NCBI GenBank assembly: GCA_012976225.1
Contig: JAAVVG010000012.1
Span: 682,001 to 746,000 of the forward strand
Length of the DNA: 64,000 bases
Direction: 5' to 3'
Origin: Golubevia sp. BC0850
Taxonomy: Eukaryota > Basidiomycota > Exobasidiomycetes > Golubeviales > Golubeviaceae
Made by a program: the position numbers and the translations under genes. The notes under the pieces were generated by a model that saw only the letters and a list, made by a program, of their open reading frames with translations, was not told where the DNA came from and searched no databases. Below are positions 1 through 64,000 of this stretch, piece by piece (positions within the stretch are counted from its first letter, which is position 1; the number at the start of each line of letters is the position of its first letter).

Positions 1-682
1 ATGGGATACACAACTTCTGGAGAGTCTTCGCATGCAACTATATCACCAGACTTTCTTTCAAGTCTATCCAGCTCTTCTAATTCATTCAAGCATCTTCGTC
101 TCCTCCATATGGTTCCCTCGAAGACGAGCACCGTGGATCTCTCAATTCTTAGGTCGCTTAAGATCCTGAGTCTGGATCGGTTCCTAATTCAAAGTTTCAT
201 GGAAGAGAGACTAGGTCACTTGCCTTGTGTCGAGCTTTTCCAACTACCATTCTACTCTTTCATTGAATCAGCACCCTCGGATGGAGATCTAAGGAGGAGA
301 AGATACTTTCGATGATTCTTTCAACCAGTCTCTTGACGAGCTCTTTCTCTTGCCGAATCTGAAAGAGCTCGTCATCCCATCTAGGCCAATCGACAAGGAT
401 AGCGTAGAAACGAACTTTTCTCGTCACCTCAAGCTTTGGAAAGAATCGAGAGAAGTGTTGAGAGACAATGAGAGGATCAAAAGCGGGAATGTAAAGCTTC
501 GGCTTTTAGAAGTAGGAGACTTTGGTGAGTCACGCAGGAAACAACTTGTTAGCTGACTCGCAAGTGTTTTCATCCATCTAGAATCTGATCTCGAACCTTT
601 CCCCTTCTCCTTAGTTGGCGATGAATCGAGAGGAGAGAACTGCCTTTCGGCCTTTGATTGGCTCTCTCCCGAACCTCAGTAA
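1..682 (+). CDS. F-box/LRR-like protein, 3' part, cut by window edge
   Basis: The frame is open from the window edge and reads leucine-rich, LRR-like text (LRSLKILSLDRF, LPNLKELVIPSR) typical of the C-terminal half of fungal F-box proteins. The 5' end with any F-box lies outside the window. The last intron is well supported: GTGAGT donor at 525, TCTAG acceptor ending 581. The final exon continues to a TAA at 680-682 and ends WLSPEPQ. Near 285-315 the frame must shift from one reading to the next, and no consensus donor is visible. This is either a weak intron (a possible GTGTCG donor near 226) or a frameshift in a decaying copy. Family assignment is inferred from the style of sequence and from the other F-box genes in the window. 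Confidence 0.45.
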
Positions 683-1449
683 CGGCAATTCAATTCCCCT
701 TTCAAAATCAAGTTGGTACGGAACCGGATCATTTCACTTCTGATTGTACAGGAAAGGGAATGAAGATGGCGGAGTGATTGGGGAAGTTGGGGAGAAGGAG
801 ATGGGCTGAACTCTCAAATTTGGTCTCCTCGGGAAATCAAGTGCCTCCATTTCTTTTCATTCTTTTTTTTAATTCCGGTTTTCAAAGCCCAGACTAAGAA
901 TGGTAGAGAGATCAAGGTAATTCGAACCTTTGCATTCTAGCCTGGCTTTGCCTCAGGCGTCTCCCACATCTTCCTCTTTCAAATCTCAATTAGTCCTTTT
1001 CGAAACATGACCTGCCTTAGAGCTGGTGCGCTGCTTCTTAGAGCCCTACCTCAGGATCATGTAGGCAAGCGAAGCAACAACTGTTAATGCCCCGATGCTC
1101 GAAATGACAAGAACAGTTTACATGATACGAATATCGGTGCTTCGGTCAACAAAGTAAAGAAATGTGATTGAAGGTGAAAATCATGATAGATCCAGTCTAT
1201 CAGAAAGATGGAGAAAGAGGGGGATAAAGGAGACAGGTTGACCAGGTAAGATTAAGACAGAGAGGGAGAGGAGAGAAGCTGAGAGCAGCGTGAAATGACC
1301 AGTCTTCCGAGCCCTTATCGAAGTGCCTGAGGAGAGCAAAAGTAAGCGAACCATATGCAAAGAAAAATCTTCGGTAAGTCAAAAGAAAACAGCTTTGGTC
1401 CAACGCCTTGTTGACCCACCGTTTACTTACAGGGTCGCTCCCAAGCCTC
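683..1449. other. Intergenic, no gene seen
   Basis: This is the convergent 3' region between the F-box/LRR-like gene and the peptide-precursor gene. No long frame with splice support was found. A minus-strand GTAAGT lies about 20 nt past the precursor stop codon and could be a 3'UTR splice donor. Confidence 0.4.
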
Positions 1450-2423
1450 CTAATAGTTCCAACTATTTCTTCTGACAGTGCAGAATCCTCTGACATAAGA
1501 TCTTCTAGTGCAACGACCATTACGGTATCTGCAAGCTCCAGCTCTGAAAGCTCTGAAGCTACACGAATCATCGTTCCAGTCCTCGTCATCATCCCAGTCG
1601 TCTCCATTCCCCCAATCATTGTCGTCGCCGTATCCATACCCATTTTCGTTCCCGTATTCATTGTTAGATCGGCCAGAACCAGAACCCCATCCATAGCCAT
1701 ACTTTCTAACGTTTGAAGCTTTGGTGTCTTTTGAATTGACTTTCTTATGGTCCTTTTGGGCTGCTTCATCTCTGGAGGAGAGGAATGGAATACCTGTGAA
1801 TGAAAGTGAAAAGAGTTTTTAGTCTTTTTCAAGGCATCTCGCATGAGGTAGGGAAGCTGCTCTCACTCACCGCCAGCGTTGCTCTTGCCTTCTCCGCCAC
1901 TCAAAGATCCTAGCAATGGTAATTTGTGGTTACCGCTCATCAAGGGTCTTCTCTTGAGTGGGAGAGAGCTTTTTAAATCACCAGCTAGAGGGAGGTCGTT
2001 CAAGCCGTCCATTAGAGGTTCCCTTTTGATTGGAAGAGAGCTCTTAAGATCGCTGACGAGGGGTAAACCGTCCATGCCATCGAGCAAAGGAGATCTCTTG
2101 ACTGGCAGAGCGCCTTTCAATTGGTCGACTAAGGGTAAGTCTCCTACTAGAGGTAGACTGGGAATTGACAACTGACCTGGTCAACGAATCAAGAACGAAT
2201 TGAAAGAGGAAAATAGGTCGACTCACCCAGCTACACCGTTAGGGTCTCTACATTTGAACGAAGACAGGGAAGATGAATCAGAGATCAAAGAAGACATGAA
2301 GGCCATCAACTGGATTAGATATACCCACAGATTAGACTTTGATTCTTGACCACCCATCAAGGGGGAAGGGGTCGCAACGACGACCGACACGAAAGTTAGG
2401 AGAGCGAGGTATTGAAACTTCAT
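1450..2423 (-). CDS. Secreted Kex2-processed repeat peptide precursor
   Basis: Three exons: 2423-2227, 2157-1871 and 1793-1450, with GTGAGT donors and CAG acceptors. The protein opens with a clear signal peptide (MKFQYLALLTFVSVVVATP). After a serine-rich spacer come tandem units of 24 residues, each closed by a dibasic Lys-Arg: the first ends LPVKR, the second LPIKR, the third LPLKR. Every unit carries LPL(V/A)(S/G)DLKSSLP or a close variant, and after each KR the next unit starts X-Pro (SP, EP, RP). The third exon gives a Lys-rich hinge, a Gly/Asn/Asp/Tyr-rich stretch (GYGWGSGSGRSNNEYGN) and a basic tail with four cysteines spaced C-x10-C-x6-C-x10-C. The architecture matches Kex2-processed repeat proteins, which release small secreted peptides after Golgi cleavage. 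The sequence itself matches nothing I recognise, and the peptide function is unknown. Confidence 0.75.
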
Positions 2424-3330
2424 TGTTGTTTTTTGAGATTCTAGAAAAGAGAGCGTATTTTGTTGACTACGACTTGTAGAGGGAAGGAGAGAAGGAAGCT
2501 ATGGGGGAATAGAAGAGTTGATATTCCCTCTCTTTTATACAGTTCGAGTCGACACCAAGGAGAATCTTTAGGGGTACTTCGGCAAGGTTCGAGAAATCGT
2601 AGGTCGTCAGGCTGGAGATACAGCTTCTTTAAGGATGAGATGGATTCGCTCGAAACTTAGAAGCTCCTATCACGAAAAGGGGTGAAGTCGCGGAGCGTGT
2701 TCGTCGTCAGGACCCAGAAGGTTTGAGCGTCTTGCCTTCCCACGGTCTTGGTCATTCCGTCGCATCTACGACCTATTCGATTCATTTTGAATGAGTACTT
2801 CTTAGAGAACAGGAATCTATCTTGGGGGCTATATGTCTATGGGTCGAAGGGGATGGCTCCCTCGAAGCTTTTTAACTTGGTAAGGTTCGATCTTCTAGGG
2901 GAAGAGCAACGACTGATGAATCGAAATAGAGAGTCAGGGAGTGAGGGGGATTGAAATTGAAAGCGGAGTGTAGTGGAGAGAACAAAAAGAGAAACGAAAC
3001 CGTTGGGTAGAAGTTGTATCCTGAAGGGGCAAGATCGAGGGATGAAGTAATGATTGCGAATTAGAGTTGCTTTGTAGTTGTGACTTGGAGCCGAGATGTT
3101 GAAGATTGGCAACTCACTATGCAAGTCAGTTCAAACAATCCCAGTGCTTATCGAAAATGTGTGGTTGAGAGAGAATTAGGAAGAAGAAGAAGAGGACAAT
3201 CGCGTGTGCACGAAGGGCACTCGGAAAATCCGCTTTTTAGTTGGCGTTTCTCGGCGACCCAATCTTTCGAGTTATTCTCTACTTTCCTTCTCTCCAGAAA
3301 CGTTCTCTCCTCAAGTCAAGTTCTATTGGA
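2424..3330. promoter_or_regulatory. Divergent intergenic region
   Basis: This region lies between the divergent starts of the peptide precursor (minus) and the desaturase (plus), so it should hold both promoters. No convincing coding exon was seen. Frames of 60-95 codons here lack splice signals or family resemblance. Confidence 0.4.
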
Positions 3331-5153
3331 ATGTTTGGATTCACTTCAACTTCCAGTGTAGATTGGTCTTACTACGGTGGAGCAGAACAGATAGCTCCAA
3401 CTTCAAGCTCAAAATCTTCAGCCTCCTCCTCAATCTCATCTTCATCTTCAACCTCACGATCTCGATCTCGATCTGATTCACCTGATTCACTAACAGATGA
3501 ATCATCAGTAGAACAACTCTTAACCTCAAACTCCTCTCCAGCCGGTCTTAGATGGGCTCCCAAATATCCAGCAACACCTCAAGACCCAACAGATTTCCTA
3601 TGGCTCTTAACAGAAGAACCTCACAGAACCAGAAGGATGGCAATCATAGCTGCTCATCCAGAAGTGAAATCTTTGATGGGTTTAGAGCCTCTAACGAAAT
3701 ACATCTCTTTCATGGTTACCTTGACTCAGATTCTGATTGCAGTCTATATGGGAGTTCATCAGATTCATCCTTTAGATTGGAGGTTTCTATTAACTGCTTA
3801 TGTTATTGGTGGTACTTTGAATCAGAACACCTTCTTGGCAATTCATGAGATTACTCATAATTTGGCGTTCAAAGGAATCAAAGCTAATAGGATTTGGGCT
3901 TGTGGTGTGAATTTGGCTATTGGAGTTCCTTATGCTATGATGTTCAAGGTTAGTATTGACATGAAAGAGAAGAGTGTACATGTGGAAGGGGGGACAATAG
4001 AACTAGAGAGAAGAGGGGAATGGGAGCAAGAAGTCGAACGAATCAGAGGAAGGAGTCCCTCATCTTCCAGAAGCTGACCATCTACCCCTCACTCCGTTTC
4101 CCCACTCTTTGAACGCTACGATCTCAAATCATTCAATCCCATCCTGCCAGCCATATCACATTGAGCATCACAAACATTTAGGAGAAGATGGAGTAGACAC
4201 TGATCTACCAACCAAGTTCGAATTAATGTGTTTAAAGAACGTTCTTGGAAAGGCTTTCTTTGCGTAGGTTTCTATTTTCTCCTTTCCCCCAATCTTTTCT
4301 TTTCGGTGCTTTCCTTCCTCCGCGAATCTCATCCTCACTCCTCCTGTCTCTTCTCCCCCATCTTCTCCTGTCTCTCCTGTCCCCTCCCTCTCCCTTCCCT
4401 CTCCCCTTCCTCAGCACATTTCAAATCTTCTTCTACGCTCTCCGCCCAGGTCTAATCAAAGCACAATCCCCAACCATCTGGCATTTCTTCAACATAACTC
4501 TTCAACTCTCTTTCAACTATCTCTTAGTTCGTAACTTTGGTTGGTTCCCAATCTTCTACCTCCTAGAATCAAGTTTCTTCGCAGGAAGTTTACATCCAAT
4601 GGCAGCTCATTTCATAGCTGAACATTATCTGTTCGGTGGAATCGAAATGGAAACTTGGAGTTATTACGGCGGCTTGAATTGGTTGGCTTATAATGTGAGT
4701 GGAAGCGATGAGTTTTGTCTCTCGAGTTGGCATGCTTATGCTTGATTACCTGGTTCAGTTGAGAATAACATCTGAAGTTGTTGGCATTCAATCTGCGTTC
4801 TGAATCTCTTTTGAGTTCGTTTACTGATTCTCAAATTCCTTCCCCTCCGTTTCTTCCCTTCTTTCCTCTCCGTCCTCCTCTCTCACGTCTAACAGGTTGG
4901 CTATCACAACGAACATCACGATTTCCCCTCAATTCCTTGGACCCGCCTTCCAGCTTTAAGGAAAATGGCTCCTGAATTTTATGATTGTTTACCTTCTCAT
5001 AAATCTTGGCCTTTGGTGACTTTACAATTCATCTTTGGTGAAGATGCTGGATTGTTTGGTAGGGTCAAGAGGAAAGGGAAGGGAGAGAAACGAAATCAAG
5101 AGAAAGATGAGGGAGTTAAGGAGGAAGTTGAATTGGGGTTGAAGGAAGAATAG
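3331..5153 (+). CDS. DES1: Sphingolipid delta-4 desaturase (dihydroceramide desaturase)
   Basis: Introduces the 4,5-trans double bond of dihydroceramide to give ceramide; an ER membrane di-iron enzyme. Four exons: 3331-3948, 4151-4263, 4415-4694 and 4896-5153, coding 422 residues. The three histidine boxes are complete: HEITHN from about residue 172, HIEHHKH from 209 and HNEHH from 341, with hydrophobic membrane stretches between them. WSYYGG occurs near the N-terminus and again in exon 3. Residues 20-70 form a serine-rich, probably disordered extension longer than in animal DES1, and the C-terminus is a Lys/Glu-rich tail. The start is the ATG giving MFGFTSTSSVDW; upstream in-frame codons carry no family similarity. 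LCB2, an earlier enzyme of the same pathway, lies about 35 kb away. Confidence 0.93.
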
Positions 5154-5599
5154 AGGCTTTCGATAAGATGGAGTTTTCATTCGTTTCTTCTGCCTTTTGT
5201 TTCCCGATTCCATTTCGAGGGTTGTAGATACTGGTGACCTTGACTTTTCGCTTTATGATTATTTCTTTGGTGGGATTATCACTCACTCCTATGGACTCTT
5301 TCTTCCATCTTTAATTCTCTCAAATCCATGACAGGCTCTTGTAAATGTAATTCTCTCTCTCTCATTCTTCTCATTTACGAATGAATTCAAGCAGATTTGG
5401 CTAGTGTTATGAGAAACTAGATCTGGTCTAATTTTTGGCTCGTTTGACACGAAGATGCAAATTCGCTCTCCTCCTCGATCATCTTCATCTTGACCATCTC
5501 AAGACCTGCTCTTGACAAGCTCAAAGCGAACTTCTTCTTCTATTTCAACCATGGTCAAGAATCACCGTCCCTCTTGGGAAGCTGACTTTCTGAATTCTG

Positions 5600-7108
5600 A
5601 TTGGGAGTCTTCAATTTCTTCCATTTCGATGCCGCCTTGTCGCCCTTCTCACGGTTCAGACTTCCTCGACAACGCGGCGGAGGACAGTCAGGCTGCTTAG
5701 AAAGATTGGATTTCAAGTCAGCTGAAGAGATCCGTAATCTAGTGAGTCAAGAAAGGCAGAATGGGAGTGGAGGAGCTTGAAAGGATCTCATCAGCAGCAG
5801 AACGAAGGAAGACGCTCCTCTGACTTCTTCTCTCTTTTCTGCATTCTCTTCTGCTTTGGATAGGTCATTTCCAGTGATAACAGAGCTCCTCCTTTGTTCC
5901 ATCTGATGAGAAGTCGTGCGAGGGAAAGAAGAGGGATGCCTGAGGCATCGATTGAGGACTCCCTGAAAGCTCTGGAGGCTAATTCCTTCTACAGCACTCG
6001 TCCAGTTAGTAGAATTCAACCAGCTCGAACCAGACGCTTCACTGTTTTTCGGTCGCTAACTCTTACTCTCACCCAGGCTCATCTTCGTTCTTGCTTCGCG
6101 TACCTTAGTCTAGCCCTCCGTCACCTTCAACTCTGCCCAGAAGCAAAATAATCGAAAACGAAAAATGTTCACCAGAAATTCGAGGACCAGATGATTAGGG
6201 AGGTATCGTCGATGCTAGTCGATATCGAGAAAAGGGAACACAAGAGCCCCTTCAACCGGATTTCTCCAGATCTATTTCTTCGAATCCTCTCTTTCTGCGA
6301 CTCTCCAACTGGTTCTATCGCTTCATTAGTCTGTTCTAGATAGAGATCATCAATCCTGGAGACGAAGGATCTCTTCAGAACTTTCAGAATGGTAGGAAAT
6401 GAAGCTGCGCTATGTCAAGGGCTTCAACTCTTCAACGGTCGCTGCGAGAATTCAATCAGAGAGGTGAATTTGGAGTTCAGAGAGCTACTAGTACCGTCTT
6501 TTAAAAACCTCAAACTAGTCATGAGTCGCTCCTACCAGTCCCTTAAATTCTTCTCGGCTAGACGTCATGGTGAATTCGCAGGGACTATCATCTTTATCCC
6601 AGTTCGATGTCCCTCTCTTCAAGTTCTTGGCTCTATCTGCCTAGAGGGAGGATCAGCTCCGAGAACTACTCATATGATCAGTCCCAGGGAACTACCAAAG
6701 CTCAAGGTGTTGGAATGGAGAGACAAGAAGGGAACACTCGATTGCAATGCTAGTCTGGTCAAGATTTTAAAGGAAGCAAAGTCAGTGAAGGTCAACTCAG
6801 GTTCGATTAGTCAAGCGTTCGTTATCAATCTTTTGTCAACTGCTATTGAGATAGAAGAGCTAGAGCTTTCAGGTACTAATGATGCTGTTAAGCTGGACAG
6901 CATTCCTATCATGGAGCTTTTAGACCTTCAACACCTCTCGTTAGACGTCGTCCCCTCTGCAACCGAAGAAGACGAAGTGTTTTGGGACTACCTCCTTGCT
7001 CCTAGTCTCGAGACTCTGTGGCTCGGAAGCTTCAATCCTCTCCATTCTGGCCTTTCCGAATTTGGAGAGAACCTGGTCGCTTTTAGATTCCATTCATTCA
7101 TGCAATGA
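5600..7108 (+). pseudogene. F-box/LRR-like gene, damaged or with unresolved splicing
   Basis: The main frame from 6191 to 7108 carries an F-box (FNRISPDLFLRILSFCDSPT, then SLVCSR) followed by LRR-like text (LPKLKVLEWRD, LDLQHLSLDVV, APSLETLWLGSF). An in-frame TAG at 6341-6343 falls inside the F-box, just after SLVCSR, and I find no intron that removes it with correct phase. Two upstream exons look genuine: one ending CTA at 5741 before GTGAGT, and one at 5864-6004 between a GATAG acceptor and a GTTAGT donor. Together they read SAEEIRNL then VISSDNRAPPLF. Their link to the F-box exon is unclear because every frame closes near 6150. It is either a recently inactivated family member or a gene whose true introns I have not found. 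The 5' end is approximate. Confidence 0.5.
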
Positions 7109-7422
7109 TTCAGACTCATCCTGCTCGTGTCTTTTCATCAAAGTTCTTCATTTATTTATGTATTTATGGAAAAACAAAAAAAAAGACACACATTTCGAGA
7201 GCGTTAAGGTTGAAGCAGGAGTTGAGGTGAGAAAGGACGAAAGAAGACAGGGTATGATCTGCGTCTCGCTCGATGTCGAAGCCGTAGCGATAAGAGTGGG
7301 AGAAGAAGATAGATTGAAGAGGGTAGGAAAACAAGAGGAAAGGCGGTAGAGAGAGAGAAGCTGGCTTATTATTTTCTATTTAATGACATTCAAGAGACTT
7401 ATAATGCAGATCTTCCAAAACT
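7109..7422. other. Convergent intergenic region
   Basis: This is shared 3' flank of the F-box locus and the catalase gene, with an A-rich run near 7172 and AT-rich text near 7370 that could serve polyadenylation. No gene was seen. Confidence 0.4.
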
Positions 7423-9563
7423 TCAAGCTTTACCAGCCCAGACAGCTTCGATTCCAGCCTTGATAGCAGGGTCGACTCTAGCGAAGACAGCTAACTGTCT
7501 TTGTTGAATTTCCTTAGACTTGCAACCTCCAAGATGTCCAGCTACGTTAGAAATGAATCTCTTCTTGGCACCATCGTCGAACACCTTGTTGAACAGGTCT
7601 CTGGGCTGCTCGAAGTCTAGATCGGTAACTTCAGAGAGGAAGTTCTCAATTTGAGAAGCTGCGTACTGCTCGTGAGCGATAGCGACAGTTGGTCTCTTGG
7701 AGTATTGAAGTGGTTGGATGGTAGATTGGTAATTTGGACGAGATCCTTGGTTTCCATTGACGCACATGGCACCATCTCTCTGGAAATTAGCAATTGGGAC
7801 TAGAGGAGCGTTGACTGGAATCTGTTGGTAGTTGACTCCGAGGCGGTGACGGTGAGTGTCTGGGTAGGAGAATAGACGAGATTGAAGAACTGGGTCGGCA
7901 GATGGCTCGATACCTGGAACTAAGTGAGATGGAGAGAAGGCGACCTGCTCGATCTCAGCGAAGTACTATGAAGGAGAGATGAGAAAATTCGAATGATTAG
8001 TCATCTGTCTCTTTGAGTGGCGAAACAGCATTCCGCATTCTTTCTTCCCAATTTCTTTCGATACTCACGTTCTCTGGGTTCCTGTTGAGGGTCATCTTTC
8101 CGACTGGGCGGAGTGGGTACTCATCATGAGGCCAAACCTTGGTTAGATCGAAGACCGAGTGCTTGAACTTCTCGGCTTGCTCTAGAGTCATGGTTTGAAC
8201 AGAGACGGTCCAAGATGGGAACTTGCCAGCCTCGATTTGTTCGAAAAGTTGTTGGTTGTGAATGTCTGGGTTCTCTCCAGCGATCTTGGTTCCTTCCTCT
8301 TGAGTGTAGAAGTCGGTTCCTTGATCGGAACGAACGTGGATTTGGACGTAGTTCCACTCTCCCTTGTCGTTGACGAACTTGAAAGTGTGTCCAGAGTATC
8401 CGTGTTGAAGATCATGTCTCTTTGGGATACCACGGTCTCCCATCAAGATCATGACTTGGTGGACAGATTCTGGGTTCTGGGAGAGATAGTCCCAGAACAT
8501 GTCGTTGTCCTTCAAGTGAGTTTGAGGATCACGCTTCTGAGTGTGAATGAAGTGTGGGAATTTTGCTGGGTCACGAACGAAGAAGACAGGAGTATTGTCT
8601 GAGAGGAAGAAAGGAAATGGAGAAGAGGAAGGCGAAGAAGATGTCAGCTTCAAGTCGCAGAGCGGGATCGCTCTTCCGCCCGGTTGAGGTAAACTGAAAA
8701 CTCACTGAAGACCCAGTCAAGGTTACCTTCCTCGGTTCTCATCTTGATGGAAAATCCACGAGGATCACGAGCAGTGTCTGGGGATCCAGATTCCTAATAT
8801 AGATGAACGTGCGAGAGAAGGATGAGAGGGTCAATGAGAGTTCAACAGTTGGCTGACTAATCTCTGACAGTCTGATTCAGTCATCGATTTGGGAGTTGTT
8901 CTTCCCTTTCCAACTGAACAGAGCCGTCTCTTCCGTTCTTCCTTCCACTGTTCGCCGACCGCGTGACCCCACCAGCTGCCAGCTTAATTCCACATTCCTT
9001 CCTTATCCAAATCTCAAGATACTCACACCACCGACAGTAGAGAATCTCATAGTGAGAGGAGTTTGCTTTCCTGGAGTGAAGAGTTTGGCACATGAAAGAT
9101 CAGAGATGTCATGAGTGGCCTCGAAGACTCCGTGAGCTCCTCCACCTTTGGCGTGGACGACACGCTCTGGAATTCTCTCCCGGTCGAAGTGAGCTAGAAG
9201 ATCCTGCGAGAGTGGAGGATAGTCAGGACAGGTAGATGGATTAGCTAAGTCAAGGGAGGACGATGAATGAAAGCGAAGAGCCCGGATTTTGGAAAGGAAG
9301 AAAGTCGGGGACTCACGATGTGGTGGAAGTCTTGTAGAAGTAGAGGACCTCCAACTGGCTTTCCTGAGTTACGAACTCTCTGTTGAAAGAAGATTGAGAT
9401 AAAGGAAAGGGTGAGTCAAGGAATGGAAGGCTATGGAAAGTGGTAGAAGGAAGGTTGAGCGAATACTAACTTGAGCAGAGTAAGGCTCAGTGAAAGGAGC
9501 TCCATTTGAAGTGGTGTAGTTAACCTGTTCGGCACCAGTGTTCCAGACAGCAGCAGAAGGCAT
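7423..9563 (-). CDS. Catalase, small-subunit haem type
   Basis: Dismutates hydrogen peroxide to water and oxygen. Six exons: 9563-9471, 9379-9317, 9203-9027, 8793-8706, 8598-8069 and 7965-7423, summing to 497 residues, the normal size of a clade-3 small-subunit catalase. The catalytic His is in [13 protein letters not shown] (about residue 69). The region [20 protein letters not shown] carries the family's NADPH/haem-side signature. The proximal haem ligand Tyr is in [14 protein letters not shown] (about 351). The C-terminus is VWAGKA, with no SKL-like peroxisomal signal, so a cytosolic location is likelier. The start is the ATG giving [21 protein letters not shown], which matches the family N-terminus. 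Codons here favour C-ending synonyms, as expected for a strongly expressed gene. Confidence 0.97.
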
Positions 9564-10084
9564 TGTTAGTAGTAGTTGAAGTGTGAGTGTGGGTGGGTGA
9601 GATGGGAAGTGGTTGGTCGTGAGGAAGAAGTAAGATGGATTGGAAGGCCTTTAAATACCTCGCCTTCTCAGTCGCCGAAACCACACTCTTGACGGGCTCT
9701 CTCAGCAAGATTAGTAATCAGATTTGCCACTAAAACTATTGACAGGATAATAGATTTCTCAAGTCGTAGTCAAGTTGTCAGAGAAAAGAAGAGGAGAACT
9801 CTGGAGAGAGAGAGTGGAGACGGTGCTATACCAGCTGCCAGCTCAGCGAATCAGAGGGCTTCTATTTCGAAGTGGCAAATCAAGGCAAAACAACAACACG
9901 CTCTATCTTGGCTGAGAAACTTCTTCGTAATTTTGCTTGAACTTTGAAATTACAAAAAAGAGGTCAAAAAACTCGAGGCGCATCGTTTTGGGTCGTTGAG
10001 AAAGGCTACCAGTCCACAGTCGAACGAAGAGTCGAGGAGTCCAATGGAAGACTACACAGAAGAGGAATAGACACAGATTGTAAG
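9564..10084. promoter_or_regulatory. Catalase upstream region
   Basis: This is the 5' flank of the minus-strand catalase gene, about 520 bp up to the hAT-like element. It probably holds the catalase promoter; I see no diagnostic site. No coding frame was supported. Confidence 0.35.
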
Positions 10085-10574
10085 TAGGGGTCGGCAACTT
10101 GATAAGTACTAAGTCACTTTACCTCCAGCCCTCACATCCATAGTTAGTCATTTTACTTTTAAGCTGAACGTCTCTTAGTCATATCCAGTCAGTATCCAAT
10201 TTAAGAGGTTATTGGTCACTATATTCATTTTAGTATCCTTAAAACCAGGTTTGACTTTCAAGTCTAGAGTCCTTCTTCCAAGAAGATTTCAGGCTTGAAA
10301 GGTCTTGTCCTGACCGAAACAGCTTAGAAATGAAGAAATCAATCAGTAAAGGAGGGATTCTATAGAGAAATAGACGGAGAAAGTGGCGTCCAGGTTCTTA
10401 AAGTGGATATATATTCAATTTAGGAAATCTGCTCCAAGCTTGCCATATCCATAGTTAGTTATCTGAAGAAATCACTCAGAATGCCATATCCATAGTTAGT
10501 CATATCCATTCTAAAAATGACTAAAATGAAATTGGATACTTTGACTATAGCATGCTAAGTCGCGCCGACCCCTA
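10085..10574. mobile_element. Non-autonomous hAT-like element (MITE), 490 bp
   Basis: Terminal inverted repeats TAGGGGTCGGC (10085-10095) and GCCGACCCCTA (10564-10574) face inwards. They are flanked by a perfect 8-bp direct duplication ATTGTAAG (10077-10084 and 10575-10582). An 8-bp duplication and TIRs beginning TAGGG are hallmarks of the hAT superfamily of cut-and-paste DNA transposons. The interior has no transposase frame. It is AT-rich and carries a 19-bp direct repeat TGCCATATCCATAGTTAGT (10441-10459 and 10482-10500) plus a partial third copy near 10137. The intact duplications and TIRs suggest a fairly recent insertion. An autonomous partner would have to be elsewhere in the genome. 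Confidence 0.8.
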
Positions 10575-10656
10575 ATTGTAAGTCGATTGAACGATTCCAA
10601 GGGCAAGGAAATCCAAGCAAGAGCCAAAGCCACAACAAGATCAGGGACGTCTTCTC

Positions 10657-12004
10657 TCACCTTTGACTTTTAAACATCTCCTTCAAGGGATGTACTCTTC
10701 TCATATCAATCAACTGACCAACCAATTTTTGTAGTTTTGGAATGTTATCTTGACCTAAAGCTTTGAACGTGATGATCAGGATGTCAATAGGAACTACAGA
10801 GTCTCCATTGATTTTTTGTTTAGCTTGTACTAATTCCTTTCTCTTCTGCAAAAAGTTGATCAGAGGAACTCTATTCTCTCCTTTAATCTTAAAATTGAAG
10901 AATCTGATTTCTTTCAACAGTGGACATCTAGAATTCAAAATTGAGTAATTACTTGCCATCTTGAACCATAGTTTAGAAACAGGCGGAAGATTTGAAGGAG
11001 GTTTCCTGTTTCCAGAGATAGTCAGAGTTGCAGAAGCTGGAATGGTAAACCAATTGGGATACTCTTTTTCCATTGAGATATCGAAGACAACTCGATTGGG
11101 AACCTTGACTGATACAGGTGTGTCTGAAGTTGAGCTCACAACAATTCCAAGATGCTTTAAGTTTTTGCAGGTCTTATTAACAACTTGCTCAATGAAGAAG
11201 CTTCCATTAGAGATCGAAATTGTAAGGAAGAAAGGTTGTCAAGTAAATGTAAATGAGCATCTGGAAATCCCTTAAGTGAAGAAATCCAGAGAACATTTAA
11301 ACAAGAACCTGCTGAATCTTCCTTTTTATCTTGGTCCCCTTCAAATCCCTCAAAATGTTGAGATAACAGCCAGTTGATACTCTTCCAACATCCACCAAAC
11401 GTTCAACTAGATGAACCCTCCTTTGGAATTTCTCGAATTCGAAGTCAATCATGATTCTAAAATCAACCAAATTTGGAAGTTTGGACAAAAGTTCAGATAC
11501 TTGTCTAGCAGATTCATCTGTAGACATGTTGGTATTGGAAGAGAACTGAGTATCAATCTCTAAATCTAAATGAGTTAGAGAGTTTTTGGATCTTTGTAAG
11601 ATTCTAACGAAACTGAACTCTGGTCTTCTATAGCAACTAGTCTTGAAATAGACCTCTTCTAGGGTGTCTTGACTTTTTCTAGCGAACTCTTCCAGCATAC
11701 TGAGATGCCAACCGAATTCTCTTTCTGGTGAAACGAGTTTTCTCCAGAGGATCTTGTTCTGAGTGACCACCTCTGCCCAACTCTTTGAGACTGTCATGTC
11801 TTGAACCATATCTTTTGAGTTCGGGTTCTTGAAGACTGGGATCAGGACTTCTGATGGTAAATTGTTCATCTTGAAGACTGATTGGAAAGAAGGCTGCGAT
11901 GAGGGAAGGCCGGAAGGAGAAGGAGTGACGGACAAATCGGCACCTGTTGCAAGGAGAACCGGGGATGCGGGATGGGAGTTGGGAAAACCAGATGGAGGAT
12001 TCAT
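10657..12004 (-). CDS. F-box protein with LRR-like C-terminal half
   Basis: Predicted SCF-type ubiquitin ligase adaptor. The F-box lies near residue 46 (MNNLPSEVLIPVFKN, then SKSWAEVVTQNKILWRKL), followed by leucine-rich text (NSLTHLDLEIDTQF, LSKLPNLVDFRIM). The 5' exon runs from the ATG at 12004 to about 11310, and the 3' exon is open from about 11197 to the TGA at 10657 (NLKHLGIVV, CPLLKEIRFF, ending EMFKSQR). The joint between them is not settled: the frame changes more than once between 11310 and 11200, and the available donors (GTTCTT, GTGGAT) are weak. It may be intact with poor introns or carry a small frameshift. It lies next to the hAT-like element and divergent from SHMT. Confidence 0.65.
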
Positions 12005-12214
12005 CTTCCTTTTCGACTGGATCCACTCACCTGAATGCACGATTCAAATTATTAACAAAGCGTTAAGTACGTTGAGTCCAGAAGAAAGGGAGATGCTGCG
12101 CACGGGGTGTTTTTTTTTCTCACCTTCACGCTTCTCACTCTCCCTATCAACATCACCTCTCTCGGGCTTTCACAATTCGACTGAGTTAGCCTACAATTTC
12201 CGAAACCAAAATCC
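12005..12214. promoter_or_regulatory. Bidirectional promoter, F-box gene and SHMT
   Basis: 210 bp separate the two divergent ATGs, with pyrimidine-rich tracts at about 12110-12160. A minus-strand GTGAGT just upstream of the F-box gene ATG could be a leader-intron donor. Confidence 0.5.
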
Positions 12215-14394
12215 ATGACACTCAATAGATTCCTTAAAACAGCCACTTTAAATTCGACTAGATTCAATTCCTCAAAACTACTTCCTTCAGTTTCTTCTTT
12301 ACTTCCATCCATCAACTCAACCAGAACTTCCACTCCAACCTCTATTCGATCTTTCAGCATGTCTTCAAAACTTGAAATCCCAAATGATTTTGTAAGTTTT
12401 CAATCATACTTGACTACTTCTACCACTCAACAATCTCCCTCTCAGGCTCACGACATTCAATCCCATGACTCATCTTCTTTTCTTCTCCCCCTCTGTCTCT
12501 GCCCATTCAGAACAAAGTCCTTTACTCTCCACTCTCGGAAGCTGATCCAGAAGTTGCCAAAATCATCGAAGATGAAACATGGAGACAATTCTCTGGATTA
12601 GAATTGATCGCCTCTGAGAATTTGACTTCTTTGGCCACTATGGAAGCCAATGGCTCTATTCTCACCAACAAGTACTCTGAAGGTCTACCAGGCGCTAGAT
12701 ACTACGGTGGAAATGAGCACATTGACAAGTTGGAGAACCTTTGCAGAAAGAGAGCTCTAGAAGCTTTCGGTTTGGATGAGAAGATTTGGGGAGTCAATGT
12801 TCAACCTTACTCTGGTGAGTAGAAAGACTGGCAAGACAGCGAAAGGATTGGTGGAATCAAATTTGAAAGTTGTTGACGGGATTTCAAGGGGTACAAGAAG
12901 AGCTGGGAGAGCTGGACAGACCCAGAGCTAGAGAGAAGCAAGCGGAGGGATTACATGAGGCTGCTCTTGAGCTGCCATTTTTGTTCAAAGATAGCTCATG
13001 CTTCTTCTTTTCATCTTCCATTCATCTTGGAAATGCTTTCTACGAATCTTTTGAATCGACTTCTACAGGTTCAACTGCCAAGTGAGTTCCCGTAGGTTCG
13101 GCCTTCGCTTCCCACCTTCCTTCCTGACCTTCTCCCTCCTCCTATCATTTCTCCCTCAGCTTCGCAACTTTCACTGCTCTACTTCAACCACAAGACCGAA
13201 TCATGGGTCTTGGATTACCAGACGGAGGGCATCTAACTCATGGATACTACACCGCCAAGAAGAAGATTTCAGCATCTTCAATCTATTTCCAATCGTTCCC
13301 TTACCAAGTCAAGAAATCAGATGGACTTCTAGATTATGAGAAATTAACAGAGAATGCCAATCTTTTCAAGCCACGTATGATCATCTGTGGAGGTTCAGCT
13401 TATCCAAGAGATTGGGATTACAAGAAATTCGCCGAAATCGCTAAGGCTCATGGAGCTTACTTGATGTGCGATATGGCTCACATCTCTGGTTTAGTAGCTG
13501 CTAAAGTTCAAAACAACCCTTTCGAAGTTTGTGATATCGTTACTACTACTACTCATAAAACTTTGAGAGGTCCAAGAGCTGGTTTGATCTTCTTCAGAAA
13601 GGACAAGGATTCAGAAATTGAAGGAAGAGTCAATGCTGCTGTGTTCCCTGCTTGTCAGGGAGGTCCTCACAACAACGTGAGTACCGGAAAGGGTAGCGTG
13701 GAGTTGAAGAGAGAAGAAAAGATCTCACTCGAAATCTCACAGCTCGAATGTATGCCACTCATTCTTGCCTCTCCTTGCTTATTCCCTACTGATTTCGATC
13801 GATTTACCTTTCTTCTCTGCACCCCACCCTCAGACCATCGCCGGAATCGCTGTTGCCCTCAAGCAAGCCGCCGACCCGGCCTTCCAAGCCTACGCTTCTC
13901 AAGTCATCAAGAACTCCAGAGCCGTTGCTGCCAAGCTCAACTCTCACGGATACAAGCTTCAAACCGATGGATCTGACAACCATCTGGTTCTATGGGATCT
14001 CCGTCCTCTAGGTTTAACCGGATCAAAGATCGAAAAGATTTGTGATCTAGCTCACATCACAGTGAACAAGAACGCAGTTTCTGGAGATACTTCAGCTTTG
14101 GTTCCAGGAGGAGTCAGAGTTGGTCTTGGAGCTCTCACTTCAAGATCTATGTTCGAACCTGAAATGGAACAGGTCGGAGAATTCTTACACAGAGCTATTG
14201 AAATCGCTGGAATTTTACAGAAAGAAGCTGGAAGCAAGTTGTTGAAGGATTTCGTTAAGATGGCTACTGAAGGGAATGGTGAAGGTAGAAAAGCTATTGA
14301 ACAGTTGAAGAAAGACGTAGTTGCTTTCGCTACTAAATATCCTCTACCTGGTGTTCCGGATTCAAGCAAGATCGTTCGTCCTGCTGATGAGTAA
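12215..14394 (+). CDS. SHM: Serine hydroxymethyltransferase
   Basis: PLP enzyme that converts serine and tetrahydrofolate to glycine and 5,10-methylene-THF. Five exons: 12215-12391, 12511-12814, 13069-13081 (a 13-nt microexon), 13160-13676 and 13834-14394, giving 523 residues. The text is highly typical: [27 protein letters not shown], the PLP-lysine motif [12 protein letters not shown], and [14 protein letters not shown]. The first 48 residues are basic and rich in Ser/Thr/Asn with almost no acids, like a mitochondrial presequence. A second in-frame ATG at 12359 ([10 protein letters not shown]) would give a cytosolic-length protein. One gene may therefore make both forms by alternative starts. 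The microexon is required, because without it QPYSGSTANFATF cannot be read. Confidence 0.96.
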
Positions 14395-14851
14395 ACGTCA
14401 AGATTAAGGTTCTTCAAAACGTTAGACCCAATGCTTAGTTCTCTCATTCATTTTATTAACAAAATTTTCACCTTTAAAGTTTCATCTCCTTTTACCAAAA
14501 TTCTCTCTTTTACTCTGTCTTTCTAACAAAGTTCAACCTTGTATCTTTCTTCCTTTCTCTTATTCTCGCATTTAAACACAGTAATGATAAATTTTCTCAA
14601 CCAAATTCGTAGCTTTTTGTTGTGAACAAGGTCGGTTTTAAACGATCCATCAATACAGATTCGGTTTCTTCTCCTTTCCAAAGCGACTTTTTTGACTCAA
14701 CGAGGGTAGCAAGAAATCCCCGGCGCAGCGAACAAGAGAAGACGCCTATGACAGCTAAATCGAGGAAAAGAAATGAGCATTGAAATTGATATAGACCTTA
14801 GAAATGGGTGTAAATGGAGAGAAGTGTGACTATACAAAACGTTTCGATCAT
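14395..14851. other. Convergent intergenic region
   Basis: This is shared 3' flank of SHMT and the acyl-CoA synthetase, T-rich just after the SHMT stop (14445-14580). No gene was seen. Confidence 0.4.
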
Positions 14852-17536
14852 TCAAGGTCTCTTCCCCTCGCTTGCCCTCTTAACCCTTCCCAAACCCTTC
14901 TCCTTCAATTCCTTCGCCCATTCTCTCAGTTCATTCTTCTTGACCTTCCCAGAAGCAGTTTTCGGAAGTTCCTCAGCGACTCCATCTTTTCCCAAGATCC
15001 AAACATATTCAGGAGCCGATTGAGCACTGATTTGAGATTTCACGTGAGCTCTGACTGATTCTGGAGTTAGAGAAGAAGAGGTTGAAATGAAGACACCGAC
15101 GGTCTGAGCTCGTGAGAGGGGATGTAGGGAGGGGGAAGAGGAATGCGGTAAGTGAACCAGCTTCCATAACGTGACGAAAAACACTTTGGCGACTCACCTC
15201 TCCAAGACGCTCGTCAGGAACTGCGATTACAGCAGATGATCCAACACCTTCTAGAGTCTCGATGGAGTTTTCTACGACTGCCGGGAAGATGCTGTTTGGG
15301 ATAGGGAGGAAGGGAGAGAGCAATCAGCATCTCGATCTTTTCAGCGACTCCTTTTCTGCTGTTGGTAGAAACATCTTAAAGATCGAGTCTAAGATCACAG
15401 CCACTTCTTCTCTTTCAACTCACTTCTCACCCCCACGAATGATAACATCTTTTTCTCTCCCCACGATCCTAACATAACCTTCCTCGTCCATACTAGCCAC
15501 ATCTCCAGTTCTCATCCAAGTCATTTCCTTCCCGGAAGCAGAATCCTTATGAGTCTGGACTACTTCTTTAGTTTTAGCTTCATCTTTCCAATAACCTTTC
15601 ATAACGATATAACCAGAGGTACAAAGTTCTCCTGGAGTGTTGATAGGAAGTGGTTGACCAGTAACATCATCTGCTGAAACGATTTTAGCATGACAATGAG
15701 GATAAATTTGTCCAACTGTTTGACATCTCTTTTCTAGAGAAGCGGATCTTGAAACTCCGAAAGAGACGGGAGAGGTCTCTGTCATTCCGTACTGTGAGAG
15801 TAGTCGAACGCGAGAGAGAGAAAGTGTGAGATTTTCAGACTCAACGTCTTTATCTCATCTAGAGATTCAGATAGAGGCGAGTACTCACCACCACAGTCTG
15901 TTCTTCAGCACCAAAAACCGAGATAATTCGTTTTTGCAATTCAATCGGCACAGTACTTCCACTGGTCAACCCAGTCCTAAGCTTGAATTCAAACTTCTCT
16001 CCTTCCTTAACACCTTTCGGAAGTTGAAATTTCGATGAATCTTTCTCATGATCTCTAACTGCATCCAAAACCTCGAGCTGAGATACAAACATACTAGGAA
16101 CACCATGTAAAGCAGTTGAACCTTCTTGAGAAGTAGCTCTAAGAGTTCTTAGAGGGTCGAAGCCTTCAGAAGCGTAGACAACAGAAGATCCATGAGTCCA
16201 AGAAGCAGCGTTACTCAATGTTAAACCAAAACAATGAAATAAAGGGACTGGAACTGTTAATCGATCTGATTCTTCAAAACCTAGTTGATCTCCAATTGCG
16301 ATTCCATTGTTGAGAAGATTGTGAGATGAAAGGGCCACTGCTTTTGGAGTTCCGGTTGTTCCGGATGTTAGTTGAAGGTTCACAACTTCATGACAATCCA
16401 TTAAAGGCAATTCGGAAGATTTCACTTTTGAGGATAGGAGATCTCTATATTCCACAGCTCTTCCACTTAATCTTGACAATGCTGCTTGGAATCCTAAACC
16501 TTCTGAAGCTAAAAGACTGCTGCTTTCCCAACCTAGAGGCCTTGAAGAAAGATTGTCAACTAGAACCAATCGTTTAAGAGTTGGAACTTTTTCGTCTGAA
16601 ATCATGGTTGGATCTGAAGAGGATGAATTTAAGGATGGGAGCATCTCTGTGAGATGAGAGATGTAATCTGAAGATCTAAGAGATGGAACACAGATTAGAA
16701 CTGAAGCTCCAGTGTGATTTAGAGCTCGCTGAGCAAAGAAAGAAGAGAAGAGAGGTTAGAAAGAGCGTGAGAAAGTCGGGTGAAATGAATGACCAAATTC
16801 ACCCTCAGTTCTCCTTGGGTATAACTTGGGTTCAAAGTCACTAGAATAGCCCCTATCTTTGCTGTTGCCCATTGAAGAGCCGCGTAACTGGAATTGTTCT
16901 GAGAGAAGTAAGAAGCAAGGAAAGTGATAAGGGAAAGTTAGAAGTTATAGCCAAGAGCTCTGTCTTTCCTTGCTCCCCTCCAATCTGAGACAGTTGCATG
17001 AAAGTTGAGATACATAGCAGCTGATCTAATCAGCCTGTAGATGGAGGAGTATCGCCAACCTAAGGTGAATCAGCCCAACCCTCAAGCCCACCTAGCCGGT
17101 ATAGCTCCCAAGAACTCACCATCATTAGGACAGCAACTACATCACCCCTCTGGACTCCCAAATCTATCAGACCTTTAGAGATTCTTTGAATATGGTCGTC
17201 CATATCAGTGAAAGACCATCTGATGCAAGCATCATCTTTGGCGACTCCAGTCTTTCGATTCAAGTTGTTAGAATGTTGATTGTTAGGTTCATGTCTGACT
17301 ATGAGAGCTTGATTGTTTGAATATTTGTTTACTAAAGAATCCCAACATTCACCTAAAGATTGATTAGAAAGGGGTTTGTCTGTCGGACCTGATACTCTCG
17401 AGAGTAAAAGCCCACGGGAATCTTTGAGAAATGGGATAGAACAAGTGGAAGGAGTGGAAGAGGCAGCTCTGAGTTGAGACTTGATGAAACTTGGTAGAAT
17501 TGATTTACTAGCTGATCTTGAAGTGAACCTTAACAT
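14852..17536 (-). CDS. Acyl-CoA synthetase, ACSF2-like, mitochondrial
   Basis: Activates medium-chain or related carboxylic acids to acyl-CoA through an acyl-adenylate. Six exons: 17536-17120, 16898-16803, 16728-15889, 15791-15424, 15291-15198 and 15103-14852, coding 688 residues. The AMP-binding P-loop is NLQLTSGTTGTPKAV, the A5 region YGMTETSPVS and the A7 region MRTGDVASMDEEGYV. The A8 region reads GREKDVIIRGGE, and the catalytic lysine near the end is in PKTASGKVKK. The N-terminus (MLRFTSRSASKSILPSFIKS) is a basic amphipathic stretch typical of mitochondrial import. No C-terminal peroxisomal signal is present. It is divergent from the XLF-like gene across 131 bp. The substrate cannot be read from sequence. 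Confidence 0.9.
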
Positions 17537-17667
17537 CTTATCTTTACAGTTGGAGGCAATAAGTGAAAGTCATTAGAATCATCAACAAGTCTGGGGATGG
17601 GCGGGGCCTTCTTTTCCGGAGACTCTCTCTTCTCTTCTTCTTCTTGACTTTACTTGATCGTATTTTC
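17537..17667. promoter_or_regulatory. Bidirectional promoter, acyl-CoA synthetase and XLF-like gene
   Basis: Only 131 bp separate the two start codons, so the core promoter elements must be shared or overlap. It contains a pyrimidine-rich tract near 17620-17645. Confidence 0.5.
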
Positions 17668-19737
17668 ATGGTGATTCTAACCTCGACTGAATGGTCTGGT
17701 GATTTAGAATCCTGTTTCACAAAATCAAATTGGAATCATCATCTAAATCGAGGGAATTTAAACCCTTATCTCATAGTAAGTCATCCTTCTTCACTTGCAT
17801 CGTCTTTCCGACTCTTCTCTTCACTCACTCCACTCTCCTTCCTCTTCCTTTTCCTCACAGAAAGTTCATCATGATCCATCACCGTCATCTCGGAATTGTT
17901 TCGTTCTAATCTACTCTCTCAATACTGGAACTCTTTTCTTTGAAGGAATCTCTTTCTCAAGATGTAATCGATCATGTCATGGAGGCATCAGAGAATTAGG
18001 TTCAAGTAGTCAATCAAGCTATACGGATAATCAGAAAGAAGATTTCTGGTTTCAAAGGATAGGATTGATAGAGAGAGCCGTTGGAAAAAGAAAGGTGGAA
18101 GGTGATTCTACTTCTTTCAACATCGAAGAAGTGAGTCACTGAGTCTTATTCCCTCTGAGATGAGATCCATTGTGATGACTCTCAAGGTCAACAGATTCAG
18201 CTCTACTACTCTACTGATCGTGATCCAGTCTAAGGAGAGGACGGAATCCTAACCTTTCCCCCCTCGTTCTTTTCAATTTCGACAGACCCAACATTCTCTC
18301 TCCCTCACTCTTTCAAGTTCAACCATCTCCGATTCACCTTTTTCGATTTCATTCGCTGATTTAGAACAATTAGATAGACCTACAACTTCAAGAGTGATAG
18401 CAACTCAATTGGTCAAACCTCTAATCGAAGTCTCCTCACTCTTAACCACCTCTGACAACTCTCAAGGACTAGAAGTCAAGATAGATCAAGCAGCCAAAGC
18501 TCAAACTCGGAATCCTATTCCAAATTCTCAACAACTCACTTCGAAAGAAATGGAGATTACATTGGCTGCTGTTGGGAGATGGAATCAAGTTTCGATGGGT
18601 CAAGAACCTACGTCCTCGATTCCAGTCCTTTTTTCCTCTAAAGAAGGTAGAGAGAAAGAAAGTAGAGAATCGGATGGATCTCAATCTGTTGTCAAGACTT
18701 CTCCTACTGTTCAATCGATAGAGGATTCTCCTTCTATGTCAATGACTTTAGAAGAGTCTAGAATCCATAACTCTTCCACCAAATCGAAACCATCTTTCAG
18801 AGTTCCGGAAGCTTCAACTTCTGCCAGGATACAGGAACGAGTTGAAAAAAGTCAAAGTGTTGAACTACCTACAGCTTCAACGGGTTCCAGAAGAACAGGT
18901 CCTCCAAAATTGAAACTTGCTAAAATGGAAACAGATTCTTCCGATGATGAAAAGGAACCGGATTCTTTCAAAGCGAAATCAACAGAGAAACCAATCATTA
19001 AGAAGAACTATTTAGATGATAGTGATACCGATGATGAATTAGTAGTCGATCCGATGTCTAACTCGATGAAAAATAATCGGCTTCAATCTTCTCCACCGAG
19101 GGAAAGACTTTCTAAAGAAGTTTCGAACTCTAGATCGATGGAAAACAGTCTGCTCAATTCTTCTTCACCTCCTCAAGAGAGTATTTCCAAACCAAAGAGA
19201 CCTAGAATCTCAGCCTTATTAGAAAGTAGTGATGAAAGTATGACTGATGTGGATTCTCCAGTGAAACCAAAAGTAGAGACCAAGATTGAAATCAAAACCA
19301 AAGATGTACAGAATAATCAAGATCAAGACTTTAAGAAACCAGAATTCGTGATGCCTTGTTCAATTCCAGGACTTGAAGACGAGACGAAAGAAGATGTCGG
19401 CGAATCTTCAAGATCAAAATCAAAAGAGAAAGGGAAGGAAAAACTTCGAAGATCAGCTCTTGAAGATTCTTCAGGTTCAGAAACTGAAGATGAAAGTAGA
19501 CTACACATTCCACCTCCAACTTATGGGAAGGGAAAGGAAAGAGAGAAGAGTCCTTCGGAAAGAATGACAAGTCGTTCACCAATTCTTGGTACTCAAGGAA
19601 AGAAGAGAAGGAATCAAGAGCTCGATGAGGAGACTGAACAATTGAGCAAGCATTTAGGAATCCAGATCACTACTGTGAATCTAAGAGCTGCAAGAGGAAG
19701 AGGTGGGAGAGCGAGGGGAAAGGGAAGAGGGTTCTGA
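17668..19737 (+). CDS. XLF/Nej1-like non-homologous end-joining factor (candidate)
   Basis: Three exons: 17668-17775, 17861-18130 and 18286-19737, coding about 609 residues. The first ~180 residues form the only ordered-looking part. They read CFVLIYSLNTGTLFFEGIS, later SPFSISFADLEQL, then VIATQLVKPLIEVSSLL. The last segment resembles the human XLF passage with SQHLIRPLMGMSLAL that ends the head domain and starts the coiled coil. The remaining ~430 residues are Ser/Lys/Glu-rich and low in order, ending in a basic RGRGGRARGKGRGF tail. XLF proteins also end in a short basic Ku-binding motif, so a similar role is possible. Human XLF is about 299 residues, so this protein is about twice as long. 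If right, it aligns broken ends with the ligase IV complex. An in-frame ATG at 17563 would add 35 residues but looks like leader sequence. Confidence 0.5.
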
Positions 19738-19885
19738 GACTGGCAGATCCTTTTTTCGAGATGCTAGAAGGGGCTCGTTCTTTTCAAATTATACCAGGTT
19801 AGACCAGAGTTAGATCAATCATGTATTTTCGTTTTATTTGCATGCTTTCTCCTTTCAACTTTCATTCAAAAGATGAGAAACGATT

Positions 19886-21087
19886 TTAAAACCCCATGTC
19901 TTCATCTACAATCTGTCTGAATTTCATTGGTTCGAATACTGGAAATCGGTTTCTGAGAAGATGGGTCTTCGAAGTTAGAAGAGACTGTATGAGTTCACTT
20001 AGATCGCTTTGGGGACATCGATCGAGCAGTGAAGAAGACGAAGAGAACTCAGTATCAGTATCAGTATCGGAGTGAGACTGAGAAGAGTGATCGAGAGAAG
20101 AGCAAGAAACTTTGACTAACCAAGGGAGTGACTGAAGAAGATAATTCTTCGTAGATAGCGCCTCTGCTAATTCTACTTGATGATTGTCCATTAAAGAAGT
20201 GTTTGGAACGACAATGAGACGTGGGAAAGGTGATGGTTTTGAGATCTCGATTTGTTGAAATTTTGGAAGTCGGAGGACTTCCAATATCGTTCCAGAACCT
20301 TTTGGAGAGTTCAAATTGTTATTTGTTAGGAGAAATGAAGAAGGGGAAAAGCTGAGAGTCAGGAAAGAACGAGTGAAAGGAGTAGACTGCAGAGCTAATA
20401 TATCAAGTTGAATACAAACTCACCTGCATGACTTATCACAATATCTGAGGTTTCCAAATACTCATTCAGATTCGAAGTGAAAGGAAACAGTTTCAACTTG
20501 ACTCCTTGGGGGCTCATAGCTTCCAAAATTCCAGACTGAAAGATAGATGTCGGATTCTCTTTCTCTCCTTCTTTCTCAGCTTCATCTTCATCTATCCATT
20601 GATCTTCTTCTTGCAACTCTTCATTCATTTCTTCGCCACTCTTGTGTCTAGCTTCATCATCTTGAGTAGTCTGCTTTCCTACTTTTTTCATCCTTCGTTT
20701 CCTCATCTTCGAATCTTCTCCACCACCAATTTCCAGATTCAAACTGCCAGTCAAACCTCCATCGAAAGCTTGAGGATTTTTACTTCTATTAATCAATCCT
20801 TTGCCTTTTTGAAAGTAGAGACCTAAATCTGGAGTCAAGGTACTGTCTTCATCTCTACTCGATAAGAACGGTGAATCTTTTGATGTCAAAATGTCTTCTA
20901 ATGGAGTGGAGCCGTATTGAATTGTTAGTTCTGCTGTTGATTTCAATGATGTTGATGAGGATGACTGAGTAGAGGAGCTGTTGATGGCGGATAGGAAATC
21001 TGGAGATAAAAGAGCTGAAACCAGTTGGTCAAATCTGGTTGAGCCGACTGTTGCGAAGATTCGAAGAGGTGAATCTGAAGAAGTCAT
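19886..21087 (-). CDS. ALG13: UDP-GlcNAc transferase catalytic subunit ALG13
   Basis: Adds the second GlcNAc to dolichol-PP-GlcNAc at the ER face together with membrane anchor ALG14. Two exons, 21087-20424 and 20298-19886, coding 358 residues. Family hallmarks are the N-terminal [13 protein letters not shown], the junction [15 protein letters not shown], and [20 protein letters not shown] followed by a [10 protein letters not shown] stretch. Between the two conserved parts, roughly residues 85-190 are a Lys/Glu/Asp-rich, probably disordered insertion not present in yeast or animal catalytic subunits, so the protein is longer than the usual ~200 residues. The C-terminal region also carries a Ser/Asp/Thr run. 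ALG14 was not seen in this window. Confidence 0.88.
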
Positions 21088-21621
21088 TGAACTTAATCTG
21101 TTGTTGTCGTAGAATGATTGCCGCTTTGAGTAGGTGAGCGGATGGATGCGAAAGACGAAAGCTCGTTGAAGTTTGACGAAGGAGAGAGCTGGATTGGGTT
21201 GCGTTTCGAGTGCTGCAGTCGACGCTATGGTAGGAGTTTTAGATAGTGAGAGCTGGCAACAGTAATTTGATTGAGGGAGAGAGAGAGAGAGAGAGAAGGG
21301 AGCAGAATCTTTCAGATTTCAGGTCATTCCAATGGGACAATGGAGCTGGCCACGTGGTCGATTTGGAGATCCACCCTGAATTCTGAATGTCTCCTTCAAA
21401 TCAGACATTGTTTAATCGCGTGGTTGCAAAGGATACTGTGAATTCAAAGAAGCAGAGAAGCTGTATTTTATATTACATGGATGTGACTTTTTGAGATGAG
21501 GCGAAGGAGAAGCAGACGCGAATCTAAGATGAGTGAAAATCGAGTCGATGGTCCTGACCGAAAAGGATGATTGTGCTATGTCCAGAGATCAAAAATAGAG
21601 AAGATGGAGCGGGAGAAGGAT
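21088..21621. promoter_or_regulatory. Intergenic: ALG13 promoter side
   Basis: 5' flank of ALG13 and 3' flank of PAPS reductase (tandem, both minus). It contains a GA dinucleotide run at about 21275-21297. No gene was seen. Confidence 0.4.
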
Positions 21622-22873
21622 TTACTCTTGCATCGCCGCGATTTCGGCAGCATCTTTAGAAGCATCCTTGGCAGCTAATTCAGCTTCACGAGTGCGCTTC
21701 TCCATGATCTTTCTGAATTTGAAGTAATCCTTGTGGAGACCTGGGAGGGGAAGAGACAGGGAGCGATGGTCAGTGACGGTCGTCGTTACGAGGTTCGTGG
21801 CCAGCTTCAACTCATTCTCTTAACAGGGACTCACCACACTCAGTCTTTCCGGCCTTGTCCTTCCACCTTCCAGATCTCTCATCTTGAGCTTCACCTCCAG
21901 TCTTTGGTAGACTTGTAGAATGCCAATCACCGATAGACTTATAACCCATATCCAAAAGCTCGTTGTAAGGAACGGCATTCTTCCTGACATATTCATCTAC
22001 TTCGGCAAAAGACCAATTTAAGAAAGGGTTGACCTTGATGAGTCCGGTCTCATCGACTTCGACAGCTTCCAAGTTAGCTCTGTCTGAACCTTGAGATTTC
22101 CTCCTTCCAGTAAAGACGGCTCTGACTTTGAGATCTGAATAGGCTCTACGAGCTGGTTCCACCTTGACTAGATAATCGTACATGTCTTCATCCTTTTCCC
22201 AGAGATTTGATCCCCATTTCGCTTCGAACGCAGCTACGTCGGGGAGATTCTGAGGACCGTAGACGTGCATTGGAGCAGAATAGTGTTGAGAGGCTCGATT
22301 TGCTAGATCCACGGTTTGAGGGAAATGATAGAGAGTGTCTAGGAAAATGAGAGGGACGAGGTGTTGTTTTGTCTGAACAGAAGAGAGAAGAGAAGAAGTT
22401 ATCGTCAGAGATGAATCCAGAGATGTCGCGTGCGTTGGCTTAATTCCGTAGACCCGAATTCCAAAACCCTTGCCGTCTCATCAAAAACTTCTCGAAATTC
22501 CAGACCTCCATCATCTCCACGAGTTCTCCGACTCCATCCTCTGTAATTCCATACAAACCCTAGATCCACATCAGATACTCACTGTTCCATTCTTCTGAGA
22601 CCTCTCTTCACTGATCCTGGCTACCTGATCGAGGGTGACGCAGCCGGTGATTCCAAACGCTGTTGTTTGGTAAAGACCAGGGAGATTGTCGATGGCCCAT
22701 TCGAGAATCTCTTCCGGAGTGGATTCTCTTAATTTGACATTGATTTTGGGAAGGTTGGAGATGACTGATTGAATTCGAAGGTCTTCCTGTTCTGGAGTGA
22801 GAGTCTGATGGTTGGAAGAAGTTGAAGCTTGAGGTTCTGATTGGAATTGCTGTAGGGTTGCAATTGGAGACAT
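21622..22873 (-). CDS. MET16: Phosphoadenylyl-sulfate (PAPS) reductase
   Basis: Reduces PAPS to sulfite with thioredoxin in assimilatory sulfate reduction. Three exons: 22873-22583, 22372-21835 and 21740-21622, coding 315 residues. Family text: AFGITGCVTLDQVARI, VPLIFLDTLYHFPQT, VFTGRRKSQGSDRANL, KVNPFLNWSFAEVDEYV and GYKSIGDWHST. The redox cysteine lies in the C-terminal ECGLH signature, split by the last intron (Cys about 276). Residues after that are an Ala/Glu/Lys-rich helix of about 35 residues. The short N-terminal extension shows no organelle signal, consistent with a cytosolic enzyme. Its presence implies the organism can grow on inorganic sulfate. Confidence 0.95.
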
Positions 22874-23474
22874 CTTTCTTGAGTTATTTGAATGAGTAAA
22901 GATAGTAAATGATGAATGTGGTTGGCAGAGAGGAAAGAAAGAAAGGAAGGGCTTCGATTCTTTTTATATAAGGGGAGCTGCGAAGGCGTCATTCAAGGTG
23001 CACATTGGTCGACTGGATCACGCAACCGGCCGCGGGTGGAGGGAACTCTCCCTAACTCCAGTCGAGGAGAAGGAACTGGAAAATGTGACTGGAGATAAGA
23101 AAACGCTAAAAGTTAAAGGAGTAGGAGTTGGAATCTGGGAAGAGAGATGGCGGGAAGTGGGAGAGCGAGAGAGAGAGAAGTGGCAAATTAGTTGACTAGG
23201 AGAGTGAGTTCGATTCGACTCTCTTCGCTCCTTCGTTCCAAGGTCCAATTCCACGATTTCATTTCAAGAGACATTTCAGTCTTTTGTCCGTTCGTCATCC
23301 ACCAAGAATAGAAGACGAATGTGAAGAACGATCTTGCGTCTCAGCAGCCCATCTGGCATCACTAGCTCGCCTTCCTTGCGCTTTTGCTTTTGCTTGAACT
23401 TCAGGAACCTTTTAAAGGTAATCTCTTTGACTCTTTCTTCACCCCTTTCTTCCTTCCCACCGCATCCCCAAATC
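22874..23474. promoter_or_regulatory. Bidirectional promoter, PAPS reductase and UNC93-like gene
   Basis: 601 bp between divergent ATGs. A pyrimidine-rich tract precedes the plus-strand start (23385-23470), and a TATATAAG-like box lies at about 22974 on the minus-strand side. No coding frame was supported. Confidence 0.45.
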
Positions 23475-25639
23475 ATGTCAACTTCTCAAGTCAAGGAAGC
23501 TGATGCAACGTCGTCCAAAGGAGATCGCGATTCTGTCAAAGAGCAGGAGGTGGAAGTGACGGGAGAGACCGATTTCGTGGATAAGCTCAAGTTCAATGGA
23601 AAGAGGAATTGGTATCGATCGACGTTCTTTAACAGTGAGTCTTTCAGGAGCAAAGGCAAGCTCTTTAAGACAGTCTGACGAGAGAATTTGTTCGATACTT
23701 TCTTGACCACTCATCCCATCTAATGCGTCCATTTCTCCCCACTGCAATGGCTCCTCATCAAAGTGACGATCTTGGGAATGTGTTCTTTTCTCAGTCCAGG
23801 TAAGTTGTTTTCTTCCAAGGCCGTTTGGAAGAGGAAGGAATCTCTCACACCACTTTCCCTTTCGTCTTCCATTCTGTCCTTCTTCCCTCCTCAGGTCTCT
23901 GGGGTGCGATGAACTCACTAGGAGCTGGTGGCTCTCAGAGTCCCTCCTTAGTCAACGCAGCCAATTCCTGTACTTTTGTGCTCATGGTCGTCACCTCTTT
24001 CTTCAACTCGACGCTCGTTAATTACATCGGAGTCAAGTATGCGTTGGCTATAGGAACCTTAGGATATGCTCCGTACGCCGCCAGTTTATATTTGAATGTG
24101 AAGCAAGGCACAGAATGGTTTGTGGTGTTTGGTGAGTTTCGAAGAACGAGATGGGGTTGACGAATGCCTCCAGAGTCCTGCCTTCGCACCAAGTCCTGCC
24201 CCAGCCCTACGACACAAGGCCGCGAGCTTCTCACCCTTTCTCTTCTACCCCATCTATTCACTAGGAGCTGCTCTCTGCGGTATCTCAGCCGGTTTCTTCT
24301 GGTCTACGGAAGGTGCTATCGCTCTGTCCTACCCAGAGAGGAACAAACAGGGAGTCTATCTTAGTTACTGGCTGATGTTCCGAGTCGGAGGTCAACTATT
24401 AGGAGGAATCATCAACTTGGGTTTAAACGCTGATAGGTCGCAAGAAGGATCTGTGGGAACCAACACTTATCTGGTATTCATCGCTCTACAAGCCTGTGCT
24501 CCGTTTGTGGCCATGCTTTTAAGTCCGCCTAATAAAGTGCAAAGGAAAGATGGGAGTCCAGTTTATCTTAACGTGGAATCAAACCTCAAGAGAGAGGTCA
24601 AGAACATGTTCAAGCTCCTGTGTAATCAGAAGATCTTGTTCCTTTTACCTTTGATTTGGATGGGAACTTTCTCGGAAGCTTTGACTTCTACTTATGCTGT
24701 TACTTATTTCAGTGTCAGATCAAGAGCTTTAGGTTCTTTATTATCAGCAGTGGTTTCAGCTTTAGCCAACTATCTACTTGGTCTTTTCATCGACACCAAA
24801 AAGTTGAACTTAAATCAAAGAGCGAAGATCATTTTCTTCGGGGTTTATGTTGTACTGCAAGGAACTTGGTGGGGGCTTTCTATTTGGCTGATGAACAAGT
24901 ATCATGAGACTGATCCGAAACCAAGCTTTGATTGGGAAACTCCTGTGAGTTTTGAGTGGTTCGAAAGTGGAGAGCGTTGACTTACCCCTGCTTCTATTTT
25001 TTCTGCGCTGCAGGGTTTTGGAAGAGCCTTCTTCGTCTACTTGATGCTCCAAATGGGTAAGTCAGAGTTCCCAATGTGATGTCTCACTTGTCTCCAAGAT
25101 GGAGTGGCAAAGAGAACAGCGTTGCAGGTCTTCGCAAGACCTCAACTCGGTCTTGGCTCTACTAGACGCTCATCTCGCTTCCCTTTCTTCACTTCACAGG
25201 CTTTAACATGATGTATGAAAGTATTTATTGTGAGTGAGAAGGCAAGGCTGTAAGGGACCACAAGCCACGGGCTGAACCCTCCTCCTTACTCTTCCTCGCT
25301 CTTCTCTACTCTCTAGTCTTCATCGGGAACGTAGGAGACGACCCTTCTCAGTTGGTTCGAGTGGCTGCTGTCGTTAGAGGAGTGGAATCAGCAGGTCAAT
25401 CTGTTTCTTATGGGATCAATTCAACGTCTCTCAGACTGGACGTCGTGGCGGGAATCAATGCTGCTCAGTGGCTCCTCGCTCTACTCCCAGCGTATCTGGT
25501 GATCAAAAAGATAGGTATCACCAAAGATGGAACTTACATTTTTGAACCTGCCATCTATGCTCCTCCGGAAGTCAGAGATCAACTGAAGGCTCAAGGAGTG
25601 AAGGGGGCAGTCGCTGTGGCGGGCGATGAGAAGGAGTGA
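23475..25639 (+). CDS. UNC93-like MFS membrane protein
   Basis: Seven exons: 23475-23634, 23764-23799, 23895-24131, 24265-24944, 25014-25056, 25200-25229 and 25317-25639, coding 502 residues. Two of them are only 36 and 30 nt. The protein has a polar N-terminus, then about eleven to twelve hydrophobic segments. The signature GLWGAMNSLGAGG sits at the end of TM1, and GISAGFFWSTEGAIALSYPE in the middle is the hallmark of fungal UNC93/DUF895 proteins. Family members are major-facilitator relatives of the plasma or vacuolar membrane; in animals UNC93 regulates ion channels, while the fungal substrate is unknown. A loop with PPNKVQRKDGSPVYLN separates the two halves. Confidence 0.87.
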
Positions 25640-25873
25640 AATCGATTAGAAGAATAATCATTTGCCACGTTAGAACCGTCTATTTAACTCTAAATATGTA
25701 ACCCAGTCAAGCTCAAATAGAAGAATTCAAAATCAAAATTCGCTTTGCTTGTCATAGATCGAGTGGCGTGCTGAGCTCGGGCCAGGACAAGAATTTTCGA
25801 GAGCGAAACCGGAACGCTTTGTATCAGTTCTCCCATCTTCTCCCACATCACATTCCTGAGAAAGACAATCACA

Positions 25874-28800
25874 ATGCCTTCTCCATCCAGATCCAGAGTC
25901 AGTTCAGGTTCCTCAAAATTTTCATCAAAACCAAGAAAATGAACTCAATCTGATAATAAGGATGACTCAGTCAAGAAAGACCAGGTCCAGTTGTTCGAGC
26001 TTCCGAACGATCTTCAGTTAGACATTTGGAAACGCTTGGATGTTCCCACTAACCTAGTGAAGACTTCTCGCTACTTCCAAGGTTAGTCTAGCAGAACGTC
26101 TCGAAGAAAGAGAGACTTGGTCGTCATCGTTACTGTATGCAGCGCACACCCGAGATAACACAGCCCGTTCCTCTCTCTCAATCGACTTGTTAGAGATGGG
26201 AAGAGATCCTTACTTCCAATCACAATGGTTTCTGTACAAGTTTGGAATCCACAAAGCGATCTTCAAAGCAATCTGCTTTCCAGGTATCTTCCGCGGTGAA
26301 TTACTGAGCGTAAGTAAAGATCCATGCTCCCTGGAACAGGTGGCGAACTTTTCTCTGTCGCTCTCCTTCTCCTGGAGTTTGACTCAAAGCACGTGGAGCT
26401 AGATTTTGATCACTGTCGCACTTTCTCTCTCTCCGCTGCTGACGTGCGCGCTAACCACCATCGCACTTACGCACTCATGCTCCTGCCTTCCACAGCTTCT
26501 TCTTGCGGGAGGAGCCGTGCTCAGTCGTACTTTGGTCCAAGGCCTTTCCTTTGCTCGCGTAGTCTCCAAACAAAGAGGAAGAAGATACAGAGGACGTCAA
26601 ATCGAATCTCCAGGTGGCTGGGGAAGAAGCATCTCTTTCTCTAGCTTCGCAGCCGTTTTGTCTTCTGGAGCTTCACTCTACCCAGAGATCAGTACCGTCG
26701 CTGGTTTAGATGACTCAATCGTCTTTAACAACTGGCTCAATCGTCATTGGGCGGCTACTGGAGATGCAGAGGAAAACTTCGAGAAGGTTCAGGCCTTGTT
26801 CGTCGAGGGAGCTTTTCTTCCTCTTCCAATCGCACTACCCAATTCTTCTCATGCTGTGAAGGAGAAAGGAACCGAATCGCTTTTGGTGAAAGCTTTGGTC
26901 AAAGACCCGCGTCTCATTCCTTTTGGTGAGTATTTATCTAGAGAAGTTGAGGAGCGGCAGAGTGACGTCTCTTTTAGCGGATCCCTGCACTCCTTCTAAC
27001 TGCGACACTCTTTCTTACAGCCGCTCGTAACGGAGCTGTCATTCGCTCTTCGAACGCTCAGGTTTTTCTACGCAAGGTCTTCTCAAAAGACAGCTTAGGA
27101 GTCGAAGGAATCGTTGAACTCGCCAGGGAGTGCATCTCCTCAATCCCCGGAGTCTCTCTCACTCCGGGTCTAGCTTCCCAGATTCTAATGTCTATTTGCG
27201 TCAAAGAGGACAGTTTGAGTTACAGAGCTTTGAAACAGATTCGTTTCGATCCTCTTCTCTCTCACTTCGACCTTCAGGATCTAGTCAAACAAGTCATCTT
27301 GGCCGTCAGAACTAATGAAGCCAGTCTCAGTACTAGCTTGTCTCTTTCGACTGCTGTTCTCAAGAAGACTTGTAAGCAGTTGGCTGCAGATTTCTCTCTA
27401 TCGGATGGGGTGAGGGAGTTCGCCAGGTCAATATCAACTCTCTCTTCTCTGCCCTTGAGACTGGCAGCGCCTCGCTTGCTGAGCTGAGAGAACTTGAACT
27501 GGTAAGTCGTCAGCTGCGGAAGAGGAAGATCCCAAATTTTTTCCCACTGACTATATTCCTTCTTCTTTTCTTTACTTCCAACCATAGACTGAGGACGAGC
27601 TGTTTGAAGCTCTGATCCAAAACGGAATCCAAAGCGTCAAAGCTCTCAAAGTCATCAAGCTTCAGAAGCCTATCGACGCAGCTTTCATTTCTCGTCTATT
27701 CACCACTATTCTAGATCAACCTGACAAAGGAAAGCTGATTCAATCATTTTCGGCCTGGTTCAATCAAGAGATAGAGTCGAGATCGGTAGCTCTTCGTGAA
27801 AGATCTATTTCTGCAGTCGACACCGATGATGGGAAGGGAGTCCAAGCTCAAGTAAGAAGCAAGATCGACGAATCACTTCTTCCAACCTCTCTTCAAGAAG
27901 AGCTCATCAAACAAGTTCTCAAGCACGACTTCGAACTCAAGGACCTCTCCTCAGGTGCAGCATCATCAAAGCACAGTCTACTAGCTCTCGATTGGACTTC
28001 AGACTTAGTCAACACCCTGAAAGCGGAGGGGGGTCAATCTGGAATTGTCGCTCGCTACGGTCTTGCACCTAGACCTCTGACTAGCAGATTCTTAGATTTC
28101 TCAAATCTATCTTCTGCGGAAGATGAGGAGGAACAAGTTCAAAAGCAAGTCAAGACCGTCAAAACCGAGAGAAAGGCTCTGGACGCATTCGGACATCAGG
28201 ATCTAGTGCCACTACAGACGTTGGTCAAGGCAGATGAAGACGCGCAAGTTGCAAATCCACGTCGTCGTAGAGGATACCCTTCTTACAACTACCAAGCTGC
28301 TCCTAGAGCTCCATTGGCTTCAATTCCTTCAGCAAAACCAAACAGTGTGCTCGGATCTGTCTCTCCTGAGTGCATCAGCAACGGCAGGGCTCTCTTGAAT
28401 CTTTTTGGAAACTCTAAGGTCGTCTCCGTCTTCCTAGATCACTCAATTTTAAATTCTAACTTTCAACTTTCTAAGATTTTTATCGAAGCCGGTTTGCCTT
28501 CTCCTACACTACGTCACTTCCAGATCTTCGCCCTTTCAGGACAAGAACTTCCAATTTGGATGAGCTCTCAGATCATCAAAGGAGCTCCGTTCTTCAAGAG
28601 CTGGGGAGACTCAGGCGATGACATAGAGATTCTTGCTTCTCAAGCCAGCTTATCGTAAGTATTGACAACTTTCTCACTGGAACTTTCTCGGCCCTCTAAC
28701 GAAAATCATTCTCTCTTCATCCTCTCTACAGATCTGAAGAAATCTTAGCCTCATGTCTACCCAAAAAGAAAGGAAAGGTCTCAACCTCGACAGCTCGTAC

Positions 28801-30253
28801 CGCTAATGGAGATGAAACCTCCCTCGATACCTCCAACTCTCTTTCTTTCAACACCACCGGAGACACTACCATGACCTCGGTCGATGAATCAGTGGATGAG
28901 AAGACTGACACCTCCGTTCTTCGTCGCTCTACTAGAGAGAAGCGTGCTCGTTTCGAACCTGCAGAGGTCAAAGAGGAGAGCGAGGATTCAGACGAGCAAA
29001 GAAATGAGAATGAGGTCGCAGTCGGAAAGATGGAAGAGGATGAAAAACCTAAAGATTCTCAAGATTCTCTAGTTCGACCGGGATCATTAGGAATGGTCAA
29101 CAGATCTTTCATGATCATGGAAGAAGGAAAGGTGAGACAAAGGTCGGAGAGAGGTGGGCCCTCCTTTGAATCTCTAGCTCATCTCATCCCTTTTTGTCTC
29201 TTCTTTCGCACAGCCTGTGAGAGTGAGCGAAGAAGACTTCACTGCTAGAGACGTTTCTTTCAGAAAGTGGATCAGTCACCTTGAAGGCATGCTCAGGTAA
29301 GTCGTTCGATTCGTTCTTTCTGAGAGGAACTCTGTCACTTCGCTGATTTCATCGGTCTCTTTCATCTCTTACAGAGCTCAAGAACACAATCTCGCTCTCA
29401 AGAAGGCTCACACTCCCAGAGGTCCTACAGGTCGTGCCATTCGTCAGAACCGTAAAGGCTACTTCCATCAGCAGCTCGAATCCCTGCTACCAATACTCAG
29501 AGCAGCTCACAAGAAGCTGTTGAGCGAAGCTCATTCAAACCTAGATGCTATTTACTCCTCTAATCAAAGTCGCCAAGCTGTAGAGCTTATTCAAGAGCTT
29601 CGTTCTGAACTTGAAGATCTAGTCAAGGAGAAGAAAGAAAACAAGCATGGAGCAGATGAGTTCATCTGTGATGGGACGAGACGTCAAGCATTTTTAGCTA
29701 CAGGCTTGAGTAAAGGGTACAGCAATGGCTGGAATGTCCCTAGAGCTGAAGTCGATGTTGACTCCGAAGACGAGGTGAGTGAGAGATGATTTCAATCACA
29801 GCGAGGTCAGCTAGATATCGTGGAGCTTGCCCTCAACGTAGATTGAGATTCATTATTCCAACTCCCTGCTTCGATTTCCAATAGACTTGGGACATCTCTT
29901 TCCATGCCAGAAGACGTATCCTTCAAGTACCTGCTGCACCTTCGACTTCAACTCCATTGAAGACTCAAAGCAAGAAGAGAAAACAACGTGCTTCTTCCGA
30001 CACCTCTGACTTCGATTCCTCTAGAAGTCAGTCAAGTATCAAGAAAGAAGTTTGGTACTGTTCAGATTCTTCTCACTCATCCAACGAGTCCGAGTCAGAG
30101 GAGGAGAACTTTCGTCAAGTAGATGACTTGTGCGAAAGCGTTGAATCCTCTGGAGAAGAAGAAGATCAAGATGGAGATTCTGAATCTTCTCTTTCTGGAA
30201 CAGAAGATGAAGAGATGGAAGACGGAGACGAAGTAGACCAGTCGGAAGATTAA
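25874..30253 (+). CDS. Large multi-exon nuclear-looking protein, family not recognised
   Basis: Eleven exons read through with consistent phase to 1163 residues: 25874-25897, 25961-26081, 26143-26309, 26496-26925, 27021-27409, 27460-27501, 27588-28654, 28732-29131, 29214-29296, 29375-29774 and 29885-30253. Residues 17-36 (LFELPNDLQLDIWKRLDVPT) look like a short F-box. Up to about residue 600 it is helical-repeat-like (many L/A/V-rich helices such as LQDLVKQVILAVRTNE). Then come a basic patch (NPRRRRGYPSYNYQ), a helical block and RRSTREKRARFEP. Next are a Glu/Lys-rich helical part around residues 920-1030 and a long acidic Ser/Glu/Asp tail after a KKRKQR motif. Charge pattern and nuclear-localisation-like motifs suggest a chromatin or DNA-repair scaffold. 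I cannot name a family. A resemblance to the acidic tail of FANCD2 was noted but is too weak to use. Confidence 0.75.
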
Positions 30254-30646
30254 ATGAAGGGGCAAAATTGTAACCGGTTCTCTCAAGAATGGCTTAGTGT
30301 TTCTTGTTCTTATCAAATGCAAGCAGATATCCAAATTTTCATGTACTCCAGAATTTGGACTTGGCTGTCGAGTTAGTGTCATGGAGCTCGACTTGCTTCT
30401 TAAATCTGTGTCTTTGCTGTGGCCTATGAGTTCTCGCCAAGAGGGGGCGAAGGATTCCGCTAATCTCGAGAGAATGATTCGCAATCTCTTTTAGACCAAA
30501 CTAGATCTAGCTGTACTCTTGGATTATAGACTTGGAGGATAATTATTTGACTTGATCTTTCATGCTGCGCGAGGGAAACGGTTCCTTCTTCTCTCAACGA
30601 CTCTCAACAACTCAATCTGCTTAACCTCTCAACAAACCGACAGAAC
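30254..30646. other. Intergenic, no gene seen
   Basis: 3' flank of the large nuclear-looking protein gene and promoter of the LRR-like gene. No supported frame. Confidence 0.4.
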
Positions 30647-32299
30647 ATGAGCTTCAAGCTCGTATCAGAGCAGGTTGGAATAGTGATCGCAAACATAATC
30701 CTCTCATGGCCCAAAAAGAAGGGTTTGAACTCGTGGGCAAAACAAGAACAAAGAAGGTCAGTTTGAGTTCACTTCTTAGATTCTTTTAGTCATGCCCCTC
30801 AAGATACCTCAAGAGACTTATTTTCGAGTGTCCGTAGCCCAATTTTCCATTGAAAACTCTCATTTAACCCTTCCACCCGCCTTCCACGTCAATCACTTTC
30901 TCCTTTCAGGATCAGAGACTTGACTCTGCTCAGTCTCAGTCTTCTCTCCAGACCTTCGTCTTCCTTCTGGATTTCAATGCTCCATGCGAACATAACGGTC
31001 TCGGACATGAGAGCAAAGTCTTTTCTGCCACATCTTTTTAAATCTCCCAACTCGTTCAAAGCTACTCGCTCTCTAGAGTTAGACCTAGAAGAAGATTTTC
31101 GAACAGAAACTCTTGATCTAGCTGTTCGCTTAAACTCTACAAAAATTGAAGACTTTCATTTGCAAGACTTACCAAAACCAAGTAAGGGCCACAACCAAGT
31201 TGATCTCAACGCTAACCTCGTCAACTTTGACCTCGAGTTCATGAAGAACGATTCAGCAATTCAGATGCTCTCATTAGCCTCCATTTATTCTATAATGATA
31301 AATGCTATGCCAAGTTTAATCAAACTAAAAGCGACAGATGTGATTTTCTTCCAATTCATCCAAAGAAGCCAGTCATCCAAAACTCTGTCGGGTCTTGAGA
31401 ATCTGAGAGTCCTTCAACTAGGTGGGTTACAGGCTATAGGGATCTCAGCTAGATCCTCTACCTGGATCATGGTCAAGTTAGAGAATCTGTCTCATCTTCA
31501 AGTCTCGGTAGAGTTCAGTCGCAAAGATGAAAGGTTTCTTAGAGATCAGGATCTATTCGGGAAGTCCAGAATCACTCACCTTGATTTATCGTTCCAGGTT
31601 ACTCCGGATAAAAGCAGAGAGTGGGGAAATGCAGAGACTGAAGTCATAGTTTTGTTCCTAGGAATCCCTCAAATCTTGGTAGAGCTGAAACTTCAAAACA
31701 CTTTACCTCTTTATGCAATGTTTCAAGGGACTTCTCTTCTAGTCCTCCAACGTTTAATCCCTTCAGCCGGCTCACTCAAGTATATTTGTCTTACTGGGGG
31801 TTTCGAGGAGACTTCTCTTAACTTCACCTCGAGTTCCTACTTTGAGATGGAGCCAGTAATCAACATCGAATTAAAAGCTTTAACAGTGATGTCATTAGAT
31901 CAAGAGTCCTTGAAGGCTTTCATCAATATATCGGTCGCCGACATGTCTATCACAACCCCATCTCTAGCAAAGATTCAAATATTTTCTGGTGGTGTTGGAC
32001 AAGCTCCCAACTCTAAATTCGTCGAGCAAGATCTCATCAGATGGATCAGGGACGATGACTTCCCAAGCTCAGTAACCGAAATCTTTTGCTCGAGGAACCC
32101 GATTGGGTTGGATGGAGAATTGTTCGAAATGTCAGGATGTCGCAGAGAGTGGGATCAAGCTAGAAGAACTTTGAGTGATATCTGTTGTCAAAAGGGGTTG
32201 GGTTTCACTTTGTTGGATGACGAGGAGCAAAGTGAGTGTCAATCTGGGGAACAAGACAGAAGCTTCGATCCCCTTTGTCTCGATTTTACTTTCAGCTAA
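30647..32299 (+). CDS. LRR-like protein of the local F-box family
   Basis: Two exons, 30647-30756 and 30910-32299 (GTCAGT donor, TTTCAG acceptor), coding 499 residues. Repeated leucine-rich units are visible: ENLRVLQLGGLQAIG, ENLSHLQVSVEF, SRITHLDLSFQVT and LVELKLQNTLPLY. The first 40 residues (SEQVGIVIANIILSWPKKKG) occupy the place of an F-box but lack its Leu-Pro start, so the F-box is degenerate or absent. The stop follows CLDFTFS. By organisation it belongs with the other F-box/LRR-like genes in the window. A substrate-recognition role is inferred only. Confidence 0.65.
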
Positions 32300-32966
32300 T
32301 CAAACCCTTTGTTCTACCTCTGTCCGAAGACGCCTTTGGGGTCTTCCCTGAACCCGAAGATTTGGTTTGAACAGTCAAGGCTTTCAAGTCTCTCGGAAGC
32401 TCCATGCGCGGTAGACGAGGTCCAGAGATTTCAAAAGCTACATGTGGAGGCTAGAAATAGTAGAGGTTCTGAGTCAGATCATTTTTGTTCGCCTCGTAAC
32501 TTGTGTGATTTTGAGCTTTTTTTGGGTTACGCATCCGACGTAGTCACCTTTTCGACATTTCAAATCAGTTAAGCGCGCTTCCCAACGACACGTCGCCTGC
32601 TCTGCACTCGAGTTCCAATAGAAAGAGTGAAAGAAAGATGGCCGAAGTTTGCAAAGAGAAAAAAAAGAATACGATTACAGGAAAGGGGACTTCAAAGTGA
32701 GATGCAAGATTGAAGGAGGAAGGACAAAAAGTGAAGGGAATCTAGAATGGAAGGTTGAGCTGAGAGGGGTTCATTAGACGGGAAACAGCGAAATAAAAGG
32801 CGGCAGAGACAAAAATTGAACAGGGGAATTGAAGGTCATGATGTCATTATTGTTCGTTATCAGGAGTTGAGGGGAACCGATGGAGGTTAAACCATTTTCA
32901 AAAGGACCGAAAAGAAGTGTGGCGATGAGATGATCTCCGTTCGACTTTCGAGTTGGTCAATAATAC
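32300..32966. other. Convergent intergenic region
   Basis: 3' flanks of the LRR-like gene and the MFS gene. Purine-rich between 32620 and 32900. The short plus-strand frame at 32309-32572 has no ATG or splice support. Confidence 0.4.
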
Positions 32967-35900
32967 TTAACGAATAGTCCAAGAGTGTAAGAAACCGATG
33001 AAACCTAAGGCTCCAACCATCAAGAAACCGAGATGGTAGTTCCATGGGAAGGAGTGTAGTTCGTAGCCACCTTCGACAGATCTCATCCAGACGATTCCTC
33101 CGATGATTGGACCTGGAGAAGATGAACGAGCGATATAAAGTTGGAGGAGGAAGATAGAGTCAGTAAAAGGTCGGAGGGAGAGAGATAGGGAAAGGAAAAT
33201 CAAAGGAATTTTTCAACTCACCGATGAATCTGGCAGCAGAGGAAGTAGTTTGAGCCAACCCATTCGCAAGAGGGACTAAATGAGGTGGAGTCATTGCGTT
33301 CATGAGAACTGAGTGGAAGGAAGATGGTCGAAACAAAGAGAAGGTCAGCAAGCGATCAGAAGGGGATTCGTTATCTTTCTCCTTTCCCTTCTTCTGAATC
33401 TCTTTCATCAACTCACCAGTAACAGCGGTAAAAGCAGTAACATTACAAGCCCATCTAAAACCGGCAAAGACAGTCATAGCCATCATAACCCTAGCATCAT
33501 TATCAGGATGTAAGAAATTTCTCAAATAAGGGAAAAGAGAATAAGCAGGTAAATAAAGAGCTAAACCGATTCTCATCATAGCTAGATGAGAAAATCTACC
33601 TCTAGGAGGTCCAACAGTTGGATAAAACCAGAATTGAAAGATTAATTGACAAACTGCCATGGCAGCTATTAATTCAGCATAATGTTGAGATGATAAACCT
33701 AAACCACCAGAAGTATAAGGAGTGACTAAGAAAGCCATGAAAACTTGTTCAAAAGTTGAAGAATGTAAAGACATTAAACCATATTGAGCTATGATTACTA
33801 GAGGGAGAAGAGAGAAGATTGAAGGAGTTGGAGTTGAAGGGAGAATTACTGTGGAAGATCCTGATTCGGGAATCACTTGGTTTTGAAGAGAAAGATCTTT
33901 TGAAGGAAGAGTTTTAGTCGTTCCGTAGAAACTATTTCTTGCTGAATGAGATTCTGGAATACCAGCTAAAGTTGGATCGTATCCTCCTGGACCACTAGCG
34001 ACAGGTGGATTTGGTGACAAAAGACCTTGATTGTTGATATTTGAAGGACTTGGAGAAATTGGTCTTTCAACTCCAGTATTATTATAAAGACTTGGAGTTC
34101 TACCTCCACTAACTTTTCTACCAAATCTAGGTCTACCACTACTTGAACCACCTTCCGAATTACCTCCTCTAGATAATTTTCTCTTTGCGAAATTCAAAGG
34201 AACCAAATGTTGATTCCTTTGAATAAGTGAAGATTCTTCATCAATTGAAGATCTCGATTCTCCTAAAAGTTGATCTTGATCTTCATCGTCTGTTGAATTG
34301 TCGACTGAAATACTATTCCTCCTATCATCAGCATCAGCATCGTTTTCATCATATTCTTGATCTTCATCATCCAAAAAGACGTCTTCATCCAAACCTTCAT
34401 AAGTGTCTTCACCATTGATGGCAGCTGCAACCCATAAATCAGTCAAAGATAAAACAGCATCATCGTTAGCTAATAAGAACCTTTGAGCAAAAGATAAAGG
34501 TGGTTGAGCTTGATTTCCAATCTCTTCGAAATCTGGAGCATAAGGATTGTTTGAAAAATACGATTGACGATTTGGATTTGCAGTCAAATTGCTTCTATCT
34601 CGTTCTTGATGAGTGTTGGTGATATTACTATTGGCTCTATTGTTAAACCTTGAAATTCCACTTTGACCACCTTCAATAGCTGGACTTCTAACATCATCAT
34701 AACCATAAGCCGAACCATTCCCACCACCAAAGATATTCCTCCTCCTAGCTTCAGTCCTAGAATATTTCCCACTCATCAAACTTCTCCTATCGAAAGCTGA
34801 ATCGTTTAAATTGTTCTCAGTTCTAGTGATGATAGTATCTCTATCATCTTCATCATCATCACTTCCAGGTTCCGAAGGTGGTCCACCAGTTTCATAATCT
34901 ACTTGCTGAGTAAAAGTTCTTTCTAGTCCACTCGGACCTCCATGTCCTTTATTAGTATTTTCCAAAGAGACTCCAGATTCATTCTCTCCTTCGTGATTTG
35001 AGAAATAACCTGATATCCTTTTCCCAGCTGATCTACCGAAACTACCCAATTGACTTGCAGTCCTTCTAGTCGTTGAACCTCTTTCAACATCAATTTTCTC
35101 TGGTAATTGGATGTTTCCGTTCCTGGGTCCTCCATCTTCTCCAATGAAACACGATAGGATGGCTCCTAAAGCTGTAAAAGAAGATCCAACAATACAAGGT
35201 AAAAGATAAGGTAAATCGATGAAGAGTTGAGATTTTCCAAAGATTGAGGGGAATTTCGTTGCAGGCTGGGAGATAGTGGAAAGAGATAGAAGCTCAGATT
35301 AGTTGGTATTTCCATTCCACCTCTCAGACGAATCTCAAACTAAACCATTCCCTTTACTCACATGTTCCAAAACCCCTCCCAGAATCGGACCAACGATTCC
35401 ACCCATTCCCCAACAAGTCCCCATCAATGCATAAGCTCTACCTTCATTTGTTTCATCGGTTAAATCTCTCACTGCTCCTTTTGCAACTCCAACTGCTCCG
35501 TTGAATAAACCCTGTAACATTCGAACAGCAATCGCCATTTTCAGAGAAGTTGAAGTTCCAAAGAGAATCAAAGTTAAACAATTACCAGTTAATGAGATTA
35601 GAAGAACTATACGTCTACCGTGACGAGTGGCGATTGAAGACCAGAGGAGAGAGGTTAGGAATTGGGAGAAGAAGAAGACGGCGGCTGGGGGAGTGGAGGG
35701 AAGATGAGAGGAGGGAAATGAGTGCTGAGTTTAACTGAGGGAGAGTTCTTGAAGGAATCGGAGGGGAAGGATCTAACTCCATAGACTCCCCTGTCCCCCC
35801 TTCCGTCCCTCTCTTTCTCTCGAAGTAACACTCACAAACGATTCCAGCCCAAAATCCAACGTCTGCTTCCCCACCAACTTTGAAATCTTCAATCATGAAG

Positions 35901-36831
35901 AAAAGAAAAGGACCTGCTACTCCTGCACTCGAGACTTGAAAAGAGGAGAAATAAAGGGATTCGAGTGAGTGAGCTTCTGTCAGCTCTACCCCTTCCCGTC
36001 TTGTCCACGCTTCATCTAACCCCCCCCTTCTTTCGTCACCTTTGAATACCCCTGTAGTAGAAAGAGCTACTCACATTCACCAAAGATCATCAAGCAAAGA
36101 ACGACAAAAGGTAACATAGGAATAGGAGTACTATCACTCTTCTTATTGGGTAGCATACTTGGAACATGAGGTTTCACTTCCTCGTTTTCTGTAAAAGGAT
36201 CCTCATCTTGATTGATTCTTGGACCCGTTCCTTCCCTTCCATTTATACTTGTAGTTTTGAATCTCCTCAGATTCTTCCATCTACTGTCAGGAGGTCCACC
36301 TGTAGAAGAAGAGAAAGAAGTTCTATCCCTGTCTCTACCTGTGATAGCTATTGAAGCTCTCTTTAAAAAATTTGGAGTAGTTGAAGATTGAGAAGGTCGG
36401 TTTGAACGTTTGAAGGAGAAACCTCTTGGTCTGTTGGGGAGTCCAGTCGCAGAGGGAGATAGAATTGGTGGATTGGATCTTGAATCTGATCTGGGATGCA
36501 GTAGAGGTGAAGAAATTGATGCATCTGCTTCCGATGCTGCTTGGGATCGTGAAGAAGTTGAACGTGAAGACTGTGGTGCGTAAGGTGAAGTTGGAAGGTT
36601 CAATGTTCCAGGTGAAGGTCGAGAATTTGAAGTTGAATTTGAGGTTGAACCATAATCCTGTGTCATGGTCGGTTCCGGATGATCAATTAAAGGTGAAGTC
36701 TTAGAATTAGAAGTTGAAGATTGATCTGCGAAGTGGATGTGAGTTGAAGTTGAAGCAGCTGTGGCAGTTGCAGCTGGGATGGATGAGGAAGATGAGGATG
36801 ATGATGAGAAGGAGGAATTCAAAGGATCCAT
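32967..36831 (-). CDS. MFS transporter with very large central loop
   Basis: Six exons: 36831-36075, 35934-35836, 35684-35362, 35265-33417, 33308-33222 and 33112-32967, coding 1086 residues. The first ~235 residues are Ser/Thr/Pro-rich and disordered. Membrane segments then follow (PIPMLPFVVLCLMIFGE, AVFFFSQFLTSLLWSSIATRHGRR). The loop RHGRR after TM3 and GVAKGAVRDLTDETNEGRAY fit the drug:H+ antiporter-like group that includes yeast YCR023C and plant ZIF1. A cytosolic loop of about 400 residues, rich in Asp/Glu/Ser/Asn, separates the two six-helix halves. The second half resumes at FSLLPLVIIAQYGLMSLHSS. The substrate is unknown. Loop and N-terminus carry many Ser/Thr sites that could be phosphorylated. 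Confidence 0.86.
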
Positions 36832-38585
36832 GATTGATGAGTGAACTCTTTAAGTATTTGTTTATTCTAAGTTTGATCAATCTAAAAAGTGGTTTGATCC
36901 TCACCCTCAACCCACGACTTGGACTTGATTGAAAGTGAAAAGGAGGTGAGGTCAGGTGTGGGTTGCTCTCATCTATTCTGGCTGATTGTTTGTTTCACCT
37001 TGCCCCCCTTCGACGTTCTAAATCTGGTCTCCTTCTCTTTCGACTCCTTCAAGTATGCATATATATCCAGTCTTTGGAAAAATCCAAATCTATGTAGTCG
37101 AGGTCACATCGTCCATGAGGTGGAGCTTTTTAAACTCCCAGCAACTTGCCTTTCGGAAAGATCCGAAAACCCCTGAGATTTTCCGTCTTGCTCTCTCTAC
37201 ATCCTCTCTTTCATCCCTCTCTCCAGGTCGGGTTTCTCAAAAATAATCCTCAAAAGGAGCTAGCTTAGAAGAGCGGAGAAGCCGAGCTTATCTCGAAATT
37301 TCAATTGCTGCCCACGATTCTTCTCAGAGGGTTGTCCCTCTTTTTCTCTGACTCATCCTCTCAGAGGCAAGGAAGGGAGGCATATACTTGTCAAAAAGGT
37401 CAAAGGAGAGGAACCCCCCCCCCCCAAATGGAGAGGAGGTAGTGAAGAGTTACAATGTGCCACCTCCCACTCACACTCTTCTGTCTCATTCCTCAATTTC
37501 TCTCTATCTCTGAGGAGTTTGTCTGTAGAGTGAGATCTCAAAAGCTATGTACTCTTGCCTTTTTGTAGTGGTTCCTCACTTACAAACCTTTCAGTACTGG
37601 CGGCCAGTGCTGTCGGCCTTCCCGTTGCCTTGATGACAAAAGAGGAGTCTAAACGTTTCGCAAGATGGCCTTCAAGCTGGTATCAGACCACCTCTTACAG
37701 AGACTATATTCTTCGAAGTTCTGGAACTGATAGCTCGATTTTGGTCCGTCTACTTCCCCCTCGATATCGCTCGTCTGCCATACCCTATTGCCATCGACAG
37801 TGATCAGCACATGGCAAATTTGAGCTTCATCAAGTCTCTCTCGGAGAGAAAGTCCTGGACAGTAGTTTTAGGGATAGGCTCAAGTCGTTCTCTTTAGGAA
37901 TGCGGCTCTCTGACGGAATCGGAAAGAGAATCAAGAGGGTAGAGCGGATTCAAGGGGTGGAGGAGTTGGGAGACGAGAGTCTGAAGAAAGGCTTCGCTTC
38001 ACTTATGATTAGTTAACAGCTTTAGCTTAACATATCTGTTGCAAAAAGGTGATTTCTTAATTGATCCTGTTTCACCTCGGAAAAAATTGAGTGATCAAGA
38101 GTTTGACACAACCTTTCTTCTCTGCTTCTTCAATTCACCCTTCTGCACTTCTGGAGGGGACGCTTCGGTTTTTGGTGATCGAAAACACAAGCTACGAGGA
38201 ATCATAGCCACAGGAGATCTGGCTTTATTTGACCCGCTCGCAGAAGGAACTGAGTGAGTCTTGGTTTCTAGGGCCATCACCTCTTTCCCTGGCTATCTTC
38301 TTCAGAAGGCTGGAGGTGAAGTTGAACCTAAGATTGACCCTGGCAGCTCCAAGCTATATCTCGACTCGATATCGGTTCAAATTAGGGCGAAACTTCGAGA
38401 TCCGCTGAGAAAGAAAGGAAGACGATCTCAGACAGACAGAAATCTTCATGACCAGATCAGCGCTCACCCAAATTCTGAGGGGCCCGTGCCGCTCGGACCA
38501 TCCCTTCCTTCAATGGACGTCGATCAAGAAACTTCTTCTTCGCGAGCACATCATAGATTCGATTCTCCCTTCTCATCCCACCAAG
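36832..38585. other. Gene-poor stretch, possible coding remnants
   Basis: No gene model could be supported over 1.75 kb. The MFS promoter must lie at the left end. A run of 12 C is at 37414-37425. Between 37800 and 38600 several frames stay open for 60-110 codons, for instance ending KGFASLMIS near 38015 and a frame around 38040-38257. They close without matching splice sites, so I take them for chance frames or a decayed gene upstream of the F-box gene. Confidence 0.35.
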
Positions 38586-39577
38586 ATGATCAATGAATCA
38601 GCAGAACAGTCCAAAGATGACAAAAGCTCACAACTTCACTCAACAGTGGTTGCCTCAATCCCAGAGCTGATTCTTTTCATCTTCACCAAATTACCACTCA
38701 AAGACCTCAAGAGAGCTCAAGAAGTCAACCAACCTTTTCATCAATGTTCCACCTCTTTCTTCAACATCACCAAGCTTGGGCCTTTGCCACTTTCAATTTG
38801 GATCAAGAACATTCTACCTTACCTGCACTACAAATATCTCAAGAATTTTCAGAGGGTTTCTAGAAAGGCTAAAGATTTAATGATGTCCAAGGCGGATTCT
38901 CTCTTCTCCTCAACCTGAATACAGCTATTCGATCAAGTTAATACTCTAGAGAAGTCAGAGGACTTGGATTATCGTTTGGACCCTCTTCAAGAGTCCCCGT
39001 TCTGCCTTGGACGCCATCACGAATTCAGAGGTCTTGCAGTAGCTCAGCACCCTGCTTTAAGTTCCGAGCAGATAATGTGGGCTAGAGGAGAACCTATCAC
39101 AGAAGCTCGTTTCAGACTTTTCCTAAACAAGCCTCTATTAGGTTGCAAGGAGTCTACAGAGAACGCTACTAGGCCAGCGGTCTCAAGCTTGCTCCTGAAG
39201 GGAATGATTCTCCAAGGAGATCCATTTTTCAACAGTGATGAGAGCTTGTTGGAAGGGTCAATAGAGGATGAGGATGAATGGGAGAAGACTGAAGAGCACA
39301 CAGCTCAGGGTACAGGGCCAAGAGGTGCAGTCTCGGTCCTGGATATAATGAAAGCTGTGATTGGAGTCTGTGAGAAGTATCCACAATGTAAGTTCAAAAA
39401 GTTCCAGGAATGCAGAGGCTTGGAAGGTAGATTCTGGCCTCACTAAAAGCCTTAGTTAGCATCAAAGCACTGTTGGAGATCATGCTCTGATCTCCATGAT
39501 CTCATCTCGGACTCTCCATCACCTTCTTAACAGATGACTACGAACATTTTGGTCATGTCGGTGGTCCAAAGAAATGA
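38586..39577 (+). CDS. F-box protein, short
   Basis: Three exons in phase, 38586-38855, 38925-39426 and 39534-39577, coding 271 residues. The F-box reads VASIPELILFIFTKLPLKDL, then KRAQEVNQPFHQCS, near residues 18-50. A second F-box-like segment follows (LPLSIWIKNILPYLHYKYL). The rest includes RGLAVAQHPALSSEQIMW and an acidic stretch. The first intron (GTTTCT donor, TGAATACAG acceptor, 69 nt) has a weak donor. If it is not spliced, an in-frame TGA at 38916 would truncate the protein. The protein ends GHVGGPKK. There are few LRR-like units, so it is the most compact family member here. Confidence 0.55.
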
Positions 39578-40327
39578 TATATAGAAACTGGTGGGCGTCT
39601 TGTCATCCCTGAAGTAGACTGGCATACTTGAGGTGAGAATTCGCTACGTTTCTCGAAGAAAAGCCTGATGAAACAGAGTTGAAGGACCACTAATCCAGAA
39701 TTCCATCTCTTTCTTTTCGCTTCTTTTCATTGCTATCAGATTGCCATGTCTCAAGATCGGACTGCGAGGGTTTCTTCAGGAATCTGTTTCGGTCCATTCA
39801 AAAGCCTTTGATCTGTTGTCTCTTTACTTTTCCATAATCCAAACTCCTTTCTACTTTGACGTACGGCCTCAGGAAGAAAAACCGGTAGCCAGGTTTGGAC
39901 ATCAAGATGGCAATGTCCTACCCAAGTGTGTCGTCTTCCAATCTAATCGAGTGAAAGGCTATGGTTCTCTGCGATACTTGTGGGTTTTCGGATGATTGTC
40001 AGCTCTAGCGAAGTAGGAACTCACTTGAATCTCGCCCGAAGGAGAGTACAGAAGAGCAGATGAAGTAGAGGGTCCGGAAGAAGAAGCCGCGATGAAGTGG
40101 GCCGCGGTGGAAGTTTGGGAGAGTTTGGTAATCTCACTTTTACTCACTTCTCTCCCATCCAATCGCTCGATAACCTTCTTCGGAGTGACTCCAGTGTAGT
40201 TCCAGTTCAAGATTAGGGAGCAGCCTCAAGTTCAAGAAGGAGGAGAGTCACAACCAATCAAGCATTAGCCGCCTCTTCTCCCCCAAACCAATCCAATCTC
40301 ACATCTCTTCTACTTTGATTCTTCATC
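39578..40327. promoter_or_regulatory. Intergenic with LCB2 promoter; possible small minus-strand exon
   Basis: A minus-strand frame at 40210-39959 (VTPKKVIERLDGREVSKSE, later SPSGEIQ) carries two GTGAGT donors. It looks like exons of a small gene divergent from LCB2, but I find no ATG that opens it. Otherwise no gene was seen. Confidence 0.3.
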
Positions 40328-43216
40328 ATGCCATCTTTAAGATCTAAAAGAGATTCATCGATCGGATTGACTCCTGAGCCTGAATCTATATCATCTTCGT
40401 CCAATTCTTCACCATCTCTAGTCTCCAAGCTGACACCATCAAAATCAAAAAGGAATTCCTTCTTCTCAAGATCTTCTCCTTCACCATCACCTTCTCAAAC
40501 TAAAGCACTAGCACCAAAATCATCTTCATCTCCATCTCCATCGACAATCGTATCGAAAGCATTACCAACAGTAGAACTGAACGGTCAAGCTCATCCAGTT
40601 CAATCAAGAGAAGAAGCAGGTCAAACTGAAGTCTTCAGCGGATATGAATCAGCAAAGAGGGATTTGAATGGAATGAATGGATTGATATTGAACGGAAGTA
40701 AAAATGGTATTGTTCATTTAAACGGAAACGGAATCGGAAAGATGGAGGAAGGGGAGAGTCCACCAACTTCTCTACCACCAAGCATGACAACTGGTTCAAC
40801 CTCAACGTCAGCTTCAATAGAATCCTTAGAGTCTATCAAGAACTCAAATGACAAGACTTTACGAATGAAGATTTCAAGATCTTTGGCTTCAAATGAAAAG
40901 GAAGCATTACTTCAACCTGTAGCTCAGACCATTCCTCCTCCAACTTCTCATTTCTCTTCTTCAGATGGAACCGCTCTGTTACATGAAGAATTCGGTTATT
41001 GCTCAAATGAATCCTACAGATATACTTCTGAACACAGATTGGGAGATTCTTTACCAAGTCCAATCGAAGAAGAACCTTCTTATTTCATAGTTCTATCCAC
41101 TTACATTTCCTATCTGATTTTGATAGTCATAGGACATATGCGTGATTTCTTCGGAAAGCGTTTGTTTCCTGCTTCCTATCATCATCTAGTTGAAACCAAC
41201 GGTTACGCTGCTTTGAACAGTGACTTCGATTCTTTCTACACTAGGTGCGTCGACTTTGAGTAAAACGCAGAATGTCGTGTCCCCTCGCCTCTTCTCCTCT
41301 CTGACCTACCCTCCTCTTTCTTGGTGATGCCTTTTTAGACGATTGAAGGCAAGGTTAGATGATTGTTTTTCCCGTCCTGTGACTGGAGTCTGTGGAAGAA
41401 CTGTGATGACTCTAGATAGAACTTCAGACGATTATTTTGAATCCTTCAAATTGACTGGTCAAAAGACCAGAGTTTTGAACGTCAGCGCTTATAATTACCT
41501 AGGTTTCGCTCAATCTCATGGAGGTTGTGCTGATTCTGTCGAAACTGCTATTCAGAAGTATGGAGTCTCAAGCTTTTCATCAAGACTCGGAGTGGGATCT
41601 CTAGATTTACATCATCAAGCTGAAAAATTAGTAGCCAAGTTCTTAGGAAAAGAAGATGCTGTGATTATTTCTATGGGATTTGCTACTAATTCTACTACCA
41701 TTCCTGTTCTCTCTGGTCCTGGAACTTTATTGATCTCTGATGAATACAATCATTCGAGTTTGAGATTCGGTGCTAGATTATCTGGAGCTAGTATTAGACA
41801 GTTTAAGCATAATGATATGAATGAGTTGGAGAATTTGTTGAAGGAATGTATTTCTCAAGGAATGCCAAGGACCCATAGACCTTGGAAGAAGATTTTGTTG
41901 CTGGTGGAAGGTCTTTATAGTATGGAGGGAACTTTGGTCAATCTTCCAGAAGTGATGAGGTTGAAGGAGAAGTATAAGGTAAGTTTGAAGAGACAAATGC
42001 GTGGCTAAACACCATAAGAGGGCGCAGCAAGGCTCGAAAGACCCGAAGAAAGAACTGAAGAGAGGAAGCGGAGAGAGGTCAAAGTTCGGTCGGCGAGGGG
42101 AAGAAGTCAAGCCATCTTAGGCCTTCGATTCTACCTAACTTTGAGTCATCTCGCTGACATCATCCCCCGACGTTTTTTCCCGCACAGTTCTATCTCTACG
42201 TCGACGAAGCTCATTCCATCGGAGCAATTGGAAGAAGAGGTCGTGGAGTGTGCGATTACTTCGGAATCGACCCATCGAAAATCGACATTCTGATGGGAAC
42301 CTTCACCAAGTCTTTCGGAGCTGCTGGAGGTTACATTTCTGGATCCAAAGTTCTAATGGATCGTATTCGTCTAGAGAATCACGCCAACGTTTATGGAGAA
42401 ACCCTTGCACCACCAGTCTTAACTCAGATCATCTCCTCGATGTCGTCGATCATGGGAGTCGGAAACGATCCCGCTGAGACTGCTCTTCTCCCTCCTTGGA
42501 TCAAGTTGCCTCAGAATCTGCTAGACGGAAGTCAAGGGAAGGACAGATTAAGAAGATTAGCTTTCAATTCTAGGTATTTGAGTAGCGGCTTGAGGAAATT
42601 GGGATTTATCGTTTATGGCCACCGGGATTCCCCTATCGTTCCTCTCCTTATCTTCAACCCAGCTAAAAGTGAGTGGAAGCATCCTGATTCAACCAATTGT
42701 CGCTTCAGAAGGTTCAAGAAGCGAACGTTCAAGAAGCTCGATCTCGGGAAGACTTGTTTGTTGACAACCCCCTCCCCCCCTTCACGTCTTCTCTAAACAG
42801 TGCCCATGTTCAGTAGAATGATGCTAGATCGTCAATCCTCTTTACCGCCTCATGAACGTAGAGCCCTCAAGATCACTTCTACGTCCTCCGAAGAAGAACT
42901 CTCAGAGCAAGAGAAGGAGGCGATGGCCCTAGAGACCAAGACTCTCTCCGATCCTTCTTCCGATCGAATCAATAACATTGCGACAGTAGTGGTAGCCTAC
43001 CCAGCCACCCCATTGATCAGTTCTAGGGTGCGCTTCTGCTGTTCGGCTAGTCACACGAAGGCAGACATAGATGAAGTACTGAGCGCAGTCGACGAGGTTG
43101 GTGGGCTCTTAGACCTTAAACTTGGAGATGGTGGGCCTGGTGGAAGGTGGAATCTAGAAAAGGTCATTGAGAATGCAGTCCAATTGGTTCATTGGAATGG
43201 AGAGGACATTATCTGA
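40328..43216 (+). CDS. LCB2: Serine palmitoyltransferase subunit 2
   Basis: PLP-dependent subunit that condenses serine with palmitoyl-CoA, the first step of sphingolipid synthesis, in the ER. Four exons: 40328-41244, 41339-41978, 42188-42668 and 42801-43216, coding 817 residues. Core text: [38 protein letters not shown], the [20 protein letters not shown] block, and the PLP-lysine motif [17 protein letters not shown] membrane segment ([19 protein letters not shown]) lies near residue 265. The first ~240 residues are a Ser/Pro/Asn-rich extension, so the protein is clearly longer than the ~560-residue yeast Lcb2. A Ser/Glu-rich insert follows MPMFSRMML near the C-terminus. LCB1 is not in the window. 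Confidence 0.95.
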
Positions 43217-43786
43217 GGGAAAACGGGAATGGGAGCAGAAGGGTTGGGAGGTGCTAGCACTCAAGTCTCCCGCTTCTTCTTTCTTCCTCAATCTTTTCAG
43301 ACAAACCCCAAAATCAGAAAACCCAAATTAAACAACTTCTCTGAATCAGTCAAGCAAAGCTTCCAGACAACTCCTCAAAAAGCAAACTAAAAAACAAAAA
43401 CCCGCAACTTTCTCACAAAGGAACAACTTCAACGCTTCATGAACGCTTTTTGCTTCCTAGATCTCTTCTCTTTGTAATGATTCCCCCCATTTTATCTGTC
43501 TGCCTTCTTCACATCTTGACTTTTCCCTCCTGGTTCATCTCTTCGGAACTCTTCTAGACGAAGGAGATCCGCGAGGCTTGACTTCCTCGCCCCTTTTCTT
43601 TTTCTCCAAACACTTTTATTTTTGATTTCTCTTTTTCTTTCACATTTCCATAATCTCATATCTTTCTCTTGCATCTTTCGAGACTGAAAATTGAAAATCG
43701 GGTGGCAATCTTTTCGGCGGTGGCTGGTCGCAGTGTTGCTTGGACCTATCTCTCTTTCTTCCACCAACGCATCGCCATCATCTTGA
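43217..43786. promoter_or_regulatory. Intergenic with NBS1 promoter
   Basis: AT-rich 3' flank of LCB2, then a pyrimidine-rich block (43560-43780) just before the NBS1 start. A minus-strand frame across 43492-43860 is the mirror of this tract and not a gene. Confidence 0.4.
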
Positions 43787-46700
43787 ATGTGGTTCCTAAC
43801 CGTTTCTTGGCCAGATCCAGGAATTAAGGATTCAGAACTCAGAGGTGAGTAATGCTTCAAAGCAAATCAGAGCTCAGAGTAATCAGCAGCACTAATCCAC
43901 CCTTCATGTCCTCCTTACAGCTGCTAGAAGATACCTTCTCCCTACTTCTTCAACCTTCAGGTTTTCCAGAAACTCAAAAGGAACTGGTTCAGATGCACCA
44001 AACTTTCTAATCCCCCACAAAGCCATCTCATCCAAAGCTGGAACTTTGACAGTTGGTGATTTCGATCCTTCCTCTAATCCAAATGACCCAGGGACGATTC
44101 CTCCTATAGAATTCGAATGTAGAAAAGAAGGTACCATCATTGCTCGTTCAGGAAAGCAACCTGATGGAGAGAAGTGGAAGGAAACGAATGAAGAACTGTT
44201 GGCAGAGTTGGAAGACGCCAATGCTGAGAACTTCTTCATCAATGTGAATGAAGTCAAACCAGACGATGCCGTAGGAATGAAAGTTGGAGATAAGACTCTT
44301 CTTGAAAGTGGAGATGTCATTTACTTTTCTCCGAAGTCCGTTGGAATGTGAGTACAAGCGAAGGAGGAGGACAGACTGAGGTGCTGCAATGGAGTACGAC
44401 TGAGCTAAAGGGATCGGCGGAGAAGTTGGTCAAGATTGTTGTCTACTGTCAGAAATGTATTTGAAGTGCATTGGAGATGTTGAACGGCATTGGAGATGTT
44501 GAACCAGAGGAGCGCTGCCCTGTCATCCCTTCTCACTGACGCCACTCATTCCTCCTCCCCTTCCTCTACTCTATCAGACTCGAATGGGTCCCTCTAGCCT
44601 TCTTATATTGCAGTAAAGAGACTTCTGTTTCTGCTCTAGAATCAACCGACGATCTCCCAAAGGATGTTCTGAAAACTGCCGGAATCTATCTCAAAATCCA
44701 AAAGAATGGAGTTCCAAACGGATACACTCATTTCGTTTCTGAAGCCGTCACCTTAGCTCATTCAAACCTAGAAGCCTGTATTAAAGGCTGTGCTTTCGTC
44801 AAGCCGAAGTTCTTGAAACAGCTCCTAGAACAGACGAACGAGTTGTTAGAGACCAACAAGGAACTGATTAGAGATGAGAAAGAGGTTGGAATCTCAATGA
44901 ATTATCAAAGTTTCAAATTTCCAGACTTCAAGAGTAACCATGAACTTGGACATCATAACGATCAAGAGCTGGAGAAGACTTTGGAATTAGATACCAAGAA
45001 TGCTGTTATTGCAGGGAAAGTTAGAGATAAGATTCTGGTTGGGGCGACTTTTATGTTCTTCTTGGCTCTCGGATGCAGTTCTAAAACGGAGAAGTCTGTC
45101 AGTTCCTTAATTTAAGTGCGAGCTACTAGAAATACTGTTCTCATCACGACTCTAATCGACATTTTCTTCCTCCTCGCTCTTCACAGGCTCGTAACTTTGC
45201 CTCAATCATAGAGCAATTGGGAGGAGTAGTCCACATTCGTGAAGAAACCACTCCGATCGCAGGTTCCGCTGAGGCAAAGAAGATCCTTCAACCGATTCAA
45301 AAGGAAGCCTTCAACAATTTCCAGCAACACAGAAAGAAGTCGAGACTTCAAATCGGTTCGGAGTCAGATTCTTTGATTCTGATCACTGTGCTTCCCGCTC
45401 TTGTAAAGGAAAGAACTGAGGACTCGAACAATACCTGGGTATTTTTGATAGACGCCATCAATCAGTGAGTATCTCCAGAGTTCCTCCCCGTTCTCAAGAC
45501 CCTTCGAGCGTCTTCTCGAACTTCTTCCAACCTTTCGTTCTGTTTCTGATATCATCTGCCGTCTGATCGACCACCTTCTGCTACTACAGACTTGGAGCTC
45601 ACGATCTAGGACACTCTCCTTGGAAGCCTCTCTACCGTAGCATTGCTACTGAGGATTTGAGTTTGCTTCGGATTCGTACGCCAGCGACTGGAGCAGATGC
45701 AGAAGCTCTTCCTGAAGCGGGACCTTCGGGAGCACGCTCGGGAGTAGAAGCGACTGCCGATCAACCTCAGAGAACGGCTGAAACTGAGAAGGTTGCAGGT
45801 GATGGACCTACTCAAGACGTACCGATGAATGACGCTACAGCTCCTCAAAAAGCCGCTCCTGCTCCAACTCCTCTTCGTCGCCGTGCTCGAACCAACAAGG
45901 TCGACAGTGGACTAGATGCCATTCCCTCAAGTGGAACTGAAGGTGGACCTCGAGCTCAAGCACCAACTGCTTCTTCCGAAGCCCCTCTTTCGAGTCGTTC
46001 AGCTCCTCTCAAACGTAGAAATCGTACAGGTCAAGATGCGACAGTCACTTCTTTGTTCGCTGGAGTCTCTTCGAAGGAGCAGAGTGCAGCCGGAACTTCG
46101 ATGAAAGGAGGCGCTTCGCAGCCTGAGAGCACTGCTCAAAGGCTACTCAGAGAACAAGAAGAGAGGGAAAAGTTGGAAGCTACTGGAGAAAGTATCGAAA
46201 GCGAGATGGTGGAGACGAACGTTGAGAACTCTGCTTCTAGAAACAAAGCCAAGACTAGGCATGAAAATGGAAAGGCTCTTCAAACCGTTGGAGAAGACAA
46301 GGAGATGCAAGTCGATTCTGGAGTTCCAAACACCTCAACCTCAAGGAGGAATGAGAAGAGTGGCAATGGGAAGAACAAGAGAAGAGCTGAAGATGAATTC
46401 GAAGCCGACGAAGAGGAAGAAGAACGTCAAGAACCATCTGCTGCTGGGAAACAAGCTTCCTCCAGAAAACGCAGAGAAAACGAAGTCAACAATCCTTCTC
46501 ACCCTTCAAACACAGGTTTGACAATCGAAGCTCTTCCAAGCAGAGGAGCTCAAGATGGTCAACAATATCAAGACAAAGGTTTTGTAGAGGCTTTGAAGAC
46601 TAGAGCCAAGACTGCTAGATCACTGGACAAAGACAATCTCGACAGAGACTTCAATAAACTCAAACTTTCGAAGGGGAAGCTAGACGAAGCTAATAAGGTC

Positions 46701-48045
46701 GAAAAAGATGAAGCTTACGAAGAATGGAGGAAGATGTCGGACGCCGAATTCGCTGAGCTGCCAAGTATCAATGGGAATTACATTCAGGTCGATGTGATTC
46801 CGTTGGTAGTGAACAACAGAGAAGGTACGAGGTTCGATGGGAGTAAATATGTAGATGGTAGATTGAAAGGTGAAGTGAAACCGGAATGGAACAACAGAAT
46901 GAATTACAAGAAGTTCAAGAAGGTAAGTGAAGAGAACGGTTGGACAGAAGTGATCGATTTTGTTCGAATGGCTACTGATGCACTCCGGTTTCCTCCCTTT
47001 CCCTTTCCCTTCTCTTTGCACTCTCTAATTTTCAGCCTAAGAGCGAGGAACGTGCTCCTCCTGTCCAGATGAGTCTATCGGAAGTCCACGACTACGGTCT
47101 CGGTCCAGGTGAGTTTGAGCTAACAGGTGAGTGTTCCTCTCTCTTCGCTTCTAGCTCACACAATTTCTTCGCCTTCTGATCTTGCTTCCCGAAAAAACAG
47201 GCTATGGCTCTCGTCCCAGACCCAAGGCTGCTGCTAAGAACGACGAAATGGATCAAGATGGTTTGGACGAAGAAAACGGAGCAGCTCTTGAGAATTCAGA
47301 TCAAGAAGACGACAAACTCGCTCCAACCAATCGCAACACCTCTAGAACCAAGTCAAGCGGCAAAATCACTCAGAGTTCAACCGCAGCCAAAGGCAAAGGA
47401 GTCGTTCAATTGGATTGGTCGGAAGAATCAGGTTCTGATCAAGATTTAGATGAGAGTCTCGGATCTGCCACTGCTTCAAGAAGCAAAGGTAAAGGAAAAG
47501 CCAAAGCTGGCAAACCTCAAACAGTCGCTCAAAAGAAGAAAGCTGCAGCAGATGCCAAGAAGGCCAAATCAAAGCCAAGTGGAATTGGAAAGGGGAAAGG
47601 GAAGAAGAAAGTGATTGATTCAGGCGAGGACGAATTAGACGATTCAATCTCAGAATCAGATCAAGATGAGCCTGACATGAATCTAGATTTGGATTTAAGT
47701 GATGAAGAGGAAGACGATTTCTCTTTTGTTAAGCCTAAGAAGAGAACAACTCGCAAATCTCCAGTCGCCACGTCCAAAGCAAAAGCTTCAACTTCTAGAA
47801 TTGCTTCCGGCTCGAACTCTCGCCGTACAAGTAAATCCCCTGCTCCGAAAGGAAGGAATTCCGGTTCTTCGACTCTCAAAGCTTCTTTCGAGATGGATTT
47901 GGATGACGAAGGAGATTCTCAAGCAAGTGGAAGAAGGGTTGGAAAGAGAAAAGTCGACCGTATGATCATCGATGATGATGAAGATAGTGATGATGATGGG
48001 AACTTTGGTGGATTCGACAACAAGACTTCAAAGAGAAGACGTTGA
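43787..48045 (+). CDS. NBS1: NBS1/nibrin, MRN complex subunit
   Basis: Regulatory subunit of Mre11-Rad50-Nbs1, which senses and processes double-strand breaks and recruits ATM/Tel1. Seven exons: 43787-43844, 43921-44347, 44578-45097, 45187-45464, 45590-46922, 47036-47108 and 47201-48045, coding 1177 residues. The N-terminus starts MW and continues into an FHA-like domain (RRYLLPTSSTFRFSR, HKAISSKAGTLTV, LLESGDVIYFSP), as in human NBS1. Tandem BRCT-like segments follow (YTHFVSEAVTLAHSNLEA, ARNFASIIEQLGGVVHI). Residues 550-830 are disordered. The Mre11-binding motif NYKKFKK ends at residue 872, matching human KNFKKFKK. The extended tail is Lys/Ser/Asp-rich and ends DNKTSKRRR; human NBS1 also ends in KRRR. 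It is longer than the human protein (754 residues). Confidence 0.85.
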
Positions 48046-48504
48046 GGAAAAAATGGTCGAGAAATAAGATGGGAAGACGTGACTTTTCCCTTCATTTCTG
48101 AAGCTCCAATGTACTCTATTCACGCATGATTCACGAACAACTAACTTCTCGATTGAGGGACAGAGTGGTGAATGACCGCTGGAAGTTTGGGGGAAGTTCA
48201 TTGAAAGACGCGCTTACACGTTGCAGAAGAAGATTTTGGATCCCTTTACTTGCTCCACCCAAACACATCTCAATTTCCATATTCCTCAAGCCTCAAACAG
48301 GAAAATCAAGAACTTCATCAACTTCAACGCATTTTCAAGGGGTGTTTCAATAACTCTATTCCCACGTGACTGGCGTCACAAGGCGTCATAAGGCGTTTGG
48401 CCTACGGCCAAGGAATTCAACCGAGTTCTTGTGCTCTTTCCTTACAGAAAGGTCTTATGGTTCTATTGATGTTCCATCTCCCCTTCTCTCATCTCTCAAA
48501 ATCA
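48046..48504. promoter_or_regulatory. Intergenic with RING-ligase promoter
   Basis: 459 bp in tandem arrangement. Near 48370-48410 there is a short cluster of GGCGTCA/GGCGTT repeats and a palindrome TTGGCCTACGGCCAA. No gene was seen. Confidence 0.4.
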
Positions 48505-50885
48505 ATGAAGAAGAAACCAACTTCCATCAACTACGAGTCGGACGATGATGAGCTTGAAGACGAAGACCCACCTTTCGATTCAATGCTCGACTCCAAGTAC
48601 GTTTCCAAGCTAGATCCCAAGTTTAACCCCAACTTGGACCTCAAGGCTGCTGCGATCCTAGAGAAGCATGATCACTTCCAAGTCCACAAATATCCACCAG
48701 AGAAATCAGAGAAAGGTCGGACGAACAGCTTTTCGCAGAACTCCTCTTTAGGCGCTTATCAAATCGACTCTCCTCCTTATACTTGGGTAGTCGCTCTATT
48801 TGAATTCTGTGCGTTCATTCCAGCTGCCTATGTTATGGTGGTCGGAAGGATCATGCTCGACAGCGTCAGAGATGAGGATTGGGACTTTGGTCTTGGTTCT
48901 ACCGGGGTGAGTTTAGTCCTCAGAGAAGGCGCTTTCTTTCGAACTGGGCCCCAATGGGAGGCATCTGATCTTTTCTTTTCATCTTCTGTCTTTCAGAGAG
49001 TCTCCGTCATAGGACCATCCGAGGCGAAACTGATTGCTATCGCGCTTCTGACTTCAGGAAGTGTCTCCTGGATTTGTTTCTGCTGCGATGTCTTCTGCTC
49101 TTGCGTCCTGGTGAGTGATAGCTCTTATACTCTGTACGATGAGATACTCTCTCTGTCTGACGGACTTCTTCGTTCTCTCTCAGGCGATTGGAGTTCCTTA
49201 CTTCGCTTGGGGAGACTCGTCTCCTTCTCTCGCTTGGAGATGTGGTTCAAGATCGAGCAAAGTGATGCAAGTCGTCTGCTATCTAATTTCGCTTCCTAGA
49301 ATAGCATTCACTATATTGGGTAAGCTGATCTTGAATGCCTTCTAGAGACTAAGATACCATGCTGGCACTTCCATCTGACGTTCTCTTTCTTCCCTAGATA
49401 TCGTTCTTCTGTTCAAGTATTCACCTTTCTACAACCCGTATGATGACGCCGATCTGAAAGAAGTGACAGCAGCTCTCATCGTTTCCATCATCAATTTGTC
49501 TACTGCACCTTTCATATCTCTCATGGTTTACATTTTTTTCTACGCTCCACTCACGACTTCAAGAAGGAGAAAACAAGCAGAAAGGATCGCTAGATGTGAG
49601 AGAACTTTGGTCTATGATCAAAGCCACTTAGAATTGGAAGATCCTTCGCGATACTACGAGCTTCGAGGTCAACGACAACAATCGACAGAGGAAGGAGGTT
49701 CTTCTGCGCCTTTGTGGAGTCGTCTGAGGGGAAGAAACAGAAGTCAAGAATCCAGAGATTCGCCCATTGCTACTGGACCATTGAATCTGCTGAGGGATTT
49801 GGATGCAATCAACGCAACTCTGGTCGATACGACTGACGGTTCTGGGAACTCGGTTCCAGGGAAGTGTTCACAAGATCAACTTCAACTAATCCCGCTGGTT
49901 CTTTATATCGAGATGGATGAGAAGGAAGACCGAGTTCCGAATCTAAAGGCTCGAGCTTCTCTGACCAGCCCAAAGACTGGGGGAAAGACTGGAGATTTGG
50001 AGGAAGGAAACATCAACATGAAACAGAAGGCTGGAAGATTGGTGGATCCCTTGGCCATGTTAGGAATTCAACCTCTGAGAGATATAGATCTCTTCAATCA
50101 GTTCAATCCTCTTGACTTCAACTCCACTTGGCTCGACGATGTTGAAGAAGAAGCCGAAGTCAAAAAGAGCCTCGAGGCCTCCCAGAACAAGAATCTAGAT
50201 CAAAACACCATTCAGCAAGAGTCGAATCTGAAAAACTCGGTCAAGATTTCTCGAAGTGAGAGGAGTAGGCTAAGATCGATAGGGTTGAGTAGAAAGGGCA
50301 AAGGAAAGAGCCGATCTCAAATCTCAGAAACTTCGGACTCAATCTTGTTGAATGGAGACCCTACTAACAATGCCTCGATAGAAGCTCCATCGACAGGCTT
50401 CAGATTAAGACTGAGACCCAAACCTGCAAATCAAGATTATCCGTTACTGGAAGTTCCACTCAATCAAGCCACCTGTACGATTTGTCTATTGGACTTCGAA
50501 AGTGTGGATCAGAGTTTGTTGAAAATCGAAGATTCAAGAGTGGGAAAAGGAAAGGAGAAGACGAAGAAAAGAAAGCCCAAGGACGAAGAGAAAGGTTCGA
50601 AGTCTTCTTTAGAACCTTTGAGACTTTTACCCTGTAGACACGCTTTCCATGTGAGTATCCCCTACCTCTGTGCTGTCTTATTGTGGAAGGAAAACCTGAA
50701 CTTAGAGAAAGGCGACTCTTTCTATTTCAGGGGTCTGCTAGAGCTTGCTTTTTCTCAAACATTTCTGTCTTTCTCTTCCTTCTCTCCGATAATTTCAACA
50801 GCAATCTTGTATCGATGAATGGCTCACTACCGCCTCTGCAAGATGTGTCATTTGTCAGGCGCGAGTCTTCCCTCGATCTTCTTGA
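48505..50885 (+). CDS. Multi-pass membrane RING-H2 E3 ubiquitin ligase
   Basis: Five exons: 48505-48906, 48997-49110, 49184-49319, 49398-50650 and 50802-50885, coding 662 residues. About four membrane segments lie in the first third (TWVVALFEFCAFIPAAYVMV, LIAIALLTSGSVSWICFCC, VVCYLISLPRIAFTIL, ALIVSIINLSTAPFISLMV). A long polar region follows. The C-terminal RING-H2 starts CTICLLDF (Cys about 577), holds an unusual ~50-residue Lys/Glu-rich insert between the first and second cysteine pairs, then LLPCRHAFHQSCIDEWL and CVICQ. The last intron splits the RING at the AFH codon. The organisation suggests an ER, Golgi or vacuolar quality-control ligase; the substrate is unknown. Two upstream in-frame ATGs (48457, 48469) would add a short hydrophobic stretch. 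Confidence 0.85.
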
Positions 50886-51048
50886 GTTCATTTGTGCCCT
50901 TTTCATGTGATGCTACCGAAACTAGACTCATAATGTGGGCAAAACTTTCAATTAACAAACGAGGAGCACATGTGTGATCTGCAAGAGTCAAAACGAGCGG
51001 AAATCGAAGACTGAAATGAAGGCGCGCCGAAGACAGGGTTGGACCACT

Positions 51049-51858
51049 CTAACTCAAGAGATTAAAGGCGTCGAAATCCTCTGAGGCCTCTGATCTCTTC
51101 GAGAAGACCTAATTCACCAATAGAGAAAGGGAAGGGAAGCAAAAATTAGAGGGGCGGTCAATTTCAATCTCGTGCCACATCGATCTTGTGTCGACTCACC
51201 TCGGAAAACACGTCGAAGTCTTCCATTCTCTTTGATGGTGGCTTAGCAGTCACTCCCTTGTAGATTCCAAATCCGATGGCACCAAATGCTACGGCAGCAG
51301 CTGCAGAGGCGATGGCGGTTCTGATGGCTTTTTCACGATTGGAGACTATGGCACTCAATCTCTTCTCTGGAGATTCATCAGAGAATTCGAGAGAAGAATT
51401 CTTGGAAAGAGACTGAGCCGGCCAAAGGGAATAAAAGGGACAATGTCAGCAAATCAGCCTTGTGTCAATTTATCAATCGACGCGCTGGCTTCTGCCAATC
51501 TGTAGACTCACCTCGTCTTCTGCCATCTTCGACACAAAAGCCGGAACTCCATTGTCATCAGTGGCTAAGAAGTCTTGACCTTCTTTTGTGGCCAGCCAAC
51601 TGATTCCGGCTCCAAGCAACGATAGCCCAAACCCTGCTGCTCCAAACTTCAGAGGTCCATTGCCGATCTCCTCTCCCTTGGAAAGTTGGGAGACCGACTT
51701 TTCCTGCGTAGAGGGAGAGAATGAAGCAGTCAGATCGAGGAGCGAACTTCTCTTGGTACAGCCCAAGGTCATTGGAAGCTCACCTCAGAAACAGGAGCAG
51801 CTTGGGCCATGGAGGCTACCAATACCATTGAAAGCGGGAGAGATCTTAAGAATTGCAT
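51049..51858 (-). CDS. Small secretory-pathway membrane protein, family not recognised
   Basis: Four exons: 51858-51784, 51703-51512, 51412-51200 and 51108-51049, coding 179 residues. It begins with a signal peptide (MQFLRSLPLSMVLVASMAQA, likely cut near AAPVSE). Two Gly/Ala-rich hydrophobic segments follow, GAAGFGLSLLGAGISWLA and IASAAAAVAFGAIGFGIYKG. The C-terminal part has EDFDVFSE and then SEDFDAFNLLS, a short duplicated motif joined by the last splice. If that last GTGAGT were not used, the protein would instead end a few codons later in KIDVARD at 51164. No homologue is recognised. The Gly-zipper-like helices suggest an oligomeric membrane protein. Confidence 0.6.
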
Positions 51859-52822
51859 TTGTAATGGAGTTTGATGAATTAAAGAGTTGAAAAGAAGAAA
51901 GAAAGAAAGAAAGGAATGAAGAAGTTTGTGAAAAAGTAGGCAGGCCAGCTGCGAAGGTTGAAGAGGAAGAGGGGAAAAAGAGTTGAAGAAGAAGAAGAAG
52001 AAAGAAGAATTCTAAAGAGAGGCGAATCTCATGAATCATGCCCTTCCTTCTTACACCTTTTCAGAGGCGAGGATTTATGCATCCTCCGGACGACTTAAAG
52101 TACAGTGCACACTCTTTATTTTCTTTGCCTTCACTAACGAGCATGAGAAGAGTGACTTCAAGCCTTCTAATTACCCGCCTATCGCGATCCTGAGATTAAA
52201 GAGAATCGAGGATTTACCGAATAGCTGTTTTGAACTACATTGCCGTCTCATCGCCTTGATTTGAAGAGGGGTGTGGGACCTCTGCCTCGCTGCCTCTGAC
52301 CCCTTGCGCGAAAGCAAATGCTAATTGATTTGACTGAGATCTTTACGGAATCCTCTTATGGATCAAGAAAACCGCATTTACTTCGACAGATGAATGATTC
52401 TGTATTCTGCCCCAGAAGATTAAGATTGAGAGAAAGAGAGTACTAGAACATTTCTTTGGTAATCAACTCATCTCCCTTGCCGAAAGACTCCATCTTCTCT
52501 TATGCACGATATCAAAGGCTGCAACTCATAACTCATCTGAAGTTCGAAAATTGGAACGGAAACCCTCTCCCATTTGGGGAATGACGTGGATATTGAAACA
52601 GTCAGAGCTGACTCCACGTGCAATGGAAAGATTTGAGGACGAAAGAAATCGAGAAAGAAGGCAGACAAGCTTCGTTGGCAGACAGTAGAAGTTGACTAGA
52701 GAAGATAAAAAAGATTTTGATTGAAAGAAAGGTAGAGTGGAAGTATGAATCAAGTGAAGGTCTGACTACTGAGATTTGAACGGGAGAGACGACATTCGAT
52801 TAGATCTTGAAAGTGAGTGCTT
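51859..52822. other. Intergenic, no gene seen
   Basis: Promoter of the small membrane protein at the left (GAAGAA/GAAA purine-rich run at 51890-52015) and 3' flank of the next F-box gene at the right. Short frames near 52031-52264 and 52526-52753 have no supporting signals. Confidence 0.4.
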
Positions 52823-54004
52823 TTACAATGGCTTCAATCCAACTTCAATTATGTCGAGGTCCCGCCAATACTTCGCGTTCAAGTCGACTACTTTGCTAAC
52901 CAATTCCGCACATTTCTTCAAAGTTGCTGGATCCAGCTTATTGAAAGGTACGACTAAATTCTGGAGGGATTCCGTCTTCACCCCTTCGACTTCTACACCA
53001 CCATCCACATTGTCTTTTCTTGCTTTGAGTACATCTAAAAGTTCAGCGTGAGCAGAGAAGTTCTCAGAACGGAACGACTTCTTAGGTTGGAATCTGAGAA
53101 CCTTCAAATGGGGACATCTACTTGATAACCTTGTCCAGCTGTCCAGTTTGTCGACCCAGAGCTCCGAGATAGAAGGAGAGTTAGAGTGAAGATGAGAGGA
53201 GTAGAGCTTCAAACTTGTCGGAACTTTCATCCAGGTTGGGAACTGCCACAGCCCGTCGGAAATCTCCAAGAACTCTAGCTTCGAAAACTCGAGCGTAGTG
53301 AGGTCCTCCCCAAGTTTTACTCTTTCGGTCTTGAAGTTGAGGTGCCTCAATGTTTGAGAAGACTTGGAAAGAATGTTCCTCCAGGTCGAATGACTATAGA
53401 CTGCACAGACGTGTAGAGATTGTAATGAATTGAAGATATCAGGGTGGCTATCGAAGAGATTGAGATTGGTAGAAGGACTTGAATCGGGATGGGAGTTGAG
53501 AGAGTGAAATCGCGTTTTTGAAGATGTTGAGACGATTGAAAGGTTGACTTTGACTCTAGCACACGATTCGAGCACCGCTGCAAGCACCATCAGATTGCGC
53601 AAGTTTGAGATCGACCTGTCCTTAAGTCCCGGCTTCTCCGTAATTCGTGAGGATTGGTTGTTCGAGACGTCTGACTCCGTTATGAAAACGGCAGAGAGAG
53701 TTTCCTTGGACTTGAAAAGAGATTGAACTAGTCGTTCAACATCTGCGTACTCTCCTAGCTCCACATCTTGAAGGAAAACCTCTTTCGAAGTCGAGTTACT
53801 CAACTGGTCAAACTGATCGACAACAGCTTGAATCATTTGAACGCTCTTCTCAACCAAGTAAACCTCTCTCCAGAAGGTTTGATTCTCGTCGATGAGTCTG
53901 AGCCATTCCTTGCAGACTTCTCTGACCTTCATGGTCTCTTCTAAAGTCAAATGCTTGAAAGTCGAGAGAAGAGTCTTGGAAGGAAGAACGTCGTTGATGT
54001 CCAT
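52823..54004 (-). CDS. F-box protein, single exon
   Basis: One uninterrupted 393-residue frame, rare for this intron-rich window. The F-box is at the very N-terminus: INDVLPSKTLLSTFKHLTLE, then VREVCKEWLRLIDENQTFWR. Leucine-rich units follow (ISNLRNLMVLAAVLESC, TLEFSKLEFLEISDGLW, CPHLKVLRFQPKK). It is expected to bind Skp1 and present a substrate to an SCF ligase. It is the cleanest of the F-box/LRR-like copies here and a good reference for the family. Loss of introns could reflect retroposition or simple ancestral state. Two minus-strand GTGAGT sites upstream suggest a spliced leader. Confidence 0.8.
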   Translation of the reverse strand: MDINDVLPSKTLLSTFKHLTLEETMKVREVCKEWLRLIDENQTFWREVYLVEKSVQMIQAVVDQFDQLSNSTSKEVFLQDVELGEYADVERLVQSLFKSKETLSAVFITESDVSNNQSSRITEKPGLKDRSISNLRNLMVLAAVLESCARVKVNLSIVSTSSKTRFHSLNSHPDSSPSTNLNLFDSHPDIFNSLQSLHVCAVYSHSTWRNILSKSSQTLRHLNFKTERVKLGEDLTTLEFSKLEFLEISDGLWQFPTWMKVPTSLKLYSSHLHSNSPSISELWVDKLDSWTRLSSRCPHLKVLRFQPKKSFRSENFSAHAELLDVLKARKDNVDGGVEVEGVKTESLQNLVVPFNKLDPATLKKCAELVSKVVDLNAKYWRDLDIIEVGLKPL

Positions 54005-54615
54005 CTCGAAGGGTGGAGCTGCGTGAGCATGAGTGCAGGTGAAGGGAACAAATTTGTATCAGTACGAGGTTTCAGTTAAGAGCATGGAGCAGAGAGTCAA
54101 GCACATCGGTAGTCTCATCTTACTCACGTCCATTGAGAGGTCAAGGAGGAGGACGGAAAGTGAACTGGATGAAGATTGGGACCGACATCGAGAAAAGGAG
54201 AGGTCTGAAGGGAAGTATGCTCTACTGAGTAAGGCTGTTTGGCTTCTAATGCTAGTGGCTCATTAGAAAGCAAAGAGAAGAATCCAGAAGATGGGGAAGA
54301 AGTGAAGAAGGTCAGAAGAGAGGATGGTTGGATCATGGATGGACAGAAAGAGCTAAGCACGACAGTTCTCAACTCACGTTAAACCTCTACAAGAACCAGA
54401 GGGGGACGATGAGCGATGTGAAAGTGAGACCAGAAAGAGGGAAGTATAGAGTCACTTTCTCTTGATGAACTGGCTTACCCGAGATTGTGAAATCTTTCAG
54501 CTCTGTTTCCACAGCAGATTAGCAAGACTTTCAGGAGTTCCTTTGAACCTTGACGAAAGGAAGTGAGGGTTCGGGAGCAAAGAAGTTTTGTAGCTTCTCC
54601 TCTCACTCTCCAACG
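54005..54615. promoter_or_regulatory. Divergent region, F-box gene and ARP6
   Basis: 611 bp between divergent start codons. Minus-strand GTGAGT motifs near 54123 and 54373 may be donors of leader introns of the F-box gene. No protein family was recognised in the open frames here. Confidence 0.4.
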
Positions 54616-57600
54616 ATGCCATCTGCAGTGGCTTCCACCTCCCAACCTTCTTCCTTGGATTCTCACAACTTACCCTCATCATACGCAGTAATAGATGTAG
54701 GAGCTCACTCCTTACGGATCTCCATAAGCAAATTCAATCCTTTCAAACCATCAAATGCTACTGATTTGCTCTCCTCCATTCAATCCTGTCCAAATGCTAT
54801 AGCAAGAGCAAGGCAAGGTGCTGCAACTTCAAGTGATCGCAGAACCTTCATTGGATCCTCAATCTTAACTCACTGCTCTGATTATGGTTCTCTCATTCTG
54901 AGGTTACCTCAAGAGAAAGGTTTCATCACTGATTGGCAAGCTCAGAAAGCTGTTTGGGATAGAGAGTTCTTCCTCAATCCAGAAGTCCAAAAGGCTGTCA
55001 ATTCAGATCAGATATCTGGTGGGAATCTGAATGGAGGAACAAGGTTGTTGGAGGGAAGACTTTGTATCATCACAGAGACAGTCTTCAACCTTCCTGATTT
55101 GGAGGAGAACCTGGAGACCATGCTGTTTGATGAGTATGGCGCTGCTGCTGTTTGGAGGTGCTCTGGTGAGTTCAGCATGGCATGAGATGAGAAGATGCTT
55201 ATTAGGAAGAAACGAGAGTGAGAGAGGCAGGTGAGAGGGAAGAAAGAACGCAGCGCCTGGAGGTTGCTTCCCAGCTAGTCCTCCCATGAGAGATTGGATA
55301 GATCCGCTCTGGTGGAGTTTTCTTAAGAGATATCTGTAGAGTACGAAGATTTGAAGAAGCTGACTGCCTCTTCCCTTACCGATAATCCCTTTCCTCAGCT
55401 CCTCAACTCGTCCCCTACTCTGGAATCTTCGCAAGTCCAACCTCTTCGAATCCAGAACCAGTAGGAGAACCTGAAGCCGACCCAACAGCACATATGTCGA
55501 AGCTTGAAAAATGGCGAAACAGAGGGAAACTGAAAGGAAAGAAGACTTCTGGATTTCGAGGTAATCAGCATACTCGAGGAAATCAGCAGCACACTTCCGG
55601 ATCTAGCAAGAGACCAGATTGTATGCTGGTAGTCGATCTGGGTCATAGCGCTTCTCATGCATTGCCAGTCTATAAGAATGAGGTTTTGTGGGATGCTGTT
55701 CGAAGGTGAGAACCTGGTTTCTGATGTGAAGGACTTCAAGTTCGGAATCTGACAACCTATCCATTCTTCCCACGCTGTCTCTTGCATTCTGCAGGCTCTC
55801 CATAGGTGGGAAACTCTTAACAAATCTTCTCAAAGAGACACTGTCGTTTCGACAATGGGACATGATGGACGATACGTGGCTGGTTGGAGCTGTCAAAGAG
55901 ACGTGCTGTTTCGTAGCTCCTGGAGGGAAAGGATCGAGGAAATTTGGTACCAAAGGAAAGGAGGAAGAGAGAAGTAAGAAACCTAGTGATTGGGAAGAGA
56001 GTGATTTGAGAGAGATTTGCAAGTGAGTGTTGATCTCAACTTCAAGTATCGAATGAGTTTGCCTTCATTAACCCGCTTTTCTCTTCCTACCGAGCAGAGG
56101 AAAACCCAACAAGAATCCCATCCTCCAAGAATACGTCCTGCCTGACTATTCATACGCAACCGACGAATCCATTCCTTTGGAGAAGAAATTCGGCTACATC
56201 AAATTTGGACCTGGTTCAGAGGAAGCCAACCAAGCGGCAGAGCTCAAGGAAAGAGAGAGGATCGGAAGTCAGAGATCAGAGTCTCGAGATGAGACTGTGG
56301 AGAGAGACGTCTCAATGTCTTTGGATGTCACTGCTGACTTCAACCCAAGTCCAGACATCACAATGGAGTCAGCCAGAGAAGATGAGAGCCAGCCGAATCC
56401 AGCTCCTTCAACACCTGCTCTCGAATCCTCCATTAGTCAAGCATCTTTCGCAAGTCATTCAGCTCCTCCTCAACCTTTCCGAAATCCTCGATCCGAAGCT
56501 CAATTCCAAGAAGATAAAGCGATTTCCTCAGCAACTCTCGACGCTTTCATCGCCGACATGAGCGTTCTTCCTGATCCAAAAGATAAAGAGGAGAACATGG
56601 ACGAAGATGAAGACGAGGATGAAGACGATGAGGATGATGAAGATTTTGAGGAGAGGGATTCGCAAGAGGAAGATGGTGATCGCTCAAGGAAGAAACAGAA
56701 GCAATCGAAAGGCAAAGGAAAGGAGAAAGCTGGAAGCAAGAAATCGAAATCAAAGAAGTCTAACGATGATGAAGATGAACAAGTCTTAGTTCTCTCTGGG
56801 GAGAGATTCAGTGTTCCAGAGGTTCTATTTGCTCCAAATCAGATCGGCGAGTTGAGGGATCGGTCCTTTTCTGTTTCTTTAATTGGGACTTACTCCCCCT
56901 TGTCCTTTTCTCCTCTACTTCATCAGGTCTACCTCAATCTCCTCTTCCTGAATTGATCGCTTCAGCTATTGAAGCTACGCCCGAAGAGATGAGAGGTCCT
57001 TTGTGGGGAAACATTGTCTTGGTTGGTGGGACTTCGAAACTTCCAGGCCTCAAGGAAAGACTGTGAGTAGAGAATAGGTTTTTTTTACTACTCTCTGCTT
57101 CTTCTGACTCTTTCCTCCCCGTAACGCTTTAAATCTCGACAGTGAGCATGATTTGAGAGCTCTAGCACCCTCCGACTTCGACGTCAAAATTTGGCACCCA
57201 GAAAGGTGAGTCTGGAGTTCTCGATCTTCCTCACTCTCTCTATTCAGATCACTGATTTCCGTGCCAATTTTTCTCGCTCACTCTCTCAGTCCCGAATTGA
57301 CTGCGACCCTAGGAGCTCTTCGTCTTCTTCAAACCTCCTACGCTTCTCCTAATTCTCAATCCGCCAAACTTTTACGCTCACGTCTAACAACTAGATCTGA
57401 ATGGTCTCAATATGGAATCGGAGCTTCAAGAGCCAAGTCAGGTTCATGGTCTTCATTAGCTTTGAATAGAGGACCCAAGGTCGAGGCAAATGGTCAAGGT
57501 GGTGGACCGATAGCGCCCAATGGGATATTACCAATGGGAATCGTCAATAGTCTAAGAGGGGTGACTGGTAAAGGTTCTAAAGCAGCTGGGACTGCTGGGG

Positions 57601-57746
57601 CTGATATGGGGATGGGGATGGGAATGGGCATTGGAGAATTCAGACAGCGTAGTGTGGGAGAGGTTGATCCTTATGCTGAAGTCATTAGCAGAGAAGAGGC
57701 GGGTGGAAGAGCCAGAAGATTCATGGATCGTCAACAGCAGAGGTGA
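54616..57746 (+). CDS. ARP6: Actin-related protein 6 (SWR1/SRCAP complex)
   Basis: Nuclear actin relative of the complex that deposits histone H2A.Z. Seven exons: 54616-55165, 55399-55705, 55795-56022, 56098-56846, 56927-57062, 57143-57205 and 57290-57746, coding 829 residues. Family marks: YAVIDVGAHSLRISIS, EKGFITDWQAQKAVWDREFF, PDCMLVVDLGHSASHALPVY, LSIGGKLLTNLLKETLSFRQ, GERFSVPEVLFAPNQIG and NIVLVGGTSKLPGLKERL. Residues about 390-600 form an acidic and Lys-rich insertion (a run of Glu/Asp, then KKQKQSKGKGKEK). The C-terminus carries a Met-Gly repeat (MGMGMGMGIG). The protein is about twice the length of the human one. The fourth intron begins GCGAGT, a GC-AG intron, needed to read NQIG-LPQSPLPEL. 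Confidence 0.92.
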
Positions 57747-58164
57747 GAAAGTAAGGGTGTTCGATTGTATTTTATTCTTGGTTATGTAACTCAATCTTTG
57801 CAAGAACCTTCAGATCACTTCGTTGCATGTTGACGCAGAGATTTCAATTGCTCATCTTTGGAAGGAGACACAAACCAGCGTTGATTCATTTCTTACAATT
57901 TGATCTCTCCGAGGAGTGAACTGGAAACGTGAGAGAAAAAAAGGAAAAAGAAACTGGGAACGATCGAGAAAGAAAAAGAAGATGGACAAAAAAAAGAAAA
58001 TCAACTATACAGGGAAGAATAAGAAAGCACGGCATGGTGACCTTTTCATGAATCAAAATGTCATCAAAACTATTACGAGTAAGAGATTTGAAGTCTTGAA
58101 ATAAGATCTTCAGATCTGAAAGGACGAAGAGAGACAATACGAGTTGAAATTGGCTTGAAAGAAG
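57747..58164. other. Convergent intergenic region
   Basis: 3' flanks of ARP6 and the next minus-strand gene, A-rich between 57930 and 58020. No gene was seen. Confidence 0.4.
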
Positions 58165-59907
58165 TCACAGATGGAGAATTGATGAGAATTTGAGAGGTCG
58201 AGAAGAACTGTGAGTAGATGATGATATATTGGGAGAAAGAAGATGAGTAGTCTGAAAAGAAGAGAAGGACCTGGACCGGGAAAAGGGGGAAGCAACAGAT
58301 ACAAAAGAGGGAACGGGAACTCAGGCCAAGAACTCACATCCTTAGGATCCAAAATCAAATGAGCTATAAAACGAAAAGTCCAGATTTGAATAAGTAAAAC
58401 GAGATCAGTCTTAAAGTTACTCGAAGGGCCATTTCAATCATCGAAGAAACTCACCTCTCTTCTCACCAACCTCCTTCTCTTCCGGGAATCTTTCCAAAAT
58501 CTTGTTCAACCATTCTCTTCTCTTCTCCATTTCCATTTTTTCCTTTTCCATCATTTTTCCTTTAATCTCTGAATTTCTGTAGGTCTCTGGAGAAGTTCCT
58601 AAACCTGCTATAGCAGAATCTGAACGATTTGAAGAATCCCCGCACTCTAAAGAATCGTCATCTGAACGATGACAAGATTCACGGCCTCTTTCTCTTTGGC
58701 TGAGATCGATGTTGTTAGAATCTAGTTCGTGGACTTGAGAAGGAGAAGGTTGATCTAACTCCAAGATTGAAGAGAGAAACCCTTCGATGTAAGATTTGAC
58801 GCTCAGTGATTGAGAGTCGGAGGAAGACAGGGAGGAAATAGTTGAAATGATAGATTGAGGTGGAACTTGTGAGTGTAGAGTGTAGAGAGTTTTAGTAAGC
58901 GATTGGAGGAGGGAGAACTGCAGGAGAGAGGGGGGGGGTGGGGAGAGGTGATAGGGTCACAGATTAATCAATGATCTATCTCATTAACATGGTAGCCACT
59001 TTAAGTCATGCAAGAAGGATAGGATAGACTGGCAGATTGCTGAGATCCCAACCCCACCATCAAACTCTAATACCCACCATCCCCCACTCAAGTCAGAGTG
59101 TCAGAACTCCCACCTCCTCCCAATCCATTCAACCTTTTCAGTCAACTCACTTTCTGATCATCCTTCAAAGACTCCCAACCATAACCAATCGAAGCGTTGG
59201 AAGCTCTGACTTGATAAAGAGACCATGTCAATCCGTCTCCCATTGCAGCTTCACCTTCACCTTCTGACCAAGAGGATCCGATTGGTCTATCGAAGGGAAG
59301 GGTAGTTCCTAGACCGAGAGAGGATAACCATTGGTGAAGATCGTACTCTACTTTGAGAGATGAGAAGATGGTAGGACCATCATCTTGGGAAGAGATTCTT
59401 AAGAGATGGGATTGACCTGCTTCGGATTGAAGTTTGATGTCCTGAATTGGGCAAAAGTGATGAGATTCATGTTTGTGGTCGTTGGTGAGTTTTAGTGGAA
59501 GAGATTGGAAGGAGGAGTTAGATGGTAAAGAGGGTGAAAAAGTTAAGAGGTTGAACTGATAAGGCAACGGAGCTAAAATGATAGCGAACACACTGCAGAC
59601 TGACCTTTACATCTTCGACTTCTACTAAATGATCCATGTGATAAACAGCAGAGAACACATTGAAACCAATCAGCTTTTCCACTTTAGATAAAACGTTTGA
59701 TAGAGTTTCATGATTGAAAGAATCTAACAATGGGTGATCACCGGGGTGAGCTTGATTTTGACGTAAAAGGTGAATCAAGTTAATCTGCTCTGGATCAGGT
59801 TTGGAAGAAAGTTGTTTGGGCCTTGAAGAGATAGGAGTTGGGGTTGGTGGTGGTGGAACGTAGAAAGAAAGGGATGGGTAAGGATCAAGGGAGCTGATGC
59901 TAGTCAT
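58165..59907 (-). CDS. Hypothetical protein, unrecognised
   Basis: Exons: 59907-59605 (101 codons, TSISSLDPYPSLSFYVPPPP at the start), one from about 59595 to 59151, then 58917-58455, 58363-58338 (26 nt) and 58251-58165. All later joints are in phase. The first joint is not: the frame VFAIILAPLPYQFNLLTFSP begins right after a possible GTCAGT donor without room for an intron, so the exon 1-2 boundary is uncertain or holds a 1-nt error. Ordered segments read HMDHLVEVEDVK, WSLYQVRASNASIGYGWESL and FSLLQSLTKTLYTLHSQVPP. A Lys/Glu-rich helix (MMEKEKMEMEKRREWLNKIL) follows, and the protein ends IHL-like after a serine-rich tail. I cannot assign a family. Confidence 0.55.
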
Positions 59908-60622
59908 GGCTAAGTGTTTAAATAGAGCAATGGCAGATTGAAACTGAATCTGATCTCTCTTTTATATTTTTTCGCAAGCTTATCTCTAGTTCTAGTTTTA
60001 AAACAAAGGCAAAGGGGTCACCTGGTTTCCATGAGAGCGAGACAGGGGTTGACCAGCTGGACACAGCTTCAAGTCATCCCATGTAAATCGATTGGCCGTT
60101 GGGCCTAACTTAAGCTGAGGACTTGAAATTTGGCTAAAGTCATCTAGCAATATCTTTCATGACTTTAGCCAAATTTCGATAGCTGGTGTTTATAAGTCAG
60201 ATGGTGAGTTAGGGAGCTTTCTTTAACAGCAAGTTGCCTTTTGGGAGGAGTTGGCTCGGATGCGACCCCCTCGTGACCTTATCGCTCAACCCAAACCCCC
60301 CCCCCCTCTTTCTTTCTTCAATTCCGATTCTTGCAGGAAATCAGAATTGGAATGAGGAAATGCTGGGGTGGATCTACGCTTTGCGGTTGAGGCAACGTTT
60401 GGGAAGTCAAAAGAGAAATCTCGATTGGGTAGGGCACCGATGAGAGAGCCTCAACGCAGCTTCGAGACTCTCCTCGTGTACAGAGACAGGAAACGAATTT
60501 TGAATCTGTAGTCTCATTCAAACACGTCAAAGGATCATTTGAGGGTCAAACAAAGCCTGTTGCAATTTCTCCAGCCAGACTTTCTAATTTTACAACATAG
60601 TTTGCATCATTCTTCCCCTCCC
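59908..60622. other. Intergenic with strong inverted repeat
   Basis: Promoter of the hypothetical gene at the left and 3' flank of the M28 peptidase at the right. It holds the 19-bp inverted repeat described separately and a run of 11 C at 60296-60306. No gene was seen. Confidence 0.4.
60125..60177. repeat. Perfect 19-bp inverted repeat with 15-nt loop
   Basis: Left arm GAAATTTGGCTAAAGTCAT at 60125-60143 and its exact reverse complement at 60159-60177, separated by 15 nt. It lies in the gap between the hypothetical gene and the peptidase. It could form a strong hairpin in RNA or be the remnant of a small mobile element. Confidence 0.8.
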
Positions 60623-63195
60623 TCAAAGATAAAATCCAGCCACATTCAACAAGGCAGCGAAAACAGCTTGAGTAGAAGCTTGAAGTTGTTCGAAAGAATA
60701 ACCGTCTCTATCTGAAAGATCTCCTGAGTTGTGGTATTTTGGGTCTGCGATCGGTCCATTCCTTTCAAAGATCCTGAAAGGCGAGAATGGGAGAGGAGGA
60801 AATTAGAGATTTCAGTAACGAAGAAAAGCAAAGGAGAAAGAACAGAGAAGATCAAACTTACCAGGTGGCGGGGAAGGATTCTTCCTGGAAGAGAGAGAGA
60901 GAGAGAAAGGGGGGGGGGGAAGGGAGAAGAAAGAGAAAAGAGGGTTGATTGTCAGACAAAAGTAGACTGGAATCTAGCTTTCCTTTTGTTTGAAAGTTTT
61001 ACTCACCCAGAAAGACTGAAAGAAAATGATGAAAGAAAGAGTAGATGGGAGAGAGACAAAGGGATCCGAAGACGTTAGAATTCTCTCTCCCACTCCGAGT
61101 CGATTAGCCATTCAACCTTCCTTCTCTACAACATCTTCTTATCATTTCCAACCTCATCTCAATCTCTTCCTCTCCAACTGCCATCTTAACTCACCTGATG
61201 ATCCGAACAACAAGCCGGAGTGAAACCAACGAGTAATTCAGGAACATAAAGATTCGTAATCTTTCTCACCAAATCCGTTGCACTCTTTGTAGCCAAATTA
61301 CCAGGAAAAGCCATTTGTAAAGGTTCACCAGCTTTCCTATAAGCTATCATATCGATTTGTAACATGAACCTTACATCCTCCTTTGCCTCTCTCAGTTTCT
61401 TTGCATAAGCTTTTGAACCTACCAAACCTTGTTCTTCACCTGTGAAAAGGATTAATCTAACAGGTCTTTCGAAACGAATAGGTCTTTGTCCTAAGGCTCT
61501 TGCGATTGCTAGAATGGCTGTAGTTCCTGATCCATCATCATCGGCTCCTGGAGCTGAGGTTTCACCAAAAGACCCTCGAGAATCTGAATGGGCGGAAATT
61601 ATCACTGTTCCGTTTGATGATGAGGAGGAGGAACTTGAGGAGGAAGTTGGATCGAGAGAGTGAAGAGTTGTTGAGGATTTTGAAAGCCAATCATCATCTG
61701 CTGCTGGAATTTCACAGATTATGTTTGGATTGAAACCGGTTGTATGAGTTTCGAATCGACAGGAAGATCCATGAAGAGGTGAAAGATAGGATCTCATTTC
61801 ATCTGAAAGCGTAAGGGTCCAAGATCGGTAGAAGAAGGCGAGAAGGTTTGGTCAGTCTTGAAATGTCGTGAAGAGAGGGCTTCTTCCTTTCATCTCTTCC
61901 GATTTGACTCCCAGGGAAAGAAGAGAGAAAACCAAATGAAACTCACCCAACAACCACTCTCCAGACTTCCTACCACCAAAACTACCAGAATGTCTAGAAT
62001 TCCAACCAATTTTCCCATCTTGCAAAACTCTCCTCTGATCTTCACCGCTAAGAGTTCTAACATCCTTTCTCAATTTCTCAATTTCAAAGCCTTTAGAATT
62101 GATGAGTTCATGAATTAATGGATTGAATCTAGGAGTTGAATAATGAGGATTTGGTTTAGGTTTAGGTTCCTCATTTCCATTCTCTTGAACTCTAAGATTT
62201 GTTTTGATTTCTTCTGGAGTAGCTAACAAATTGATCTTAGAGTCAATTCTCAAGACATGTTCGATTTGTAAAAGTGCTATCTTAGAAAGAGATAAGATCG
62301 AAAAGGTTTCAGAAAGACTTAGAATTTTGATTTGTGACCTTGCAAGTTGAAGACTTCCTAAAGTTACTTCATCATTGAATTTCCATGATTTAGCTTCTTC
62401 ACCTAATCTGAGAGTTTCTAAATGATTTGAAGATAGAGTTTGAAGAAATTCATGGATTTCTTTCATGGATTTTCCCAGGATTTCAGGACCTAAGTTGATG
62501 ACTTTTGAAGGTAGAGGAGAGAATAATCCACCGTTTTCTGATCTTGGAGTTTCTGAAGGACCTAAAACATTGTTCATATAATCTTTCCAAGATGAACGCT
62601 TCCCTTTAAGAGACTGTAATTCAGGTAGATCTAAGATTGGAGAATCAGATCTCGAAGATAGGTCTGCGAATGATTCGGCATCGTCCTTTGTGACTAACAA
62701 TAAATGATCTCTTCCTTCTTTGAGCTCTGAGAGTGGATCATATCTTGCTAGAATCTGATCTTGATCCCCATTGGACGACCTTCTAAAGAAAGGTAATTGA
62801 GAATCTACTGAAAGCCCATATGGCTCCTCTACCTCTGCCTGCTGCAACTGTTGCTCACCACCTTTAAGGTAACACTCATAGACCCCTCCCTCAAACTCAG
62901 CTCTAGCATTTTGATATTCGTGTTCATCAGAAGACAGGGCAGGTCTATTGAACAGTTCTAATTGTTGGTGTTGATCTGGATTGGTTGGGATGATTCGATA
63001 GAAAGGTTGATGATTTCCTAAATGTTGAATAACGTTTTCATTTACGTTTGAATTCATTGAGTCAGTTGTTGATTTGAGTTTTGCTACTAATTCTACGCAA
63101 CTTGAAGATGAGGGAGACGTTGCCATTGAAGCTACAACTGAACTGATAAGGCAACTCGTAGCTGCCATCCCAGCTAGACTTGAAAGCTGAACCAT
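60623..63195 (-). CDS. M28-family zinc peptidase, secretory pathway
   Basis: Predicted metallopeptidase of the M28 aminopeptidase family. Five exons: 63195-61947, 61802-61195, 61015-61007 (9 nt, Ser-Phe-Trp), 60884-60862 and 60773-60623, coding 679 residues. The N-terminus is signal-peptide-like (MVQLSSLAGMAATSCLISSV). A long N-terminal region (to ~416) has Leu-rich helices and no zinc ligand. The peptidase domain shows the first His in SAHSDSRGSFGET (about 488), then APGADDDGSGT with the bridging Asp, the catalytic GEEQGLVGSKAY, MLQIDMIAY, and a final His after CCSDHQ. All expected zinc-site residues are visible, so it should be active. The substrate is unknown; secretion or a vacuolar/ER-lumen site is inferred. 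Confidence 0.88.
60890..60919. repeat. GA dinucleotide and poly-G tract inside an intron
   Basis: About seven GA units followed by a run of ten G, within the M28 intron between the 9-nt and 23-nt exons. On the coding strand this is the polypyrimidine tract before the acceptor. Its length is likely to vary among strains. Confidence 0.7.
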
Positions 63196-64000
63196 AATCG
63201 GATGGGAAGAATAGATTCGATTGAGGATCCAAGCTTCAATCAATCTGGTTGATGATAAGAAAGATAGAGATGAAGATGGAGATTGGGGAGGCTCGTTGCG
63301 GAGAGAAGAACTTTCTAAGAGTAAGAATTATGGGGGACAGAGCGTGCGCGCTAAAAGGATCGGATGGCGCACGCACAAATGGGATGCGCACGCAAATCTT
63401 TTGACCACCTTTTGAACCAAATACCAAGTTTCTCTAATTCATCTTCCAAAAAAGACGATTCACTCTCTTTCAGATACTTGGATAGTACCTAAACATGCAT
63501 TTCAATGCATTCCCGGTGGGAAAATAGATCTCACACTGAAGAATTGGAAATGGCATAAAACTTTTCTTTGACTTTCTTGCAACCTTCTCACCCAAGAGGT
63601 TAGATATCATATCCATTTCTTGAGCCTCCAACCCGCTTTTAACATCTCCTTGAAAGGTTTTTGCTATACTGCAGCTGCCTTGTCCAAGAATCTGGCTTCA
63701 TATCAAGCGAGAGCGTCGATACTTTCGATGGAGTGGACTCTTTCCTCCCTCGACCAGGGCGGCTGGCAGCAGGTCGGGTCAGGTCAGGTCATGAGGGAAA
63801 TCCGACCTGACCTGACCTGGCGACCTGACCTGAGACCTGACGTTTTGAAGTGAGGGGGGAAGAAGTGGCGGTGGGGAGGAGCATGTCACCCCTTTTTTCT
63901 CTGGGTTGTTAACATTTAACTTCTCTAAGACCTCAAAAATGATGAGAAACTGTTTCTTCAAATGAAATTATTATGGAAGAGATGGAAATCGAGTGTTGAA
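63196..64000. other. Right-end intergenic region
   Basis: Promoter side of the M28 peptidase, then unassigned sequence to the window edge, including the GGTCA array listed separately. A GC-rich patch with GCGCGC/GCGCACGC motifs lies at about 63345-63390. No gene was seen. Confidence 0.4.
63770..63841. repeat. GGTCA/TGACC repeat array with inverted symmetry
   Basis: Tandem GGTCA units (GGTCGGGTCAGGTCAGGTCA, from about 63771) are followed, after a short spacer, by TGACC units on the same strand (GACCTGACCTGACC from 63804, continuing to 63841). The two halves are reverse complements over at least 13 bp. It is probably the end of a small inverted-repeat element or a local foldback repeat. Confidence 0.65.

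Follow-up and report, generated by a model that had tools for sequence, protein, structure and literature searches.

The minus strand of a window of 64,000 nucleotides of Golubevia sp. BC0850 DNA carries reading frames that raise the question of whether they form one gene for a secreted precursor that Kex2 cuts into related peptides, and of what such peptides would do. The answer proposed here, to which a probability of roughly 0.75 is assigned, is that the locus is a basidiomycete gene for a Kex2-processed repeat protein (KEP), from a fungus related to Ustilaginomycotina, with extracellular peptide signalling as the most likely role.

Gene model and neighbouring genes

The peptide gene lies on the minus strand with its ATG at 2423-2421 and its stop at 1452-1450, where the initial annotation had placed the coding span (1450..2423), and the reading frame is uninterrupted across the two introns that the annotation had proposed (2226-2158 and 1870-1794), both of which have consensus ends. 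Both introns open with GTGAGT, the most frequent donor of the gene model (108 of 280 introns). The features of the locus are:

2532..2539, minus strand: TATA-box-like TATAAAAG, some 110 nt before the ATG, with a putative promoter role
2373..2423, minus strand: ATG and signal-peptide-like hydrophobic start MKFQYLALLTFVSVVVA, from hydropathy, with cleavage predicted by eye between VVA and TP
2331..2372, minus strand: predicted mature N-terminus TPSPLMGGQESKSN, X-Pro dipeptides first, then LMGG, resembling later units
2248..2328, minus strand: possible extra in-frame intron or coding stretch, GTGGGT...TGTAG, 81 nt
2158..2226, minus strand: intron, GTGAGT...CCCAG, 69 nt
2094..2156, minus strand: unit 1, LPLVGDLPLVDQLKGALPVKR, with a diverged core and KR at its end
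2022..2093, minus strand: unit 2, SPLLDGMDGLPLVSDLKSSLPIKR, with KR at its end
1950..2021, minus strand: unit 3, EPLMDGLNDLPLAGDLKSSLPLKR, with KR at its end
1902..1949, minus strand: degenerate unit 4, RPLMSGNHKLPLLGSL, ending without KR
1794..1870, minus strand: intron, GTGAGT...CACAG, 77 nt, to which the gene finder variant 1866-1772 is nearly equal in score
1567..1665, minus strand: acidic stretch rich in Asn, Asp, Gly, Tyr and Trp, net charge -14 over 33 residues
1453..1566, minus strand: Arg-rich C-terminal tail, 38 residues with a net charge of +10, four Cys and two RR pairs

When trained on 238 kb of this contig from which the peptide locus had been excluded, a gene finder calls a gene here that has the intron 2226-2158 and the near variant 1866-1772 of the second intron, and starts it at the internal ATG 2357, within the first exon of the initial annotation, not at 2423. 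The stretch 2328-2248 may be a third intron. It contains no stop, is T-rich (34 of 81 nt) and has a coding score of -1.3 over 28 codons, slightly under background; its acceptor is weak (2nd percentile), 31 pseudo-introns in frame score at least as high among 107,307 exonic nt, and the gene model favours its retention as coding by 3.1 nats. The three-intron model has no support from the gene finder, which retains the 81-nt N-terminal stretch and uses the internal ATG. The repeat is the same whether 2328-2248 is intron or coding, and all three KR-ended stretches lie in exon 2 (2157-1871), so the repeat is independent of splicing.

A sphingolipid delta-4 desaturase gene (window 3331-5153; four exons in the manual model, five according to the gene finder) and the peptide gene are divergently transcribed, with their ATGs about 900 bases apart, so the two genes may share an intergenic promoter region. 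By eye, the same window as this sphingolipid desaturase also holds an LCB2 (serine palmitoyltransferase subunit)-like gene (40328-43216), a catalase-like gene (7423-9563) and a serine hydroxymethyltransferase-like gene (12215-14394).

Constraint on the repeat units

The initial annotation described three tandem units of about 24 residues, each ending in Lys-Arg and sharing the core LPL(V/A)(S/G)DLKSSLP. Three KR sites are indeed present, terminating ..LPLVDQLKGALPVKR, SPLLDGMDGLPLVSDLKSSLPIKR and EPLMDGLNDLPLAGDLKSSLPLKR, but the core and the 24-residue length belong to units 2 and 3 only. Unit 1, aligned over 15 residues, is identical to unit 2 at 10 and to unit 3 at 9 of them; unit 4 is identical to unit 2 at 7 of 16 residues and to unit 3 at 9 of 16. 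Units 2 and 3 retain 16 of 24 residues and the KR, and differ at 27 of 72 bases (9, 3 and 15 at the first, second and third codon positions; pS 0.87, pN 0.22). Neutral simulations (n = 5000) applied an equal number of random changes with stops disallowed; none retained at least 16 of 24 residues between units 2 and 3 (0/5000; mean 8.6), and KR was retained in 11-14% per unit pair (about 11% for units 2 and 3). The observed identity of unit 1 to unit 2 was matched in 31 of 5000 simulations, and that of unit 1 to unit 3, which is weakly above the neutral null, in 233 of 5000.

Two further comparisons concern the same units. Within the 120 residues that begin at residue 19, the best 24-residue self-match has 17 identities, and none of 1000 shuffles reached this value. 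All six frames of 238,432 nt were scanned (1417 frames of at least 60 aa between stops), which yielded 735 adjacent pairs of fragments bounded by KR, RR or KK, 8-60 residues each, among which units 2 and 3 were the sole pair with at least 45% identity (64% identical); the pairs of units 1 and 2 and of units 3 and 4 fell under this whole-fragment threshold, and three shuffled six-frame scans produced no pair at or above it. Units 2 and 3 are thus duplicates of some age that protein-level selection, KR included, has kept alike. Their comparison is a within-gene stand-in for a test of KR conservation in homologues, and no substitute for it.

That chance open frames were simply joined into a gene model, a reading with which the absence of homologues in protein searches would agree, is very improbable given the bias of unit divergence to third positions, the consensus introns in frame, and the coding scores of exon 2 (8.8) and exon 3 (13.9), both positive under the model trained without the locus. 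The peptide gene is real and is probably a functional KEP gene.

Predicted processing sites and candidate enzymes

The candidate enzyme for cleavage at KR is encoded by a Kex2-like gene that matches Peptidase_S8 (E 9.9e-40) and the P-domain (5.3e-16) in profile searches; a hydrophobic segment as well as an acidic tail can be seen by eye in the following frame. The organism thus encodes a Kex2-like protease, a subtilase with a P domain, as a KEP demands. One locus that matches DPPIV_N/Peptidase_S9 at family level is DPP-IV/Ste13-like, and the frame upstream of it holds a hydrophobic segment. The serine carboxypeptidases (Peptidase_S10) gave 19 matches over several contigs, assigned by family and not to Kex1. 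The identification of the locus as a Kex2-type repeat precursor is upheld by the inter-unit protein conservation, the KR on the three main units and the Kex2-like enzyme of the genome. A secreted wall or matrix protein that stays uncut, its KR pairs being incidental, would account for the small number of repeats and for the Gly/Tyr/Asp-rich stretch of the precursor, a composition typical of matrix proteins; this is improbable, since the KR register is identical in the three main units despite differing codons (AAGAGA, AAAAGG, AAGAGA) and the genome encodes the Kex2-like gene.

Each of the three KR sites is followed by X-Pro (SP, EP, RP), a weak signature at one dipeptide each. The units start with X-Pro-Leu-(Leu/Met) (SPLL, EPLM, RPLM), the predicted mature N-terminus has TPSPLM likewise, and the remaining dibasic pairs (KK 151, RK 164, RR 231, RR 242) have no X-Pro behind them. 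The preferred targets of Ste13 are described as X-Pro and X-Ala following Kex2 sites, and KEPs with this signature are argued, in the relevant passages of the same survey, to be good peptide hormone candidates (Le Marquer, PMC6339444). As X-Pro occurs once per unit, the Pro may belong to the peptide and not to a spacer.

We infer the expression and secretion of the precursor, every cleavage and the role of its products. The proposed signal peptide corresponds to a hydropathy peak of 2.76 at residues 6-17, and is a signal-peptide-like start by hydropathy alone. It would take the precursor into the secretory pathway, where Kex2 would cleave behind the three LP(V/I/L)KR sites, after which K and R would be stripped by a Kex1-type carboxypeptidase to leave SPLLDGMDGLPLVSDLKSSLPI and EPLMDGLNDLPLAGDLKSSLPL. 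A Ste13-type dipeptidyl peptidase may then trim the X-Pro dipeptides (SP, EP and RP, plus TP/SP at the mature N-terminus). The predicted result is two related anionic, Leu/Pro-rich peptides of 20-22 residues, (SP)LLDGMDGLPLVSDLKSSLPI and (EP)LMDGLNDLPLAGDLKSSLPL, accompanied by two fragments, an N-terminal one that has the diverged copy and a C-terminal one that comprises the acidic spacer and the cationic four-Cys tail. The peptides would likely signal extracellularly, on the fungus itself or on its neighbours.

The four-Cys tail

Family searches (Pfam, NCBIfam) gave no match for the four-Cys tail. A single-sequence structure model of the exon-3 product contains four short low-confidence strands and has a mean pLDDT of 52, which makes it unfit for a fold search. 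It is conceivable, though unlikely, that the repeat serves as a pro-region or in a structural capacity, and that the cationic four-Cys domain is what acts, as an antimicrobial or killer-like product that Kex2 releases and the acidic stretch inhibits. The charges of -14 in the spacer and +10 in the tail, side by side, and the combination of four Cys with a four-strand model, at that low confidence, are consistent with such a product, and copsin of Coprinopsis is reportedly Kex2-cleaved when produced in Pichia pastoris (PMC9769878). However, the tail has no KR immediately before it, the nearest upstream pairs being KK 151 and RK 164, and two RR lie within it; a mere pro-region would not need the strong constraint on the repeat units; and the family searches returned nothing beyond Defensin_1 at E 4.6, which is noise.

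Relatives and novelty

Protein searches that covered 2230 and 1083 word-sharing candidates returned 0 homologues at E <= 10. Pfam gave no match for the precursor, NCBIfam gave noise only, PDB gave no match to the precursor, and RNA-family and tRNA searches gave nothing useful. A search of the same genome for paralogues at E <= 10 found the exons of the gene itself and one other match (C22, E 0.086, 29%), which was rejected as a paralogue, since it lies in an acidic part of a frame of 1485 residues that lacks the repeat.

With the neighbouring sphingolipid delta-4 desaturase as a control query, 4090 matches were obtained at E <= 0.001, of which 120 were listed. The best-scoring match has 66% identity over 95%, and the highest identity among the matches listed is 76% over 67%. 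The top named matches among those listed include Tilletiaria, Acaromyces, Jaminaea, Tilletia horrida and Exobasidium at 62-71% identity; a named match from a fern record, at 61% identity, is taken for contamination. These matches suggest that the fungus belongs in or next to Ustilaginomycotina. A database with related but no close fungi makes the failure to find a homologue an expected result, of little weight, for a short, fast-evolving gene. The description of the precursor in the initial annotation as undescribed and of new sequence agrees with the absence of protein, Pfam, NCBIfam and PDB matches, but has to be tempered, since the lineage is without a close database relative and the supplementary tables of KEP surveys may list the gene. 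As summarized in one such survey, 7878 KEPs were found in 1345 of 1461 strains and 2560 of them were without homologues (Umemura 2020, PMC7329392); an orphan KEP is thus of an ordinary kind.

Comparison with known systems

The methods of one survey require of a KEP three or more similar fragments with KR, RR or KK between them (Le Marquer 2019, PMC6339444). Here two fragments are 64% identical, and the third has a 15-residue core at 60-67% and less than 45% identity over the whole fragment. The same survey describes Ste13-marked KEPs in Basidiomycota (PMC6339444), and, according to another report, basidiomycetes process alpha-pheromone-like KEP precursors into peptides, while six Coprinopsis KEP knock-outs had no apparent phenotype (Vogt 2022, PMC9769878). 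The precursor shares with the basidiomycete Ste13-signature KEPs a signal-peptide-like start, KR-separated repeats, X-Pro after each KR, and predicted peptides in the 9-24 residue class, but its peptide sequence is its own, just two of its units are clean, each unit has a single X-Pro as against a run, and the C-terminal part with the acidic stretch and four Cys is additional.

The ascomycete alpha-factor precursors have the same Kex2/Kex1/Ste13-like layout. The differences are that the precursor here has no Pfam match, and that STE3 was matched in the genome but STE2 was not, the control genomes likewise giving no STE2 match. The STE3-type receptor, of the mating-receptor family expected in basidiomycetes, is represented by one locus (C62:362016-363056; L036, L037). 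Ustiloxin-type RiPP precursors also have a signal peptide and Kex2-separated repeats, but both predicted peptides here are without Tyr, and UstYa/DUF3328 had no match in this genome, nor in the control genomes. Ece1, the precursor of candidalysin, is a secreted Kex2-cut multi-peptide precursor, which the present one resembles in general layout; here the peptides are anionic and their hydrophobic moment is not above that of shuffles.

Rep1, Hum3 and Rsp1 of Ustilago maydis, a related lineage, are likewise Kex2-separated repeat proteins, and the repeats of Rsp1 are described as similarly long (18 or 21 residues), but the repeat numbers given for the three, 12, 17 and 11, exceed the number here (PMC4617103). 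A further candidate role, tentative at best, is that of a surface-active repellent, like Rep1 or the repeats of Hum3, in which the peptides would self-assemble on the wall of the hypha, which the cationic Cys tail would anchor or cover. The fungus stands near Ustilaginomycotina, the home of Rep1 and Hum3, the predicted peptides are rich in Leu, and a Cys-rich domain, in its case a hydrophobin, is likewise described as joined to the Kex2 repeats of Hum3 (PMC4617103). Against this, Rep1 is given as twelve repeats of 34-55 residues, as opposed to three KR-ended units of 15-24 residues (PMC4617103), so that the set of about twelve amphipathic 34-55 residue repeats that marks a Rep1 repellent is lacking. 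The units of Rep1 and Hum3 are longer and amphipathic, whereas those here are shorter, and the hydrophobic moments of three peptides at 100 and 165 degrees are not above those of shuffles. The tail with its four Cys has no Pfam hydrophobin match, and no hydrophobin domain of the Hum3 type was found behind the repeats. X-Pro follows 3 of 3 KR sites here, whereas Rep1 and the precursors of cyclic toxins reportedly lack the X-Pro/X-Ala signature (PMC6339444). The analogues suggested by the initial annotation are thus apt in their KEP layout, and less so in that Rep1 reportedly lacks X-Pro and no hydrophobic moment rises above shuffles.

The X-Pro starts, the few repeats and the hydrophobic moments that do not exceed those of shuffles speak for a signal more than for a repellent, and the nearest working analogue of the extracellular peptide signal is an alpha-factor-like basidiomycete KEP and not a repellent. 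The gene supplies two concrete peptide sequences that pass an internal conservation test, which makes it a simple target for mass spectrometry. A more specific and rather speculative form of the proposal is that an alpha-factor-like (Kex2, Kex1, Ste13) hormone system exists in an STE3-bearing Ustilaginomycotina lineage, together with a separate cationic four-Cys protein from the same precursor. If this were true, a single gene would yield two kinds of extracellular product.
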